Positions 1 to 64,000 of a DNA stretch of 64,000 bases are shown here, one piece after another. Every line of letters starts with the position of its first letter. Positions within the stretch are counted from its first letter, which is position 1. Under the pieces are notes generated by a model. It saw only the letters and a list, made by a program, of their open reading frames with translations, searched no databases and had not been told where the DNA came from. A program made the translations under genes and the position numbers. Origin of the DNA: Alkalibacterium putridalgicola (GTDB lineage: Bacteria; Bacillota; Bacilli; Lactobacillales; Carnobacteriaceae_A); NCBI RefSeq assembly GCF_900109825.1, contig NZ_FOBL01000006.1, positions 1 through 64,000 of the forward strand, given 5' to 3'.

Positions 1-140
1 TGTCTGAGCAAGACATTTCACCTTCATAAGTGTTCACTCGAACATTCGGAGACTCCCGAGAACGACAAGCTGCCATAAAAAGTGCTCACTCAAACTCTTG
101 GGGCAACTTGAGAACGACATTTCATAATGGAAACCACTTA
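1..140. repeat. Degenerate 52-bp intergenic tandem repeats (three units)
   Basis: Three units keep an exact 52-bp step: the block GAGAACGACA occurs at 58-67 and 110-119, with a degenerate copy (GAGCAAGACA) at 6. A second block, AAGTGYTCACTC, occurs at 28 and 80, again 52 bp apart. Each full unit can fold: unit one pairs CTCG with CGAG and unit two pairs CTCAA with TTGAG, so the stem is kept while the bases change. No ORF with a ribosome binding site covers it. The unit length matches the repeat block at 28434-28700. Confidence 0.6.
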
Positions 141-202
141 CTAATCCTTATTACCTTTTTGAAAAGATAATATAAACTAATCCAGTACAGAGAAAAAAGG
201 AA

Positions 203-225
203 GAGATCATCCAGGAGATGATCTC
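203..225 (-). terminator. Hairpin, possible second terminator behind the GntR gene
   Basis: A perfect 9-bp stem (GAGATCATC with GATGATCTC, loop CAGGA) is followed on the minus strand by a T-rich run. It could back up the terminator at 333-358 or serve a gene outside the window. Nothing else recognisable lies in 141-332. Confidence 0.4.
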
Positions 226-332
226 AACCCCATTTATTTTCTGTTCGTAAGGGCTCGAAATGAAGCTGCTCTAGCATGCTCAGCAAAGAGCAGCCATCAT
301 TTTTTGAGAACCTTCCTGAGGATCTTTACAGT

Positions 333-358
333 AAAAAAAGTCGACGCAAGGTCGACTT
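333..358 (-). terminator. Intrinsic terminator of the UPF0316-PurK-like-GntR operon
   Basis: The stem AAGTCGAC/GTCGACTT with loop GCAAG is followed on the minus strand by seven T. The stem overlaps the stop codon of the GntR gene. Confidence 0.75.
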
Positions 359-1007
359 AGTCATCTACGCCTTGAATGAGATTGATAAGGATCTGGTTGA
401 GCAGGATCCGGATCTCCCGTCTGGCATAGGTATAATTATTAGCGTTGAGCCATTCGATCAGCTTTCGATAATGTGTGATCTTCATCGCGCGACTTTTTTT
501 GAAAATAAGCGGGGTCTGACTGGCATCCTGGTACAGATTCACCATCGTCTCGATTACTCGTTCGTTCATATATGTATTCGAGTGATAACTGAGCAGCAGT
601 CGCCAGAATTTGATTTCCAAAGTCTCGAATTCATCTGATTCCAGAGGCACTGCCTTTTCCAAGTCATCTATCATATCTGCCAGAGGTACAGTATCAACGA
701 TTATTTCATCAAGCTGAAGCGTATAAAAAATGTGCTGAAGCAGGGCTTCCAGAAAATAGATCCGTTCCTTACGCTGATGCAGATCGAGAGAAACATCTCC
801 GACAAACACCCCTTTATTCGGTACCCGATAGACATAGCCATCTTCGATCAGACGTTCCATCGCATGCCTGACAGGTGTCCGGCTGATATCCAGCTGCCTG
901 GAAATATCCAGTTCTTTCAGCTGCTTGCCTTTAGCCCAGTGTGCTCCTTTTATCTGATCGGTCATAAAGGTGTAAGCTTTCGCTTCCATCTTGTTCATCT
1001 TTTTCAT
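357..1007 (-). CDS. GntR-family transcriptional regulator
   Basis: A 216-residue DNA-binding regulator. The N-terminal winged helix-turn-helix (about residues 8-70) has the GntR signature ISRTPVRHAMERL followed by the wing GYVYRVPNKGVFV. The C-terminal part (about 75-210) is helical and resembles an effector-binding FCD (FadR-type) domain, but it is diverged and I cannot name a ligand. It is the last gene of a probable three-gene operon, 15 bp after the PurK-like gene, and ends in an intrinsic terminator. The ribosome binding site is AGGGTG, about 5 nt before the ATG. By position it may regulate its own operon; that is inference. Confidence 0.8.
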   Translation of the reverse strand: MKKMNKMEAKAYTFMTDQIKGAHWAKGKQLKELDISRQLDISRTPVRHAMERLIEDGYVYRVPNKGVFVGDVSLDLHQRKERIYFLEALLQHIFYTLQLDEIIVDTVPLADMIDDLEKAVPLESDEFETLEIKFWRLLLSYHSNTYMNERVIETMVNLYQDASQTPLIFKKSRAMKITHYRKLIEWLNANNYTYARREIRILLNQILINLIQGVDD

Positions 1008-1022
1008 TGGGACACCCTTTAC

Positions 1023-2144
1023 TTAGTCAAAGATATCTGACAGCTGTTCTAATGTCTTTTTCAGCTGCTTTGTCGGGACAACGATATGACCGAATTCACT
1101 TGACTCTTGACCCGTCACGTTATCGTAAAATGTAAACAGCCAGTCAGGCTTGATTTGTGCCTGAGTATAGGTCAGATCTTCTTCGTCCTTTCGGATCAGT
1201 TTCATGACCATTGTATCGTGCAGCCTGTCTGTCACACGGACTGGCCAGCCGGTCACGGCCTTTATCAAAGCTTCAAACTGTGAAAAATGAGGATAATTGA
1301 ATGTGTAGTGAAAAGCCCGGTGTGGGTGCGCGACGATTTCATTGACATATAGTGCGCCACTTCCCGTTGAGAAGATTTCGATAGCCATAACGCCGACAAA
1401 ATCGAGCTTTTCTGCAATCACATGTCCGATACGCTTGATTTCCTGTTCCACTTCAGCTTCCAGCTGTGCAGGGGCGATCGACTGATGAAACACATCGTCT
1501 TTATATTTCATTTCCGTTATAGCTAATGACGAGATTTCACCCTCACTATTTTTGACCAGGGCTAGACAAACTTCCTTTTCGGAAGGGATCCAGGCTTCCA
1601 GTACACACGTACCCTGAGAGAGAAAAGGTTCAGAAGCGCCAATATCCTCTTCATTGAACAGGACATGGTGTTCCTTAAATCGTTCATCGGTACTGTTAGA
1701 TTTCAGGACACAAGGGTACCCGATACTGTTTACCGCTTCTTTGATATCATCCAGTGAGACGATCGTGGCAAACGGTGCGATATTCACGCGTACTGATTCC
1801 AGGAATGCTTTTTGCAGCATCCGATCCTGGGAAACCGCAAGCAGTTCCTCTCCCTGCGGTACTGGCACTGTGCGTTTGATTCCCTCAATGAGTCGTGAAG
1901 GAAAAGCATCAGATTCATAGACAACCACATCACTTTTCATTGCCAGGTCCAGACTGGCTGGTTCATCTGACAGTTCCGCCACTATTTGCCAGTCAGCAAC
2001 ACATGCAGACAAACAGTGTGCGTTCGGATCGAACACGCCTACGTGGTAGCCCAGTTGTTTCGCGGAAAGGGCAAGCAGTCGCGCCACACTCCCCCCACCG
2101 ATTATCCCTATTGTACTGCCGGGTTTTATCCAATTTGTCATCAT
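1023..2144 (-). CDS. PurK-like ATP-grasp protein, diverged paralogue
   Basis: A 373-residue protein with the PurK (N5-carboxyaminoimidazole ribonucleotide synthase) fold. It has an N-terminal dinucleotide-like loop (IGIIGGGSVARLLALSA, about 12-28), a central ATP-grasp domain (about 100-295) and a C-terminal domain containing WLFTFYD and GHIVV. The glycine-rich ATP loop GGYDGKGQ of true PurK is replaced after VLKS by NSTDERFKEHH, and the PRPHNSGHYT motif reads AHPHRAFHYT. No purE or other pur gene is nearby. It is therefore probably an ATP-grasp ligase of unknown substrate rather than the housekeeping PurK. It lies 13 bp downstream of the UPF0316 gene and 15 bp upstream of the GntR gene. Family assignment is firm; function is open. 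Confidence 0.75.
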   Translation of the reverse strand: MMTNWIKPGSTIGIIGGGSVARLLALSAKQLGYHVGVFDPNAHCLSACVADWQIVAELSDEPASLDLAMKSDVVVYESDAFPSRLIEGIKRTVPVPQGEELLAVSQDRMLQKAFLESVRVNIAPFATIVSLDDIKEAVNSIGYPCVLKSNSTDERFKEHHVLFNEEDIGASEPFLSQGTCVLEAWIPSEKEVCLALVKNSEGEISSLAITEMKYKDDVFHQSIAPAQLEAEVEQEIKRIGHVIAEKLDFVGVMAIEIFSTGSGALYVNEIVAHPHRAFHYTFNYPHFSQFEALIKAVTGWPVRVTDRLHDTMVMKLIRKDEEDLTYTQAQIKPDWLFTFYDNVTGQESSEFGHIVVPTKQLKKTLEQLSDIFD

Positions 2145-2157
2145 TCGTCACTCCATC

Positions 2158-2733
2158 TTATAGTTCGGTAAACGGATTCTCCTGCGGATTGTTTTTGACT
2201 TGTTTTTTATTCTTCTTCATTCGTTTTGTCCAAAAACCACCATTGATATATCTCGGTTCATAGGAAATCATGAATGCTTTGGGTTCTATTTCATGGATCA
2301 GCTTGTACAAGGATCGTTCGTTCGAACGTGGGGTCAGGATCTCCAGCACATAACGACTGCCTTCTCTTCCGTGGGCTTGAGTGATCGTCACACCAAAACC
2401 TTCTCCTCGAAGTTCTTCTGCCACTTCCCAGCCATTCTCAGGAACGATCGTCGTGACAAGGATATGTCCCAGAGCAAGTTTATCCTCGATTTTCATTCCC
2501 GCATAAATACCCGTACCAAAACCGACGGCATAAGCAATAATATTCATTACGTTATCCAGATTATCCAGCACCAGACCCAGGCCAACAACATAGATGGCCA
2601 CTTCGATCATAGCGATGAAGGGGGCCACTAACTGATAGCCTTTCATCGTCAGCATCATTCTAAGTGTATTCAGCGTGACATAAACAACATTGATCAAAAA
2701 TATCGTTACGATTATTCCCCAGTTAAACTCCAC
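2158..2733 (-). CDS. UPF0316 (DUF5698/DUF2179) membrane protein
   Basis: A 191-residue protein of the UPF0316 family (B. subtilis YebE type). The N-terminal half (about 1-90) holds three membrane segments, including VYVTLNTLRMMLTMKGY and the GTGIYAGMKIEDKLALG stretch. The C-terminal half is a soluble DUF2179 domain (VPENGWEVAEELRGEGFGVT to EPKAFMISYEPR), ending in a basic tail. I chose the GTG at 2733 because AGGAG sits 7 nt upstream; the longer reading frame from 2793 has no such site. In B. subtilis, as I recall, yebE lies just before the purEK operon, so its position before a PurK-like gene here is notable. Biochemical role unknown. Confidence 0.8.
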   Translation of the reverse strand: MEFNWGIIVTIFLINVVYVTLNTLRMMLTMKGYQLVAPFIAMIEVAIYVVGLGLVLDNLDNVMNIIAYAVGFGTGIYAGMKIEDKLALGHILVTTIVPENGWEVAEELRGEGFGVTITQAHGREGSRYVLEILTPRSNERSLYKLIHEIEPKAFMISYEPRYINGGFWTKRMKKNKKQVKNNPQENPFTEL

Positions 2734-2782
2734 TTTATCTCTCCTAAATTTAAAAATTGAATCTATATAAATATGAAACGAG

Positions 2783-2811
2783 GGCTGAGACAATTAAAAC
2801 CTGTCTCAGCC
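2783..2811 (-). terminator. Hairpin terminator behind the CorC/HlyC gene
   Basis: GGCTGAGACA and TGTCTCAGCC form a perfect 10-bp stem with a 9-nt loop, between the stop of the CorC gene and the start of the UPF0316 gene. The T tract on the minus strand is interrupted, so termination may be partial. Confidence 0.6.
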
Positions 2812-2843
2812 TTCGTCAATAAGAGTACAGGTCGATCCGCTGT

Positions 2844-4193
2844 TTACTCTTGCTCGTTTTCAATTGTCACTTTCGAATCTGCTTCCTGGTGCCTCTTGAC
2901 GATAAGTGTAGAGATCCTCGACCCTTCCATCTTATCGACCGTCAGACACAAATCACCGACACGTATATAGGCATTCTCTGATTCACCAGGTATGCTGCCA
3001 AATTCAGTGATAAAGTAACCGGCGATCGTGTCCACATCTTCCGAATCGATCGACATGTCAAAATAATCATTAAATTTGTCTAGCGGTGTGGCTCCATCTA
3101 CACTATATAGAAACTCGTCGATTTGTTCAATCAAGTTGTTTGATTCATCATATTCATCGTCGATTTCTCCAACGATTTCTTCAAGCAGGTCTTCAAGGGT
3201 AACGATCCCCACGACTCCCCCGTATTCATCGTTCAAAATAGCCATCTGGTTCTGGGTCTTTTTCATCTGAAAAATAAGATCATCGATGAAAATCGTTTCA
3301 GGAACAAATAAAGGACGATTGCTGATTTCTTTTAGATCGATCGAATACAGGGGTTTGTGTTTTGAGGCCTGTAGCAAGTTTTTAACGTGAACGATACCAA
3401 GGATGTTGTCTTTATCTTCAAAATATAAAGGAACACGTGAATGAGGCGTTTCGAGCATTTCCTCAATATTTTCTTCATTAGGATCGTCATAATCAAGCAT
3501 GAACGCATCCGTTCGCGGTACCATGACTTCACGAGCGATTTTATTGTCCAGAGACAGAACACCTTTCAGCATAGAGAATTCATCGATATCGATAACCTCG
3601 TGCTGGTGACTGTGTTCAATGAACGAACGGAATTCATCACGCGTGATGGTTTCATCATTCGCCGTAAAGTCAATAGGAAGAAGGCGTTTCATTCCTCTGA
3701 CCGTGATATTCACTAACCATACGATCGGAAGCGATAAATATCTCAATCCTAAAACCATACCCGAGAGTTTCATTGCGATCTCGTCCGGGTTCTGCTTCGC
3801 TATAGCCTTAGGCAGTTTTTCTCCAAATGACAGAAGCAAGTAAGTCAGTACGATCGCACCGACGGTCAAAAATAATACTTGAGAAGAAAGGATCGGACTT
3901 TCAAGTGATTCGACTAGACGTAAAATCACTATGGCAGTCATACCACTTGTAAATAAAGCGGAAAGTGACATCCCCACTTGAATCGTGGTTAAAAACTCGT
4001 CTGCATTGTCTAAAATACGCAGGATCCGTTTAGCTTTCTTGCTCCCATCAAGGGATTCTTCCATCATTCTGTTTGGATTAATAGATATCATAGCCATTTC
4101 TGCGGCTGAAAAAAATCCGTGTAATATAATTAAACCGATAATAACTACTAGTGGCCCAATAAAGGGCTGTATACTCCAAGGGTCGCTGTTCAT
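2844..4193 (-). CDS. CorC/HlyC-family membrane protein (CNNM domain, CBS pair)
   Basis: A 449-residue protein with the usual order: a DUF21/CNNM transmembrane domain (about 10-180, four hydrophobic segments), a CBS-domain pair (about 195-330, with REVMVPRTDAFMLD and LNDEYGGVVGIVTLEDLLEEIVGEI) and a C-terminal CorC_HlyC domain (about 350-435). Relatives act in divalent-cation (Mg2+/Co2+) efflux or homeostasis; older names call them hemolysin-like. The ATG at 4193 is preferred over the upstream start because AAAGGAG lies 7 nt before it. It appears to be a single-gene unit ending at the hairpin 2783-2811. Confidence 0.85.
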   Translation of the reverse strand: MNSDPWSIQPFIGPLVVIIGLIILHGFFSAAEMAMISINPNRMMEESLDGSKKAKRILRILDNADEFLTTIQVGMSLSALFTSGMTAIVILRLVESLESPILSSQVLFLTVGAIVLTYLLLSFGEKLPKAIAKQNPDEIAMKLSGMVLGLRYLSLPIVWLVNITVRGMKRLLPIDFTANDETITRDEFRSFIEHSHQHEVIDIDEFSMLKGVLSLDNKIAREVMVPRTDAFMLDYDDPNEENIEEMLETPHSRVPLYFEDKDNILGIVHVKNLLQASKHKPLYSIDLKEISNRPLFVPETIFIDDLIFQMKKTQNQMAILNDEYGGVVGIVTLEDLLEEIVGEIDDEYDESNNLIEQIDEFLYSVDGATPLDKFNDYFDMSIDSEDVDTIAGYFITEFGSIPGESENAYIRVGDLCLTVDKMEGSRISTLIVKRHQEADSKVTIENEQE

Positions 4194-4291
4194 AACTTGT
4201 CTCCTTTTAAAATTCCGATCATATAAAAACACAGTCACTATATCATATAAATCTAGTCCTTACAATGCTTTTTTCAGTCGGTTCGATAACC

Positions 4292-6349
4292 TTACTCCAT
4301 CAGTGTTGGTACGGATGAAAAGAACGGAACAAAACGGTCGATGACATCCCCGCTTTTCTGTCCTTCCAGATACCCGACAAATGAGTAAGAAGTGTTTTCT
4401 TCATCGAATACATATAAAAAGCCATTGGTTTCATTTTCTTCTTCACCGGCGATTTCAGCTGTTCCCGTCTTGGCTCCGACAGTATAGTCCAGCTGGTCCA
4501 GCGCATGCGACGTCCCGTTCGGATCAGTCACTGTTTGGACAAGCAGGTCTCTCACCAGCTCAGCATTTTCAGAAGAAACTATCTGTTCAGTTTCCACCTC
4601 TGCCTCTTCCTGAAGCAGTTTGGGATAGATCAGCGTCCCTTCGTTGAGAACTGGTGAATAGAAGGTCTGCTGATGAAGGGTACTCATGAGTATCTCTCCC
4701 TGACCATAAGCAGTATCAGCCAGCAGGGTGACATCATTTATCTCATTATCGTTAGCCAGTTGAGCCGGTTCCATGGTCAACGGCAGATCGAAGGATTCAC
4801 CAAACGGAAACTGTGACAGCCTTTCGACAAAATCTTCAGTGCCCATTTCAAGGGCTTCCATAGCGAAGTAGATATTGTCCGAATACACCAGAGCATCAGT
4901 TAGATCCACTTCCGTTACCGAGTCATTGACTCTGGTGATTTCTCTGTTTCCAAAGGCTTCTATTTCAGGAGACCAGTTGAGGCCTTCGATCGTATTCACT
5001 TCATCAGGCGTTGTCGTCCCTGATTCCAGGAGCACTAGAGATGACAAGATTTTAAACGTGGATCCTGGTGCATACCGAGCTGTGAAACGATTCAGGAAAG
5101 GCTGACCTTCATCTTCAACATAAGCATTATATTCTTCAACAGAGATCCCCCGTGCAAAGAGCTGCGGATCATAGGAAGGTGAGCTTGCCAGTGCCAGGAG
5201 TTCTCCGCTTGCCGGATCCATCAGAGATGCGGCTCCAGGCTCTGAGTCAAAGGCGGCAAAGAGCTCTGACTGGATCGCACTGCTGATCGTCAGAGTCAGT
5301 GACTCGCCGTCTTGTTTTTCTCTCTCGACAATGACCTCTTTCACTTCTCCGTCACTGTCGACAAGGGCTATCTGCCCCCCCATTTTCCCACGCAGTTCCT
5401 GATCGAAGCGGTATTCCAGACCGCCTTTACCGATGACCTGCCCCGACTGCAGCTTTGGATCGTTTTCGATGTCTTCAGCTGAAACATCACCCACATAGCC
5501 AATCAAATGAGCAGCTGCCTCCCCTAAAGGATAAAGCCGATCGGTCGTCTGTTGATACAATACCCCTGGAACTTCTGGTGTCTCGCCAGTATCGACGACT
5601 TTAAACGGAACAAGGCTCTCTTCCGTCACCCAATTCTGACTAAGTAAACGTTCAAGTGTATCGACAGAAACGTCAAATGTTTCACTTATTTCAGCTAAAC
5701 GCTCCTCTCGCTGGTCTCCTTCGCCCAGGACAGCGGGATATAAGCCCGCTTCATAGGCCTCTCCCTCACCAGCCAGCATATTTCCGTCTCGGTCATAGAT
5801 CGACCCGCGCTTCGGCTCAGTGTAGGAAAGACTCACAGTATCGCCTTCCTCCATATCGGGAAAGAAAAGTGAATGGTCCCATTGAACGGCTTTAGCTTCC
5901 TCCGTTTCACTGATTTCTGCCTGGTAAGCCATTGTTTCTGTCTCACCCAGGACAGTCGTCATTAAAGCGGTATATCGGAATGCGTAAGTATCTGCTTCTT
6001 CATCGTACAGGATCTCACGATTTGCTATATCGAGTGCATCAACACCAATGGCCTGAAAAACCGTTTCGTATCTTTCAGCTAGCTCCTGACTGGTATAGCC
6101 TTCTGCTGAGATCGATTCTTCTTCAAGGGTGTCCACATACTCTTCAAAACGCGTGGAGGACTTGGCATCAAGGTATTCATCCACCAGAGCTTCGACCTCT
6201 TCACGCCGCTCGATAGCCAGCTGCTCTTCCTTCCAGTTTCGATAGTAAAAATAACCTGAGACACTTATAAGAATGAGCACAGCGATACCCGCTGCTATTC
6301 CGAATACTTTCTTGTTTGATGCCTTCCGCTGCTGTTTGTTGTTTTTCAC
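4292..6349 (-). CDS. Class B penicillin-binding protein with MecA_N-type domain
   Basis: A 685-residue transpeptidase that cross-links peptidoglycan outside the membrane. Order: basic N-terminus and one membrane anchor (about 14-36), MecA_N/NTF2-like domain (about 40-160), PBP dimerisation domain (starting at RGSIYDRDGN, 181) and transpeptidase domain (about 365-675). All three catalytic motifs are present: S430-T-F-K433, S490-D-N492 and K627-T-G-T630. This layout matches enterococcal PBP4/PBP5 and staphylococcal PBP2a, which are low-affinity PBPs; beta-lactam affinity cannot be read from sequence. It is unusually acidic. It starts with GTG at 6349, 8 nt after AAGGAG, and is third in a cell-wall operon, 22 bp after the TIM-barrel gene. 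Confidence 0.9.
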   Translation of the reverse strand: MKNNKQQRKASNKKVFGIAAGIAVLILISVSGYFYYRNWKEEQLAIERREEVEALVDEYLDAKSSTRFEEYVDTLEEESISAEGYTSQELAERYETVFQAIGVDALDIANREILYDEEADTYAFRYTALMTTVLGETETMAYQAEISETEEAKAVQWDHSLFFPDMEEGDTVSLSYTEPKRGSIYDRDGNMLAGEGEAYEAGLYPAVLGEGDQREERLAEISETFDVSVDTLERLLSQNWVTEESLVPFKVVDTGETPEVPGVLYQQTTDRLYPLGEAAAHLIGYVGDVSAEDIENDPKLQSGQVIGKGGLEYRFDQELRGKMGGQIALVDSDGEVKEVIVEREKQDGESLTLTISSAIQSELFAAFDSEPGAASLMDPASGELLALASSPSYDPQLFARGISVEEYNAYVEDEGQPFLNRFTARYAPGSTFKILSSLVLLESGTTTPDEVNTIEGLNWSPEIEAFGNREITRVNDSVTEVDLTDALVYSDNIYFAMEALEMGTEDFVERLSQFPFGESFDLPLTMEPAQLANDNEINDVTLLADTAYGQGEILMSTLHQQTFYSPVLNEGTLIYPKLLQEEAEVETEQIVSSENAELVRDLLVQTVTDPNGTSHALDQLDYTVGAKTGTAEIAGEEENETNGFLYVFDEENTSYSFVGYLEGQKSGDVIDRFVPFFSSVPTLME

Positions 6350-6371
6350 GTCATCGACTCCTTATCATTAG

Positions 6372-7061
6372 TTAGTCGTCTTCATACCGGTCCTTTTCTT
6401 TTTCTCTATAGTCCATCATTTTTCTGCTGAAGAGTTCGCCATTTGACGGTGGTGTATAAGTGATCGCATTGGCTCCCGCTTCGATCGTTTCCAGGATGCT
6501 TTCCTCAGTCGGTCCGCCTGTCGCGATGATGGGCAGGTCCGGGTATTTCTCTCTCAACTCTCTCACGATCGTGCTCGTCCTTCCCGCCCCAGATACATTG
6601 ATGATGTCCACACCAGCTTTCAGGCGTTTATCTATCGATGTATATTCCGATACCACCGTTAAGATGATGGGGATATCGATCACTTCATTGATTTTTTCAA
6701 TGGTTGCGATCGGCGTAGGGGCATTGACGACCACCGCCTTACATCCATGTGCTTCTGCAAACAGAGCCATATTAGCCGACCGGACACCTTGGGTCTTGCC
6801 GCCAGCGATGCCGGCCAGGACAGGAATCGTTGAGACCGATGTAATGGCTTCAAGAATCGCCGGATGTGGAGTAAAGGGGTAGACAGCCATGATCGCATCG
6901 GCATCATTGTTCATGATCAGCGCGATATCTGTGGTAAACATAAATGCTTTGAAACGTTTTCCGTTGATCAGTATGCCGCTGGCTTTTCTGATGACTGCAG
7001 GGACTTCAACGTATCCATTATATAGATCAGATTTTACTGACGGGTATTTTCTTTTTTCCAT
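6372..7061 (-). CDS. Uncharacterised TIM-barrel protein
   Basis: A 229-residue protein with the alternating strand/helix pattern of a (beta/alpha)8 barrel. The segments DIALIMNNDADAIMAVYPF, IPVLAGIAGGKTQ, CKAVVVNAP, VDIINVSGAG and IIATGGPTEESI lie at expected strand ends. The GG and GAN motifs near residues 183-200 resemble the phosphate-binding site of phosphate-ligand barrels. I recognise the fold but not the reaction; automatic annotation of similar proteins is often just hydrolase. AGAGG lies 7 nt before the ATG. It sits 25 bp after a glucosaminidase gene and 22 bp before a PBP gene, so a role in cell-wall sugar metabolism is possible but only inferred. Confidence 0.65.
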   Translation of the reverse strand: MEKRKYPSVKSDLYNGYVEVPAVIRKASGILINGKRFKAFMFTTDIALIMNNDADAIMAVYPFTPHPAILEAITSVSTIPVLAGIAGGKTQGVRSANMALFAEAHGCKAVVVNAPTPIATIEKINEVIDIPIILTVVSEYTSIDKRLKAGVDIINVSGAGRTSTIVRELREKYPDLPIIATGGPTEESILETIEAGANAITYTPPSNGELFSRKMMDYREKEKDRYEDD

Positions 7062-7086
7062 ATCTTAGCCTCTTTATCTTAAAAAT

Positions 7087-7671
7087 TTATTTATCAAAAC
7101 GATCTAACTCATAGAGCTCTATGATCTCGATTATTTTTTCAGGGTATGTCGGATCTGTGGCATAACCAGCTGAATATAGTGCCTGAGCGGCTTCCTGATA
7201 GCTGGATGCCTCCTGTACGCCTCTGTACAATTCAGGATTCCATTCTGTTCCGCCATTGATCAGATCGGCATAGTCAGTGACCGAAGCCTCTAGTGACGGA
7301 TAACTTCTAAAGGACGCATGGATCTCTTTCCATTTCTCTTCATATTCTAACGTGGCATATTTACGGCCATCAGAACCGCCTTTTATACCAAAATAATTAT
7401 TTTCCTGTTGGGACAAACTGCTCTTTCCCCAGTTTGATTCCAGAATCGCCTGCGCAATCGTGACACTTGGTCTGATTCCATGGGAGGCTTGTAAGGGAAC
7501 GGCATGACTGGCGACTTCATTTATAAACGCATCTTTTGTCCAGTCTTTCTGGTTTGCCGGCTCATTTTCCACTGCCTGACTGATCACTGCCAAAGCACCT
7601 GTAAAGGTAAGCACCAGGATAGCGAACAGCTTAAAGATGGGGAAAGATGTCTTTCTTTTTTTATAACTCAG
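7087..7671 (-). CDS. Secreted glucosaminidase (peptidoglycan hydrolase), likely non-AUG start
   Basis: A GH73-type N-acetylglucosaminidase. The catalytic domain covers about residues 45-190 (SVTIAQAILESNWGKSSLS holds the probable catalytic Glu; NNYFGIKG and FRSYPSLEASVTDYADL follow) and no wall-binding repeats are present. The nearest GTG (7614) cuts the signal peptide in half and has no ribosome binding site. Extending the frame upstream gives 19 more residues beginning LSYKKRKTSFPIF, making a full signal peptide (KKRK, then hydrophobic core to ALAVISQA). The only codon well placed after AGGAGG (7679-7684) is CTG at 7671, 7 nt away; ATT at 7674 is 4 nt away. An ATG at 7678 is in another frame and stops after five codons. 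Length is 194 aa with CTG. First gene of an operon with the TIM-barrel and PBP genes. Confidence 0.8.
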   Translation of the reverse strand: MSYKKRKTSFPIFKLFAILVLTFTGALAVISQAVENEPANQKDWTKDAFINEVASHAVPLQASHGIRPSVTIAQAILESNWGKSSLSQQENNYFGIKGGSDGRKYATLEYEEKWKEIHASFRSYPSLEASVTDYADLINGGTEWNPELYRGVQEASSYQEAAQALYSAGYATDPTYPEKIIEIIELYELDRFDK

Positions 7672-7877
7672 AATTCATCCTCCTATTATGTTACTTAATC
7701 GTTTATACTTGAGTTACACTGCTTTTTCTATTTGTGTTGACTATCTCATGTTTACAGTCTAACGTATTTTTATTTTATCATACTCAGGTGGATGTAAATA
7801 GACTATAATAAAAATATATGTTTTTGATATAATCTCATTCGTTACCACGATTCTAACTATAGGAAAGAAGGCCTTTT

Positions 7878-8466
7878 ATGAGAATAATCAATTGGGGAAT
7901 CATAGGGTCAGGTAAGATCGCTGACCAGTTTGCTTCTCAGTTTAAAGATGATCAGGCAAAGCTTACCGGTATCGCTTCACAGACGCTTCAAAAAGCTTTT
8001 GAATTCTCGACTCGCTTTAATATAAAAAAAGCTTATGGCACTTATGAAGAACTGGCTTTTGACCCAGAGATAGACATACTCTACATGGCGACGCCGAATC
8101 ACACTCTTTATAAAAACATTCTTATGGCATTGAATGCCGGCAAACATGCCTTTTACGAAAATTCGATTGCTTTGAATAGTCAGCAGCTCAATGAGGTGCT
8201 GACCCTAGCCCGAAAAAAGCATCTGCTTGCAGTAGATGCCTTGACGATCCACCACATGCCTCTTTATAACGAACTGAAGCAAGAAATCGAAACAGGGCAG
8301 GACTATGACCGTTCAATAACACTTGTTTATGAAATTAACACCCTCACGCATACGCTCTTGTTTGAGAATGATTTCACCTCACTCTCTCACCCCGGATGTC
8401 AATAAACTGATCGACTGGGCGGCCAAAGAGTGGGCTATTTCTCGACTAAATCCCACCAACAAATAA
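7878..8466 (+). pseudogene. Gfo/Idh/MocA oxidoreductase, truncated remnant
   Basis: The frame 7878-8405 encodes 175 residues of an NAD(P)-dependent sugar dehydrogenase: Rossmann start NWGIIGSGKIADQFA, IDILYMATPNH, then GKHAFYENSIALN where the family has the EKP-type motif (here EN). Family members have about 320-330 residues, so nearly half is missing. Just before the stop, another frame continues from about 8380 with PHSLTPDVNKLIDWAAKEW and ends at 8466. An internal deletion or frameshift is therefore likely. ATG with GGAAAGAAGG upstream looks intact, so it is probably still transcribed. The truncated product lacks most of the substrate domain and is unlikely to be active. Confidence 0.7.
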
Positions 8467-8475
8467 CAGATAAAA

Positions 8476-8552
8476 CTCCCTTTCAAACGAAACCCTTAAA
8501 AAGATCGGACAAGATTTTCTTTAAAGAGGTTCGCTTTAGAGGGAGCTTTTTT
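8476..8552. terminator. Bidirectional terminator between convergent genes
   Basis: A long imperfect stem pairs CTCCCTTTCAAACGAAACC with GGTTCGCTTTAGAGGGAG across an A/T-rich loop, followed by seven T on the plus strand and A-rich sequence on the other side. It separates the oxidoreductase remnant from the convergent thioredoxin gene. Confidence 0.65.
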
Positions 8553-8554
8553 TA

Positions 8555-8890
8555 TCAGCCTTTTAACGCGCTGGTTATTTTTTCAAGTTGTTCGTTCAGT
8601 TTATTTTTTTCAATGAACCGGGCAAATCGCATGACTTCTCGTCCATCTACAAAAAGCAGGACCACAGGAATGGTAAACACCGTATATTCTCCCGCTATTT
8701 CAGGAAGATTCTGGACATCAGCCTGCAGGGAACTGATTTCCGGATAACTCTCCACTATCGGTTTGATCTGCGGCAGAACCGCATGACAGACAGAACAGTT
8801 CTCGCCATACAGGTATAATAAGGCTAACTCATTCTCTTTGACATGATCCTGCAGTTCTTCAAGTGACTGTGCTTCTTTAAATCCATCCAT
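8555..8890 (-). CDS. Thioredoxin-family protein
   Basis: A 111-residue single-domain thioredoxin fold with the redox motif CSVC near residue 32 (YLYGENCSVCHAVLP) and the cis-proline segment VFTIPVVLLF near 75. The CSVC centre differs from the CGPC of classical TrxA, so this belongs with YtpP/YdbP-like thioredoxins, which probably reduce disulfides in the cytosol. The ATG at 8890 is preferred because GGAGG is 8 nt upstream; the ATG two codons earlier is too close. It lies 51 bp behind the FtsX-type permease gene, so it could be co-transcribed. Confidence 0.8.
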   Translation of the reverse strand: MDGFKEAQSLEELQDHVKENELALLYLYGENCSVCHAVLPQIKPIVESYPEISSLQADVQNLPEIAGEYTVFTIPVVLLFVDGREVMRFARFIEKNKLNEQLEKITSALKG

Positions 8891-8941
8891 ATTCATTACC
8901 TCCTTACACTAAGTTATATCCTTTGATCTCCAGATTCATAC

Positions 8942-11923
8942 TCAGTCCTGCGTCTTCAGTGCTTCGACCATATCGACATGCTTCAGTTTGAAGTGCATGA
9001 CCACCATGACCAGACTACTGAAGAAAAACATCAGCAGGAAGGAATAAAGATAGCTCGACCACGATATCTGGTGCAGGAAACGCATGATATCAAGTTCGGC
9101 TGTCTGCAGTACGAATCGGTGCATAACGATTCCCAGCACGAAGCCGACTAGGATCCCCATAATGGTTAAGACGAGGTTCTCTCGATATACATACATCGTG
9201 ACTTCCTTGTCAAAAAATCCCAGTACTTTTATCGTCGATAATTCCCTGATCCGTTCCGATACATTGATGTTCGTCAGATTATAAAGGACAACGAAAGCCA
9301 GCGAGGCAGCCGAAAGGATTAAAACGATAGTAACGACATCCAAGCTGTCCATTGAATCCTGAAACCCTTCTTTGATGGAAGTGACAAACGTCACACCCAG
9401 TACAGCATCCTCTTCCGTCAATGCTTCACCCAACTCGTCATTACTGACAGAGTCTTCATATTTCAGTAGTCGTGTATTATAATCGATCTCTTGATTAACG
9501 ACTTGCTGATAGTAATCTTCAGACATATACATATAGTGCTGAACGTACTGTTCGGAGATCCCGGCAATATCGACATCTACCGTTTCACCTTCATCCCATT
9601 CCACTTTCATACTGTCTCCAACTGTGACATCCAGCAGATCAGCCAGTTTATCGGTTATGATCACACCCTCTTCAGGAAGCTCATAATGTATGGCCTGATC
9701 CTCTCTATCTCTTAATACCACAAACTCTTCAAACAGCTCTTTGTCTTCCGGGACAAGGAGAGTCGCATCACGGGTCTCACCTGAATCCGTCGCAGTGACG
9801 CTCTCCTGCAGCGACTGAAGCTGTGCTTCAAAACCATCCACTTCTTCAAGTACTGATACGAGTGAATCCTGTTCACTTTCTGTTGCCTCAAGGTCTTCTG
9901 TTACAATTGCCTGGTAAAGATTGATTTCCCCAAATTGTATGTCTGCAATATCTGCTATCGAATCTGAAAGACCATAACCGGTCAGGAGAAGTGCCGTCCC
10001 GCCGGCGACACCAAATAATGTCATCAGCATGCGGCGTTTATATCTGAATAAATTACGCGAAGCCACTTTCTGAGTAAACGAAAATCGTTTCCATATGAAT
10101 GGGATATACTCCAGGAAGATCCGCTTGCCTTTCTTCGGTGCTTTCGGACGCAGTAATGTCGCGGCATTGCTGCGTAAAGATAAGCGTACAGAAACCAGCG
10201 TGGATAAACCTGTTGCCAGTAATGAGGCAACGATGGAGATGATGGCATAGTCCCAATAAAACTGTGTCTGTGCTGACGGCAAATTATACAGCGAACTGTA
10301 AGCATCCAGAATCACATTAGGAAAGAGCCAATACCCTAAGAATAAGCCCAGTATACTACCAAACGACGTCGCAATAAAGGCATAGACAAAGTATTTTGCC
10401 GCAATGGCCATGTTGCCGTAACCAAGAGCTTTCAATGTACCGATCTGATTTCTTCCTTCATCCACCATTCGAGTCATGGTGGTCAAAGAGATAAGTGCAG
10501 CCAGCATGAAGAAGAAGACCGGGAAAATCCTTGCGATCGCACTGATCCTTTCAGCATTTTCATCAAACTCTTCATAACCCGGGTAAGAGGAACGGTCATA
10601 GACAAAGTATTCCGGTTCTTCCAGATCCGCTAATTCTTCCTCAGCCTCTCCAAGATCAGCTAAGGCTTCATCGATTTCCTCTTCTGCATCGGCCTCCTCT
10701 GCTTCGAATTCGGCTAGCCCTTCTTCATAATCTGCTTCAGCTTCTTCCAGCTCTCTACGTGCTTGTTCGAGCTCTTCCCTTGAACCGGCAAGTTCAGCGT
10801 TCAGTTCACTTTCGGCATTCTCAAGTTCCTGCAGACCTGCCAATACCTGTTCTTCCTGAGCAAGCACTTCTTCATAAGCAGGAGTGTCCTGCATTTGAGC
10901 CACTTCCAGCTGATCTTTGTTCGCTTCGATTTCATTCAGTGCCTGATTCAGCTGTGCCCGTTCATCTTCGATCTCAGCACGGGCATTCGCCTCTTCCGTT
11001 TCAAGTTCTTCCAAGCCGGCTTCATAGTCAGCATAGCCTTCGTCTATTTCACTTCGAGCGTCTTCGAGATCCTGTCTTCCCTCCTCCAGCTCTTGTCTCG
11101 CATCTTCTATTTCTGCATAGCCTTCTTCGATGTCACTTTCAATTTCAGCATACAGTTCTTCATATCTTTCCTCAGGCCGATGAGCGACGAGTTCTTCAAT
11201 GTCTGTCGTCTGTTCGTCGATGAATGTTTGATAATCGTCTGAATATGACACATACTGATTTGAGCGATCAAATAATACAAAGGCATCCGTATAGACATCC
11301 AGATCGAACACTTCCGGAGACACCACAGAAAAGCCGTCTAGATTACCACTGCCGATTGTCGTGTTTCCTCTATTTGCCCGTTCGATATATAGGGGACTCT
11401 TCAGGAACCCTACAACTTCAAAAGTTTGTTCTGTAAATACGTCATCCTGATTTTCTGACCGTTCTTCGCTGATCTGGATCGTATCACCAATGGCATACTC
11501 ATCAGCGTAACTGTTCGTCTGATCTAACGCTATCTCATTTGCATCTTCCGGTAATCGACCTTCAATGATCTCAAATTCATTAATGGTATGCTGCTCTTCA
11601 TCCCAGCCAAAGACTTTTGATGTCAGTCCGGAATCATCGAAGATGATATCCTGACTGTAAAGATAATTCACTTCTGCCTTTTCAATCGATTCGAGCAGTT
11701 CACGATCTTCATCTTCCAGCCCCATCGTCGAGAATACATGCAGATCGCTTAGATCCTGTTCATCAAAGTATGAATCCGCCGTATCGATCATGACTGGTCC
11801 TGTGGCACTCAAGCCCGCAAAGAATGCGACACCGATCAGAATGATCGCAAAAATAGACAGGAAGCGGGTCTTGCTTCGTCCGATTTCCCTGAATGTATCC
11901 TTCCATAATGCACCTTTTTTCAC
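8942..11923 (-). CDS. FtsX-type ABC transporter permease with long extracellular coiled coil
   Basis: A 993-residue membrane protein. Order: cytosolic start, membrane segment (about 20-42), extracellular MacB-type periplasmic-core-like domain (about 45-245), a Glu-rich coiled coil of roughly 185 residues (about 250-436), the first FtsX block with three membrane segments (about 460-585), a membrane segment near 640, a second extracellular domain (about 665-855), then the last FtsX block with three segments to the end. It starts at GTG 11923, 6 nt after GAGGG. Its ATPase gene is 25 bp upstream. FtsX/MacB-type complexes work by mechanotransmission or lipoprotein, peptide or drug extrusion; substrate unknown. 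It is strikingly acidic outside the membrane. Confidence 0.85.
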   Translation of the reverse strand: MKKGALWKDTFREIGRSKTRFLSIFAIILIGVAFFAGLSATGPVMIDTADSYFDEQDLSDLHVFSTMGLEDEDRELLESIEKAEVNYLYSQDIIFDDSGLTSKVFGWDEEQHTINEFEIIEGRLPEDANEIALDQTNSYADEYAIGDTIQISEERSENQDDVFTEQTFEVVGFLKSPLYIERANRGNTTIGSGNLDGFSVVSPEVFDLDVYTDAFVLFDRSNQYVSYSDDYQTFIDEQTTDIEELVAHRPEERYEELYAEIESDIEEGYAEIEDARQELEEGRQDLEDARSEIDEGYADYEAGLEELETEEANARAEIEDERAQLNQALNEIEANKDQLEVAQMQDTPAYEEVLAQEEQVLAGLQELENAESELNAELAGSREELEQARRELEEAEADYEEGLAEFEAEEADAEEEIDEALADLGEAEEELADLEEPEYFVYDRSSYPGYEEFDENAERISAIARIFPVFFFMLAALISLTTMTRMVDEGRNQIGTLKALGYGNMAIAAKYFVYAFIATSFGSILGLFLGYWLFPNVILDAYSSLYNLPSAQTQFYWDYAIISIVASLLATGLSTLVSVRLSLRSNAATLLRPKAPKKGKRIFLEYIPFIWKRFSFTQKVASRNLFRYKRRMLMTLFGVAGGTALLLTGYGLSDSIADIADIQFGEINLYQAIVTEDLEATESEQDSLVSVLEEVDGFEAQLQSLQESVTATDSGETRDATLLVPEDKELFEEFVVLRDREDQAIHYELPEEGVIITDKLADLLDVTVGDSMKVEWDEGETVDVDIAGISEQYVQHYMYMSEDYYQQVVNQEIDYNTRLLKYEDSVSNDELGEALTEEDAVLGVTFVTSIKEGFQDSMDSLDVVTIVLILSAASLAFVVLYNLTNINVSERIRELSTIKVLGFFDKEVTMYVYRENLVLTIMGILVGFVLGIVMHRFVLQTAELDIMRFLHQISWSSYLYSFLLMFFFSSLVMVVMHFKLKHVDMVEALKTQD

Positions 11924-11948
11924 TTTAAACCCTCATTTCGCATCCCTT

Positions 11949-12653
11949 TTACCACTCGATCGACTCGACCGGCTGTGGATGATCATTCAACGTTATCTTT
12001 CTGACTTTTGCATTATTGATATCAATGACTCGATCAGCCATTGGAGCGATCGCGCGATTGTGCGTGATAACTACGACGGTCGCGCCAAATTCATCTTTGG
12101 ACCGACTTAACAGATCCAGCACTTTTTTACCTGTTTCAAAATCCAGTGCTCCTGTAGGCTCATCGCACAACAGAAGTTTAGGTTGCTTGGCCAGTGCCCG
12201 GGCAATAGCCACACGCTGCTGTTCGCCACCTGACAACTGAGCCGGAAAATTATCCATCCGATCTTGCAAACCGACACTGATAAGTATTTCTTCAGCATCC
12301 AGGGCGTTTGGTGAAATCTCGGCAGCCAGTTCCACATTCTCTTTAGCAGTCAGATTGGGTATCAGATTGTAATTCTGAAAAATAAAGCCGACATCATTGC
12401 GACGGTATTCTGTCAGCTGTTTTTCTTTAAAGCCGACGATATTGGTCCCGTCAATGATCACGTCACCTTCATCAGCAGAATCCATTCCGCCCAGGATATT
12501 TAAGACCGTTGTTTTTCCTGCTCCACTTGGTCCGACGATCACGGCAAATTCATTTTTTTCAATATCAAACGTTATCCCGTCATTGGCCACAACCACCGTT
12601 TCGCCTGACTGATATCGTTTCACTTCATTCTTAACAGATATATATGCTGGCAT
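11949..12653 (-). CDS. ABC transporter ATP-binding protein (MacB/LolD type)
   Basis: A 234-residue ATPase with Walker A GPSGAGKTT (about 40-48), Q-loop FIFQNYNLIPNLT, signature LSGGEQQRVAIARAL (about 140-154), Walker B LLLCDEPTGALD and switch His in VVITHN. The GALD D-loop and short length are typical of the MacB/LolD/FtsE group, which pairs with FtsX-fold permeases. The permease gene follows 25 bp downstream and is the obvious partner. AAAGGA precedes the ATG. No sensor or regulator gene is adjacent on this side. Confidence 0.9.
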   Translation of the reverse strand: MPAYISVKNEVKRYQSGETVVVANDGITFDIEKNEFAVIVGPSGAGKTTVLNILGGMDSADEGDVIIDGTNIVGFKEKQLTEYRRNDVGFIFQNYNLIPNLTAKENVELAAEISPNALDAEEILISVGLQDRMDNFPAQLSGGEQQRVAIARALAKQPKLLLCDEPTGALDFETGKKVLDLLSRSKDEFGATVVVITHNRAIAPMADRVIDINNAKVRKITLNDHPQPVESIEW

Positions 12654-13068
12654 TTTGTTTCGTCCTTTCTACTCGTGTACCTATCTCTATATTTTATCAT
12701 ATTAAACAGGGCCCTCTGCGTTTTTTTGGCTGATTCAGAAAATCTTCACTAATAAATCACATTTTACTTAAGAAGACGGTCGTCTGGCGGTTTTCATCTT
12801 TATAATATTTTCTAGGATAACTGATAAAAGCAAACTACCTCTTAATCACTAAATCGCAAGACGGTTAACATCTGTATTTTGCCCTTTGTGGAAGCTTTCC
12901 GCTCGTGAAGGGCACATATCCACTGGTTTTGTGACCTTTGAGGAAGCTTCCCGCTCGTGAAGGGCACATAATTATTAATCTTAACTTCATGAATCGTCTA
13001 TGAGCTTTCTCCAAAGTTTTATCAACAGCATAAAAAAAGAAGCAGGCTATCCTGCTTCTTCATTCTTA
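12654..13068. repeat. Gene-free stretch with two 51-bp hairpin repeats
   Basis: Two near-identical units lie at 12881 and 12932, 51 bp apart, each containing GGAAGCTTYCCGCTCGTG and ending in AAGGGCACAT. In each, CCTT at the start can pair with AAGG at the end, enclosing the conserved GAAGCTTYC. A weaker, decayed copy may precede them near 12850. No coding potential or ribosome binding site is apparent. The stretch also holds the upstream region of the ABC operon and ends in the terminator at 13037-13060. Confidence 0.6.
13037..13060 (-). terminator. Intrinsic terminator of the RlmI-like gene
   Basis: AAGAAGCAGG and CCTGCTTCTT form a 10-bp stem with loop CTAT, followed on the minus strand by a run of T. 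It lies 8 bp after the stop codon. Confidence 0.85.
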
Positions 13069-14250
13069 TTAGCTTTTCGCTCTTTCAAGTACAAAGACTT
13101 TAAGATAATCCGATTCTGGATGCTGCTTATTCACAGCGAAATCTTCAGGTAAACGGAATTCATCCACAAGATACGCATCAACATCCATTTCTTCAAAGGC
13201 CAAGTTGACGCTGTTAAAGAAATCATCTCTTGAGACGTTCCATGCATTGGTCGATGTAATGATCAAGCCACCGGGTGCCAGAACCTGAACGGCATCCTTC
13301 ACTAGTTCTGTGTAGTCTTTATCGACACTGAATGTTCTTTTCTTCGTGCGGGCAAATGTCGGAGGATCCAGAACGATCAGATCAAATTGAAGTTTGTGTT
13401 TCTTAGCATAGTCCAGATATGAAAAGACATCCATCACACGGATCTCGTGCTGGTCACTGTCCAGTCCATTCACTTCAAACTGCTCTATTGTACGTTCCTT
13501 ACTTCTGTTAGCGACGTCCACATTCACTGTTTTGACTGCACCACCCATAGCGGCTGCTACAGAAAATGCGCCTGTATAACTGAACGCATTCAAGACTGTT
13601 CTGCCCAGTCCCCACTCTTCCATGATCTTATTTCTGACGTTACGCTGATCAAGGAACAGCCCTGTCATCCAGCCTTCATTGAGATAGACATTATAGTGGA
13701 TCCCATTTTCAGAGATGACCAGAGGTTCTTCTGCCATCTTTCCTTCAACGAAACGGCTTTTGTGCGGAGAGTCAGGATAACGGCACTTCTCATAGATCCC
13801 TTTAAAGTCGGGAACGGCTACTTTGAATGCTTTTATGATCATATCACGGTGCATGTATATTCCGGCACTGTACCATGAGAAAACATAATACCCTTCATAA
13901 TAATCGATCGTCAGTCCACCGATACCGTCGCCATCCCCATTGAAGAAACGGAAAGCGGTCGTTTTATCATCAGCGTAAAATGCTGTTCGTTTATCTCGTG
14001 CAATTCTGAAGCGTCTGTCGAAGAAAGCGTAATCCAAGTCATCTGATTCGTCCAGTGACAAGACATACCCCGCTGTTTTTCTTTCGTTTCCGATATAGCC
14101 GTAAGCAACGAACTTATTGTGCTTATCGACCAGTTTGACGAAGTCACCTTCCACCAGATAGTCCTTGTTGACAAAATCCAGTTCTTCTAAAACAGGAAAA
14201 CCGTTTTTTATGCGATTCGTTGCTAATTCTTTGATTTTTAATACGTTCAT
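13069..14250 (-). CDS. Class I rRNA methyltransferase, RlmI/YwbD type
   Basis: A 393-residue SAM-dependent methyltransferase of the RlmI family, which methylates a cytosine (C5) of 23S rRNA. The N-terminal PUA-like domain covers about 1-75. The methyltransferase core has the SAM loop VLNAFSYTGAFSVAAAMGGA (about 218-237), the acidic VDVANRS and motif IV LDPPTFAR near 300. The ATG at 14250 is preferred over the longer frame because AAAGGAG lies about 7 nt upstream. Single-gene unit. The exact rRNA target in this organism is inferred from family. Confidence 0.85.
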   Translation of the reverse strand: MNVLKIKELATNRIKNGFPVLEELDFVNKDYLVEGDFVKLVDKHNKFVAYGYIGNERKTAGYVLSLDESDDLDYAFFDRRFRIARDKRTAFYADDKTTAFRFFNGDGDGIGGLTIDYYEGYYVFSWYSAGIYMHRDMIIKAFKVAVPDFKGIYEKCRYPDSPHKSRFVEGKMAEEPLVISENGIHYNVYLNEGWMTGLFLDQRNVRNKIMEEWGLGRTVLNAFSYTGAFSVAAAMGGAVKTVNVDVANRSKERTIEQFEVNGLDSDQHEIRVMDVFSYLDYAKKHKLQFDLIVLDPPTFARTKKRTFSVDKDYTELVKDAVQVLAPGGLIITSTNAWNVSRDDFFNSVNLAFEEMDVDAYLVDEFRLPEDFAVNKQHPESDYLKVFVLERAKS

Positions 14251-14338
14251 AACGTGCTCCTTTTTTGTGATCATCTTTTTTACTTTTCACAAACAGTATA
14301 CCATAGATAGCTAGTATCCACAGGATCAATCAAATGAA

Positions 14339-14371
14339 AAAGCAGGTGCTATATAGATCAACACCCGCTTT
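14339..14371 (-). terminator. Intrinsic terminator of the LtaS-like gene
   Basis: AAAGCGGGTG pairs with CACCTGCTTT (one G-T pair) on the minus strand and is followed by a T run, directly behind the stop codon at 14377. Confidence 0.75.
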
Positions 14372-14376
14372 AACGT

Positions 14377-16530
14377 TTAATTCAACTTCTCGATATTCGG
14401 TTTTATGTCAGGATCGAGTGTCTGAATGAAATCACTAAAATTCATTTCATCGATCAATTCAGGTGCATCGGATTCATAAAGCAATTCACTCGAGTGACCT
14501 TCTCTTTCACTCAACAGACTCGAACTATTTTCTGAACGACTTTCAAGGTAATCCAGCTGATCGGTATAAATATAATCATTAGGTTCAAAGCCCTGAATAG
14601 ATGATGGTGAGTAAAAACGCAGCAGATCCATCGCCATAACGTTATCACTATGCGTCAATTCTTCCCTTGCGTCATCTCGTGTCTTATACAGGTCTTTCAG
14701 CTCATCTTCAGTAAACTCTTCAGTTATGTCATTGCCTTCCTGGTCATAAATCGATTGGCCAAGGAATGCATAGTCTTCTGTCATAACGCGGCCGTTTCTA
14801 AGTGGTACTGTATTGTCATGTTCTCCGGATAAGAGGTCTTGACCCATAAACAGGAACTCATCCGTTTCAATTCCCAGTAGGTGCATGAGTGTCGGCAGCA
14901 TGTCGACTTGTCCACTGTACGTTTCAAACACTTCACCGTTGTCCACACCAGGTACGTGCATGATCAATGGCACGCGCTGCATCTGAGCATCATCGAAATC
15001 GTTCCATTCTTCTCTCTCCTTACCGACTAACTCGGCAAGACGCGGATTACGCATGTTGGAGATCCCATAATGATCACCATAAAGCATAATGATCGAATCT
15101 TCATAAAGACCACTTGCTTTCAGGTAATTGAAAAATTCTTCTACAGCCTGATCCAGATAGTTTGCAGTCGCAAAGTACTGATTGATCGTCTCATCAGACG
15201 TCTGTGCTTCCGGGAATCCCTGATTTTTTTCATCCAGCGGATATGGGAAATGGTTCGTTACGGTAACAAACTTCGTATAGAATGGCTGCGGCAACTGTTC
15301 AATGTATTTCACTGAGTCCTTGAAAAACAATTTGTCTTTTAAGCCATATTCTAATGAACGGTCACCCGACACATTATAGAAGGCGGAGTCAAAGAAGTAG
15401 TCATAGCCGAAGTTACGATAGGTATCTGTTCTGTTCCAGAATGATCCGACATTTCCATGAAAAGCAGCAGAAGTATACCCCGCCTTTTCTCCCAAAATAG
15501 CTGGTGCTGCGTGAAAAGTATTTGTCGAACCGAGAGTCTGGAATGCACTCCCTTCCGGTAAACCATAAAGCGACGTTTCACCAAGGACTTCTGCATCGCT
15601 CGATTTTCCCTGACCAGTCTGATGGAAGAAATTATTAAAGCTGTATGAATCGTTACTATGGTATAAGCTGTTCACAAAAGGCATGACTTCATGTTTCACA
15701 CCATTTTCATCTTCCAGTTCCGAGTCGATCAGAAACTGCTGAACGCTTTCCAGAGCAATAACGATGACATTGCGGCCTTCTGCAGCACCGAAATATTCTT
15801 CATCAGGTTCTCTATAGTTCTCTCTGGAGAAATCAATAATATCATTCAACTGTGTTTCGTCGGCACTGGCACGGATCTGACTGTTCTGAGCGGTCTGGAA
15901 GAGGTCATATCCGGCAAAGAAATTCAACCCCAGGTATTTGACGATATAATTTCTGTCAAATGTCCGCGTCAGTAATTGTGGCCGGTCGATTTCAGCTAAT
16001 GTCAAATTCCCTACAAAAAGTGATAGACCTAAAGCAGTCACAGCAAAAATGTCCCGCTTTTTAGCCGGTTTTCTATAATAGTTGGCAAACAGATCTCGTC
16101 TGCGTAAATAAATGAAGATCAATAGCGCAATATCAAACCAGTAGATCAAATCCCAAGGTCGCATCATGGCAAAAGTCGAAGCAACCAATCCTGTCGATAC
16201 ATTATTGGACCCTACCAGAATATTCGTTGTCAGAAAATCTGAGAACTCTCTGTAATACAGGATATTCGTGTAGAGTAGAAGTGTCGCCGCCAGTAGAAGT
16301 CCAAATAAAACAAAACAGGACGTCTTTGGTTTCTTGAAATAGAGTGATAGTGAAAATAATACGAGTGTTATAGCTAATGGATTGATAAATAACAGGAAAT
16401 GCTGGATGATTCCAGTCACACCTAAATCAAATTCGATCCAATAGGCCAAGTATGTCTTTATCCAAAATAACACGCTCACTAAACCGAACAATGCATTCCG
16501 TTTATTTATAAGCTGTTTGATTTTAAACAT
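14377..16530 (-). CDS. ltaS: LTA synthase-family sulfatase (LtaS-like)
   Basis: A 717-residue enzyme that transfers glycerol phosphate from phosphatidylglycerol to growing lipoteichoic acid outside the membrane. Five membrane segments (about 10-180) precede a possible signal-peptidase site (RASA, 220-223) and an extracellular sulfatase-fold domain (about 250-630). Metal ligands expected from the family are visible: E261 in ALES, H427 in TNHFPY, D486-H487 in YGDHYG. The nucleophile position in QGKSSDAE is Ser310, where S. aureus and B. subtilis LtaS have Thr. The C-terminal tail (about 640-717) is longer than usual and acidic. AGGAGG precedes the ATG. It could be an LtaS paralogue or primase (LtaP/YvgJ-like) rather than the main synthase. 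Confidence 0.85.
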   Translation of the reverse strand: MFKIKQLINKRNALFGLVSVLFWIKTYLAYWIEFDLGVTGIIQHFLLFINPLAITLVLFSLSLYFKKPKTSCFVLFGLLLAATLLLYTNILYYREFSDFLTTNILVGSNNVSTGLVASTFAMMRPWDLIYWFDIALLIFIYLRRRDLFANYYRKPAKKRDIFAVTALGLSLFVGNLTLAEIDRPQLLTRTFDRNYIVKYLGLNFFAGYDLFQTAQNSQIRASADETQLNDIIDFSRENYREPDEEYFGAAEGRNVIVIALESVQQFLIDSELEDENGVKHEVMPFVNSLYHSNDSYSFNNFFHQTGQGKSSDAEVLGETSLYGLPEGSAFQTLGSTNTFHAAPAILGEKAGYTSAAFHGNVGSFWNRTDTYRNFGYDYFFDSAFYNVSGDRSLEYGLKDKLFFKDSVKYIEQLPQPFYTKFVTVTNHFPYPLDEKNQGFPEAQTSDETINQYFATANYLDQAVEEFFNYLKASGLYEDSIIMLYGDHYGISNMRNPRLAELVGKEREEWNDFDDAQMQRVPLIMHVPGVDNGEVFETYSGQVDMLPTLMHLLGIETDEFLFMGQDLLSGEHDNTVPLRNGRVMTEDYAFLGQSIYDQEGNDITEEFTEDELKDLYKTRDDAREELTHSDNVMAMDLLRFYSPSSIQGFEPNDYIYTDQLDYLESRSENSSSLLSEREGHSSELLYESDAPELIDEMNFSDFIQTLDPDIKPNIEKLN

Positions 16531-16661
16531 AAATAGCCCTCCTTTTTATTTTATTTTTAAATGATTATTCGTTTTTATATCATTTGTATCCTCTCGAACA
16601 TTTTAAACGAAACCTAATTATAAGGCAAACGAGATGGTTTAATCAATTAAAAACCTCTCAT

Positions 16662-16705
16662 AATAAACCCGATAAATGAGTGTATGCTCATTTATCGGGT
16701 TTATT
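16662..16705 (-). terminator. Strong intrinsic terminator of the two-component operon
   Basis: A perfect 19-bp stem, AATAAACCCGATAAATGAG with its complement, encloses a 6-nt loop, 8 bp after the histidine kinase stop codon. Confidence 0.85.
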
Positions 16706-16712
16706 CATTCAT

Positions 16713-18146
16713 TTACTTTTTTTCTGGGAAAAGTATCCTGAACGTTGTACCTTCATCGATTTCACTTTCAACAGAAATTTTTGCACCATGTAAATTTACG
16801 AGCTGCTGAACGATCGCTAGACCTAGTCCAGATTCCCCAAATTTTGTTTTGGTACGGGATAAGTCTGCTTTATAATAGCGTTCAAAAATATTTTCCATCT
16901 GAACATCTGTCATTCCGATACCTGTATCGCTGACCGTTATCTCGGTTCCTTCAGATGTGAACTGACTGGCTATTTTAATTGTGCCATTATTTGTGAACTG
17001 AAGGGCATTTTTTATCAAATTGACCAGAATTTGTTTCAGCCGGTCATAATCTGCGTAAACATGAATATCATCCATTTCGCCAATGATCAGTTTATTCGAA
17101 GATTCTTTAACGATATCTTTCATCTGTTCACTGATTTCTTCAACGATTTCGGAAAGTGGAATCGTGTGCTTAGTCAACATGATCCGATTGGAACGGATAT
17201 TTTCATAGTCCATATTTTCATTGACCAGGCGAATAAGCCGTCTCGTTTCTTTTCTCATCAATTGTATACTTCTGAGTCGCTGGTTTTCAGGGATGACATT
17301 ATGCTCCAGACCTTCAAGTAGTCCATTAATAGTCGTTAACGGCGTCCGCATCTCATGAGCAGCGTCCTGCATGAAACTCTTTCTCCGCTCTTCCTGATTG
17401 ATCACTTCATCCTGTGATTCTTTCAATGCGATCACCATTCGGTTGAAATCTCGTGTCAGATAATCGATCTCGTCCCGTTCATTATGCTCAAGCTGGATCG
17501 TATACTCCCCTTCGGCCACTTTATGAGCAGCCTTCCGAAGACGATTGACACGTTTGACCTGGTAATGAGCAAAGACTAAACTCATTAGGATCGCAACGAT
17601 CGCAGAGATCAGAAAGGCACTAAAGAGATTCCCTTTCAACTCTTCCATTTGGCGGTTGATGTGGCTGATCGGTGCGCTGACAGTGATAAAACCTGCAAAT
17701 TCCTCAGAGTTTTCGTTGAAATATGGGAGATATACCAGGGTTGTTTCCCTGGGATTACCCAGCAGATCCTCGTGATGTGTCGTTAAGGCGATCCGCTCTC
17801 CTGATTCCAGCTGGTCCAGCTGGTCATCACTTATATTCGCCCGGAAATTTCGGGGAAGATCAGGATACACGATGTTGCCTTCATCACTGAAGACAAAAAA
17901 TGACACTTCCTGAGCAGTCAGCACACGGCGGATGGTATTAAGCTGTGTCGGATCCAAATCTTCATCGACAATGGATTCCGCATAACTGAATAATCTGTTC
18001 TCGGTAGCATTCAAGGCTGTTCTTCTGCCAAAAAGGACCAGTGAAAAGACTGTTACCGCCATCAGCAAAATAATCACGGCTAAAAAACCTAGAAACTGCT
18101 GAAAAAAATAAGGAAGTTTCATTTTAGTCAATTTTTTCGGTATCAT
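16713..18146 (-). CDS. Sensor histidine kinase
   Basis: A 477-residue membrane kinase. Order: membrane segment (about 14-40), extracellular sensor (about 41-170), second membrane segment (about 172-193), HAMP (about 193-245), HisKA with H264 in HEMRTPLT, and HATPase (N box LVNLIKNALQF, G1 DTGIGM, G2 ESGLGLAI). It autophosphorylates and passes phosphate to the response regulator encoded just upstream. Its start overlaps the regulator gene by 23 bp, so the two are translationally coupled; an ATG eight codons later is also possible because no strong ribosome binding site picks between them. Signal unknown. Confidence 0.88.
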   Translation of the reverse strand: MIPKKLTKMKLPYFFQQFLGFLAVIILLMAVTVFSLVLFGRRTALNATENRLFSYAESIVDEDLDPTQLNTIRRVLTAQEVSFFVFSDEGNIVYPDLPRNFRANISDDQLDQLESGERIALTTHHEDLLGNPRETTLVYLPYFNENSEEFAGFITVSAPISHINRQMEELKGNLFSAFLISAIVAILMSLVFAHYQVKRVNRLRKAAHKVAEGEYTIQLEHNERDEIDYLTRDFNRMVIALKESQDEVINQEERRKSFMQDAAHEMRTPLTTINGLLEGLEHNVIPENQRLRSIQLMRKETRRLIRLVNENMDYENIRSNRIMLTKHTIPLSEIVEEISEQMKDIVKESSNKLIIGEMDDIHVYADYDRLKQILVNLIKNALQFTNNGTIKIASQFTSEGTEITVSDTGIGMTDVQMENIFERYYKADLSRTKTKFGESGLGLAIVQQLVNLHGAKISVESEIDEGTTFRILFPEKK

Positions 18147-18834
18147 CGAACTTGTACCCTACTCCCCAAACTGTTTTGATCACCTGCGGTCCATTAGCAG
18201 AAACCTTCTGGCGCAGTTTTTTTATGTGTGCATCGACCGTTCGCTCATCTCCGAAATACTCATAGTCCCAGACCAGCTGAAGCAGTTGTTCTCTTGAGAA
18301 TACACGTCTTGGACTGTTAGCCAGAGTAAAGAGCAAGTCAAACTCTTTCGGAGTCAGATTGTCCAGCGGCTGATTATAAAGACTGACTTCTCGTGTCGTA
18401 CGATCCATTTTCAAATGTTCTGTTTCGATATCATAGGTTATTTCTTCTGAATGAGCGGATTCCTTATTATTTACTCGTCTCAGCAGTGATTTTATCCGTG
18501 CGACAAGCGTCAGTGGACTGAACGGTTTAGTAACATAGTCATCAGCACCGATTTCCAGACCGATCACTTCATCGCTTTCCGAGTCTTTAGCCGTTAACAT
18601 GATGACGGGCACGGACTGGGATTCTTTTCTGATTTCTTTACAGATAGCTATGCCGTCCATTTCAGGCAGCATGATATCCAATATGATCAAGTCAAACTGG
18701 TCAGGAGCCGCACGATATACGTTCAGGCCTTCTTTACCGTTATGAACAAAGGTGGCTTCCCATTCTTCTTTCAAGAAAAACATTTCAATCATTTCACATA
18801 CAGATTCATTGTCTTCAATCATTAAAATATGCAT
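18124..18834 (-). CDS. OmpR-family response regulator
   Basis: A 236-residue regulator with a receiver domain (about 1-120; phospho-acceptor D53 in LIILDIMLPEMDG, switch Lys in ADDYVTKPF) and a C-terminal winged helix (about 135-232, with LTPKEFDLL and VDAHIKKLRQK). It forms an operon with the overlapping histidine kinase gene and is its likely partner. A TGTGACA motif lies about 100 bp upstream (18930-18936); the same hexamer occurs before murA and spx, but a link to this regulator is speculative. Confidence 0.9.
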   Translation of the reverse strand: MHILMIEDNESVCEMIEMFFLKEEWEATFVHNGKEGLNVYRAAPDQFDLIILDIMLPEMDGIAICKEIRKESQSVPVIMLTAKDSESDEVIGLEIGADDYVTKPFSPLTLVARIKSLLRRVNNKESAHSEEITYDIETEHLKMDRTTREVSLYNQPLDNLTPKEFDLLFTLANSPRRVFSREQLLQLVWDYEYFGDERTVDAHIKKLRQKVSANGPQVIKTVWGVGYKFDDTEKID

Positions 18835-18950
18835 GATTTACCTTCTTTCTTTTTTCATTCTACCTTATTATACATACCATAGTTGAATTTTTTGTGTAAA
18901 TCAATGCATGAAACCTAGAATACACAGTATTTGTGACAGTAAATTGAAAA

Positions 18951-19001
18951 GCACGGGATGCAGCCCACATTCTAAACAGAACGTATAGCCGCATACCGTG
19001 C
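18951..19001 (-). terminator. Two-tier hairpin behind ssbB, terminator or structured RNA
   Basis: On the minus strand GCACGGTATGC pairs with GCATCCCGTGC (one mismatch); inside it ACGTTCT pairs with AGAATGT around a GTTT loop, with a purine-rich internal loop between the two stems. TTTTC follows. It sits about 30 bp after the ssbB stop. It can act as a terminator, but the inner stem makes it more elaborate than the others in the window. Confidence 0.6.
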
Positions 19002-19031
19002 AAAGTTTTCCTACGCTATTAAGGTTTATCT

Positions 19032-19355
19032 TTAACCTTTCGCTTTTTTCTGAATAAACTCTATATCATCCACGAGCATCTCAACGACATATTTCGTTTC
19101 ATCCTCGTTCGTCTGGTAAGAGCGGGACTGCATCTTCCCATTAAGTGCAATGAGATCTCCTTTACCACAGTGTTTTTCAAGGATCTCTGCTTTCTTTCCC
19201 CAAGCCACAAAGGGAATGAAATCTGCGTCCGTACTTCCGTCCTTTTTAAACGATTTCCTTACCGCTAATACATTGTTAGTGACCATGCGGCTGTCCCCCA
19301 CACTCCTTAAATCGACCTCTTTGACCATTCGTCCTATCAGTGACACTGTATTCAT
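19032..19355 (-). CDS. ssbB: Short single-stranded DNA-binding protein, SsbB type
   Basis: A 107-residue OB-fold protein (MNTVSLIGRMVKEVDLRSVG, FIPFVAWGKKAEILEKHCGKGDLIALNGKMQSRSY) without the disordered acidic tail and tip of replicative SSB. This short form matches B. subtilis SsbB (YwpH), which protects incoming DNA during natural transformation. The ATG at 19355 begins the conserved domain and follows GAGGAA; the longer reading frame starts are not credible. It is separated from epuA by a strong terminator, so it has its own promoter. Confidence 0.85.
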   Translation of the reverse strand: MNTVSLIGRMVKEVDLRSVGDSRMVTNNVLAVRKSFKKDGSTDADFIPFVAWGKKAEILEKHCGKGDLIALNGKMQSRSYQTNEDETKYVVEMLVDDIEFIQKKAKG

Positions 19356-19459
19356 GTTCTTCCTCTTTTCGTATAGTAGTAGGAAAGAAGATTCTCTTTC
19401 CTCTATATAATAATATTGTGAAAAGAAAAAATATCTCATGAAAAAAATTCAAAAAAAAT

Positions 19460-19499
19460 AAAGCCGTACAAAAAAGGGAGCCCTTTTTTGTACGGCTTT
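19460..19499 (-). terminator. Strong intrinsic terminator behind epuA
   Basis: AAAGCCGTACAAAAAAGGG pairs with its perfect complement (19 bp). It ends the mbl-epuA transcript and lies upstream of ssbB. Confidence 0.85.
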
Positions 19500-19510
19500 G
19501 TACAGTTTAC

Positions 19511-19699
19511 TTAAAATATATAATTTAGGATGTTCTGCCAGATTTCAGGGTTAAATACATCCATTGGCTCGCCGGCTCCACCAATGACACTGTAACCGAT
19601 CATAGTTCCTACTATAAAAGCCGCAGCAATCAGAAGAATAACAATCAAGACCTTTAATATATATATAAGTATGTCTTTAACTACTGTTTTCCATGTCAT
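19511..19699 (-). CDS. epuA: EpuA-family small membrane protein
   Basis: A 62-residue protein of the EpuA family, often annotated DNA-directed RNA polymerase subunit beta without good reason. It has one hydrophobic segment (about 7-35, LKVLIVILLIAAAFIVGTMIGY) followed by a short outside tail ending NPEIWQNILNYIF, as in streptococcal EpuA, whose gene is also near murA. I chose ATG 19699 because GAGGTG lies 7 nt before it; the TTG at 19714 overlaps that site. It follows mbl by about 40 bp and probably shares its transcript. Function unknown. Confidence 0.75.
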   Translation of the reverse strand: MTWKTVVKDILIYILKVLIVILLIAAAFIVGTMIGYSVIGGAGEPMDVFNPEIWQNILNYIF

Positions 19700-19739
19700 C
19701 AGCTTACACCTCAATCATTTTTTCTTAACTTTTTTGTCT

Positions 19740-20726
19740 TTATTTTTTTCTGTTTTTTAAATTTTCAAGAAGAATCCCGGTTCCCAATGCAACAGAATCC
19801 AATGGGTTTTCTGCTTTAAATACCGGAACTTTCAACTCTTCAGCGAATAAGAGCTCGATGCCGTCAAGCATAGCTCCTCCACCTGTCAGAATGACTCCAC
19901 GATCGATGATATCTGCAGACAATTCCGGCGGTGTCTGTTCTAAAACAGCTTTGGCCTGTTCGACAACGATAACCATAGACTCACGTGTTGCTTCCAGCAC
20001 TTCCAATGAAGAGATGGTGATCGTACGCGGAAGACCTGTGACCATGTCGCGGCCTCTGACATCCATTTCATCATTTCTTCCATGATCGTACATGACACCT
20101 ATTTCTTTTTTGATCGTTTCAGCAGTTCGCTCCCCGATGAGCAGCTTATGCTTTTTCTTGACATATTGAGTGATATCATTATCCAGTGTATCTCCGGCTA
20201 TCTTGATGGAACGGCTTGTGACGATCCCTCCCATAGACAGTACGGCAATATCACTGGTTCCTCCCCCAATATCTATGACCATGTTACCGCTTGGCTGAAA
20301 AATGTCCATACCGGCACCGATCGCTGCTACTTTCGGTTCTTCTTCAAGATAGACATTCTTTCCTCCGCTTTTTTCTGCTACTTCTATAATTGCCTTCTGC
20401 TCGATCGCCGTAATATTAGTCGGACAGCAGATAAGAATATTTGGTTTGGATAAAAATCCTTTTACATTCAACTTATCGATAAAGTAAGTCAACATTGCTT
20501 CAGTGATGTCAAAGTCAGCAATAACGCCTCCCTGCAGGGGACGGATCGCTTTAATGTTTCCCGGTGTACGACCCACCATCATGTAGGCATCTTCACCAAC
20601 TGCTAGAACCTCATTCGTTTTTGTATCCAAAGCTACGACAGAAGGCTCGTTCAGCACAATACCTTTGCCTTTTACATGTACAAGTACATTTGCTGTACCC
20701 AAGTCGATGCCAATATCTCTAGCCAT
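19740..20726 (-). CDS. mbl: MreB-family actin-like protein (Mbl)
   Basis: A 328-residue bacterial actin that polymerises under the membrane and guides lateral wall synthesis. Nucleotide-binding motifs are visible: phosphate 1 DLGTANVLV (8-16), phosphate 2 DIGGGTSDIAV (about 152-162) and adenosine loop LTGGGAMLDG (about 282-291). Its place next to murA and epuA favours Mbl over MreB, which usually sits with mreCD; mreCD is absent here. Presence of Mbl implies a rod or ovoid cell with lateral growth. Confidence 0.85.
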   Translation of the reverse strand: MARDIGIDLGTANVLVHVKGKGIVLNEPSVVALDTKTNEVLAVGEDAYMMVGRTPGNIKAIRPLQGGVIADFDITEAMLTYFIDKLNVKGFLSKPNILICCPTNITAIEQKAIIEVAEKSGGKNVYLEEEPKVAAIGAGMDIFQPSGNMVIDIGGGTSDIAVLSMGGIVTSRSIKIAGDTLDNDITQYVKKKHKLLIGERTAETIKKEIGVMYDHGRNDEMDVRGRDMVTGLPRTITISSLEVLEATRESMVIVVEQAKAVLEQTPPELSADIIDRGVILTGGGAMLDGIELLFAEELKVPVFKAENPLDSVALGTGILLENLKNRKK

Positions 20727-20883
20727 CGTGTTTCTCCTCTCACCTATTCATTTCATTAAAAAATAACTGTATCGGGATGCATGATTCTAAAAATGGTTTC
20801 ACTTTATCTATGATACTTAAGATGATAAAAAAGAGCAACACCTATTTGGCAATCTTAAGTATTTATTAACTACTATTTGGTCG

Positions 20884-20953
20884 ATAAACAGAAAAAGAGA
20901 GGGATAAGGAAAGAAGCCGTGCTTCCTTCCTTTCTCTCTCTTTTTCTGTTTAT
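20884..20953 (-). terminator. Very long hairpin terminator overlapping the murA stop
   Basis: An 18-bp perfect outer stem (ATAAACAGAAAAAGAGAG with its complement) continues into a further imperfect A/G-C/T stem of about 14 bp that closes with AAGC/GCTT. The right arm on the plus strand includes the murA stop codon. Confidence 0.7.
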
Positions 20954-22251
20954 GCAGAGACGATCTCAGAATCACTTGTCTCTTTGACCTCTTCATTGAT
21001 GCGTTCAATATCTGCACCTAATTGTTTCATTTTAAGGTGGAACTTAGAATAACCTCTATCCAGATGATGGAGCTGTGACACTTGTGTGTGGCCTTTTGAT
21101 ACTAATCCAGCGAGGATCAGAGAAGCTGATGCACGCAAGTCTGTGGAAGCGACTTCTGCACCCTGCAGTGTATTTCCACCTTGGATAATAAGACTTTGAC
21201 CGTCGATTTTAAACGAGGCATTCATTTTTCGCAGTTCTTCCATATGCATATAACGATTCTCAAAGACTGTTTCCCTCATGATACTTGTCCCTTCGGCAAC
21301 GAGCTGCGCGATCGTCATCGGCGCCTGGAGATCAGTAGGATAGCCGGGATAGGGCTGAGTCTTGACATCTGTCGGCAGAAGCTTTTCAGGGCCAATGACT
21401 TTTAGTCCCTCACTTGTTTCGATGAATGTCGTTCCCATTTCTCCTAATTTTGAAATCAATGGTTTATTATGTTCACTGACAGCATCTTTGATCAGCACTT
21501 CTCCCTGAGTGATCGCAGCGGCAATCATAAAGGTCCCACTTTCTATGCGGTCTGGGATCACGGAATGAGTTGTGGCTTCGAGCGATTCGACTCCAGTTAT
21601 GCGAAGAGAATCTGTCCCGGCACCAATGATCTTAGCTCCCATCTTATTCAGAAAGTTGGCCAGATCAACGATTTCAGGTTCTCTTGCCACGTTTTCTATG
21701 ACACTGGTCCCTTCGGCTAAAGTGGCCGCCATCATAATATTCTGAGTCGCTCCAACACTTGGAAAATCTAGATAAATATGAGCAGCTTTCAGTTTGTCTA
21801 CGGAAGCTTCGATATGTCCATTCCCCACATTCACATCGACGCCCATAGCCTCAAAGCCTTTTAAATGAAGATCGATAGGTCGGGAGCCAATAGCACAACC
21901 GCCTGGCAGCGCAACTTTAGCATAGCCGGTACGGGCAAGCAAAGGACCCATGACAACGATCGATGCACGCATCTTGCTCATAAAATCAAATGGTGTTTCA
22001 TTATTCACTTCTGTTTCAGCATTGGTTCGAATCACCTGATTTTCTTCATCGAACTCAACATTTATGTTTAAATGGTTCAATACTTCATTCATAATATAAA
22101 TATCTGAAAGAAGGGGTATGTTGTCTATAACATTTGTACCTTTACTCGCTAATACTGTGGCAGCTAATATAGGAAGTGCAGCGTTTTTCGCTCCGCCGAT
22201 ATCGACAGAACCTCTCAGCTGTTTCCCTCCGCCTACTATAATTTTCTCCAT
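20950..22251 (-). CDS. murA: UDP-N-acetylglucosamine 1-carboxyvinyltransferase
   Basis: A 433-residue MurA, catalysing the first committed step of peptidoglycan synthesis (enolpyruvyl transfer from PEP to UDP-GlcNAc). Visible: K22-N23 in [10 protein letters not shown], catalytic C119 in [11 protein letters not shown] (the fosfomycin target Cys), and the two repeated inside-out barrel halves. The ATG at 22251 follows GGAGG and gives a normal family length; the longer frame adds an unlikely leader. Firmicutes carry two MurA copies; its position by mbl, epuA and a DUF1146 gene resembles the MurAA locus, but I cannot exclude MurAB/MurZ. Confidence 0.9.
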
Positions 22252-22364
22252 TCTATGTCCTCCATTTTTTCTGTTCCAGTGATTCTTCATCTCGTGTCTG
22301 ATTTATTGATACGTTATCGATTTATAAAAATAACAGTAGTTGTATTTTAAAACATACTTGATAT

Positions 22365-22431
22365 AGTATATCAGAAAGCCTGTTGAAGGGGAACAGTATG
22401 TAATCCCTTCCTTCGTGACATCTTTGTGACA
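22365..22431 (-). promoter_or_regulatory. murA upstream region: extended -10 and 11-bp direct repeat
   Basis: On the minus strand TGATATACT (an extended -10, core TATACT at 22365-22370) lies about 115 bp before murA. About 45-60 bp upstream of it, TGTCAC occurs twice with an 11-bp step (22415-22420 and 22426-22431). One-helical-turn spacing of a hexamer is the pattern bound by OmpR-family regulators. No good -35 is visible, consistent with activator dependence. Inference only. Confidence 0.4.
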
Positions 22432-22464
22432 ATAAGAACTAGTTTGTCAACCCTTTGTAATGGG

Positions 22465-22695
22465 TTAAAATAGAAAAAATAAGTTCTGAATCGAAAGAAT
22501 AAAGTCGATAAAAAAATTGCTTACCGTGTAACCGACTGCGATCGAGATCACTATATATAATGTCCGTGCTTGAGGAATGTGATGCTTTTTGATGAGTACA
22601 TCAGTCTTTAGCGCCTGCATTGCCCAGAATACAACAAGTACGAAGAACACATGTGAGACTAGATTGACTAGTGACTGCAGCATGACAAGTGGCAT
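22465..22695 (-). CDS. DUF1146 small membrane protein (YwzB-like)
   Basis: A 76-residue protein with two membrane segments (about 8-26 and 46-70) separated by a basic loop (TDVLIKKHHIPQARTLY), matching the DUF1146/YwzB family that is typically encoded just before murA in Firmicutes. The ATG at 22695 has AAAGGA 8 nt upstream; the ATG three codons earlier overlaps that site. Function unknown; probably expressed with cell-envelope genes. Confidence 0.75.
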   Translation of the reverse strand: MPLVMLQSLVNLVSHVFFVLVVFWAMQALKTDVLIKKHHIPQARTLYIVISIAVGYTVSNFFIDFILSIQNLFFLF

Positions 22696-22799
22696 ATGAT
22701 TCATCCTTTCGTTATAATACTAGCATAAACCTTCATATATTTCATTTGTTATGCATATTACACCAACATTACACGTTTTCAAGCCTGTCATATCGGAAA

Positions 22800-22833
22800 A
22801 ATCCCGATAAGAGCGGAAACTCTTATCGGGATT
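22800..22833 (-). terminator. Intrinsic terminator of upp
   Basis: AATCCCGATAAGAG pairs perfectly with its complement over a 6-nt loop (14 bp) and is followed by five T on the minus strand. Confidence 0.85.
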
Positions 22834-22853
22834 CTTTCATTTTTTTATAACGA

Positions 22854-23483
22854 TTATAATGTTCCGAATAATCGGTCTCCTGCGTCACCTAACCCAGGCA
22901 GGATATATCCTTTTTCATTCAGTTTCTCATCTAATGAGGCAGTGTAGATGTCCACATCCGGGTGGGCATCCTGCAGAACTTTAACACCTTCAGGAGCTGC
23001 AACCAAACACACGAATTTAATGTTCGATGCGCCACGTTTTTTCAATGCATCGATGGCAGCTACTGCTGACCCACCGGTCGCCAGCATCGGATCAACAACA
23101 AGTAGCTGACGCTCTGATAAGTCGGAAGGCATTTTAATGAAGTATTCAACGGGTTCCATCGTATCGTGGTCACGATACATCCCCACATGACCAACTTTAG
23201 CTGCCGGAATGAGATCCAGCATACCATCGACCATACCTAGACCTGCTCTTAAAATAGGAACGATCACTACTTTTTTACCTGCCAGCTGTTTCTGAACAGT
23301 TTTTACGAGCGGTGTTTCGATTTCGACATCCTGAAGTGGCATTTCTCTTGACACTTCATACGCTAATAATCGTGCGATTTCATTAACAACTTCTCTGAAA
23401 TACTTTGTCCCTGTATTTTTGTCTCTGATGATTGTCAACTTATGCTGAATTAGCGGATGATCTATAACTTGAACGTTTCCCAT
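22854..23483 (-). CDS. upp: Uracil phosphoribosyltransferase
   Basis: A 209-residue enzyme converting uracil and PRPP to UMP in pyrimidine salvage. It starts [21 protein letters not shown], has the PRPP loop [16 protein letters not shown] (about 129-144) and the C-terminal uracil site [17 protein letters not shown]. Family length and motifs are complete. It lies about 90 bp behind sua5; no glyA or atp genes are adjacent, unlike B. subtilis. Confidence 0.95.
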
Positions 23484-23576
23484 GATCCGGCTCCTTTTTT
23501 ATGCTATTCTATTTCTTTTATTATTGTACAGAAAGTCTGAAGAAGTTTCCAGAAAAATCAGGATTTATCTTGATGT

Positions 23577-24587
23577 TTATAGAATCCGACTCGCTGCTTT
23601 TTCCAGCCGGTTCATATAAGCGGTGCCGATACCTGTTTTCTGATATGGTTCGACCAGAATGACTGATATGTCTTCATCATCAAGCTCTCTCAAGGCAGAG
23701 AACAGTCGAGCGGCAGCCTGCTGTGGTCTATTTTTATCACCTAAAGAACAGTTCTTTCTCCAGTCAGTCTTTAAATGTTTAAGCCAGTCCTCACTTGCCA
23801 GCAAACCGACGTTTTCTCCCTCTACCTCAAGCTGATCCAGGATTTCTTTTGCTTCGGCTAAAGATTCCGGCAAGACCCAGACTGGCTTTTCAGGAGAATA
23901 GTGCTTGTATTTCATTCCAGGGGATTTAGGGGCAGCCGAGTCATCGCTTAAATGAGCATCCAGCCACACATGGCCCAGCACAGCTTCCAGCTCTTCACGA
24001 GTGACCCCTCCCGGACGTAGAATCGTCGGTTTTTGGGGATCCGTTAAATCAAGAACAGTGGATTCCAGGCCTACTCCTGTTGCTCCGCCATCAAGGATCG
24101 CTTTGATTTTTCCCTCTAAATCTCTTTTGACATGCAAAGCCGTCGTTGGACTTGGCTTGCCGGAAGAGTTGGCACTGGGTGCAGCCAGCGGAACACCGAC
24201 TTTGTCGATGAGTGCAAGGGCGACAGGGTGACTGGGCATTCTTACCCCTATCGTTTCCATACCGCCTGTTACCGAGGAGGCTATGGGCCCCTTTTTATTC
24301 AGTACCAGCGTACAGGGACCTGGCCAGAAATGACTGATGACTTTCCTGGCGACATCGGGAACGGATTCAACATAACGCTCCATCTGTTTTATGGAAGCCA
24401 CATGGATGATCAGCGGATTGTCGCTGGGACGGCCTTTTGCTTCAAATATCTTTCTGACTGCCTCTTCATTCGTTGCATCTGCCCCTAAGCCATACACCGT
24501 TTCAGTCGGGAAAGCCACGACTTCACCGCTTTTCAAATACTCTGCAGCTTCGTCTATATTACTGGAATCAAGAAAGGCTGTCTGCAT
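23577..24587 (-). CDS. Threonylcarbamoyl-AMP synthase, Sua5 type
   Basis: A 336-residue enzyme making threonylcarbamoyl-AMP from threonine, bicarbonate and ATP for the t6A37 tRNA modification. The N-terminal YrdC domain (about 1-200) includes FPTETVYGLGADA, FEAKGRPSDNPLIIH and SANSSGKPSPTTA; the linker motif SPGMKYKHYSPEKPV leads into the C-terminal Sua5 domain (about 225-336). The ATG at 24587 has AAGGAG 6 nt upstream and lies 1 bp after the prmC stop, showing tight operon structure (tdk-prfA-prmC-sua5). Confidence 0.92.
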   Translation of the reverse strand: MQTAFLDSSNIDEAAEYLKSGEVVAFPTETVYGLGADATNEEAVRKIFEAKGRPSDNPLIIHVASIKQMERYVESVPDVARKVISHFWPGPCTLVLNKKGPIASSVTGGMETIGVRMPSHPVALALIDKVGVPLAAPSANSSGKPSPTTALHVKRDLEGKIKAILDGGATGVGLESTVLDLTDPQKPTILRPGGVTREELEAVLGHVWLDAHLSDDSAAPKSPGMKYKHYSPEKPVWVLPESLAEAKEILDQLEVEGENVGLLASEDWLKHLKTDWRKNCSLGDKNRPQQAAARLFSALRELDDEDISVILVEPYQKTGIGTAYMNRLEKAASRIL

Positions 24588-24588
24588 A

Positions 24589-25470
24589 CTATTCTCCTTC
24601 TTTCTCTTTCTGTATCTCGTTTCTAATATGGATCGTCCGGTCATGATGGTTAAAATCTTTTTCTAGGGTTATTTTTGCCTCTGGAAAATAGCTTTGACAT
24701 AATCGTCTGATCTGGTCTCCTTGTCTGTAACCAAATTCAAAGATCATATAACCACCGGGATTCAACCGATCGACTGCATCAGCGGCTATCTTCCTGTAAA
24801 AGTAAAGCCCCTCTTCTTCTGCAAATAAGGCGATATGCGGTTCATATTCAATGACCGATTCATCCATGACACTACGTTCGGACTGACTGATATAAGGTGG
24901 ATTGGAGAGGATCAAATCAAACTTTCCTTCAACATCCGTCATCATATCACTTAGATAAAAAGTGACCTCAGCACCCAGATTTTCAGCATTCAGTCTGGCG
25001 ACATCCAGCGCTGCCTGACTGATATCGACAGCAACGACCTCATCCTGTGGCCGTTCGAGTTTATGGCTGACAGCGAGGACGCCCGACCCGGTCCCTATAT
25101 CGATGACACGCAACGGTCTGTCAGGAAGCTGTCTGATATATTCGTGGAACCATTCTTCTGTTTCCGGCCGGGGAATAAGTGTAGCTTCCGTCACCTTAAA
25201 CTGACGGTCATAGAACCACTCATGACCCACGATCTGCTGAGGCGGTCTGCCTTTGCCTGCCTCAGTGATATCTTTAACGTAAATATCCTTATCCCGTTGG
25301 TCCATCACTTTTTTCTGAAGACGGATAAAATCCGTCAGAGATAACGCGAACCGCTCTTTCATCAGCCATTTAGCGATTTGGGTATCTCGATGTTTCTGTT
25401 CTAAAAAAGAAGAAGCCCAGGAAAGGACTTCTGCATATGTTGAGGCTTCGCTCAGTGATTTAGTAGTCAT
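24589..25470 (-). CDS. prmC: Release factor glutamine methyltransferase
   Basis: A 293-residue SAM-dependent enzyme that methylates the GGQ glutamine of RF1/RF2. A helical N-terminal domain (about 1-90) precedes the methyltransferase domain with SAM loop DIGTGSG (124-130) and the catalytic NPPY (190-193). It overlaps its substrate gene prfA by 11 bp and is followed by sua5 after 1 bp. Confidence 0.95.
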
Positions 25471-26542
25471 TCTTCAACTGTTCCATCTTGCGGGACTGTT
25501 CCCACATCAGCAGCGGTTCGATGATCTCGTCCAGCTTGCCTGATAAAATCTGGTCCAGTTTCTGGATAGTCAGGTTGATGCGGTGATCCGTCACGCGGCT
25601 TTGAGGAAAGTTGTAGGTGCGGATACGTTCAGAACGGTCTCCCGTACCTACAGCCGATTTTCTTTCTGCATCCACTTCAGCTTGTGCTTCCTGCGTGATT
25701 TTATCATAGATGCGTGAACGAAGGATTTTCATCGCTTTTTCTCTGTTCTTCAACTGAGAACGTTCGTCCTGCATGGCGACCACGATACCGGTCGGTTCAT
25801 GGGTCAGTCTGACAGCAGAGGCGGTCTTGTTTACGTGCTGTCCGCCGGCTCCACTTGCATGATAAATATCGACTCGGATGTCATTCTCATCGATATCTAT
25901 TTCGACATCTTCTGCTTCCGGCATGACTACTACTGTTGCCGTAGACGTATGGATACGTCCCTGAGACTCTGTCTGAGGCACACGCTGCACACGGTGGGCA
26001 CCGTTTTCGTATTTCAGTTTCGAATAAACATTCGTTCCATTGATCATGAGAGTGAGTTCTTTGAAACCGCCGGCATTACCCGCACTGGCATCCAATACTT
26101 CTGTTTTCCAGCCCTGATTGTCTGAATATTTCTGATACATTTCAAACAGATCACTGGCAAAGAGCTGAGCTTCATCTCCGCCTGCTGCACCGCGGATCTC
26201 CATGATAACGTTACGTTCATCATTCTCATCTTTAGGAAGCAGCATGATTTTCAGCTCTTCTTCCATCTTTTCTTTTTGCTCTGAAAGCTCATTACGTTCT
26301 TCTTTAGCCAGCTCCTCCATCTCTTTATCAAGGGAATCATTCAGCATTTCTTCCGTGTCTTCCAGTTCAGATACGACTTCTTTGTATTTTCTGAATGTCG
26401 CAACCGTTTCTCTCAAACTCGCTTCTTCTTTACTCAAATTCATTAAACGCTCAGTGTCGCTGATCACCTGAGGATCGCTGAGCAGCTCATTCAATTCATC
26501 ATAACGATTTTCTACATCTTCTAAGCGATCAAACATACTCAT
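25460..26542 (-). CDS. prfA: Peptide chain release factor 1
   Basis: A 360-residue class I release factor reading UAA and UAG. The GGQ motif is at 233-235 (GAGGQHVN). The codon-recognition tripeptide is P189-Q190-T191 in [13 protein letters not shown]; this is the RF1 PxT form, not the SPF of RF2. An acidic coiled-coil domain spans about 45-105. It overlaps tdk by 4 bp upstream and prmC by 11 bp downstream. Confidence 0.96.
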
Positions 26543-27138
26543 TTTTTATTTCCTCTCTCTTGGTCACTGTTTATCAAAGGGTTATGGTAGTGTTTTCTGC
26601 ATACAGGATAGTATGATTCATTGCCACCTATGGCGATCTGTTCGCCCGTATATACAGGTTTGCCCTCGTGGACACGCAAGTTCATAATGGCTTTTTTATG
26701 ACAGAACCAGCAGATGGTTTTCATTTCTTCGATCTTATCAGCCAAAAGCAGCAGTTCCTTTGAGCCTTCAAACAGTTCATTTCTAAAATCATTTTTCAGC
26801 CCAAAAGCCATGACCGGTATTTTCAGGTCATCGACTATCTTAGCCAGCTGTCTGACATGTGTTTTGTTTAAAAATTGTGCTTCATCGATCAGCACACAGG
26901 CAATCGACTTATCCACACCTTGAACGACTGAAAAAATATCCATATCGTTCGTGACGGGGATCGCTTTTCGCTTCAAACCGATCCTGCTGGATATATAACC
27001 TACGCCATCGCGGTCATCCAGAGCACTTGTAAACAAGACCACCGGTTTCTCCTGCTCCTCGTAATTATGTGCGACTTTTAAAATTTCGATCGATTTTCCA
27101 CTGTTCATTGCTCCATATCGAAAAAACAGTTGTGCCAT
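26539..27138 (-). CDS. tdk: Thymidine kinase
   Basis: A 199-residue type II thymidine kinase for nucleoside salvage. P-loop GAMNSGKS (9-16), Walker B-like VLIDEAQFL (about 83-91) and zinc-binding cysteines in CWFCHKKA and YYPVCRKH are all present. It heads the tdk-prfA-prmC-sua5 cluster, an arrangement common in Firmicutes. Confidence 0.95.
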
Positions 27139-27328
27139 GACTGATTACCTACTTTCCTTAGTATACTCTATCTACGCGTCCTTCGTCTATTTCTGATAGA
27201 CTCCAATCCTTATAAATTATAAGTGATGAAGCGGAAAAGTACAAGTCTACAATAAGGTCTGCCGCTTTTTTCTGCATTTCCTCCGGTTATATGCTAAACT
27301 ATAGAAAAAAGTGATAGGAGATTTTTGT

Positions 27329-28279
27329 ATGACTGAACCTTTATTTTTAAGTGGTGTCTTTAAAGAAAAAATATGGGGTGGCGAAAAACTGAAGCAGCTT
27401 TTTGACTACGCTATACCAAATGACCACACAGGCGAACTATGGGCGATCAGTGCCCATAAAAATGGACCGAGTACTGTGTTGAACGGTCTTTTTAAAGGTA
27501 AACAACTCGACGAGCTATGGTCTGATCATAAAGAATTATTCGACTATGCAGAAGGAGACGTTTTCCCGCTGCTGACTAAAATCATTGATGCACAAACAGA
27601 ACTATCCGTTCAGGTCCATCCTGACGATGCTTACGGGAAAGAACACGAAGGTGAACTGGGCAAGACAGAATGCTGGTACATCGTCGATGCTGAAGAAGGG
27701 TCAGAAATCATTTATGGTCACCATGCAGAGACTAAGGAAGAACTGGAAAACATGATCGAGAAGGGTCAATGGGATGAACTTCTCAGAAAAAAAGAAGTGA
27801 AGGCAGGCGACTTCTTCTATGTCCCAAGCGGAACGATCCATGCTATCGGCGGAGGTATAGTCATTCTTGAAACACAGCAGTCGAGTGATACCACTTATCG
27901 TGTGTATGATTATGACCGCATCCAGGATGATGGCGAGAAACGCGACCTGCATATCGAAGACTCTGTTGCAGTGACCACTGTTCCACACATCGATCCGAAC
28001 CTTGAGATGACGACGGCTGAAAAAGACGGCTATACAGAAACGACACTGGTTTCCAACTCATTCTTCACGGTCAAAGAATGGCAAATAGACGGCAAGGCTT
28101 CTTTTGAAAAGGAAGCGCCTTACACACTGGTCAGTGTACTGGATGGACAAGGCGAACTGATCGTTGATGGAACAACCTACTCTTGTTCAAAAGGGGATCA
28201 TTTCATCCTCCCATCTGCGGTTGAATCATGGAGCTTCGATGGTTCCCTTCACATGATCGCTTCACATCCGGGGCAGTAA
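27329..28279 (+). CDS. manA: Mannose-6-phosphate isomerase
   Basis: A 316-residue zinc-dependent class I isomerase interconverting mannose 6-phosphate and fructose 6-phosphate. The cupin metal ligands are recognisable in LSVQVHPDDAYG, GKTECWYI and FYVPSGTIHAIGGGIVILE. The short Gram-positive form lacks the helical insert of E. coli ManA. The ATG at 27329 is 8 nt after TAGGAG; the GTG at 27311 overlaps that site. Single-gene unit with its own terminator. Confidence 0.92.
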   Translation: MTEPLFLSGVFKEKIWGGEKLKQLFDYAIPNDHTGELWAISAHKNGPSTVLNGLFKGKQLDELWSDHKELFDYAEGDVFPLLTKIIDAQTELSVQVHPDDAYGKEHEGELGKTECWYIVDAEEGSEIIYGHHAETKEELENMIEKGQWDELLRKKEVKAGDFFYVPSGTIHAIGGGIVILETQQSSDTTYRVYDYDRIQDDGEKRDLHIEDSVAVTTVPHIDPNLEMTTAEKDGYTETTLVSNSFFTVKEWQIDGKASFEKEAPYTLVSVLDGQGELIVDGTTYSCSKGDHFILPSAVESWSFDGSLHMIASHPGQ

Positions 28280-28285
28280 AGAAAA

Positions 28286-28330
28286 AAACACCCGAATACT
28301 CGGTTAGGTGGTACCGAGCATTCGGGTGTT
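28286..28330 (+). terminator. Intrinsic terminator of manA
   Basis: AACACCCGAAT-CTCGGT pairs with ACCGAG-ATTCGGGTGTT (17 bp with one 1x1 mismatch), 6 bp after the stop codon. Confidence 0.8.
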
Positions 28331-28383
28331 CTGTATTTTAGTGAAAAAACCAATTACTATTGCGCTTCATTACTGGGAGTGAA

Positions 28384-28700
28384 TGCTCCTTATTCTTAGT
28401 GATCCTTGTTTGGGTAATGCCAACAATCACTGCATTGGACGTACTCACGGACATTCTGGTTTGGGTAAACCCATTGTCGCCTTCATTGGACGTACCCGGC
28501 CCCACTTCTAGTTTGGGTGATGCCAATGGTGCTCACATTGAACGTACTCACGGACATTCTGGTTTGGGTAAACTCATTGTCGCCTTCATTGAACGTACTC
28601 ACGGACATTTAAATTTGGGCAACCCCAATGTGGCCTTCATTGAACGTACTCGGCCCCACTTCTAGCTCCAGTGATGCCAATGGTGTTGCAATGAACGAAA
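28384..28700. repeat. Tandem repeat block, about six units of 51-52 bp
   Basis: The motif ATTGRACG recurs at 28434, 28485, 28537, 28588 and 28639, with a decayed copy at 28690: steps of 51, 52, 51, 51 and 51 bp. Two unit types alternate irregularly after the motif: one with TACTCACGGACATTCTGG and one with CGGCCCCACTTCTAG. Each unit centre can fold, and the stem varies while staying paired (TTGG/CCAA, TTGGG/CCCAA). A 101-aa plus-strand frame runs through it only because 51 is a multiple of three; it has no ribosome binding site and is not called. The rest of 28331-28728 shows nothing else. Confidence 0.85.
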
Positions 28701-28728
28701 TCATACCTAATCAAGGTTTAGACAGTAA

Positions 28729-28758
28729 AAAGAGCTGCCCGAGGGGAGGCAGCTCTTT
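28729..28758 (-). terminator. Intrinsic terminator of the ABC exporter operon
   Basis: AAAGAGCTGCC and GGCAGCTCTTT form an 11-bp stem with an 8-nt loop, 2 bp after the stop codon of the second ABC gene. Confidence 0.8.
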
Positions 28759-28760
28759 CT

Positions 28761-30623
28761 TTATACAGCTTGAAGCTGGTCGTCAGGTGTCTGAAACTGT
28801 GAGTTGTACAAATCAGCATAAAAGCCATCCTGGTACATCAAATCATCATGATTCCCAGTTTCAATAACATCACCGTGGTTCATTACAATGATCTTGTCGG
28901 CATCTCTGATCGTTGACAGTCGGTGAGCGACAACAAAACTTGTTCGGCTCTCAAGCAGTTTACCCATTGCACGCTGGATCAGTATTTCCGTACGGGTATC
29001 TACTGAAGAGGTCGCTTCATCCAGTATCAGGATCTCCGGATCAGCTAGAAAGGCACGGGCAATAGTGATCAGTTGTCTTTGACCCTGTGAAATGTTCGTT
29101 CCTTCTTCGTTAAGCATCGTATTATAGCCGTCTGGCAAGCGTCTGACAAATTCATCTACGTGAGCAGCTTTAGCAGCTTCCAGTATCGTTTCTTCACTCG
29201 GTTCATCATCGTGGCTTCCATACTTCAGGTTTTCCCAAATCGTCCCATTGAATAGCCATGTGTCCTGTAGAACCATGGAAAACTTACTGCGCAGTTCAGC
29301 ACGGTCTATATCTCTCGTATCGACTCCTTCATAACGAATACTTCCGCCTTTCACATCATAGAAACGTTCCAGCAGATTGATCAGCGTCGATTTTCCGGCT
29401 CCAGTCGGTCCAACGACTGCAACCATTTCACCCTCTTTAACTGTAAGATTGAAGTCTGTCATAAGCAGCGCATCATCATTATAACCAAATTCGACATTTT
29501 CAAATTCAACTTTATAAGGCGTTTGTTTCTTTGGCTCCAGTCCCGATTGAGTTTCTTCCATCGGTTCTTCATCCAGCACTTCAAAAACACGTTCACATGA
29601 AGCGATCGTGACCTGGATCGTATTCGCCAGATTGGCGATCTGTCTGACCGGCTGTGAGAATTGGTTGACATATTGAATAAAGGCCTGAACGTTACCTAAA
29701 GAAACAGCGCCGTTGGCAACACCGATACCACCCACAATGGCGACACCAAAATATCCTAGGTCTCTTGAAAAACTGACCAAAGGCATCATGATACCAGTCA
29801 GGAACTGGGCTTTCCATGAAGCATCATTCAATCTTGCACTCTGTTTCATGAACTTCTCGATTTCTTCTTCTTCTCTATTATACGTTTTAACTATCGTATG
29901 GCCGGAAAATGTTTCCTCGACCTGATCATTCAAAATCCCCAGCTCTTTCTGCTGAAGGGCGAACTGTTTCTGTGACTTAGGGGCTACAAATGCGATAAGA
30001 AGAAAGCTTATCGGCACCGTAACGATGGTCACAAGCGTCAGTCTTATATCGATGGCGAACATGATGACAAGTACAGTAACGAACTGGACCACACTCATGA
30101 TGAACTGGGTCAGCGACTGTTGGAGCGTGTTGGCTATCTGGTCCATGTCATTGACAGCACGCGACATGATATCGCCGTTCGAGTGAGTATCGTAGTAACG
30201 GATCGGTAATGTGGACATCTTTTCTTTTAGATCTTTACGCATATCGTAAACAGTCTTTTGGGCAATGCGTGCCGTGATATACTGTTGGAAATAACGGAAC
30301 ACTGCCTGAGTGATGTAAACGACTGCGACGATCAGGAGGATATTGCGAATGAGTTCAAAGTCGATCGGATAGGTTTCTATCGCCTCTCCCGCTTCTCTCA
30401 ATGCCTGACCTTCCTGGATCCCACGGTAGATTTCAGTCGTCGCTCGACCGAGAATATACGGTGCCAAAGTTGCCATGATAGTCGAAGCAATGACCAGGAC
30501 TAATGTAACGACCAGTCCCCAGAAACGAGTGGACATATAGCGGATCAGTCTCTTTGTCGTCCCCCAGAAATCTTCTGCCTTTTTTGCTTTTAAATGAGCA
30601 GCATTACTTGTACCTTTGGGCAT
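28761..30623 (-). CDS. Heterodimeric ABC multidrug exporter, catalytic-site subunit
   Basis: A 620-residue half-transporter: six membrane segments (about 30-350) and a nucleotide-binding domain (about 370-605). Walker A is GPTGAGKST and Walker B ILILDEATSSVD, with the catalytic Glu. Its signature motif reads NISQGQRQL, with Q in place of the first G. In heterodimeric exporters such as BmrCD or TM287/288, a complete Walker B on one subunit works with the good signature of the other; the partner (30623-32344) has exactly the complementary set. The start overlaps the partner stop by 1 nt. Substrate unknown; the TetR gene upstream suggests a drug- or toxin-inducible pump. Confidence 0.9.
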   Translation of the reverse strand: MPKGTSNAAHLKAKKAEDFWGTTKRLIRYMSTRFWGLVVTLVLVIASTIMATLAPYILGRATTEIYRGIQEGQALREAGEAIETYPIDFELIRNILLIVAVVYITQAVFRYFQQYITARIAQKTVYDMRKDLKEKMSTLPIRYYDTHSNGDIMSRAVNDMDQIANTLQQSLTQFIMSVVQFVTVLVIMFAIDIRLTLVTIVTVPISFLLIAFVAPKSQKQFALQQKELGILNDQVEETFSGHTIVKTYNREEEEIEKFMKQSARLNDASWKAQFLTGIMMPLVSFSRDLGYFGVAIVGGIGVANGAVSLGNVQAFIQYVNQFSQPVRQIANLANTIQVTIASCERVFEVLDEEPMEETQSGLEPKKQTPYKVEFENVEFGYNDDALLMTDFNLTVKEGEMVAVVGPTGAGKSTLINLLERFYDVKGGSIRYEGVDTRDIDRAELRSKFSMVLQDTWLFNGTIWENLKYGSHDDEPSEETILEAAKAAHVDEFVRRLPDGYNTMLNEEGTNISQGQRQLITIARAFLADPEILILDEATSSVDTRTEILIQRAMGKLLESRTSFVVAHRLSTIRDADKIIVMNHGDVIETGNHDDLMYQDGFYADLYNSQFQTPDDQLQAV

Positions 30624-32344
30624 TAAATGTCCTCTCCTTTCAACTGAGATTCCATAATTTCCTGATAAACTTTATTTGTTTCTTTAAGCTCTTCATGTGT
30701 TCCTTTACCGGCTATTTCGCCTTTATCAAGGACGATGATTTCATCTGCGTCAACGACCGTACTGATACGCTGAGCGATGATCACAACAGCAGCATCCTTA
30801 GCTGCCGGCGCAAGTGCTTCACGCAGCTTGGCATCTGTCTTGAAGTCCAAAGCTGAAAATGAATCGTCAAAGACTAGGATATCTGCATCGGTGACCAAGG
30901 CTCTTGCAATACTCAGTCGCTGTCTCTGTCCACCGGAGAAGTTGCCGCCGCCTTGTTCGACATGGGCATCCAAGCCTTCAGGAAGGCTGGAAACAAAATC
31001 TTTTCCCTGAGCAATATCTAAAGCGTGCCAGATATCTTCATCTGTAGCTTCTGGTTTACCGTATTTCAGATTATCTCTTATGGTCCCGGAAAAGAGGATG
31101 GCCTTTTGAGGAGCAAAGCCGATCAGCTGCCTCAGCTCACCCTGTCTGACTTCTCTAATATCAATACCATTCACTTGAACTGATCCTTTTTCTACATCGT
31201 AAAGACGTGGAATGAGATTGGCTAGCGTCGTTTTCCCAGAACCCGTTCCACCGATGACAGCCAGTCGTTCGCCTTTCTTGAGATCGAAAGAAATATCCTT
31301 CAAGGCAGGTTTCTCCGCACCCGAGTAGCGGTAATCAACATTTTTGAAGCTTAATGAGGCCTTATTTCCTGCAGTCAGTTTTTTAGGTTCTTCTGGATCT
31401 TTAATGATGTTCGGAGTATCCAGTACTTCTATGATACGTGAAGCGGCAACCTGACCTCTGGGTAGGAAAAACAGGACCATGGAGACCATCATGACGCCGA
31501 TAAGTATCTGCATCGCGTAAGTCATGAAGGCGACCAGGTTCCCTACCTGCATGTCGCCGACACTGATCAGCTGTGCACCGAACCAGATGATCATGATGTT
31601 GGTCACACTTATAGCAAAGGTCATTGACGGCATCATAAAAGCCATACGTGTGTAAGCTTTTATCGAAGTGGATGCAAAATCCCAGTTTGCATCATCGAAG
31701 CGTTCTTTTTCATAATCATCTTTGTTGAAGGCACGAATGACGCGGATACCTGTCAATCCTTCACGAAAAACTTTGTTCAATCGGTCTGTTTTCAGCTGCA
31801 TCGATTTGAATATCGGACTTGTTGATTTTAATATCGCAAACAGCAGCAAACCCAGTATCGGCATAGATATCAAGAAGACAAAAGCCAGCTGAGGTTCTCT
31901 TGTGAAAGCCATGATGCCTGCACCAATCATTAGAAATGGTGCGAGTATCATCGTACGCAGGACCATCATCATAACAAATTGGATCTGCATGACATCATTG
32001 GTCGTTCGTGTGATAAGTGTAGACGTCCCGAACTTATCGATTTCCTCATTGGTAAAATAAGCAACCATCGTGTAGATTTTTCTGCGGATCTTATCACCAA
32101 GACCTTGTGATTCCTGCGCGGCATAGTAAACATTTACAAGTGCAGAGCCGATCGTAACCAGCGTAAATGCCAGCATGATAAGCCCAGTCTGTATAATATA
32201 ACCGATATCACCCTCCGCAACTCCGTAGTCGATGATATTGGCCGTGAAAGTCGGCATGGCCAGCATACCTACGACCTGGACAGCCAGAAACAGCAGGCTT
32301 AAAAATATGCGCCATGGGTTCATCCATTTTCCTAATCTAATCAT
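30623..32344 (-). CDS. Heterodimeric ABC multidrug exporter, degenerate-site subunit
   Basis: A 573-residue half-transporter with six membrane segments (about 12-300) and a C-terminal ATPase domain (about 330-570). Walker A is GGTGSGKTT and the signature NFSGGQRQRL is canonical, but Walker B reads ILVFDDSFSALD, with Asp where the catalytic Glu should be. Together with the partner this gives one active and one degenerate ATP site. The ATG at 32344 overlaps the TetR stop (ATGA) and follows GAGGAG, so the three genes are translationally coupled. Confidence 0.9.
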   Translation of the reverse strand: MIRLGKWMNPWRIFLSLLFLAVQVVGMLAMPTFTANIIDYGVAEGDIGYIIQTGLIMLAFTLVTIGSALVNVYYAAQESQGLGDKIRRKIYTMVAYFTNEEIDKFGTSTLITRTTNDVMQIQFVMMMVLRTMILAPFLMIGAGIMAFTREPQLAFVFLISMPILGLLLFAILKSTSPIFKSMQLKTDRLNKVFREGLTGIRVIRAFNKDDYEKERFDDANWDFASTSIKAYTRMAFMMPSMTFAISVTNIMIIWFGAQLISVGDMQVGNLVAFMTYAMQILIGVMMVSMVLFFLPRGQVAASRIIEVLDTPNIIKDPEEPKKLTAGNKASLSFKNVDYRYSGAEKPALKDISFDLKKGERLAVIGGTGSGKTTLANLIPRLYDVEKGSVQVNGIDIREVRQGELRQLIGFAPQKAILFSGTIRDNLKYGKPEATDEDIWHALDIAQGKDFVSSLPEGLDAHVEQGGGNFSGGQRQRLSIARALVTDADILVFDDSFSALDFKTDAKLREALAPAAKDAAVVIIAQRISTVVDADEIIVLDKGEIAGKGTHEELKETNKVYQEIMESQLKGEDI

Positions 32345-32982
32345 TCTTTCTCCTCTTTCTCTGCAGGAATGGCTATACCATAAGTGATCCATTCCAATCG
32401 TTTTAAAAATAAATCCTGGGTTTCTTTGACGGAAAGTTCTTTCCAGAATCCTTCCATAATCGTATCATTCAGCATACTCAAAATGTATCTCAGGACATCG
32501 ATCAGCTCGGTATCAGACGTCATCTTCAAATTATCTCTACTGACAACATCAACAATACGTTTGCCGTTGGGCAGTTTGTGAGATTTAGTTTCTTTAAAAT
32601 CGACACGTGCTTCCTGATTGATCTGATAATTCATGTGCAGATACATATTCTCAAAAAAACCAAACTTTTCAGATTCCATGATGTATTTAATGTATTTCTC
32701 GCTGAAAAGTTTATACCCTTCATGAAAATCTCCGTCTTTTTCCTGAAAACTTTTAAGCATCAAGTTACGATAGTTGTATCGGAACTTTCCGATCAGGAAG
32801 AAATATAAGTCCTTTTTATCTTCAAAATACTGATAGAAACTTCCTCTGGATATTTTTGAATTTTTCACAATATTAGAAATCGATGCTTCATTCAGTGGTT
32901 TTGCTGAAAATTCTTTCATTGCTCCTGCGACCAGTCGTTTCTTCTTTTCTTCTGGTAAATTAAAAAATGTTTGTGTCGGCAA
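32341..32982 (-). CDS. TetR-family repressor of the ABC exporter operon
   Basis: A 213-residue regulator. The N-terminal helix-turn-helix covers about 8-50 (KKRLVAGAMKEFSAKPLNEASISNIV is split across helices 1-2; SRGSFYQYFEDKKDLYFFLI is the recognition part), followed by a helical ligand domain. I chose TTG at 32982 because AGGAGG lies exactly 7 nt upstream; no ATG is as well placed. Two matching palindromes in its own promoter (33013-33025, 33043-33055) make autorepression very likely, and the exporter genes follow in the same transcript. Confidence 0.87.
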   Translation of the reverse strand: MPTQTFFNLPEEKKKRLVAGAMKEFSAKPLNEASISNIVKNSKISRGSFYQYFEDKKDLYFFLIGKFRYNYRNLMLKSFQEKDGDFHEGYKLFSEKYIKYIMESEKFGFFENMYLHMNYQINQEARVDFKETKSHKLPNGKRIVDVVSRDNLKMTSDTELIDVLRYILSMLNDTIMEGFWKELSVKETQDLFLKRLEWITYGIAIPAEKEEKE

Positions 32983-33012
32983 TTTATAACCTCCTAAGAC
33001 AAAATAAAAAAA

Positions 33013-33063
33013 TGACAAGATGTCATATTATGTTAATATATGTGACAGCTTGTCATAATGCAA
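33013..33063 (-). promoter_or_regulatory. TetR promoter with two TGACA-N3-TGTCA operators
   Basis: On the minus strand a -35 TTGCAT (33058-33063) and -10 TATATT (33035-33040) are 17 bp apart. One palindrome, TGACAGCTTGTCA as read on the plus strand (33043-33055), fills the spacer. The second, TGACAAGATGTCA (33013-33025), lies just downstream of the -10. Their centres are 30 bp apart, close to three helical turns, so two repressor dimers could bind the same face and block RNA polymerase. Confidence 0.75.
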
Positions 33064-33084
33064 GAGATAAATTTCAAAAAATTA

Positions 33085-33116
33085 CATCTTAGTTCGCATA
33101 AAACAGAACTAAGATG
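33085..33116 (-). terminator. Intrinsic terminator of the AI-2E-family gene
   Basis: CATCTTAGTTC and GAACTAAGATG form a perfect 11-bp stem with a 10-nt loop, followed on the minus strand by TAATTTTTT. Confidence 0.8.
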
Positions 33117-33122
33117 CAGTGT

Positions 33123-34325
33123 TTATTCAGTTGTTTCAACGACTTCATCGGATATTTCCGGTGTTGTTTCCTCTTCATAAAGATTTGAATACTTCTTATA
33201 CCATTGGAAAAGCATCGATACAACTATCTTTATTATGGCGTATCCCGGGATCCCAAAAACGACTCCCATGAGACCAAATAAGCGTCCGGCAATCAGCAGA
33301 AGAAAAATTATATTCACCGGATGTATCTTTAAAGAATTCCCTAACACCTGTGGCGAAACCACACGCCCCTCCAGCAGCTGTTCGACACCGAAAACAATGA
33401 GTACTTTAAAGAGCATGAACGGTGAATCAACGACTGCAATGATGAGTGCGGGAATAGTTGCAATGAATGAACCCAAATACGGAATGAGATTTAAAAATCC
33501 TGCAAATATACCTAAGGTCAAAGCAAAATCCAGCCCTATGATCGAGAAGCCGATATAAAACATGAAACCGACAAAGATAGCAACAATCAGTTGTCCTCTG
33601 ACATAATAACTGATCTGTCTGTTAATATCCGTCAGCAGCTTATTTACCGTCGGTCGTGCCTTTGTAGGAATAAACCGGGAGAGTCTGTAAGGAATCTTTT
33701 TTCCATCCTTGAGTAAGTAAAAGAGTACAAACGGCATAGTAAACAAAGTGATGAATATCCGGGTGATCGTCCCGATAACACTGCCGATCCCGCCAACTGT
33801 GGCATTTAAAACCGAGGTCGTCTGTTCTGTCAAGGTTTCAACAAAAGAGGTATCTTCTGTCTGATTCATAAAGTTAGACAGAACTTCTATATTTAAAAGA
33901 CTCTCGACTTGACCGATAAAGTTACTCCAATACTCCGGCCATATATCAATGAGTGATGCCACCTGTCTCTGTATTATGGGAACGATATAATTCATTCCTC
34001 CTACAATAAGCAACATGACGACGCTGAACACGAAGGCGATCGCCGTGTTCCTCGAGAACCTTCTCTCCTCCAGCCAGTCGACCAGCGGGGTAAGAAGGTA
34101 GTAAAAAATAACCGCAAAAATAATCGGCGGACCGATGATGCTGAAAGCTATTTCGATCGGTTCAAATATATAGGAAATACGGGCGACCATAAAAATATTC
34201 AATGCCAGAAGAAATATTATCAGAAGTACCGTCACAAGTTTATTGTCTATGATCTGCTTCCAGAACCAGGTATCATTCCATTTTTTTGAATGGTCGTTCT
34301 TTTCTTCCTTGTTCAAAATTTTCAC
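33123..34325 (-). CDS. AI-2E-family transporter (UPF0118)
   Basis: A 400-residue membrane protein with about eight hydrophobic segments between residues 30 and 370. The family pattern is clear: FYLLTPLVDWLEERRFSRNTAIAFVF split over segments 2-3, LTLGIFAGFLNLIPYLGSFI and the C-terminal LLLIAGRLFGLMGVVFGIPGYA region. Members export small molecules; some act as Na+/H+ antiporters or autoinducer-2 exporters, so substrate is uncertain. Start is ambiguous: GTG 34325 is close to its GGGAG, and TTG 34316 is an alternative. Confidence 0.85.
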   Translation of the reverse strand: MKILNKEEKNDHSKKWNDTWFWKQIIDNKLVTVLLIIFLLALNIFMVARISYIFEPIEIAFSIIGPPIIFAVIFYYLLTPLVDWLEERRFSRNTAIAFVFSVVMLLIVGGMNYIVPIIQRQVASLIDIWPEYWSNFIGQVESLLNIEVLSNFMNQTEDTSFVETLTEQTTSVLNATVGGIGSVIGTITRIFITLFTMPFVLFYLLKDGKKIPYRLSRFIPTKARPTVNKLLTDINRQISYYVRGQLIVAIFVGFMFYIGFSIIGLDFALTLGIFAGFLNLIPYLGSFIATIPALIIAVVDSPFMLFKVLIVFGVEQLLEGRVVSPQVLGNSLKIHPVNIIFLLLIAGRLFGLMGVVFGIPGYAIIKIVVSMLFQWYKKYSNLYEEETTPEISDEVVETTE

Positions 34326-34413
34326 CCACTCCCTGCTCGTTACTTATATTTTAGCATACACCTTTGATCAACAGGTACACATATACATTTACACATGCAA
34401 AGTCTTTCTCTTT

Positions 34414-34443
34414 TTGTACCCGTCTTCTGAAATCTGTTATACT
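34414..34443 (+). promoter_or_regulatory. Sigma-A-type promoter of the lactonase gene
   Basis: TTGTAC (34414-34419) and TATACT (34438-34443) are separated by 18 bp, about 40 bp before the start codon. Confidence 0.6.
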
Positions 34444-34481
34444 ATTTAAGTGAATACAATCGATTTCAGGAGGAATGCATT

Positions 34482-35522
34482 ATGACTCAGAAAATTATGC
34501 TGGGCACATATACGAAAAGGAAAAGCAACGGGATCTACAGTATAGAATTAGATGAACAGAACAAACAGCTGACAGGGTTGAAAGAAGAAGTGAACGTCGA
34601 AAGCCCTACTTATCTTGCAGGTAACGATGACTACAGCCTGCTTTTTTCCATAGCTAAGTCATCTGATGGCAAAGGCGGCATCACATCATATAAACGCAGT
34701 AATGAGACAGACTCATATATAGAAGCAGACAGTGTCTTTGAAGAAGGCGCACCGCCCTGCTATATTGCTTACGATCAGTCTCGGAACCTTGTCTATACAG
34801 CCAACTATCATAAAGGGGAGGTTTGTGTTTACACAACTTCTGATGAAGGTGACTTGTCATTAGCAGACAAACATACTCACTCTGGAAAATCCGTTCATGA
34901 AAATCAGCAGTCGCCTCATGCCCATTATTTTGATTTGACGCCAGACGGTCAGTTCCTGGTTGCCTGTGATCTGGGGACCGATGAAGTCGTTATGTACACG
35001 TTAGACGAAGAGAACAAACTGACTGTCAGTGATGTGATTTCTGTCTCACCTGGAACCGGACCTCGACATGTGGTTTTTCATCCAAACAACCGCTTTGCCT
35101 ATGTTTTCGGAGAGTTGAGCAGTGACGTCATCGTCTTTAGCTACAATAATCAAAATGGCACGTTGAGTCCGATCCAGACTATCTCATCCATACCAAAAGA
35201 ACATGAATCATTTAACGGCGGAGCTGCTATTCGGGTTTCTTCAGATGGCAAGTTTGTCTATGCATCCAATCGCGGACATGATTCCATTGTTATTTATGCA
35301 GTGGCTGAAGATGGGACCTTATCTTTGATCAATTATACGCCGACTGAAGGGGAAACGCCTCGTGACTTCAATCTTGACCCTACTGAACGCTTTGTGGTCG
35401 TCGGCCACCAGGATTCAGATAATCTGACTTTATTTGAAAGAAATGAACAGGACGGGACACTTTCTCTTCTGCAGAAAGACATCTTTGCACCTGAAGTAAT
35501 CTGCGTGAAGTTCCAGTCTTAA
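34482..35522 (+). CDS. pgl: 6-phosphogluconolactonase-like beta-propeller protein
   Basis: A 346-residue seven-bladed propeller of the Pgl/YkgB lactonase family, which hydrolyses 6-phosphogluconolactone in the oxidative pentose phosphate pathway. Repeated blade signatures include SPTYLAGNDDYSLLF, SPHAHYFDLTPDGQFLVACDLGTDEV, GPRHVVFHPNNRFAYVFGEL and TPRDFNLDPTERFVVVGHQDS. AGGAGG is 8 nt before the ATG and a promoter is visible. A gluconate kinase and a phosphogluconate dehydrogenase at the end of the window act in the same pathway. Confidence 0.85.
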   Translation: MTQKIMLGTYTKRKSNGIYSIELDEQNKQLTGLKEEVNVESPTYLAGNDDYSLLFSIAKSSDGKGGITSYKRSNETDSYIEADSVFEEGAPPCYIAYDQSRNLVYTANYHKGEVCVYTTSDEGDLSLADKHTHSGKSVHENQQSPHAHYFDLTPDGQFLVACDLGTDEVVMYTLDEENKLTVSDVISVSPGTGPRHVVFHPNNRFAYVFGELSSDVIVFSYNNQNGTLSPIQTISSIPKEHESFNGGAAIRVSSDGKFVYASNRGHDSIVIYAVAEDGTLSLINYTPTEGETPRDFNLDPTERFVVVGHQDSDNLTLFERNEQDGTLSLLQKDIFAPEVICVKFQS

Positions 35523-35570
35523 ATCATTAACTTTCCACTATTATCATCACTACGTATCAAAGGAGAGCCT

Positions 35571-36194
35571 ATGCATCATTTTAAAACAGATGATTTATCA
35601 TTAAAGCAGCAATATAAATTTCTGACAGGAAGTGTGATCCCGCGACCTATCGCCTGGATCACGTCACTTAATCAATCAGCAGGCATCGTTAATTTAGCCC
35701 CCTTCAGTTTTTTCAGTGTGGCTTCCAATCAGATCCCGCTGCTTTCTGTTTCGATTTTAAGGACCAATGAAAAATCAAAAGACACAGCGGAAAATATTTT
35801 AAATCAGAAAGAAGCCGTGATTCATATCGTCAGCAGACCGTTGACTGAAGATATGAACGAAACCTCTGCACCGCTTGCTTCTGACGAAAGCGAACTTGAC
35901 CGGACAGACCTTCATTTAACGGAAAGCAGTACGGTCAGCGTCCCCGGCGTCGAGGAAGCCCTGATTCGTTTTGAAACCGTGCTGTATCAGTACGTTCCCA
36001 TAAAAAACGAGGCAGATGAAATCGTTACGGATCACTTTCTCCTGAAAGTGACAGATTTCCACTTCAATGAAGAGGTCTTCGATGCAGACAGAGATTACAT
36101 TCTGGCTGACAAGCTGGAACCTATGGCCCGTTTATCTGGAATGGATTATTCTGCTTTAGGCGATATCATCTCTATCATTCGTCCGACAAGTTAA
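35571..36194 (+). CDS. Flavin reductase-like (split FMN-binding barrel) protein
   Basis: A 207-residue flavoprotein of the flavin reductase/DIM6-NTAB family. It has the FMN-binding segment TGSVIPRPIAWITSLNQSAGIVNLAPFSFFSVAS (spread over about 21-53) and TAENILNQKEAVIHIVS. Members bind FMN and act as NAD(P)H:FMN reductases or similar; the substrate is unknown. AAAGGAGAG precedes the ATG. It follows the lactonase gene by 48 bp and shares the terminator at 36202-36240, so the two may be co-transcribed. Confidence 0.8.
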   Translation: MHHFKTDDLSLKQQYKFLTGSVIPRPIAWITSLNQSAGIVNLAPFSFFSVASNQIPLLSVSILRTNEKSKDTAENILNQKEAVIHIVSRPLTEDMNETSAPLASDESELDRTDLHLTESSTVSVPGVEEALIRFETVLYQYVPIKNEADEIVTDHFLLKVTDFHFNEEVFDADRDYILADKLEPMARLSGMDYSALGDIISIIRPTS

Positions 36195-36201
36195 AAAATT
36201 C

Positions 36202-36240
36202 AAAAAGCGTATCTGGACAAGTTACCCAGATACGCTTTTT
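36202..36240. terminator. Bidirectional terminator between convergent genes
   Basis: AAAAAGCGTATCTGG pairs perfectly with its complement (15 bp, 9-nt loop). The A and T ends allow use from both strands, serving the flavin reductase gene and the PTS EIIA gene. Confidence 0.85.
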
Positions 36241-36249
36241 AGTTTAAAA

Positions 36250-36756
36250 TTATTTAGAAGTCACTGTACCGATTTCGGTGCCTTTGGTCGTTTCTCCTGT
36301 AGTATTTAAAGAATAATCATCGACCTGATCCATATTCGTAAAGACGACGATCACTGTTTCTTTTTTGCCGGCTTCTTTCAGTCCGCTAAGATCAACAGTA
36401 GATATTTTCGTTTCAGAAGTGACGGTATCGCCCTCTTTAACTAATGTATCAAACGGGCCGCCTTCAAGTTCAACTGTATCGATACCTATGTGAACAAGCA
36501 CTTCGACACCGTTATCCAGTTCAAGACCTACGGCATGCTGGGTAGGAAAAACGCTGACAACTTTCCCGGGCCCCGGTGCAAACACATCACCGTCACTAGG
36601 TACAATGCCAAAGCCATCACCCATCATTTTTTGAGAAAAGACTGGATCTTCCACTTCTTCTATTGGAATCACCTTACCGTTAACCGGACTGGTCAAAGTT
36701 ACTTTTGGATTTTTTGATTCATTACCTTTACCTTTCAGAAAATCAAAAACGCCCAT
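36250..36756 (-). CDS. PTS glucose-type EIIA component (free-standing)
   Basis: A 168-residue EIIA-Glc (Crr) protein. The phosphorylated histidine is H89 in EVLVHIGIDTVELEGG, with the partner H74 in PTQHAVGLEL. It takes phosphate from HPr and passes it to EIIB of a sugar permease. No EIIB/EIIC is nearby, so it must serve a permease encoded elsewhere. The first ten residues (FDFLKGKGN) resemble the amphipathic N-terminus of E. coli EIIA-Glc. Stand-alone gene with its own terminator. Confidence 0.9.
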   Translation of the reverse strand: MGVFDFLKGKGNESKNPKVTLTSPVNGKVIPIEEVEDPVFSQKMMGDGFGIVPSDGDVFAPGPGKVVSVFPTQHAVGLELDNGVEVLVHIGIDTVELEGGPFDTLVKEGDTVTSETKISTVDLSGLKEAGKKETVIVVFTNMDQVDDYSLNTTGETTKGTEIGTVTSK

Positions 36757-36946
36757 ATTTCTCCCTACTTTCTTTAGTTACGTATTATAGTTTTATTCAC
36801 TACTACCTTAGTATTAATAATAGCACACTCTAAAGGAATCTTGAACCAAAATGATTTTTACATTAAAAAAGGCGATTCATCTGGCATTTTATGCTTAAGT
36901 TCGATATTATGATTAAGCGAATAAATTTTTTGAAGGAGATAATTAC

Positions 36947-37768
36947 GTGTTTATTGAAATAATTAAATCAATCATTCTCGGCATCGTTCAGGGGATCACT
37001 GAATGGCTCCCCATCTCAAGTACAGGACATATGATCCTGTTCGATGAGTTTCTTGTCTTGAATACGAGCGAGGCGTTTAAAGAAATGTTTTTTGTCGTCA
37101 TCCAGCTCGCATCGATACTGGCTGTCATCATCATCTTTTTCAAGAAGCTCAATCCTTTCGACGGGGATAAGACGGAGACTCAGAAAAAGGAAACGTGGCA
37201 TATCTGGCTGAAAGTCGTCATCGGGGTGATTCCTGCCGGCGTATTCGGCTTGCTGTTCGAGGATATGATCAATGATGTCTTCTATAACTGGCAGACCGTT
37301 TCTGTGGCGCTTATCGTCTACGGTATTGCGTTCATCGTCATTGAGAAGATGAACGAAGGGAAAGCACCGAAAATAGCAACTTGGGAACAACTGACCTACA
37401 AAGTCGCCTTGATGATCGGTTTCTTCCAGGTCCTGGCTCTAATACCCGGGACATCACGGTCCGGGGCGACGATCGTCGGAGCCATCCTGATCGGAACCGC
37501 CAGACCAATCGCGGCAGAATATTCGTTCTTCCTGTCGATCCCGGTCATGTTAGGCGCCAGCCTACTCAAACTAATCGGTTTCGGTTTCAGTTTCACACCG
37601 GCAGAACTTGTGATACTTCTCGTCGGCTGTCTTTTTTCTTTCGTGGTCTCGATCTTTGCCATCAAGTTCTTAATGAATTACATCAGAAAGAACGATTTCA
37701 GTTCATTCGGCTGGTACCGGATCGTTATCGGACTGGTCGTCATCGGGTATTTTGCAGTGCTAGGTTAA
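36947..37768 (+). CDS. uppP: Undecaprenyl-diphosphatase (UppP/BacA)
   Basis: A 273-residue membrane phosphatase recycling undecaprenyl pyrophosphate for wall polymer synthesis. Both family motifs are present: [15 protein letters not shown] (about 19-33) and [10 protein letters not shown] (about 166-175). Some eight hydrophobic segments. It starts with GTG after GAAGGAGA. Members of this family contribute to bacitracin tolerance. It ends in a strong terminator. Confidence 0.93.
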
Positions 37769-37779
37769 TCTAGATAATG

Positions 37780-37819
37780 AAGAAGAGGATGGGGTCGTAC
37801 TGCGACCCATCCTCTTCTT
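37780..37819 (+). terminator. Intrinsic terminator of uppP
   Basis: AAGAAGAGGATGGG pairs with CCCATCCTCTTCTT, extended by TCG/CGA past a bulged G, followed by a T-rich run. Confidence 0.8.
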
Positions 37820-38092
37820 TCATTTTTATTTTTAGACTTTATAAGGCCTTCTGATCTGCTTGAATGCTTCAAGACACGTTTCCGGTTAATTATTACGTCA
37901 GTGTGTTCTATTATAGCTTTTGGAACATGTTCTGAGCTCGCTCTTTCCATAAACATATTCCTAACTCTTTTCAAGAAGAAGTTCCGTACCATAAAGGAGA
38001 AGTAGCGGTCTCTAACGCCATCAACTCCCTTCCCACCGTCTCTTTTGATCATTCGATTCACAACATAGCCAAGTCCAAAGACTTTTACCCTA
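37820..38092. other. Gene-free stretch with unassigned open frames
   Basis: 273 bp between the uppP terminator and the stop of the NCS2 permease gene. A minus-strand frame (GTG at 38061) and a shorter plus-strand frame stay open here, but neither has a ribosome binding site or a product I recognise. It may be a decayed gene fragment. No convincing terminator for the permease is visible. Confidence 0.4.
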
Positions 38093-39343
38093 TTATATTA
38101 AGAAATAGGTCGCAAGAAGCGTGAGCAGGAACAGACCGCTCACGGTCCACTGAACAAGGCTCAGTTTCACTTTTTTTCCTATAATAATCTGTACAAAGGG
38201 ATAGGCGATGAAACCATAAGCCATGCCGTCCACGATACTGCCGGTAAGCGGGATCAAGGCAATGATCGCAGCGAGCGGAAGCCACTCCAGGTTTTTTTCT
38301 ACCTGGATCGATCTGACTGTCAATGCCATTGACGCTCCCGTCGCAACGATCACAGGCCCCACCGCTTCTGAAGGAATATAAGATAAAAAAGGCGTAAGGA
38401 CCAATGCCAGAAGGAACATAACACCAGTAGTCATAGCGGTTAAGCCAGTTCGCCCACCTTCAGCGATACCGGCTCCGTTTTCTGCAACCGGGATGGCCGG
38501 GCTGGTTCCTAAAAGACCTGAGAGAAAACCTGCAATAGCCCCCATCTTATAAGCTTTTAAACTTCTTTCTTTGTCTGACAGAAGGGCTTCGATCATTCCG
38601 ATCGTTTCAAACATTAAAAGCATCGTGAGTGAAAAAACACCAAGTAGAAATTCGACGGTCAGCAGCTGGCTGAAATCGATAGCGGTAACGAGTTCTCCGA
38701 AACTAAAGAGCGATCCCAGATCAAAAGAAACCGGTTCAAAGGAATCAAAATAAATCACCCAGTAAAGCAGTGTCGTAAACAGGATCGTATAGAGGAACCC
38801 GCCTTTGACTTCAAAGCGTTTGATCAAAATCACAAAAATCAGTCCGAGGATACCCACCGTATTCCACTGAAGGGCGCCTTCAGTTAAAACACCCATATTT
38901 TCAAATCCGATCAGCATCAGAAACAGTCCGATACCGACAGTGATCGCCTGTTTCAGCATCGTTGGTATAGACTGGCTCAGTTTACTCATCACGCCGCTCA
39001 AAGCGAGCAAGGTGAAGATCGCCCCTGAAACAACGACGACCCCCAGACTCGACTGCCAGGTCAGACCGATAGCGGCCACTAAAGTAAAGGTGAAGAACGC
39101 ATTCTCCCCCATGCCCGGAGCCATGGCCAAGGGAACGTTTGCAAACCATCCCATCAAAAAACTGCCTATAGCCGAGATGAAAATAGTAGAAAAAACACTG
39201 TATTCGCTGGGTACGCCAGCCTGTCCCAAGATCATCGGATTGACGAACAGGACATAGGAAATGGAGAAAAATGTCACTAAACCAGCCAAGACTTCCTGTC
39301 TGACCGTCGTATTGTTCTGAGTTAAATCAAATCGTTTAAACAT
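38093..39343 (-). CDS. NCS2/AzgA-type nucleobase permease
   Basis: A 416-residue permease with about 12-13 membrane segments. Family motifs include TFFSISYVLFVNPMIL near the N-terminus, MAPGMGENAFFTFT, LLGTSPAIPVAENGAGIAEGGRTG split over the substrate region, and IPLTGSIVDGMAYGFI. The AzgA/PbuG branch imports guanine, hypoxanthine or adenine with protons; the exact base is not readable. No purine riboswitch is visible in the 111 bp upstream. Single-gene unit. Confidence 0.87.
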   Translation of the reverse strand: MFKRFDLTQNNTTVRQEVLAGLVTFFSISYVLFVNPMILGQAGVPSEYSVFSTIFISAIGSFLMGWFANVPLAMAPGMGENAFFTFTLVAAIGLTWQSSLGVVVVSGAIFTLLALSGVMSKLSQSIPTMLKQAITVGIGLFLMLIGFENMGVLTEGALQWNTVGILGLIFVILIKRFEVKGGFLYTILFTTLLYWVIYFDSFEPVSFDLGSLFSFGELVTAIDFSQLLTVEFLLGVFSLTMLLMFETIGMIEALLSDKERSLKAYKMGAIAGFLSGLLGTSPAIPVAENGAGIAEGGRTGLTAMTTGVMFLLALVLTPFLSYIPSEAVGPVIVATGASMALTVRSIQVEKNLEWLPLAAIIALIPLTGSIVDGMAYGFIAYPFVQIIIGKKVKLSLVQWTVSGLFLLTLLATYFLI

Positions 39344-39418
39344 TGAATAATAGCCTCTTTCTATTTATTTGACAGCACATTTCAGTTTAACAAGATTCAA
39401 CTCAAATGAAAAGAAAAA

Positions 39419-39441
39419 CTTGCCCCCAGAAAGGAGACAAG
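39419..39441 (-). terminator. Intrinsic terminator of glgP
   Basis: On the minus strand CTTGTCTCC pairs with GGGGGCAAG (9 bp with two G-T pairs), loop TTTCT, followed by five T. Confidence 0.65.
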
Positions 39442-39454
39442 CTACTCTTTGTAA

Positions 39455-41893
39455 TTAAGCTATCGGTCCATCTAAAGGTTCGACACCCGTCGATTGCTCG
39501 CTGCATTGTTTTGCTTTCCAGATATCATCTGCATAACGTTTGATCGTATAGTCAGCTGAAAATGGTGCAGACGACGCAATATTTATAAGAGACTTGCGTG
39601 TCCACTCTTTTTGATCCTTGTAAAGTTCATCCACTTTTCTCTGTGCTTCGATATACGAGTCAAAATCTTTCAGCACAAAATACTCGTCATTATAATTGAC
39701 CAGTGAATCGAATATCGCGTAACCCTCGTCCTGCAGACCTGGGATCGTCCCGTCTGTCAAAGCATCAAGTGTACGGCGCAGTTTTTCGTTCGACTCGTAT
39801 ATGCCTCGGGCATTATAGTCCCCTGCTGCCTTCAAATCATATACTTCATTGCTTGAAAGGCCGAAAATGAACATATTCTCCTGACCTACAAAATCTTTGA
39901 TCTCGATATTAGCACCGTCAAGCGTCGCCAGCGTCAACGCACCGTTAGCCATCAGTTTCATATTGCTTGTTCCTGAAGCCTCCATACTGGCTAGAGAAAT
40001 CTGTTCGCTGACGTCTGCCGCAGGGATGATCTTCTCTGCAAGCGATACGCCGTAGTTCTCGAAGAAGACGATCTTCAGCTTGTCGCCGACATCCGGATCG
40101 TTATTGACCAGATTTGCTAAGGAGTTGATGACTTTGATGATCTGTTTGGCATAAATATAACTTGGTGCCGCCTTCGCCCCAAAAATAAAGACGCGCGGGA
40201 CATAGTCTGCTGTCGGGTTCTCTTTGATTTCAAGGTAGCGATGAAGAATGTGGAGCAGATTCAGATGCTGACGCTTGTAAGCATGCAGACGCTTGATCTG
40301 AACATCAAAGATAGCTTTCGGATCGACCTTGACCCCTTTGACTTCTTCGATATAATCAGCTAAACGCTGTTTGTTTTCAAGTTTTATGTCTGCCAGCTTC
40401 TGAAGAGTTTTCTTGTCTTTTTCAAAACTCTTGAATACCTTCAGCTCTGATGGATTCGTCTTCCACTCTTCACCGATCTTTTTGTCAATAAGCTGAGTCA
40501 GGCCTGGATTAGACAAATGCACCCATCGTCTTTGAGTGATCCCATTCGTTTTGTTGTTGAAACGTTCAGGGTAGAGTTCAAAGAAATCTTTCAATACATC
40601 GTTCATCAAGATCTCTGTATGCAGCTTAGCTACACCGTTGACACTGTGACTGCCGATAACAGCCAGATGAGCCATGTTGACGACCCCGTTCTGCAATATA
40701 GCTGTCTGCCACGTGATACGTTCACCGTAGATCGGCATCGTGGTTTCCACGAAGCGACGATTGATTTCCTCAATGATCATGTAGATACGAGGAAGCAGAT
40801 CCTTCATCATATCGATCGGCCACTTTTCAAGTGCTTCTCTTAAAATAGTATGGTTAGTATAGCTGCATGTCTTGAAAGTGATCTCCCACGCCTGCTCCCA
40901 AGTCAAGTGCTCTTCATCAAGAAGGATGCGCATCATTTCCGGAATCACTAGCGCTGGATGTGTATCATTGATATGAATAGCTACTTTATCTGGTATATTT
41001 TTTCTTGGAAGATTGTACTTTCTGAAATGACGCAGGATCGACTGGACACCTGCAGAAACCATGAAATATTCCTGTTTCAGTCTTAAAAGACGGCCTTCAT
41101 AATTAGAATCATCCGGATACAGGACTTGCGTGATCTCTTTGATCGGTTCAGTCGCTTCCAGCGTATGATAATTCTCTTCCTCATCGATCGGGATCTCTGC
41201 TGACCAAAGTCTTAAGTTGTTTACTATATCATTTCGGTACCCGACCATTGGCGTATCATAAGGAACGGCCAGGACATTCAAAGTATTCTCGTACTTGGCT
41301 TCCATGAATCCTAGATGGTTTTCTTCTAGCCAGACATTGCCGCCGAACCTTACCATACAGGTGGATTTGTCGTTCCGTGTTTCCCAGATGTTTCTGTGTC
41401 GCAGCCAGTTTTCAGGCAGTTCGACCTGATAGCCGTCCACAAATTTCTGTCTGAAAAGTCCATATTGATAACGGATGCCGTTGCCGTTGCCGGGGATGCC
41501 CAGAGAGGCTAAGGAATCCATAAAGCAGGAAGCCAGGCGTCCCAGTCCGCCGTTTCCAAGTGCTGGATCTGCTTCGGCCTCTTCTAATTCATCAAAGGAA
41601 AGTCCCATCTCCTGCAGCCCTTCTCTAATCGTATCAAGCAAACCTAAATTATAGGCATTGCTTTCCAGCTGCCGTCCGGGAAGAAATTCCATTGAAAAAT
41701 AAAAGACCTGCTTGACGCTGTTCTTCACGTATTTCTCTCGTGTTTCTTTCCAGTTGCCTGACAAATAATTTTTCACGTACATGCCAAGAGCATTGTATAA
41801 CTGCTCGGTAGATCCTTCTTCATAAGAATAAGCGTACATACTTTGAAACTGTACTTTAAAATCTTTTATGAACTCTTTAACTGTTAGTGTCAT
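39455..41893 (-). CDS. glgP: Glycogen/starch phosphorylase
   Basis: An 812-residue PLP-dependent phosphorylase releasing glucose 1-phosphate from alpha-1,4-glucan ends. Family landmarks: ALGNGGLGRLASCFMDS split (about 110-126), NYEGRLLRLKQEYF, HINDTHPAL, and near the C-terminus the PLP-lysine region EASGTSNMKLMANGALTLATLDGAN (spread over about 640-664, Lys in NMK). The ATG at 41893 has GGAGG 7 nt upstream; the nearby ATG 6 nt earlier is too close. It follows glgA after a terminator-like hairpin, so it may have its own promoter or be read through. Confidence 0.93.
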   Translation of the reverse strand: MTLTVKEFIKDFKVQFQSMYAYSYEEGSTEQLYNALGMYVKNYLSGNWKETREKYVKNSVKQVFYFSMEFLPGRQLESNAYNLGLLDTIREGLQEMGLSFDELEEAEADPALGNGGLGRLASCFMDSLASLGIPGNGNGIRYQYGLFRQKFVDGYQVELPENWLRHRNIWETRNDKSTCMVRFGGNVWLEENHLGFMEAKYENTLNVLAVPYDTPMVGYRNDIVNNLRLWSAEIPIDEEENYHTLEATEPIKEITQVLYPDDSNYEGRLLRLKQEYFMVSAGVQSILRHFRKYNLPRKNIPDKVAIHINDTHPALVIPEMMRILLDEEHLTWEQAWEITFKTCSYTNHTILREALEKWPIDMMKDLLPRIYMIIEEINRRFVETTMPIYGERITWQTAILQNGVVNMAHLAVIGSHSVNGVAKLHTEILMNDVLKDFFELYPERFNNKTNGITQRRWVHLSNPGLTQLIDKKIGEEWKTNPSELKVFKSFEKDKKTLQKLADIKLENKQRLADYIEEVKGVKVDPKAIFDVQIKRLHAYKRQHLNLLHILHRYLEIKENPTADYVPRVFIFGAKAAPSYIYAKQIIKVINSLANLVNNDPDVGDKLKIVFFENYGVSLAEKIIPAADVSEQISLASMEASGTSNMKLMANGALTLATLDGANIEIKDFVGQENMFIFGLSSNEVYDLKAAGDYNARGIYESNEKLRRTLDALTDGTIPGLQDEGYAIFDSLVNYNDEYFVLKDFDSYIEAQRKVDELYKDQKEWTRKSLINIASSAPFSADYTIKRYADDIWKAKQCSEQSTGVEPLDGPIA

Positions 41894-42075
41894 AAGCATA
41901 CCTCCATGTGTTGATAACAAGTATACCCCAAAGGTAAAAATAAGAAAAGATACTTGTAAGGCTCTTGTTTCAAGCTGCTAGACCAATCTGCATATAATAA
42001 CGTGTATTATCCATTCTTTTGATCAGATATGTTAATCGTGTAACATATGTCGAATCTTCTACTATTTCAATGAAA

Positions 42076-42112
42076 AGCTCGTACGACCAGTATCTTCCCG
42101 GTCATACGAGCT
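42076..42112 (-). terminator. Hairpin between glgA and glgP
   Basis: AGCTCGTATGACC and GGTCGTACGAGCT form a 13-bp stem (one G-T pair) followed by TTTTC on the minus strand. It should end or attenuate the glgBCDA transcript before glgP. Confidence 0.75.
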
Positions 42113-42119
42113 CTCCCTT

Positions 42120-43559
42120 TTAATAAACGAGATATTTATATTTTTCAATATACTCCTGTGCCGATTTTTCCCAGCTGTTATCTTGCTTCATAGCTCTTAT
42201 CTGAAGCTTTTTGAAACTTTCGGGTTTATCGTAATACAAAGTCAACGCACGGTCGATCGTGTCCAGCATCGTCTGTGTATTGAAGTCATAAAAACTAAAC
42301 CCGTTCCCTTCATCCGTTACCGGATTATAAGGATCGATCGTATCGACTAGACCGCCTACTTCATGAACGATAGGCAGCGTGCCGTATCTTAAAGAGTTAA
42401 GCTGAGACAAACCGCAAGGCTCGAATTCTGAAGGCATGAGGAAGAAATCCACACCGGCATAGATCCACTGAGCCAGTTTACTGTCAAAGTGGATGATCGC
42501 CTGACAAGTATCCGGATACTTGTCAGTGAAATATCTGAAAGCATCTTCAAAGTACGGCTTGCCTGTGCCAAGCAGTACGAACTGCACATTCCGGTAGGTG
42601 AGCAGTTCTTCCATGGCATCGACGATGAGCTGCACGCCTTTTTGTTCGTCAAGACGTGTGACGACGCCGATAAGAGCTATATCGTCGTCTTCAGGCAGCC
42701 CCACCTTCTCCTGCAGGGCCTGCTTGTTTTTAGCCTTGCCGCTTAGATCTTCTGTAGAAAAGTTGTAAGGGACCGTTTCATCTGTCTCGGGATCATAGGT
42801 ATCGTAATCGATACCGTTCAAAATCCCGACCAGTTTATGGCTGATCTTTCGCAAATCATTATCCAGACCGTAGCCGAACTCGGGTGTTTTGATCTCTTCT
42901 GCATAGGTCGGACTGACTGTCGTGACCAAGTCAGAATAATACAAGGCACCTTTCAGCCAGCAGACTTTATCCCCGTACTTCAAGCCTTCTTCATGGAAAG
43001 CAGCATAACCGATATTGTAGAGATCAGACAGAATATACTGATCATATACTCCCTGATAGAGGATGTTATGGATCGTGATCACTGTCTTGATGTCTTTCAG
43101 TGCATTGATCCAGGCATACTTATCTTTAAGCAGCACAGGAATCATCGCGGTCTGCCAGTCATTGACATGGAAAACATCGGGAATAAAATCGATCTTCTCA
43201 AGCATTTCGATAGCAGCCTGCTGAAAGAAAGCAAAGCGCTCGCCGTCGTCACCGTAATCATACAGTCCTGAACGGTCGAAATAAAAGAGGTTATCGATAA
43301 AATAATAGGTTACTGAATCTTTTTCCAGTTTTTTTATCCCACAGTACTGATGGCGCCAGCCAACTTCTACTGTGAAATCGGTGACGTCTTCCAGCTGAGC
43401 CTTGGTTTCTTCATCCAATTTCTGTACAAAGTACGGCAGCACGACGCGGACGTCATGTCCATTCTCTGCTAGCTCTTTGGGTAAGGCTCCCATCACATCA
43501 CCGAGGCCGCCTGTTTTGAAAAAGGGCGCGCACTCCGAGGCGGCAAATAATAGTTTCAT
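42120..43559 (-). CDS. glgA: Glycogen synthase
   Basis: A 479-residue GT5 glucosyltransferase extending glycogen from ADP-glucose. It has the substrate motif KTGGLGDVMGALPKEL near the N-terminus, HNILYQG, and C-terminal GVVTRLDEQKG, PSEFEPCGLSQL and YGTLPIVHEVGGLVDT (Glu nucleotide site). The ATG at 43559 matches the family start; a GTG four codons earlier overlaps the ribosome binding site AGGAAGG. It begins 4 bp after glgD. Confidence 0.94.
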   Translation of the reverse strand: MKLLFAASECAPFFKTGGLGDVMGALPKELAENGHDVRVVLPYFVQKLDEETKAQLEDVTDFTVEVGWRHQYCGIKKLEKDSVTYYFIDNLFYFDRSGLYDYGDDGERFAFFQQAAIEMLEKIDFIPDVFHVNDWQTAMIPVLLKDKYAWINALKDIKTVITIHNILYQGVYDQYILSDLYNIGYAAFHEEGLKYGDKVCWLKGALYYSDLVTTVSPTYAEEIKTPEFGYGLDNDLRKISHKLVGILNGIDYDTYDPETDETVPYNFSTEDLSGKAKNKQALQEKVGLPEDDDIALIGVVTRLDEQKGVQLIVDAMEELLTYRNVQFVLLGTGKPYFEDAFRYFTDKYPDTCQAIIHFDSKLAQWIYAGVDFFLMPSEFEPCGLSQLNSLRYGTLPIVHEVGGLVDTIDPYNPVTDEGNGFSFYDFNTQTMLDTIDRALTLYYDKPESFKKLQIRAMKQDNSWEKSAQEYIEKYKYLVY

Positions 43560-43563
43560 TTTT

Positions 43564-44742
43564 TTATTCACCTTCCTCTATATCTCCTTCTGCATGAATG
43601 ATACTGTCTTTAGATACAACTATCGGCTCTTCGGCTGTTCCTTCCAGTCTGGCACCCTTCTTGACATAAACGTGCTTATCAAGAATGACATGTTTCAAAT
43701 GGACATCTTCCTCGATGCAGCAGTCCTGCATGATGATCGAGTCCTCGACATTCGCGCCTTCGGCAATCGACACTTTACGGAAGATCATCGAATTTTTAAC
43801 GCTGCCGTAGATCTCACAGTCATTGGCAAACTGTGCATTATTGATTTCCGACTGTTTTCCGTAATAAGTCGGTGCTGAATTTTTAGGCTTGGTAAGTACC
43901 GGATTGGCCCGATAGAACAAAGCATTGAAGTTGTCTTCATTCAGCATATCCATATTTGCCTGGTAGTAGCTTCTGATGTCTTCGATAACTTTCAGATAAC
44001 CTGTATACTCGAAACCGTATATCTCGTCATCGGCCTCTCTGCTGAATTTGATCAAATTGTCTGTCGTGATATCCACATGCTGATTCTTGGCTTCAAACAG
44101 ATAGGTCAAGAACTTGTCTTTGCTCATGATCATCATTTCCATGTTTATAAGAAGGTCTGCGTCCTGGTCAGATATTTCTGTCACTGGACGTGAGCCTTCG
44201 ACACAGTCATCGTCATTTTTACTCATGATGAGCGACGAATAGATCGAATCTTCCCGAACTTCACTGCGCTTGATTTTCTTATAAATCACGGTTACGTCGC
44301 TTTTTTTCTTTTCGTGGAACTGAAGAAGCGAATCCAGACGAATGTTTGAAAGCATACTTGACCCCATGAGGATCACATACTCTGCATTCGAACGAGAGAC
44401 ATAGTGGTAGTGGTCTTCGTAATAATTACCGATATAACCATCATTATCCTCAAGTTCTGCTTTCAGATTGATATGAGAATGCGTGAACACACCGCCTCCG
44501 ACAGAGGATTCAAGCCCCCAAGTCGCTCCAGATCTGATATGGTCGTACAGAGAGTGTCCCGAACCTCCTATGAAAAGGGCGGCTGAAGAAGCTTCTATGC
44601 TCGACAGACTGGAAAAGGGGAAATCGATCAGACGGTAGCGGCAGCCGAACGGCAAAGATGCCAGCGGTCTTCTCTTAGTCAGCGGCATGAGTTTCTCACT
44701 ATTTTCCACTAGATTTAATATTGGCGCGATTTTAGTTCTCAT
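43564..44742 (-). CDS. glgD: Glucose-1-phosphate adenylyltransferase-like subunit GlgD
   Basis: A 392-residue partner of GlgC. It keeps the nucleotidyltransferase fold and left-handed beta-helix C-terminus ([25 protein letters not shown] spread over several turns), but lacks the catalytic GGQGSRL loop: the N-terminus reads [20 protein letters not shown]. In bacilli GlgD is non-catalytic and forms a more active heterotetramer with GlgC. The ATG at 44742 lies 8 nt after GGGAGG and overlaps glgC by 11 bp, indicating coupling. Confidence 0.92.
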
Positions 44743-45877
44743 CTGAATAGCCTCCCACTTCTTCATCATAGCCCACAACTTCAATATTATCATCCGTTCC
44801 GATTATTTCAGTGCCATCATGGATATGCGCACCTTCGCCGATGATCGCTTTTTCGATTTTGACATTCTTGCCGATCACTGCATTCGGCATAACGAATGAA
44901 TCTTTGACAAGTGAGTTTTCACCAAGCTTTACGCTGTGAGAAAGGATGGAATGTTCCACTTCTCCTGCGATATAACAGCCGTCAGTGATCATCGAATCGG
45001 TCGCTTTTGCCCTTTCTGTCAGAAACTGCGGCGTTGTATTGGGATTGTTGGAATAGACACGCCAGCTTCTATCTCTGATGTCAAGTTCGTGTTTTGGATC
45101 AAGGAACTCCATATTGGCGCTCCATAAACTTTCAATGGTTCCAACGTCTTTCCAGTATCCTTCGAAGGAATAAGCATAGATCGCTTCGTTGTTTCTTAAG
45201 TAAGCCGGTATCACATGATGACCGAAGTCTGTGAGCTGTCTGTTTTTAGCCTGATTATCAACGAGATATTTCTTAAGAACCGGCCAGTCAAATATATAGA
45301 TCCCCATGGACGCCAAGTTCGATTTAGGATTCTCAGGTTTTTCCTGGAATTCGATGATACGATCCGTCTTATCTGTATTCATAACGCCGAACCGTGAAGC
45401 ATCTTCCCAGGGAACAGGCATGACTCCTACTGTCAGTGTAGCCTCCTGTTCTTTATGATAGTCCAGCATTTTCTGGTAATCCATTTTGTAAATATGATCG
45501 CCTGAAAGAATGACCACATACTCCGGATCTTTCCTGTCGATAAAGTCAATATTCTGGTATACCGCGTGAGCCGTTCCTTTAAAGAACTTCTCACCTTCCA
45601 TACTTGAGTAAGGCTGCAGAATCGTCGCTTCTCCGTTATGTCGGTTAAGCCCCCAGCTTGCCCCGTTGCCTACGTGATTGTTCAAGATCAGCGGCTGGTA
45701 CTGCGTAACGACCCCTACATTGTCGATTCCAGAATTTGCACAATTTGAAAGTGCAAAGTCGATAATGCGATAGTTCCCCCCAAAAGGAACAGCAGGTTTA
45801 GCGATCTGCTTTGTCAATTTTCCTAATCGCGACCCCTGTCCTCCGGCTAATATCATTGCGACTGTTTCAGTTTTCAT
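44732..45877 (-). CDS. glgC: Glucose-1-phosphate adenylyltransferase
   Basis: A 381-residue enzyme making ADP-glucose. It has the catalytic loop [26 protein letters not shown] (spread over about 9-34), the sugar-phosphate site LASMGIYIF and the C-terminal beta-helix. It is the regulated step of bacterial glycogen synthesis. It sits between glgB (51 bp upstream) and glgD (11-bp overlap). Confidence 0.95.
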
Positions 45878-45928
45878 TCTATTTCGGAAGTGTCAAATGA
45901 CCTTCCTTCCCTCCTTTAACTGAATTTT

Positions 45929-47842
45929 TTATTTTTTCGGCACACCGTAAACACGTTTCGGTTTCAGGACCACGACGCTGAGCGCCGGCAGTACGACTTC
46001 AAGTGCATAGTCTTTGTTATGAACGGTTTCTTCAGTCGTTTTAAAAACGCCTTGAGACGTCGTCCAAGTCCCTCCAAGTGATTCCCATTCCGTATTCCAG
46101 ACCTCTTCGTACTGTCCCTTGAAAGGTACGCCGACTTTAACGCTCTGTCTTTCTACAGGAACAAAGTTGCATAGGACAATAAGGAAATCTCTTGGCTTCT
46201 TGCCTTTACGCATAAAGAACAGCATCGTCTCATCAGCATTGTCTGCATCAAGGATCTCTGTACCGTCAGGCTGATGATCCACTTCCCAAAGCGCGCGATG
46301 CTCTTTGTAAAAGGCATTGAGCTGTTCTGTGAACGCTAAATGCTTCCTGTTCATAGGGTCTTCCAGACTGTTCCACTCAAGACCTTCTTGAAAGCGCCAC
46401 TCGAGGAACTGTCCGAATTCAGCTCCCATGAACTGAAGTTTCTTGCCGGGATGCATCATACGGTAAGATTCGATCGTTCTCAGTCCTGCAAACTGATTGT
46501 AGCGGTCCCCGAACATTTTGTGCATCATCGATTTCTTGCCGTGAACCACTTCATCGTGCGAAAACGGCAGGACATAATTTTCGTTGAATGTATACATAAA
46601 TGAAAAAGTGATCAGATTGAAATGATCTTTCCTGAACAAGGGATCCATTTCAAAGAAGCGAAGCGTATCATTCATCCATCCCATGTTCCACTTGTAGTTG
46701 AAGCCCAGTCCGCCTTCATGTACGGGATGGGTCACCTTTGGCCAGGCTGTACTTTCTTCGGCCATCATCAGAACATCCGGATGTCTTTCAAATATTTTTT
46801 TGTTTAAGGTCTGAATGAACGCGACCCCTGCCTTATTGACATTCGTGCCTTCATCGTTCGGTTTCCAAGGTCCCAGGTCATAGTCCAGGTATAGCATATT
46901 GCTGACCGCGTCGACGCGCAACCCATCCAGATGGAACTGTTCCAGCCAGAATAAGGCATTCGATATCAAATAACTGCGCACCTGACTTTTACCTAAATCA
47001 AAATTCAGTGTTCCCCATCGGTTGTTGTTCGCCTGGTTCGGGTCACTATACTCAAACTGAGGCGTCCCATCAAAATAAGCCAGTCCATAATCATTTCTAT
47101 TAAAATGACCCGGTACCCAGTCCATTATGACACCGATGTTTTCCTGGTGAGCCGTCTCCACAAAATCCTGTAACTCTTCGATCGTACCGTACTTGGACGA
47201 TAGTCCGAAAAACCCTGTGGCCTGATAACCCCAGCTTGCATCGAGTGGGTGTTCCATCAATGGCATAAACTCAATATGTGTATATCCCAGTTTTTTTACA
47301 TAAGGGATCAATTCCTGTTTCAATTCTTCGATCGTATACCATGAACCATCTTTATGGTGTTTCCATGAACTCAAATGAACTTCATATATATTCAAAGGAC
47401 GGTTGTAGATTTCCAGTCTTCTGCGATTAGCCATCCATAAGCCGTCTTTCCACTGTTTGGCTGGCAAATCTCTAACCACAGATGCGTCATTAGGTCTGAC
47501 CTCAAACTCATAGGCATACGGATCTATCTTATAGGCGACGGTTCCATCTGCCTGGATGACTTTGTATTTATAGCATTGACCCTTTTCAGGTCTTGAATCC
47601 TTAAGTCTGAACATGCCAGTTTCTTCGACTTTCTGCATCTCATCTAATTCAGACCAGTGATTAAAGTCTCCCACGAGATACACTGCCTGTGCATTCGGTG
47701 CCCAGACGGTAAAAACATAGCCATCCTCCACTTTTTTACACCCCATAGTGGTATAGCTGTCAAACTGTGTCCCCTCATTAAATAGATAATAAGATGCCAG
47801 ATCATTATTATCGTACTCTAATGTTTCTTTTTCCTCACTCAT
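45929..47842 (-). CDS. glgB: 1,4-alpha-glucan branching enzyme
   Basis: A 637-residue GH13 branching enzyme. The CBM48 domain (about 20-125, with FTVWAPNAQAVYLVGDFNHW) precedes the catalytic barrel with region II GLRVDAVSNMLYLDY (nucleophile Asp), region III MAEESTAWP (acid Glu) and region IV LPFSHDEVVHGK. The ATG at 47842 gives normal length and follows GGGGG; the longer frame start lacks support. First gene of the glg cluster. Its upstream region is shared with the divergent nfeD-floA operon. Confidence 0.94.
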   Translation of the reverse strand: MSEEKETLEYDNNDLASYYLFNEGTQFDSYTTMGCKKVEDGYVFTVWAPNAQAVYLVGDFNHWSELDEMQKVEETGMFRLKDSRPEKGQCYKYKVIQADGTVAYKIDPYAYEFEVRPNDASVVRDLPAKQWKDGLWMANRRRLEIYNRPLNIYEVHLSSWKHHKDGSWYTIEELKQELIPYVKKLGYTHIEFMPLMEHPLDASWGYQATGFFGLSSKYGTIEELQDFVETAHQENIGVIMDWVPGHFNRNDYGLAYFDGTPQFEYSDPNQANNNRWGTLNFDLGKSQVRSYLISNALFWLEQFHLDGLRVDAVSNMLYLDYDLGPWKPNDEGTNVNKAGVAFIQTLNKKIFERHPDVLMMAEESTAWPKVTHPVHEGGLGFNYKWNMGWMNDTLRFFEMDPLFRKDHFNLITFSFMYTFNENYVLPFSHDEVVHGKKSMMHKMFGDRYNQFAGLRTIESYRMMHPGKKLQFMGAEFGQFLEWRFQEGLEWNSLEDPMNRKHLAFTEQLNAFYKEHRALWEVDHQPDGTEILDADNADETMLFFMRKGKKPRDFLIVLCNFVPVERQSVKVGVPFKGQYEEVWNTEWESLGGTWTTSQGVFKTTEETVHNKDYALEVVLPALSVVVLKPKRVYGVPKK

Positions 47843-48090
47843 TAATATCCCCCTTTGTGAAAAGTATCCCCCTAAACCGTGTAAAAGAAAGGCTTTGACG
47901 ATTCCTATTATATTACCATTGTAACGTAACACCTATACTATACCAAACTTTTAATCTTGTGAATAGTTATCAATCGAAAGATTTTAACGAATCTTTAATC
48001 GGCCTTCCGACCGATGACAACCCTTTCTTAAAATGGTATGATGACGTTGTAAGATAGTTAGCGAAAATGAAGGAAGGAGGATTCAAACTA

Positions 48091-48690
48091 ATGGAAGGAT
48101 TACTACTAGGTTTAGGGTTTATAGGAGTCGCTGTCGCCATCCTCACGCCATTCTTCAAAAGCGGTGCCGGCCTCGCACTTATAAGCATTTCTGCTTATTT
48201 TTACTTTATCGGAACCGAGACATGGCTGCCGCTCGTGCTGTTTACAGCAGGACTTCTGCTCATTGTCTTTGAGATTTTCGTGCCGGAATTCGGCGCAGCT
48301 GGTATCATCGGGATCATACTTCTGATCTCAGGCCTCTATTTGACCATTGGAGATTTGGGTCAGACGATAAGGGATTTGAGTTTATCCGTAGTCATAACCG
48401 CCGGAGTCATCATCTATCTCATTAAAAATGGTTACTCATTGTCGAACGTCAATAAACTTGTGCTGCAGACCAACATGCAAAGTTCAAATAATAACAATGC
48501 AGCCGAAAAAGCAAAGGTTCATGTTGAAGACGAAGGTGTTGCTGTAACGCCGCTCCGCCCGTCTGGTAAAGTAACTTTTGGTGACGACCCCACTCTATAT
48601 GATGTATTAAGCACTGAGGGACACATATCAAAAGGAACAGCAGTAATCGTAGATAAAGTCAAAGGAACAAAGATAACCGTCAGAAAAAAA
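48091..48690 (+). CDS. NfeD-like membrane protein
   Basis: A 200-residue protein with four or five membrane segments (about 1-125) and a soluble C-terminal OB-fold NfeD domain (about 140-200: GKVTFGDDPTLYDVLSTEGHI spread over the barrel, GTAVIVDKVKGTKITVRK). It corresponds to B. subtilis YqeZ, the partner of flotillin-like FloA, although it lacks the N-terminal protease domain of long NfeD. The ATG at 48091 is 10 nt after GGAGG. The floA start follows 18 bp after this stop. Confidence 0.85.
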
Positions 48691-48708
48691 TAGATAGGAG
48701 AAATGACT

Positions 48709-49698
48709 ATGGATTTATTAGGTAACGGGTACATTGGTATCATCATAACCGCAGTAATCATATTAGTGCTGATCAGTATTTTCCTTCGTTTTGTCCCAGT
48801 CGGCTTATGGGTCACTGCGTACTTCTCAGGAGTAAAAGTAGGAATCGGCACTTTGGTCGGGATGAGGCTTCGTCAAGTCAGCCCTCATTCGATCATTCGC
48901 CCTCTGATCAAAGCCACTAAAGCAGGGCTTAATTTGTCAACAGACGAACTGGAAGCTCATTATCTGGCCGGAGGGAATGTCAACGCAGTGATCGATGCTT
49001 TGATTGCTTCTCACCGAGCTGAAATCGATCTGGAATTCGAAAAAGCCGCTGCGATCGACTTAGCAGGACGTAACGTTTTTGAAGCTGTTCAAGTCTCAGT
49101 CAATCCAAAAGTCATCGTGACTCCGGATATCGCTGCAGTAGCTAAAGACGGGATCGAAATCATTGCAAAAGCTAAAGTCACCGTACGCGCAAACATCGAA
49201 CGCTTGGTCGGTGGTGCGGGTGAAGACACGATCATCGCCCGTGTGGGTGAAGGTGTCGTTACGACCGTTGGTTCCGCCGAAAAGCACTCTGATGTATTGG
49301 AAAATCCGGATATGATCTCACAGACAGTCTTGGGCAAAGGCCTGGATGCCGGTACAGCTTTCGAGATCCTGTCCATTGATATCGCAGATGTGGACGTCGG
49401 TCGAAATATCGGTGCAAAACTTCAGACCGAACAGGCAGAAGCTGACAAGAATATCGCGCAGGCTAAAGCTGAAGAACGCCGCTCGATGGCTATCGCACAA
49501 GAACAGGAAATGCGTGCAGAAACTCAGAAAATGCGTGCCAAAGTGGTTGAAGCAGAAGCTGAAGTCCCTCTTGCAATGTCTGAAGCCTTGCGCAGCGGAA
49601 ATCTTGGTGTGATGGATTACTATAAAATGAAAAATGTGAATGCTGATACTGAAATGAGAACAGCTATATCCGGACAGTCATCTGAAGAAGAAGAGTGA
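48709..49698 (+). CDS. floA: Flotillin-like protein FloA
   Basis: A 329-residue flotillin-like scaffold (B. subtilis YqfA). One N-terminal membrane segment (about 5-28) is followed by the conserved [21 protein letters not shown] region, a PHB/SPFH-type domain and a helical Ala/Glu-rich C-terminal stretch (about 235-300: [16 protein letters not shown] and similar). FloA organises membrane microdomains. TAGGAG is 8 nt before the ATG at 48709. It is coupled to a small downstream membrane-protein gene. Confidence 0.93.
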
Positions 49699-50117
49699 TC
49701 GATATGCCTTTCGTATTTGCATGGATCATCCAGCTGCTCATCTTTTTCGCTATCGTTTCATCAGTCGCTGGTTTCTTCACTAGGCTCACTAAAAATGCTT
49801 CGAATCAGAAGCGCACTGATTATCAAGGTGAAGTAAAAGCGCCTATTGATTCGGCTGAACCCCCCCGACGAAATGAAAAAAGGACGAAGCAAAAAAGCAA
49901 TCGTCCAGTTCGGGAAGAAAAATACACACGAACACCAAGAGCCAGAGACACGGTACGAGAGACCCATAAACCTATGATCAAAGACGTCGTGACTATAAAA
50001 GACCCTTACCGAACGAAAGAGAAGAAAGTATCCACCTCTTTCAATCGAGACAGGCTTAAGGAAGCGATCGTCTATAAAGAAATATTAGACAAACCCGTAT
50101 CGATGCGTGACGATTAA
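49695..50117 (+). CDS. Small membrane-anchored basic protein behind floA
   Basis: A 140-residue protein (137 from ATG 49704). One membrane segment (about 6-27, [20 protein letters not shown]) is followed by a long hydrophilic tail rich in Lys, Arg and Thr that is probably disordered, with a short conserved-looking end [26 protein letters not shown] split over helices. GTG 49695 overlaps the floA stop (GTGA), so translation is coupled either way. It takes the place of YqfB in the B. subtilis yqeZ-yqfA-yqfB operon but I see no clear similarity. Function unknown; association with the FloA microdomain is inferred. Confidence 0.65.
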
Positions 50118-50128
50118 GCAAAACAAAT

Positions 50129-50182
50129 AAAAGCTTCAAACAGAAAAGACATTTTTCAGTCTTTTCTCGTTTGAAGCTTTTT
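50129..50182. terminator. Bidirectional terminator between convergent operons
   Basis: AAAGCTTCAAAC and GAAAAGAC pair with their complements over an 8-nt loop, giving a stem of about 20 bp flanked by A and T runs. Confidence 0.8.
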
Positions 50183-51141
50183 TATTCATCTGAATGAGCG
50201 ATAAAAAAATCTCTCTTGATTTCAATAAAACGTTCGATGTCTCTAAGTATTTGAAAAAGGATTGCCCGACTTTCAAATTCTTCTCGCGTTTCAGGCAGTT
50301 TTGACTGTCTGAAATGACGATAAAGCACTGAGATGCGTTCCAGCAGAGACAGTCCCGTGTTCTTTTCGTGCAGCTGCTTGGAGATCTCGTCGAAAAGTTC
50401 AGCCAGCGCGGTATTCTGATCCGTTTCAAGCCGGACGGCTGTTATATTCTCGATCATAACTTTCAATAGGTCCAGCTGTCTCTCCCTCATCTGAACGTAT
50501 TTGATATAGTAATCACTATTGTTAACCAGCTGATTTTCAAAATCCATCAAAGCGATCGTTTCTGTTTCGTCAATAAGACTCGCTAGACTACGCGCTTTAT
50601 TATTGAGAGCACGATGGGCGGCTTCGCCCAGGAGATAACTGTAGAACAGACTTAAGAACTGACGCAGTTCCTCCTCGATCAGTTCGACCTTCTGATTCAA
50701 ATCTTCTTCGTAAGAAGGCATCCACAAATTGAAAAGGATCGCAACAGCTGCTCCGATACCCATCAGAAGCAATCCGTTTATCTGCCAGTAGACAGCGATA
50801 CTTCCTGCCGTAACGAAATGCGTGACTAAAACGGAACAAGGTGCGATTCCCGACTGCAGATTGTACCTGTATGCAACGGGGACATAGAATAACAAATAGA
50901 GGCTGAATGTCAGCACAGAGAAGCCAAACAGATAAAAAATAACAGAGGCAATAAAAAAAGCGACTAAAGTTGACGCCAGTCGTTGGAATGCCGTAGTGAT
51001 CGATTCTTTTTTTGTGTCCAGAACACTAAGTATCGCAATGATCCCTGCTGCCAGCGGATACTCTAGACTGAGCAGTTGAGCGATCACTATCGATATCAGC
51101 GTAGCGAGGACTATTTTTATCGTTTTGAGCTTAATGGTCAT
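50182..51141 (-). CDS. Aromatic acid exporter-family membrane protein (FUSC-like)
   Basis: A 319-residue protein with an N-terminal half of about six membrane segments (5-150; LISIVIAQLLSLEYPLAAGIIAILSV and following) and a cytosolic helical C-terminal half (155-315). This is the ArAE_1 plus ArAE_1_C layout of Firmicute YqjA-like proteins, named by analogy with aromatic acid exporters; substrate not established. GGAGG is 9 nt before the ATG. It lies 56 bp behind the UbiB-family gene and ends in a shared terminator. Confidence 0.78.
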   Translation of the reverse strand: MTIKLKTIKIVLATLISIVIAQLLSLEYPLAAGIIAILSVLDTKKESITTAFQRLASTLVAFFIASVIFYLFGFSVLTFSLYLLFYVPVAYRYNLQSGIAPCSVLVTHFVTAGSIAVYWQINGLLLMGIGAAVAILFNLWMPSYEEDLNQKVELIEEELRQFLSLFYSYLLGEAAHRALNNKARSLASLIDETETIALMDFENQLVNNSDYYIKYVQMRERQLDLLKVMIENITAVRLETDQNTALAELFDEISKQLHEKNTGLSLLERISVLYRHFRQSKLPETREEFESRAILFQILRDIERFIEIKRDFFIAHSDE

Positions 51142-51197
51142 CCAGTTCGTCCTCCCTCAGCAGTTCAGATCACGCTTATGATTCGGCGTGACCTGGG

Positions 51198-52793
51198 TCA
51201 TAACGTTCCCGATTTGATGATCGATATCAACAGCCAAAGTCCCATAATGCCCGCACCGATAAAGATGATGATAGCAAAAATCGACACGCCGGCTGCTTCT
51301 GCCATTACGAAAATTATAGCTGAAGCAAGTATCAAAGCTGCGATAATGACCGCAAAGACCAAACGGTTGACCATTTTATTGACCTCACGCCATTTCTCTT
51401 CAAAATGCACAAGGTCGATATGCACCATCAGCCGCCCATTATTTACTGTATCCAGAGCCCGTTTCAGTGCAGACGGAAACTTAAGCGAGTCCGCCGCCAG
51501 CTTATAGGCCCCCATTTTCACTTTTGAAGCAGAGAAGGCTTCAAATATTTCAATATCGTCACTCGTTTTGATATAGTCTGATGCGATCTCCATTATATTG
51601 ATATCAGGGTGAAGATCCGTAACGACACCCTCTACGATAGTCAAAGTCTTCGCCAGCAGAATAAAGTCATTGGGCATGACCATTTTATATTTACGTGTGA
51701 CATGAAGGACATCTGAGAAGAATGTACTCAAGTTGATCTGACCAAAACTTTTTGAAATATACGTTTGATAGAAATCATCCAGATCTTCTGAAAATTCGAA
51801 CCGGTCAACCTTTTCTTTTGTAATCGCCATCTGTAAGAGCAGGTTCATCAGCTGATCGATATCTTCGAACACGATTGCCCGCATCATTTTGATCAAGTCT
51901 TTTTTCACTGCTTCCGACAGCTCGCCGACGATACCAAAGTCAATGAAAACAATTTTGTTATTGCTTAAGATGATGTTGCCGGGATGCGGATCACCATGGA
52001 AGTAACCGTCTTTAAATACCTGTGACAGGATCGAAAAGACAAGTTTTTCAGCAATGTCTTTTTTGACATAGCCCTCTTCTCTGATCTGCTGAAGATTCAG
52101 GCTCCTGATCCCGCTGACGTAATCCTCGACCAGGACACGCTTGGATGTATAAGGGAGATACGGTGTGGGCACGGTCACTGCATCGTTGTCTTTATTCAAA
52201 TGCTTGAATTTTATCAGTGCCTGACCCTCATTTCTGAAATCAAGCTCTCTCCGGGTCGTTTCTTCGATTTCCTTGAATGCCGCTTCCACATCGACCAGCA
52301 TTTCTTTCACTGTCTCCGGCGCCATAGATACGATACGAGAGAACAGTTTGATATCCCTTAAAAGATTTTCTTCGATTTCAGGACGCTGTACTTTTACAAC
52401 GACTTCTTCGCCCGTTACAAATCTTGCCCGGTGTACCTGCGCAACGGATGCGCTGGCGATCGGCTTTTCATCGACCCACTCGAACACATCATCGAGCGAC
52501 TCTTTGAATTCCTCGCGAAATATTCGCTTGATATCCGAGTAAGGAAACGGCGGTGCGTCATCTCTCAGCTTGGACATTTCGTTTATGTAACTTGGAGGCA
52601 GCAGATCCTGTCGTGTCGATATGATTTGACCGATCTTAATAAAACTCGGTCCCAGCTCCTCAAAAGCCAAACGGAGGTTTCTAGCATCCTGTTCCTTATG
52701 CTTGGTCCTCAGTCGGGTCCGGTAGATATGCCCGAAGCCATACGATGCCAGAACACTGGCAATTTCTCTTAAACGTTCGCGGTTGCTCTTCAA
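51198..52793 (-). CDS. UbiB/ABC1/AarF-family atypical kinase
   Basis: A 531-residue protein-kinase-like protein. Family marks: KxGQ motif in SFIKIGQIISTRQDLLP (about 50-66), Ala-rich loop ASASVAQVHRARF (about 112-124), catalytic/metal segment HGDPHPGNIILSNN (about 268-281) followed by VFIDFG. Two C-terminal membrane segments (about 470-525) anchor it. Family members are ATPases linked to quinone or isoprenoid lipid metabolism. It starts with TTG 52793, 7 nt after AGGAGG. A phasin-like gene lies 66 bp upstream and an aromatic acid exporter-like gene downstream. Confidence 0.88.
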   Translation of the reverse strand: MKSNRERLREIASVLASYGFGHIYRTRLRTKHKEQDARNLRLAFEELGPSFIKIGQIISTRQDLLPPSYINEMSKLRDDAPPFPYSDIKRIFREEFKESLDDVFEWVDEKPIASASVAQVHRARFVTGEEVVVKVQRPEIEENLLRDIKLFSRIVSMAPETVKEMLVDVEAAFKEIEETTRRELDFRNEGQALIKFKHLNKDNDAVTVPTPYLPYTSKRVLVEDYVSGIRSLNLQQIREEGYVKKDIAEKLVFSILSQVFKDGYFHGDPHPGNIILSNNKIVFIDFGIVGELSEAVKKDLIKMMRAIVFEDIDQLMNLLLQMAITKEKVDRFEFSEDLDDFYQTYISKSFGQINLSTFFSDVLHVTRKYKMVMPNDFILLAKTLTIVEGVVTDLHPDINIMEIASDYIKTSDDIEIFEAFSASKVKMGAYKLAADSLKFPSALKRALDTVNNGRLMVHIDLVHFEEKWREVNKMVNRLVFAVIIAALILASAIIFVMAEAAGVSIFAIIIFIGAGIMGLWLLISIIKSGTL

Positions 52794-52859
52794 GTGTCTG
52801 CCTCCTTTCTTTAAGCTGAAAAGAGGTGCTGACCAAGGAAATGATCAACACCACCCACC

Positions 52860-53162
52860 TTATGCATCAGTAGATTTATTATCCAGCTTTCTTTCCAGTT
52901 CTTTAACTTTTTCTTCCAAATCATCGATATCCTGTCTCTGTGCCACATTCATTTCAAGCAGTACAGCTTCCAGAGTCTCTTTATCTTCCGAAGTGAGAGT
53001 ATTGTTTTTCTTCTGCAGCAATTCTTCTGTCAGCTTTTTACCTTCAGATACGGTCAATTTACCACGACTGACTAACTTATCTACCTGTTCCACTGCTTTT
53101 TCGGCTGCAATGGCAGTAGATCCAACGCCGATCAATAATGCTTTTTTAATATCTTCCAACAT
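52860..53162 (-). CDS. Phasin-like small coiled-coil protein
   Basis: A 100-residue protein with an amphipathic or weakly hydrophobic start (DIKKALLIGVGSTAIAAEKA, about 3-22), a SRGKLTVSEGKKLTEELL motif and a C-terminal coiled coil (about 60-95, ending DLEEKVKELERKL). This is the small phasin-like family often found next to AarF/UbiB genes in Firmicutes; it resembles PHA granule proteins in shape, but no PHA genes are present. AAAGGGG precedes ATG 53162. Confidence 0.7.
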   Translation of the reverse strand: MLEDIKKALLIGVGSTAIAAEKAVEQVDKLVSRGKLTVSEGKKLTEELLQKKNNTLTSEDKETLEAVLLEMNVAQRQDIDDLEEKVKELERKLDNKSTDA

Positions 53163-53248
53163 AAAATAACCCCTTTCCATGATTTACATATTCATTATAA
53201 CATTCATTTATTCTTATGTCAGATAATAACTGAGGCGCTCAGGTGAAA

Positions 53249-54160
53249 TTATGGGACAATATTTCCAGCAGCGCGATAAATGCTGTACCATTCTTCCCGA
53301 GTCATCTTAACGCCCGATGCTTTAGCGTAGTTTCTTATGCGCTCAGGTGTCATCGTTCCAAGGATGACCTGCATCTTAGCCGGGAGTCTTAATATCCAGG
53401 CAATAGCCATTGCTTCATTATCCAGGTCATAAATCTTGCCGATTTCTGATAGTTTGTCATTCACTTCTTTGTATTCAGGATTATTCAAGAATACGCCTTT
53501 TTCAGCATGAACCGGTGACCATGGCTGGACAGTCATATCATTGACTCGACTATAATCCAGAATAGCACGGTCGTGATCGATCGAGTTCTCATTTTTTGTA
53601 TTGACATGGATCCCGGCATCGACCATGCCTGTATGCATGACACTGAACTGCAGCTGATTAGTAATCAGTTCCTGGTCGATATATTTTTTCAGCAGTTCGA
53701 TCTGCAGCGGGCTATGGTTGCTCACACCGAAATGTTTCACTTTCCCTGAAGAATGCAAGGCATTGAATGCTTCCGCAACTTCTTCCGGTTCTACAAGTGC
53801 ATCCGGGCGATGAAGCAGCAGCACATCTAAGTAATCTGTGTCAAGACGCTTTAGTGAGCCTTCTACCGTAGAAACGATATGTTCCTTAGAAAAGTCAAAG
53901 AATCCTGAACGGATGCCTGCTTTTGACTGGAGAAGGATATCCTCTCGTTTGATGGATGTTTTCTTCAAGGCCTCTGAGAACCTCTGTTCAGATTCTCCTT
54001 TGCCATATATATCTGCATGGTCATAAAAATTGATGCCTTCTTCATAAGCTGTCTCGATAACTTCTGCGGCATTATCTGGATCCAGTTTATCCATTCGCAT
54101 GCAGCCTAAAGCGATTTCAGAAACATCTAGATCCGATTTGCCTAACTTGATTTTTTTCAC
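53249..54160 (-). CDS. Aldo/keto reductase
   Basis: A 303-residue NADPH-dependent TIM-barrel reductase of the YdhF type. Catalytic residues are visible: Asp and Tyr in NFYDHADIYGKGESE, Lys in LQSKAG and His in LLLHRPDAL. C-terminal coenzyme site reads ILGTMTPERIRNYAKAS. The carbonyl substrate is unknown. It is divergent from spx and shares a 286-bp upstream region holding two palindromes. Confidence 0.9.
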   Translation of the reverse strand: MKKIKLGKSDLDVSEIALGCMRMDKLDPDNAAEVIETAYEEGINFYDHADIYGKGESEQRFSEALKKTSIKREDILLQSKAGIRSGFFDFSKEHIVSTVEGSLKRLDTDYLDVLLLHRPDALVEPEEVAEAFNALHSSGKVKHFGVSNHSPLQIELLKKYIDQELITNQLQFSVMHTGMVDAGIHVNTKNENSIDHDRAILDYSRVNDMTVQPWSPVHAEKGVFLNNPEYKEVNDKLSEIGKIYDLDNEAMAIAWILRLPAKMQVILGTMTPERIRNYAKASGVKMTREEWYSIYRAAGNIVP

Positions 54161-54258
54161 ATTGAACCCTCCATATATATGATACTTACATTGTACTCTC
54201 TTTATAAGTCAATTGCTAAACTTACACAAATCAGTTAAATTAATCTAAAAAAATAATG

Positions 54259-54322
54259 TGACAGAAATGTGTCAAAACGGTTACTTATATTAAATTAGCT
54301 TATTTGTGACAGAAAAGTGTCA
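54259..54322. promoter_or_regulatory. Paired TGACA-N6-TGTCA palindromes between akr and spx
   Basis: Two 16-bp palindromes, at 54259-54274 and 54307-54322, both have TGACA-GAAANG-TGTCA and share flanking bases (GTGACAG to GTGTCAAA). They lie in the divergent intergenic region, 48 bp apart. The second ends 7 bp before a -35 candidate for spx. They look like operators for a dimeric regulator, identity unknown. Confidence 0.6.
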
Positions 54323-54329
54323 AATAGTA

Positions 54330-54357
54330 TTGCATTTATTTTCAAATACTCTAAAAT
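54330..54357 (+). promoter_or_regulatory. Probable promoter of spx
   Basis: TTGCAT (54330-54335) and TAAAAT (54352-54357) are 16 bp apart, about 90 bp before the spx start. A further imperfect palindrome (GTAAC-AAAAT-GTTCAC) lies near the expected start of transcription. Confidence 0.5.
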
Positions 54358-54446
54358 AGAAATTGTAACAAAATGTTCACACTTTTCTGAAATCTTAAAT
54401 CGAGTACATATACTCACACTTGGACTTTTGAAAGGAGTCATAACCA

Positions 54447-54857
54447 ATGATCACATTATACGTCTCTCCGAGCTGTACATCGTGTCGAAAGGCAAAGGCC
54501 TGGTTAGAGGAACAGGAGTTACCCTTCAATGAAAAGAATATATTCCACGAACCCTTAACAAAACAGGAGATCAAGCAGATACTTAGTCTAACTGAAGAAG
54601 GGACAAGCGAACTCATCTCTTATCGCTCGCAGGCTTATATGTCACTGACGCTAGACATAGAAGATCTGTCAATGAACGAACTGCTGGAATTATTCACTGA
54701 GCAGCCTAGCCTGATCCGCCGTCCCATCATTATGGATGACAGACGACTTCAGATCGGCTATAACGAGGAAGAGATCCGCTGCTTCCTTCCACGCAAAGTA
54801 AGAGAAATCGAACTGGCTGAAATTCATCGTCAATTAGCTATCGAAGATTCCGCATAG
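54447..54857 (+). CDS. spx: Spx/ArsC-family regulator
   Basis: A 136-residue Spx protein that binds the RNA polymerase alpha C-terminal domain and redirects transcription under thiol stress. The redox switch CTSC is intact (C10, C13), and the RPI motif (IRRPIIMDDRRLQIGYNEEEI spread over 90-110) is present. The tail IEDSA replaces the usual LAN-type ClpXP degron-like end. AAAGGAG precedes the ATG. Lactobacillales often carry several Spx paralogues, so this may be one of a set. Confidence 0.92.
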   Translation: MITLYVSPSCTSCRKAKAWLEEQELPFNEKNIFHEPLTKQEIKQILSLTEEGTSELISYRSQAYMSLTLDIEDLSMNELLELFTEQPSLIRRPIIMDDRRLQIGYNEEEIRCFLPRKVREIELAEIHRQLAIEDSA

Positions 54858-54888
54858 AAAAAAGGAGTAGATTATCTACTCCTTTTTT
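54858..54888. terminator. Bidirectional terminator between spx and the YrhK-like gene
   Basis: AAAAAAGGAGTAGA pairs perfectly with its complement (14 bp) around loop TTA. Confidence 0.85.
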
Positions 54889-55352
54889 TCTTTGCTATCA
54901 TCGTCATCACTATACGCTTCCACTTTCGTATCGGTCTTTTCTTTTTTCTCTCCGTCATTTGAGTCCTTATACAAACTGGTCAGTTCTTTTCTCGGCTCAA
55001 ATTTCTCCTCAGGACCGCCTAGAACTTTTTCTTCGTATTCATTTTTATCATACAGATAAACATACTGGATTATTTTCAGGATCGGTCGCATCAAGAGAAA
55101 GAAACTGGCAAAAATATATAAATACATACCCAGACGACTCATCTCTGTAAAGGTCTGAACGAGACTCCCTGCTAAATACAGTCCGCCCGTTAGCAGATCG
55201 TTGGCCAGCGACACGATCGTATAGTAATTCTGAAAATATACACGATACCCTCCCGCTTTTACAACAATATCCTCATCTTTTCCAGGATCCAGTTTATGCT
55301 CTTTCTTTTCTACTTGTGGTTTTTCTGGTTTGATCGGTTTTTTAGGCAGCAT
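54876..55352 (-). CDS. YrhK-like membrane protein with charged tails
   Basis: A 158-residue protein. A hydrophilic Lys/Pro-rich N-terminus (about 1-30) leads into two membrane segments (about 45-68 and 76-98: IVSLANDLLTGGLYLAGSLV and LGMYLYIFASFFLLMRPI), which fit the YrhK domain pattern of ND..G..Y..GS and RPI. The tail (about 110-158) is very acidic and probably disordered. ATG 55352 follows GGTGGAG. Its stop codon lies inside the terminator at 54858-54888. Function unknown. Confidence 0.65.
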   Translation of the reverse strand: MLPKKPIKPEKPQVEKKEHKLDPGKDEDIVVKAGGYRVYFQNYYTIVSLANDLLTGGLYLAGSLVQTFTEMSRLGMYLYIFASFFLLMRPILKIIQYVYLYDKNEYEEKVLGGPEEKFEPRKELTSLYKDSNDGEKKEKTDTKVEAYSDDDDSKEKKE

Positions 55353-55489
55353 ACGCTCTCCACCTTTCACTGCTGCTGATTACACATATAGGATAGCAAA
55401 TGATGAGAAGCACGTCATGAAATACGACTTAGGTCAAGAGTGATTCAGTTCAGGTTCGATGATCATCTGGTTAAACCTTGATTCGCAAA

Positions 55490-55521
55490 AATAGATCTCA
55501 GGATTTTTCCTGAGATCTATT
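55490..55521 (-). terminator. Intrinsic terminator of the rbs operon
   Basis: AATAGATCTCAGGA pairs perfectly with its complement (14 bp) around a 4-nt loop, followed on the minus strand by a T run, about 35 bp after rbsB. Confidence 0.85.
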
Positions 55522-55556
55522 AAACGTTACGATTTGATTAGATAACTGACTGTTTC

Positions 55557-56498
55557 CTATTCATTTGTAATAAGTTCTAACGGAGCAGCTATATACTCTT
55601 CTATATCTTCTCCGTCAAAGTACTCAAAGGCCGTTTCCATTGCGATACGACCCATTTCTACTGGCTGCTGGGCGATGGTGGCATCCATACGACCTGCTTC
55701 GATGGCTTCTAACGCATCATCGTTACCGTCGAATCCAACTACGATGATATCATCTGCAAGACCTGCGGCTTCGATAGCTTCTAAAGCCCCTAGTGCCATT
55801 TCATCATTCTGAGCAAAGACAGCTTCGACATCTGAGTTGCTCTGCAGCATGTTTTCCATAACTGTCAGACCTTCTGAACGGTTGAAATTGGCAGTCTGAC
55901 TGTCAACGACATCCAGTCCTTCTTCAGCAACATTCATAAATCCTTCGCCTCTTTCACGAGTTGCGGATGCTCCAGGAACTCCTTCCAACTGAACGGTAAC
56001 TGCACCTTCTCCTACTAAATCAATAATATACTGTGCGGCCATTTCGCCACCTTCAACGTTATCCGAAGCAACTAGTGTAACGACTTCTCCGCCTTCAGTT
56101 GAACGGTCGATTGTGATAACAGGAATTCCGGCACTGTTGGCAGATTCGATGGCTGGTTCGATGGCTGCTGAATCGACTGGATTAATAAGCAATACATTGA
56201 CTTCCTGCTGGATAAGGTCATTGATATCGTTCAGCTGTTTAGCTGTATCGTCCTGGGCATCTACCGTTCGGACTTCTGTGCCTTCTGCTTCAGCTGTATT
56301 CACGACTCCTTCTTCCAAAGAGACAAAGAACGGGTTATTCAGGGTTGAGACAGATAGACCGACAACCATTTCGTCAGGTTCTACACTTTCAATGCCTTCT
56401 TCACCATTATCTTCCGTGTTGCTTCCTTCTAATCCTGTCGTTCCGCAAGCTCCCAATAGTAATGCTGATGCGCTGAACAATGCGACTAATTTTTTCAT
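55557..56498 (-). CDS. rbsB: Ribose ABC transporter substrate-binding lipoprotein
   Basis: A 313-residue periplasmic-binding-protein-type lipoprotein. The signal peptide ends in the lipobox LLGAC (lipid-modified Cys18), followed by an acidic linker (about 20-45). Sugar-binding fold motifs include VVGLSVSTLNNPFFVSLEEG, DAQDD, VLLINPVDS and VVGFDGNDDALEAI. It delivers ribose to RbsC. Last gene of rbsRKDACB, 31 bp after rbsC. Confidence 0.93.
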   Translation of the reverse strand: MKKLVALFSASALLLGACGTTGLEGSNTEDNGEEGIESVEPDEMVVGLSVSTLNNPFFVSLEEGVVNTAEAEGTEVRTVDAQDDTAKQLNDINDLIQQEVNVLLINPVDSAAIEPAIESANSAGIPVITIDRSTEGGEVVTLVASDNVEGGEMAAQYIIDLVGEGAVTVQLEGVPGASATRERGEGFMNVAEEGLDVVDSQTANFNRSEGLTVMENMLQSNSDVEAVFAQNDEMALGALEAIEAAGLADDIIVVGFDGNDDALEAIEAGRMDATIAQQPVEMGRIAMETAFEYFDGEDIEEYIAAPLELITNE

Positions 56499-56529
56499 CT
56501 TTATTTCCTCCTAATAGTTTTTATGATTT

Positions 56530-57495
56530 TTAATCATTTTTTCGATCTAATAATACAGCGATGATGATGACGATACCTTTAACGACCTGCTGGTAAAAAC
56601 TGGATACACCGATCAGGTTCAGGCCATTATTCAATGTCCCGATAATGAGCGCACCGACAAGTGTTCCAAACAGTCTGCCACGTCCGCCTGATAGACTTGT
56701 TCCACCTAATACGACAGCAGCAATGGCGTCCAACTCATAAGACGTCCCGGCGGTCGGTTGTGCAGAATTCAGTCTAGAAGCCAGGATCAGCCCTGATAAT
56801 GAAGCCATAAATCCGGATATAGCATAAACGGCTATCTTGATTCGATCGCTTTTGATCCCTGCGATATAAGCAGCCGTTTCATTCCCACCGATGGCGAATG
56901 TTTTACGCCCAAATGTCATCTTATGAAGGACAACAAAGAGGATTCCGAATGCGATAGCCATTAATACGACTGGGAAAGGAATACCGAAGAGATACCCTTT
57001 ACCAATGAACTGGAAGAAAAAGCTGTCTCCAATTCCAGTTATTGGATTTCCGTCTGTATACACTAATGTCAAGCCGCGATATATCGTCATCGTTGCCAGT
57101 GTGGCTATAAATGGAGCCGTTTTACCTTTTGTAATGACCACTCCGTTTACTGCGCCTAAGACTGCTCCGATAACTAATGCCGCAAGCGTGGCGATGACCG
57201 GGCTCCATCCTCCGGCAATCATTCCGGCTCCCAAAGCCCCACTGAGTGCCAGTGTCGAACCGACCGACAAGTCGATCCCACCTGTAATAATAACGAAAGT
57301 CATCCCAAAAGCAATGAGCCCGTTAATGGATACCTGACGCAACAAATTCAAAATATTACCGATTTGAATGAAATTCGGGTTCATGATCGTTACAAAAATC
57401 ATCAATACGATCAGGGCGAAGAACGGACCTAACTTCCGTATCATTTCACTTCTGTTTTCTTTTTTCTTTGATACATTACTCACTTCTGCACTCAT
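56530..57495 (-). CDS. rbsC: Ribose ABC transporter permease
   Basis: A 321-residue permease with about eight to ten membrane segments and the family EAA-like region (AIGGNETAAYIAGIKSDRIK) plus GGTSLSGGRG. It forms the channel of the RbsABC importer. Its ATG overlaps the rbsA stop by 4 nt. Confidence 0.94.
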   Translation of the reverse strand: MSAEVSNVSKKKENRSEMIRKLGPFFALIVLMIFVTIMNPNFIQIGNILNLLRQVSINGLIAFGMTFVIITGGIDLSVGSTLALSGALGAGMIAGGWSPVIATLAALVIGAVLGAVNGVVITKGKTAPFIATLATMTIYRGLTLVYTDGNPITGIGDSFFFQFIGKGYLFGIPFPVVLMAIAFGILFVVLHKMTFGRKTFAIGGNETAAYIAGIKSDRIKIAVYAISGFMASLSGLILASRLNSAQPTAGTSYELDAIAAVVLGGTSLSGGRGRLFGTLVGALIIGTLNNGLNLIGVSSFYQQVVKGIVIIIAVLLDRKND

Positions 57496-58985
57496 TTGTA
57501 TCCTCCTGTCGCTAAGGTCATAATTTTTTCTTCTGATAGCTCTTCTTTCTCTACTTCGCCGGCAATGTGTCCTTCATGAACAACAATGACCCGGTCACTG
57601 ATCCCGATTATTTCAGGCAGATCACTGGATACCATGATGATACCCACACCGCGTTCCGCCAGTTCTTTCATCAGCATATATATTTCACGTTTGGCTCCAA
57701 CATCGACCCCTCGCGTAGGTTCATCGAGTATCAGTACCCGCGATCCGGCACCGATCCATTTGGCCAGGACAACTTTCTGCTGATTGCCTCCCGAAAGTGT
57801 GTTGACAGGCACTTCACCACTCACAGTTTTAACAGTGAGTCGCTTGATCAATAACTCAGCAAATTCCTTCTCTTCCTTTGTATTGATCCAGCCTGTGCGG
57901 CTGAATTCATTTATCGACGGCAGCGAGATATTCTCTCTCAGAGAGTCACCCAGGATCAGCCCTTCTTCTTTCCGGTTCTCTGTCAGAAAGCCTATCCCCT
58001 TTTGAATAGCATCAGCAGGCGACTTGATCGATATTTCTTCACCATCAAGCAGCAGCTTCCCAGAAGCCAGCTTATCCATACCGAAAATGCCACGCATGAT
58101 TTCTGTGCGCCCGGCTCCCATCAAGCCGGACACACCAAGGATTTCTCCCTGACGAACACTGAAGTTGATGTTCTGATAATGTCTGCCGTCACTTAAATCT
58201 TTCACTTCAAACAGGACATCTCCGTTCTCTGTTTCGATATCTGGATAATAATCTTCCAGATCCCGGCCGACCATTTTACGGACAACTTCATCGTTATCAG
58301 TCTGTGCAGTAGGTTTTGTATCCACACTCACGCCGTCCCGCATCACAGTGATCCTGTCACTGATGGCAAAAATTTCTTCCATGCGGTGTGAAATGTAAAT
58401 AATGGCAACATTTTTGGCGGTCAGTTTTTCGATCGTATCGAACAAAACGTTGATTTCCCGTTCTGTGAGAGCTGCCGTAGGTTCATCCATGATGATGACT
58501 TCCGCATTTGACATGAGTGATTTCGCGATTTCTACCAGCTGCTGTTGACCTACGGATAGCGTCCGCATTTCTCTATTCAGATCGATATTCACTCCTAGAT
58601 CCTCAAACAGCTTCTCTGCTATCCGGCGCATGTCTTTTGTTTTTATCCATCCCCAGCCGGTTTTCATTTCTCGGCCCATAAAAAGGTTCTCAAGTACCGT
58701 CATGTCCGGCCAGGTGATCATTTCTTGATGAATAAAACTGATGCCGTTCTCTTCTGCCTCTTTGGGATTCTCAAAGGTACGCTTTTCACCATTAATGATG
58801 ATCGTACCAGAATCATATTTATGCAGCCCTGTGAGGATGTTCATCAGAGTGGACTTCCCTGCCCCGTTTTCCCCCATTAGAGCATGAACTTCTCCAGACT
58901 TTATATCTAAGTTCACGCCTAACAGGACTTTATTGCTGCCAAAACCTTTGACGATATCTTTCATTTGAATTTCCACTGCTTGCAC
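57492..58985 (-). CDS. rbsA: Ribose ABC transporter, duplicated ATP-binding protein
   Basis: A 497-residue protein with two ATPase domains. The first has Walker A GENGAGKST, signature LSVGQQQLVEIAKSL and Walker B VIIMDEPTAALT. The second has a degenerate Walker A (GLMGAGRTE), signature LSGGNQQKVVLAKW and Walker B VLILDEPTRGVD. This asymmetry is normal for RbsA/MglA. It begins 3 bp after rbsD. Confidence 0.95.
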   Translation of the reverse strand: MQAVEIQMKDIVKGFGSNKVLLGVNLDIKSGEVHALMGENGAGKSTLMNILTGLHKYDSGTIIINGEKRTFENPKEAEENGISFIHQEMITWPDMTVLENLFMGREMKTGWGWIKTKDMRRIAEKLFEDLGVNIDLNREMRTLSVGQQQLVEIAKSLMSNAEVIIMDEPTAALTEREINVLFDTIEKLTAKNVAIIYISHRMEEIFAISDRITVMRDGVSVDTKPTAQTDNDEVVRKMVGRDLEDYYPDIETENGDVLFEVKDLSDGRHYQNINFSVRQGEILGVSGLMGAGRTEIMRGIFGMDKLASGKLLLDGEEISIKSPADAIQKGIGFLTENRKEEGLILGDSLRENISLPSINEFSRTGWINTKEEKEFAELLIKRLTVKTVSGEVPVNTLSGGNQQKVVLAKWIGAGSRVLILDEPTRGVDVGAKREIYMLMKELAERGVGIIMVSSDLPEIIGISDRVIVVHEGHIAGEVEKEELSEEKIMTLATGGYK

Positions 58986-58988
58986 CTC

Positions 58989-59384
58989 CTAAAAAATAAC
59001 ACCAGATTGTAAAATGATATTGGAATAAGGCGTTGCTTCTCCTGTTCTGATTATCGCTTTAACTCTTTGTGACTGCTGTTTCAGCTCTTCGTGCGACAGC
59101 CACTCCAATTCAGTCTTGCCCATACTTTTTTCAATCTCTTCTAGCTGTCCTTTGTTTTTTTCTTTTACTTCATTCGCCAGGAAGTACTTTTCAATTTGCA
59201 TTTCTTTAAGCACGACATTCAAAACATCAATAAACTTAGGTTCTCCAATTTCCAACGCGAGATCTATTTTCTTGACTCCTTGAGGAATCGGGAGTCCGCA
59301 GTCACCGATGATTATCTGATCGGTGTGTCCCAGATCAGCCAAAACCTTACTGATCTCGCTATTCAATATGCCATTCTTTTTCAT
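58989..59384 (-). CDS. rbsD: D-ribose pyranase
   Basis: A 131-residue mutarotase converting the beta-pyranose to the furanose form of ribose. The catalytic His lies in LADLGHTDQIIIGDCGLPIP (His20-type position), and the C-terminal TGEATPYSNIILQSGV is typical. AAAGGAAG is 8 nt before the ATG. It overlaps rbsK by 26 bp. Confidence 0.94.
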   Translation of the reverse strand: MKKNGILNSEISKVLADLGHTDQIIIGDCGLPIPQGVKKIDLALEIGEPKFIDVLNVVLKEMQIEKYFLANEVKEKNKGQLEEIEKSMGKTELEWLSHEELKQQSQRVKAIIRTGEATPYSNIILQSGVIF

Positions 59385-60264
59385 ATGATTCGCTTCCTTT
59401 CATCTCTTCTAATGTCGGTATACCCGATTGCGCTCCCATTTTCTGAATCGATAATGATGCAGCAAGATTGCCGAATTTTATACTTTCATAAATAGAGAGC
59501 CCATTTGTCCAGGCTACGGCAAAAGCTCCGTTGAAAGTATCTCCTGCTCCCGTCGTATCGATCGGCTTCACTTTATTTGCCGGGACGAGTCTAACTTCGT
59601 TCCCGTCATAATAATAGACTCCTTCAGAACCGGCCGTCACTAAGAGTTTATTCGGATAACGAACTAAAACATCTTCTATCTTTTTTCCTGGGAACAGAAC
59701 AGCGAATTCTGTTTCGTTCGGTGTAATAAAATGCACTTTTTCGATTGCCTCTGCACTAAGTTCCCTTGCCGGTGCGGGATTATACAGGACTGGCGTATCA
59801 AGTTCATCACATAGCTGAATCAGCTTCTCGATTGCATCGACAGGTACTTCATTTTGAACAATGACCAAATCACTTGTCTTCAAGTCATCACGCATCTTTT
59901 CAATACGTTCCGGTGTCAAAGCATTATTCGCTCCAGGTATATATACAATCGCATTATCACCGTCTTGAATCGTAATGAAGGCAGCACCTGATGATAGATG
60001 TGTAACCCGTTCCACATTATTCGTAGAAATATGATTATTTTCTAGATTTTTTAAAAGCTCGTCAGCAAATGTGTCCTGCCCTACCGTCCCTGACATGTAG
60101 ACCTGTGCTCCTAACCTTGCTGCTGCAACAGCCTGATTTGCACCTTTGCCTCCAAAAGCTGTTGAGAATTTTTCCCCTTCTACCGTCTCACCCACTTCAG
60201 GGCGTTTTTCTGTTTCGATAATAAAATCGGTAGATATGCTACCGACTACTGTTATTTTAACCAA
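59359..60264 (-). CDS. rbsK: Ribokinase
   Basis: A 301-residue PfkB-family kinase phosphorylating ribose at O5. Signature one is GGKGANQAVAAARLG (about 38-52) and signature two DTTGAGDTFNGAFAVA with the catalytic Asp in GAGD (about 247). It starts with TTG 60264, directly after the rbsR stop; GAGG inside the rbsR end serves as the ribosome binding site, so translation is coupled. Confidence 0.94.
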   Translation of the reverse strand: MVKITVVGSISTDFIIETEKRPEVGETVEGEKFSTAFGGKGANQAVAAARLGAQVYMSGTVGQDTFADELLKNLENNHISTNNVERVTHLSSGAAFITIQDGDNAIVYIPGANNALTPERIEKMRDDLKTSDLVIVQNEVPVDAIEKLIQLCDELDTPVLYNPAPARELSAEAIEKVHFITPNETEFAVLFPGKKIEDVLVRYPNKLLVTAGSEGVYYYDGNEVRLVPANKVKPIDTTGAGDTFNGAFAVAWTNGLSIYESIKFGNLAASLSIQKMGAQSGIPTLEEMKGSESYEKEWHIE

Positions 60265-61254
60265 TCACTTTTCCTCACTTTCTGTCTTTTCTCGTAAAGA
60301 ATCTCTGAGAATTAGTTTCGGATCGAGTTTGATCCGTTTTTCCTCTACTTTATTTTTTCTGATACGGCTCACCAGCAAGTCTGCTGCCTGATAGCCCAGT
60401 TTGAAAGCTGGCTGAGATATCGTCGTCAGACCTGGGTAAACCAGCTGACTGAAAGGAATATCATCATAGCCGATCACTTGAATGTCACGGGGGATATGTA
60501 ATCCTTTCTGCTGAGCTTCCTTCATTACTGCCAGAGCGTACAGATCATTACTGGCTATCACACTGTTTATTCGTTTGTATTTCATAAAAATATTTTTAGC
60601 TGTTTCTTCGGCTTCTTCTATTGTATAGGAATTGGTTTCGTAAATCTGATACTTTACATCAGTCGGATTCAAAACTGAAAGTATCCCGATCAAACGATCG
60701 ATTGCACCAGGAACTGACTTAGGACCGGCAATAATCAGAACATTGCCCGGGTCGCGGTCCATGACTGCCTGAGCAGCTAACTTGCCGCCTTTGACGTCAT
60801 TCGTATAGACAGCAAAATCGTCTTCTTCTAAAACGCGGTCCAGCATAACGATCGGCATCGCATGTTCATGACTCAACGTGCCTTCTACTGCTGACAGCAC
60901 TCCAGCTACATTCTGCTGTGCGAAGAGCGTCATATAATTCTCGCCCAGATCACTGCCTTCTTCTACATTCCCGAGAATAACACTATAACCGTTTGCACGT
61001 GCACTTTCTTCGATCCCTTTCATCAGGAGAGGAAAATACGGGTTAGAGATATCAGGCAACAACAGTCCGATCATTTTGGATGTTTTCTGAAACAGTGACC
61101 GGGCAACTTCATTAGGATAATATTTTAAATCCTTGATTGCTGTTTCTACTTTTTTGCGAGCTTCCTCACTCACATACCCATTTTTATTTAAGGCCCGGGA
61201 AACTGTAGCCACAGAGACTCCTGCATGTTTTGCGACTTCTTTTATCGTTACCAT
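60265..61254 (-). CDS. rbsR: LacI-family ribose operon repressor
   Basis: A 329-residue repressor: LacI helix-turn-helix (TIKEVAKHAGVSVATVSRALN, split after residue 20; about 2-24), hinge and periplasmic-binding-protein-like effector domain (about 60-325). ATG 61254 starts the conserved HTH; the ribosome binding site (GGGTG) is weak. A 16-bp palindrome lies at its own promoter, so autoregulation and control of the whole rbs operon is expected. Confidence 0.92.
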   Translation of the reverse strand: MVTIKEVAKHAGVSVATVSRALNKNGYVSEEARKKVETAIKDLKYYPNEVARSLFQKTSKMIGLLLPDISNPYFPLLMKGIEESARANGYSVILGNVEEGSDLGENYMTLFAQQNVAGVLSAVEGTLSHEHAMPIVMLDRVLEEDDFAVYTNDVKGGKLAAQAVMDRDPGNVLIIAGPKSVPGAIDRLIGILSVLNPTDVKYQIYETNSYTIEEAEETAKNIFMKYKRINSVIASNDLYALAVMKEAQQKGLHIPRDIQVIGYDDIPFSQLVYPGLTTISQPAFKLGYQAADLLVSRIRKNKVEEKRIKLDPKLILRDSLREKTESEEK

Positions 61255-61313
61255 TATTTTCACCCACTCTGCCAAACATCGTTAATTTTTCTGACGGTTA
61301 CTGTTCGAAACGT

Positions 61314-61362
61314 GTGTAACCGATTACACATATAATGATAGCATACTCTTTATAAATTGCAA
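61314..61362 (-). promoter_or_regulatory. rbs operon promoter and RbsR/cre-type operator
   Basis: On the minus strand the -35 TTGCAA (61357-61362) and -10 TATCAT (61335-61340) are 16 bp apart. The palindrome GTGTAATCGGTTACAC (61314-61329) lies directly after the -10, over the expected transcription start. It fits a LacI-family operator with central CG and also the CcpA cre consensus, so RbsR, CcpA or both may bind. Confidence 0.75.
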
Positions 61363-61391
61363 GCGTTTTTTTATAATTATATTTAGCATTC

Positions 61392-61431
61392 AAAAAAGAG
61401 CCTCGCGTTTACTTTCGCACGGCTCTTTTTT
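61392..61431 (-). terminator. Intrinsic terminator behind the gluconate kinase gene
   Basis: AAAAAAGAGCC pairs with GGCTCTTTTTT (11 bp), with an inner GCG/CGC pair, 2 bp after the stop codon. Confidence 0.8.
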
Positions 61432-61433
61432 AA

Positions 61434-62912
61434 TCAGTAGTTTTTCAAATGTTCTTGTTTTATACGGTGCATCTCTTTAAGTGGTTCAGATAATTTCTGA
61501 TAGAGTTCGTATTGCTTGCGGTATAATTGAACGACTTTAGCATTTGGTTCAATTGTAATTTCTTCCGTCCCCATTCTTTCCATTTGACCTTTAATATCTA
61601 GCTCACTCACTAGTACTGCTCCTAAACATGAACTTTCGAACTGATTAGAGAGTATGATCGGTTTATTAAAAATATCAGCTGTCATTTGTTTCCACAATGA
61701 AGAATGTAAATAACCACCTGTGACTTTAACGTTTTTACACTTACCTCCAGATTTTTCCAAGATTTCTAAAACCACAGTTAAATTATACAGGACTCCTTCC
61801 ATCAAAGCTCTCACAAAATGTCCTTTTGAATGGGTTGCATCTATCCCAATAAACTGCGCCTTTACTGACCCATCCCAAAGAGGAGCACGTTCTCCATTCA
61901 AGTATGGATAAAACATTAGACCATCGGATCCAGGGTCAACTCCCTCAGCCAGTTTATTCAACTGTTCATAATTCAATGAAAGAATATCTGCCAGCCACTG
62001 AAATGCATTGCCTCCATTATTGACACCCCCTCCGACTACCCATCTGTTTTTAGATAAATAGTAGCAAAATGTACGTCCTTTAGGATCTAGAATGATTTTA
62101 TCAGTTACCATTCTTAGTGCTCCGCTCGTTCCGATAGTCATCGCCACTTCATTGATCCCTACAGCATTTAAGCCTAAATTAGCCAGACATCCGTCGCTCG
62201 CCCCTATGACTAGGACCGTATCAAGAGAAAGGCCAGCTTTGTTATACATATCTTCAATGCTTTGAGTATAGACATAGTCGGTGTCAACAGGATCAGAAAA
62301 TACCTGTCGATCTAGACCGATAAATCCAAGAATCTTTCGATCCCAGTCTAAGGTCTGTAAATTAAATAGCCCGGTTGCTGAAGCTATAGAATAATCGATT
62401 TTCCATTCACCTGTAAAAAGATACAGAACATATTCTTTGATACCTACAATGTGCTCAGCTTTCACCAGAAGTTCTGGGTAATTCTTTTTCAACCATAGCA
62501 GTTTACTAAATGGAGACATCGAATGAATAGGAGTCCCCGTTCGTTCATAAACCCAATGAAGATCACCCTCATGCCTCGTTGTTTCCAGCACATCATTTGA
62601 ACGATTATCTGCCCATGTATAAACGGGCCCCAAAGGTTTACCTTCAGATGAAAGAAGTAAAGTACTGTGCATGGCACTTGAAAAAGATACCGATTTGACT
62701 TGTTTTCTGATATCCTCGTTATTCTGAAGCAACTGCTGAATAACAGATGTCACAGCGCCAACAATATGTTCTGGATCCTGTTCAGCCATCCCTTCGACAG
62801 CACGCAAAGTGGGATAAGAACCTGTTGCTGTTTTTACAACAGCTAACTGCCCGTTGTATAAAACTCCTTTAGTACTCGTTGTCCCTATATCTATTCCGAT
62901 TCTATACTCCAT
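61434..62912 (-). CDS. gntK: Gluconokinase (FGGY family)
   Basis: A 492-residue carbohydrate kinase. The N-terminal ATPase half starts GIDIGTTSTKGVLY; the second half has GASDGCLANLGLNAVG and TGGYLHSSLWKQMTADIF. FGGY substrate cannot be read from sequence alone, but the adjacent phosphogluconate dehydrogenase gene (9 bp upstream) makes gluconate much more likely than xylulose or glycerol. GGAGG lies an unusually long 14 nt before the ATG. Confidence 0.82.
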   Translation of the reverse strand: MEYRIGIDIGTTSTKGVLYNGQLAVVKTATGSYPTLRAVEGMAEQDPEHIVGAVTSVIQQLLQNNEDIRKQVKSVSFSSAMHSTLLLSSEGKPLGPVYTWADNRSNDVLETTRHEGDLHWVYERTGTPIHSMSPFSKLLWLKKNYPELLVKAEHIVGIKEYVLYLFTGEWKIDYSIASATGLFNLQTLDWDRKILGFIGLDRQVFSDPVDTDYVYTQSIEDMYNKAGLSLDTVLVIGASDGCLANLGLNAVGINEVAMTIGTSGALRMVTDKIILDPKGRTFCYYLSKNRWVVGGGVNNGGNAFQWLADILSLNYEQLNKLAEGVDPGSDGLMFYPYLNGERAPLWDGSVKAQFIGIDATHSKGHFVRALMEGVLYNLTVVLEILEKSGGKCKNVKVTGGYLHSSLWKQMTADIFNKPIILSNQFESSCLGAVLVSELDIKGQMERMGTEEITIEPNAKVVQLYRKQYELYQKLSEPLKEMHRIKQEHLKNY

Positions 62913-62921
62913 AACAACTTC

Positions 62922-63824
62922 TTAGTCCTCCTTCTTAAATATTGCATGCCCTCCAAAACCATTCCGGAGTGAAGCAACCACTTTTTCCCCATATTTATCG
63001 TCATCCGTTGAAGAGTATCTAACCATTAACGATTGAGCAATGACAGGGACCGGTACCTGCATTTTTAATGCTTCTTGAACTGTCCATTGACCTTCTCCAG
63101 ATGATTGAACGACACCTTCGATATCGTCAAGACGACCATTAGCACTTAAAAAGTCAAAAGCCAATTCCATTAACCAGCTTCTGATAACTGATCCGTTATT
63201 CCATACTTTTGCTACTTTTTCCATCTCAAAATCATACTCTGCATGTTTCAAAACATTAAAACCTTCACCGATCGCTTGCATCATGCCATATTCCACACCA
63301 TTATGGACCATCTTCAAATAATGGCCACTACCACTCGGACCCGCATATAAATAGCCATCTTCAACATTTATAGAAGTAAAGATTTCCTCAATTTCTGTAA
63401 ATGCTTTTTCGTTTCCACCAATCATCATACACGCACCATTTCTAGCCCCGGAAACACCACCGGATGTTCCAACATCAAAAAACTGAACATTGTTTTCTTC
63501 ACATTCCATACCGCGACGTTTCGAGTCTTCAAAGTGAGCGTTCCCGCCATCTATAATGTAGTCCCCGGCGTGCAGATGTGCTTTAACTTTTTGAAATACT
63601 GATTCTGTTATCTCCCCAGCCGGTAACATCATCCAAATTATTTTTCGATCAGTAAACCGTGACAGCAAGTCAGGGATCGATTGTGAAAATTGAATCCCTC
63701 TCGCTTTCGCTTCCTCACTCAAAGTCAAATCAGCATCCATTCCCAATACACGATATCCCTGTTCCACCATATTTTCTGCTAAATTCAAACCCATCTTCCC
63801 TAAACCGATTACTCCTACTTCCAT
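62922..63824 (-). CDS. 6-phosphogluconate dehydrogenase, decarboxylating, short form
   Basis: A 300-residue enzyme (YqeC/GndA type) oxidising 6-phosphogluconate to ribulose 5-phosphate. The Rossmann motif GVIGLGKMGLNLAENM opens the protein; DGGNAHFEDSKRR, GTSGGVSGARNGACMMIGG and HNGVEYGMMQAIGEG line the active site. It is about 170 residues shorter than E. coli Gnd because the C-terminal swapped domain is reduced; this short class often uses NAD. GGAGGAG precedes the ATG. It forms an operon with gluconokinase. Confidence 0.9.
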   Translation of the reverse strand: MEVGVIGLGKMGLNLAENMVEQGYRVLGMDADLTLSEEAKARGIQFSQSIPDLLSRFTDRKIIWMMLPAGEITESVFQKVKAHLHAGDYIIDGGNAHFEDSKRRGMECEENNVQFFDVGTSGGVSGARNGACMMIGGNEKAFTEIEEIFTSINVEDGYLYAGPSGSGHYLKMVHNGVEYGMMQAIGEGFNVLKHAEYDFEMEKVAKVWNNGSVIRSWLMELAFDFLSANGRLDDIEGVVQSSGEGQWTVQEALKMQVPVPVIAQSLMVRYSSTDDDKYGEKVVASLRNGFGGHAIFKKED

Positions 63825-63852
63825 CTTCTTCTCCTCCTAATTTTCATGAGTA

Positions 63853-63877
63853 AAGGGCCGGATTTTATCCGGCCCTT
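63853..63877 (-). terminator. Hairpin between the partial gene and gnd
   Basis: AAGGGCCGGAT and ATCCGGCCCTT form a perfect GC-rich 11-bp stem with loop TTT. The T tract on the minus strand is short, so it may only reduce read-through into gnd-gntK. Confidence 0.55.
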
Positions 63878-63920
63878 CGCTATTTATCATACTAAGCAGT
63901 CATTTCCCATCAGATAAGCA

Positions 63921-64000
63921 TCAACGTAATTCAGGCCAATATTCGCCATTGGCTGCTATCAAGTCATCCAAAACATCTTTTGCAACTTTGGCACTCGGTA
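63921..64000 (-). CDS. 3' end of an unidentified gene (partial)
   Basis: A minus-strand frame enters from the window edge and ends with TGA at 63921-63923. The last residues read AKVAKDVLDDLIAANG followed by EYWPELR. The codon pattern looks coding and the hairpin at 63853 follows. Too short to identify; position before gnd-gntK suggests a sugar-metabolism gene, but that is inference. Confidence 0.45.
   Translation of the reverse strand, partial: PSAKVAKDVLDDLIAANGEYWPELR

Follow-up and report, generated by a model that had tools for sequence, protein, structure and literature searches.

A conserved CTG codon as the probable start of a GH73 hydrolase in Alkalibacterium and in a second bacterial family

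In a window of 64,000 nucleotides (the whole stretch of DNA that was analysed, from Alkalibacterium putridalgicola), a hydrolase gene is, with a probability that we put at roughly 85%, translated from the CTG at 7671 by ordinary Shine-Dalgarno-guided initiation, with fMet at CUG, to give a membrane-anchored or secreted GH73 enzyme. On this reading, the CTG would be a true start codon under purifying selection, neither an internal leucine codon nor an error. Its position, its conservation, the lack of any alternative that yields the whole N-terminus, and its recurrence in a second family can be read from the sequences themselves. An earlier note on this DNA had offered a natural non-AUG start as one option, which is supported by the presence of the same CTG in six Alkalibacterium species and in 18/25 genomes of a genus from another family.

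Results

The Hydrolase and Its Start Region

The gene occupies positions 7087..7671 on the minus strand and comprises 194 codons from the CTG plus a stop codon at 7089-7087. Its product is predicted to be a glucosaminidase of the GH73 family: the Pfam Glucosaminidase profile (PF01832) matched with an E value of 2.8e-37 and 128.6 bits, against a curated cut-off of 30.2, over profile positions 2-123 of 123, and the catalytic domain spanned residues 55-189. The closest solved structures were 3fi7 (Lmo1076) and 5t1q (SAOUHSC_02979). AILESNWG of the hydrolase aligned to AALESNWG of 3fi7, and the Glu of the ILESNWG segment, which we take to be the catalytic residue, was conserved. Directly 3' of the gene, a 229-codon ORF (6372-7061, minus strand) had no Pfam match at E 0.001. 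Divergent to the hydrolase, on the plus strand (7878-8405), a Gfo/Idh/MocA oxidoreductase ORF (PF01408) ended after 175 codons; proteins of this family are usually longer, and gene decay may be the cause. A promoter scan scored no consensus promoter within 180 bases of the hydrolase on its upstream side, and the four promoter-like matches in 7000-7900 were within chance expectation (mean 3.0, sd 1.6 in shuffles).

On the minus strand, the start region runs in the order AGGAGG, A, TGA, ATT, CTG, AGT TAT AAA AAA AGA AAG. The Shine-Dalgarno AGGAGG (7679..7684), with a duplex energy of -10.2 kcal/mol, is spaced 7 nt ahead of the CTG (7669..7671) and 4 nt ahead of the ATT (7674-7672), both distances agreeing with the earlier note. 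An in-frame TGA (7675..7677) closes the upstream frame. As that note had also observed, the frame is open for 19 codons above its first GTG; no ATG, GTG, or TTG occurs in frame between the upstream TGA and this GTG (7614-7612), which lies 19 codons downstream of the CTG and within the hydrophobic core. The CUG is thus found at the usual Shine-Dalgarno distance, and no standard start gives the whole N-terminus. The segment consisting of a basic N-terminus and a hydrophobic core (7579..7671, minus strand), a signal anchor or signal peptide, is complete only from the CTG, from which the net charge is +5, followed by a 17-residue core with a mean Kyte-Doolittle value of 2.41. From the GTG, the basic part is absent and the mean falls to 1.03. 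The segment had been described as a normal signal peptide, of which the basic start and the hydrophobic core stand; however, the segment may remain uncleaved, as a signal anchor, and not be removed as a signal peptide, because the residues past the core in the six CTG species (ISQAVENE, ISQAVDNE, IGQTIEKD, ISQSIENE, LSQTVEEE, and LSQEFQED) keep no obvious signal-peptidase site by eye.

If initiation took place at the downstream GTG 7614, the protein would be shorter and would lack the basic region; this is very improbable, and GTG 7614 was discarded as the principal start. In its favor, no standard start precedes it in frame, and the residue numbers published for the Listeria orthologue, in the accessible text of their source, fit annotation from a comparably placed GTG. 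Against this, no Shine-Dalgarno match of at least 4 bases was listed for GTG 7614, the truncated core would be only partial and would lack its basic region, and the fixed CTG and AGGAGG would be left unexplained. Nor was the position kept, the first standard start falling at codon 19, 28, 18, 28, 11, and 14 in the six CTG species. The in-frame TTG of two of these, G007 (codon 11) and G008 (codon 14), would retain the core and one net positive charge. Elsewhere in the hydrolase ORF of the window, the one other start with a match of at least 5 bases was a coding-internal TTG with a weak match.

To place the CTG within its genome, we sampled 379,933 bases (the window plus 18 stretches, about 15% of the genome) containing 328 ORFs that ran for 100 codons or more from stop to stop. 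In 236 of these ORFs, some start within the first 150 codons had a Shine-Dalgarno match of 5 bases or more; in the other 92, none did. CTG was the best-matched start in 15/236. The hydrolase CTG is exceptional within this sampled 15% or so of the genome, since an in-frame ATG, GTG, or TTG lay upstream in all but 2 of the 15, namely the hydrolase and one other ORF, which had a standard start 11 codons downstream and two further starts matched over 5 bases or more.

Starts in Alkalibacterium and Its Family

The hydrolase gene was found in all 12 Alkalibacterium genomes searched. With starts assigned from Shine-Dalgarno placement, CTG was the start codon in six (G000, G004, G001, G003, G007, and G008), with the same Shine-Dalgarno ahead of it; the start of G008 aligned to another column, and its correspondence rests on the spacing to AGGAGG. 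At the corresponding place, TTG was found in four genomes (G006, G011, G002, and G010) and GTG in two (G005 and G009), and ATG in none of the 12. In genus g9 of the same family, TTG was found in 3/5 genomes and GTG in 2/5, so that by Shine-Dalgarno placement the start was non-ATG in 12/12 Alkalibacterium and 5/5 g9 genomes. The earlier note had proposed comparing 5' ends in relatives and had named an ordinary start there as the outcome that would count against it. The comparison gave a divided answer: six Alkalibacterium genomes have CTG, but six others have an ordinary TTG or GTG at that place. In our view, the latter confirm where the start lies and do not refute the CTG. A separate scan of genome contigs returned three loci, from A. 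subtropicum, Lacticigenium naphthae, and, as a weak match, a Saprospiraceae MAG; the hydrolase gene of A. subtropicum DSM 23664 was 89% identical and carried the same CTG.

These relatives bear on several other readings of the start region. The suggestion that a sequence error, or a broken gene, masks an ordinary ATG could not have been dismissed from a single genome by itself, but it was refuted by relatives with the same CTG (6/12 Alkalibacterium genomes and 18 in the second genus). The reading frame is preserved, and many of the codon differences among species are synonymous; the chance of an error is close to negligible. Initiation at the adjoining ATT, 4 nt after AGGAGG, had been raised as an alternative to CTG, and ATT is a known rare start (infC and pcnB). 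However, the spacing is short, and the codon preceding the CTG is variable, being ATT, ATT, GTT, ATT, ATC, and AAT in the six CTG Alkalibacterium species and GTA, GCA, CAT, CAG, AAT, CTT, or AAA in the CTG genomes of the second genus. The species with GTT and AAT refute ATT as the common mechanism; a conserved AUU start of the infC type was not found, and we consider this reading extremely improbable.

We also scrutinized the five-codon ORF in another frame (ATG AAT TCT GAG TTA TAA; 7661..7678, minus strand) that overlaps the CTG start. As had been noted, its ATG (7678-7676) lies directly on the Shine-Dalgarno, with nothing between it and AGGAGG. Through coupling or a frameshift, a short overlapping ORF of this kind could deliver ribosomes to the hydrolase frame. 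In favor of this, the ATG opens five codons in both G000 and G004, and in the second genus 17/18 of the CTG genomes show, by eye, a GTG that precedes the CTG by ten bases and lies in the corresponding frame. Yet the ATG is absent from four of the six CTG Alkalibacterium species, so that the short overlapping ORF is not conserved among these relatives, and no spacer separates it from AGGAGG where it does occur. We give such a device little chance; the five-codon ORF probably has no role, and the proposal that it tunes expression was rejected.

No stronger Shine-Dalgarno that would offset the CTG was found in the genus, duplex energies ranging from -10.2 to -11.9 kcal/mol in CTG species versus -8.8 to -12.2 kcal/mol in TTG/GTG congeners. 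In a check for an unusual initiator tRNA, pattern GGGNTCATAACCC was found in 10/12 Alkalibacterium genomes, including G000; it was missing from G001 and G004, perhaps as tRNA clusters break assemblies. Applied to four GGGNTCATAACCC loci, ARAGORN identified tRNA-Met genes in L041 (G000), L037, and L043, and no tRNA in L044 (G008).

Conservation of the Codon and of the Residue

If the CTG encoded an internal leucine, its codon would be expected to vary as other leucine codons do. Among the six CTG Alkalibacterium species, nine other alignment columns were all-Leu, and a single codon was kept in none of them. Across 80 columns with an invariant residue (Met and Trp left out), a single codon was kept in six. 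For the closest five CTG species, a single codon was kept in just one of 11 all-Leu columns, that of the start, and in 13/97 invariant columns, the start included. Where two of the six shared a residue, they encoded it with different codons in a quarter (G000/G004) to three fifths of cases. Apart from one single column, the only conserved stretch within the 45 bases preceding the CTG was formed by the six AGGAGG columns. Likewise, in the 18 genomes of the second genus that start with CTG, a single codon was found only at the start out of 16 all-Leu columns (0/15 others), and 4/112 invariant columns kept one codon, again counting the start (G065 left out). In both genera, then, the CUG codon is conserved and not merely leucine, and we read the CTG and AGGAGG conserved in Alkalibacterium as having the pattern of a start codon with its Shine-Dalgarno.

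A Second Genus, Very Probably Listeria

The orthologue was also read in 25 genomes of g15, a genus of another family: CTG was the start in 18/25 and TTG in 6/25, and the remaining genome, G065, has the broken frame described below. The start read AAAGGCGTGA (two codons, CTG AA[AG] TAT) in 15 of the 18 CTG genomes. In most of the Listeria-like genomes, the Shine-Dalgarno match was no longer than AAAGG. On a tree of the g15 hydrolase built without the first residue, the CTG and TTG states needed two changes. The genus is very probably Listeria, and the orthologue lmo1215, because a peptide of Lmo1215 occurs in g15 genomes and the make-up of the family of g15, as we understand it, fits Listeria. 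The peptide, GKWIEINANFR, is reported for Lmo1215 of L. monocytogenes 10403S and numbered 97-107 in the accessible part of the source (PMC11782612). It was found in three g15 genomes (G073, G074, and G062), among 14/25 loci that matched a looser pattern.

In G073, the Gly of the peptide is residue 97 from an internal GTG and residue 124 from the CTG. At the other 13 matched loci, no candidate start, with up to six candidates listed for each, gave 97. As the published numbering, so far as the available text gives it, fits the GTG and not the CTG, it suggests that public Listeria Lmo1215 is annotated from a GTG inside the hydrophobic core, with the anchor clipped, much as the earlier note met it in the window. 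The supernatant peptide is weak evidence of Lmo1215 export, because the same list, in the text available, also includes SufC and SpoVG, which are normally cytoplasmic proteins. Both are listed there together with the Lmo1215 peptide, detected in culture supernatant after caspase-3 treatment (PMC11782612, accessible text).

Some further features were observed in single g15 genomes. In G045 and G066 (L139 and L140), the GTG ten bases before the CTG opens a 40-codon overlapping ORF in another frame, across the core region (by eye). In G065 (L158), the hydrolase frame breaks beside a run of A shortly after the start region, which may be an error or a real change. In G073 (L142), a second glucosaminidase-like frame follows the hydrolase in tandem, and two neighboring matches were also present in G077.

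Occurrence in the Order and History of the Start

The orthologue was read in 136 genomes of the order (50 + 21 + 65). Any standard start giving at least three K/R residues before the core was counted, with or without a Shine-Dalgarno. By this rule, a standard start was present in 110/136 genomes, only a CTG in 24/136, and neither in 2/136 (G016, with an ATG and a His-rich N-terminus, and G065), in a non-random set drawn among the matches listed from searches that matched 59/60 (E <= 0.001), 25/25, and at least 203/246 (E <= 1e-30) genomes, from which less similar orthologues are missing. The 24 CTG-only genomes were the 6 Alkalibacterium and 18 Listeria-like genomes, and no other genus among the 136 contributed.

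The history of the start within Alkalibacterium was taken from a tree of PrfA and a second protein, presumably of the YrdC/Sua5 type, rather than from the hydrolase tree. This tree contained 26 of the 27 genomes of the family; G022, with no match to PrfA or the YrdC/Sua5-type protein, was left out. Five CTG species fell in one clade (100/100). G008 was the deepest Alkalibacterium branch (97/93 for G008 versus the rest), with TTG/GTG species between, and the four start states needed at least 7 changes, with 19/26 rows coded. Because G008 is separated in this way from the other five, these limited data suggest that CTG either arose twice in Alkalibacterium or arose once with later returns. In the hydrolase gene tree (19 genomes), whose alignment held the start residue, the six TTG/GTG species were grouped (93/96) and the branching of the six CTG species was not resolved, which on similarly few data would count against two origins.

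Discussion

Under the reading that we prefer, AGGAGG would guide the ribosome to the CUG, where fMet would be inserted, and the CUG would act as an ordinary but weak initiation site. Poor initiation at CUG would keep the yield of hydrolase low, and low yield may be what selection keeps. Since too much wall hydrolase would do harm, the CUG start is perhaps maintained by selection to hold this lytic enzyme low. The earlier suggestion that such a start limits a lytic enzyme fits, because 12/12 Alkalibacterium and 5/5 g9 genomes use a non-ATG start here. Several observations are points against this explanation: the Shine-Dalgarno shows no compensation in the genus and is no longer than AAAGG in most Listeria-like genomes, in G007 and G008 a TTG that would leave one positive charge precedes the core, and the promoter scan found nothing above chance.

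The purpose, though not the reality, of the CTG start is disputed by the possibility that it is nearly neutral, a persisting drift from UUG to CUG with no role in dosage. TTG and CTG differ by one transition, weak starts are usual for the hydrolase in the genus, and a single change may suffice there if the hydrolase tree, with its group of six TTG/GTG species, is followed. However, CUG is rarely reached, only 1/2,468 ancestral UUG starts having switched to it in the accessible text of a published reconstruction (PMC5622118), and the CTG persists across species that differ in a quarter to three fifths of their identical-residue codons. We regard near-neutrality as unlikely, yet as an alternative that deserves real weight.

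In the parts of the literature available, CUG is described as by far the least used of the four NUG starts in bacteria, accounting for 0.024% of bacterial starts with 0.86% of the efficiency of AUG (PMC11497404), and reconstructed changes to CUG numbered 2/61,358 for AUG, 1/5,080 for GUG, and 1/2,468 for UUG starts (PMC5622118). Natural CUG starts are a known rare kind, of which the hydrolase is a further case, unusual in its conservation and in its recurrence in one gene. No published report of a conserved CTG start for the hydrolase was found in a literature search that mostly excluded subscription journals and supplements and whose matches were examined in part.

A broader proposal is that CUG starts can be positively maintained in bacteria: in Alkalibacterium (once or twice) and independently in the Listeria lineage, selection would have placed the hydrolase on a start disfavored by initiation factors and held it there. 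Wall cutting would then depend on the condition of the initiation machinery, for example on the ratio of IF3 to 30S, as well as on promoter activity. We hold this to be speculative and doubtful. That one orthologous gene has retained CUG across many species of two families, while most of its other codons turn over, speaks for selection acting on the start codon itself, and a natural case of such conservation offers a handle on why bacteria avoid CUG. There is also a practical consequence, in that start callers restricted to ATG, GTG, and TTG clip the basic N-terminus off the hydrolase, as seemingly happened with Lmo1215.

Weak starts have been discussed as setting protein dose, for example in the rsbW variants of Listeria monocytogenes; in the accessible text (PMC13068326), these and similar start variants are strain, lineage, or laboratory variants, whereas the hydrolase CTG is common to many species. 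Compared with the GH73 glucosaminidases of Lactobacillales (PF01832, including Listeria Lmo1215), the hydrolase has the same whole-profile catalytic domain and the same basic N-terminus and core, but its CTG-only start was shared by only 24 of the 136 genomes read, against a standard start in 110. The genes infC, which encodes IF3, and pcnB have AUU starts. The hydrolase resembles them in having a conserved non-canonical start and a product that may be needed at a low level; it differs in using CUG, in having no known feedback of the product on initiation, and in that its adjoining ATT is not conserved.
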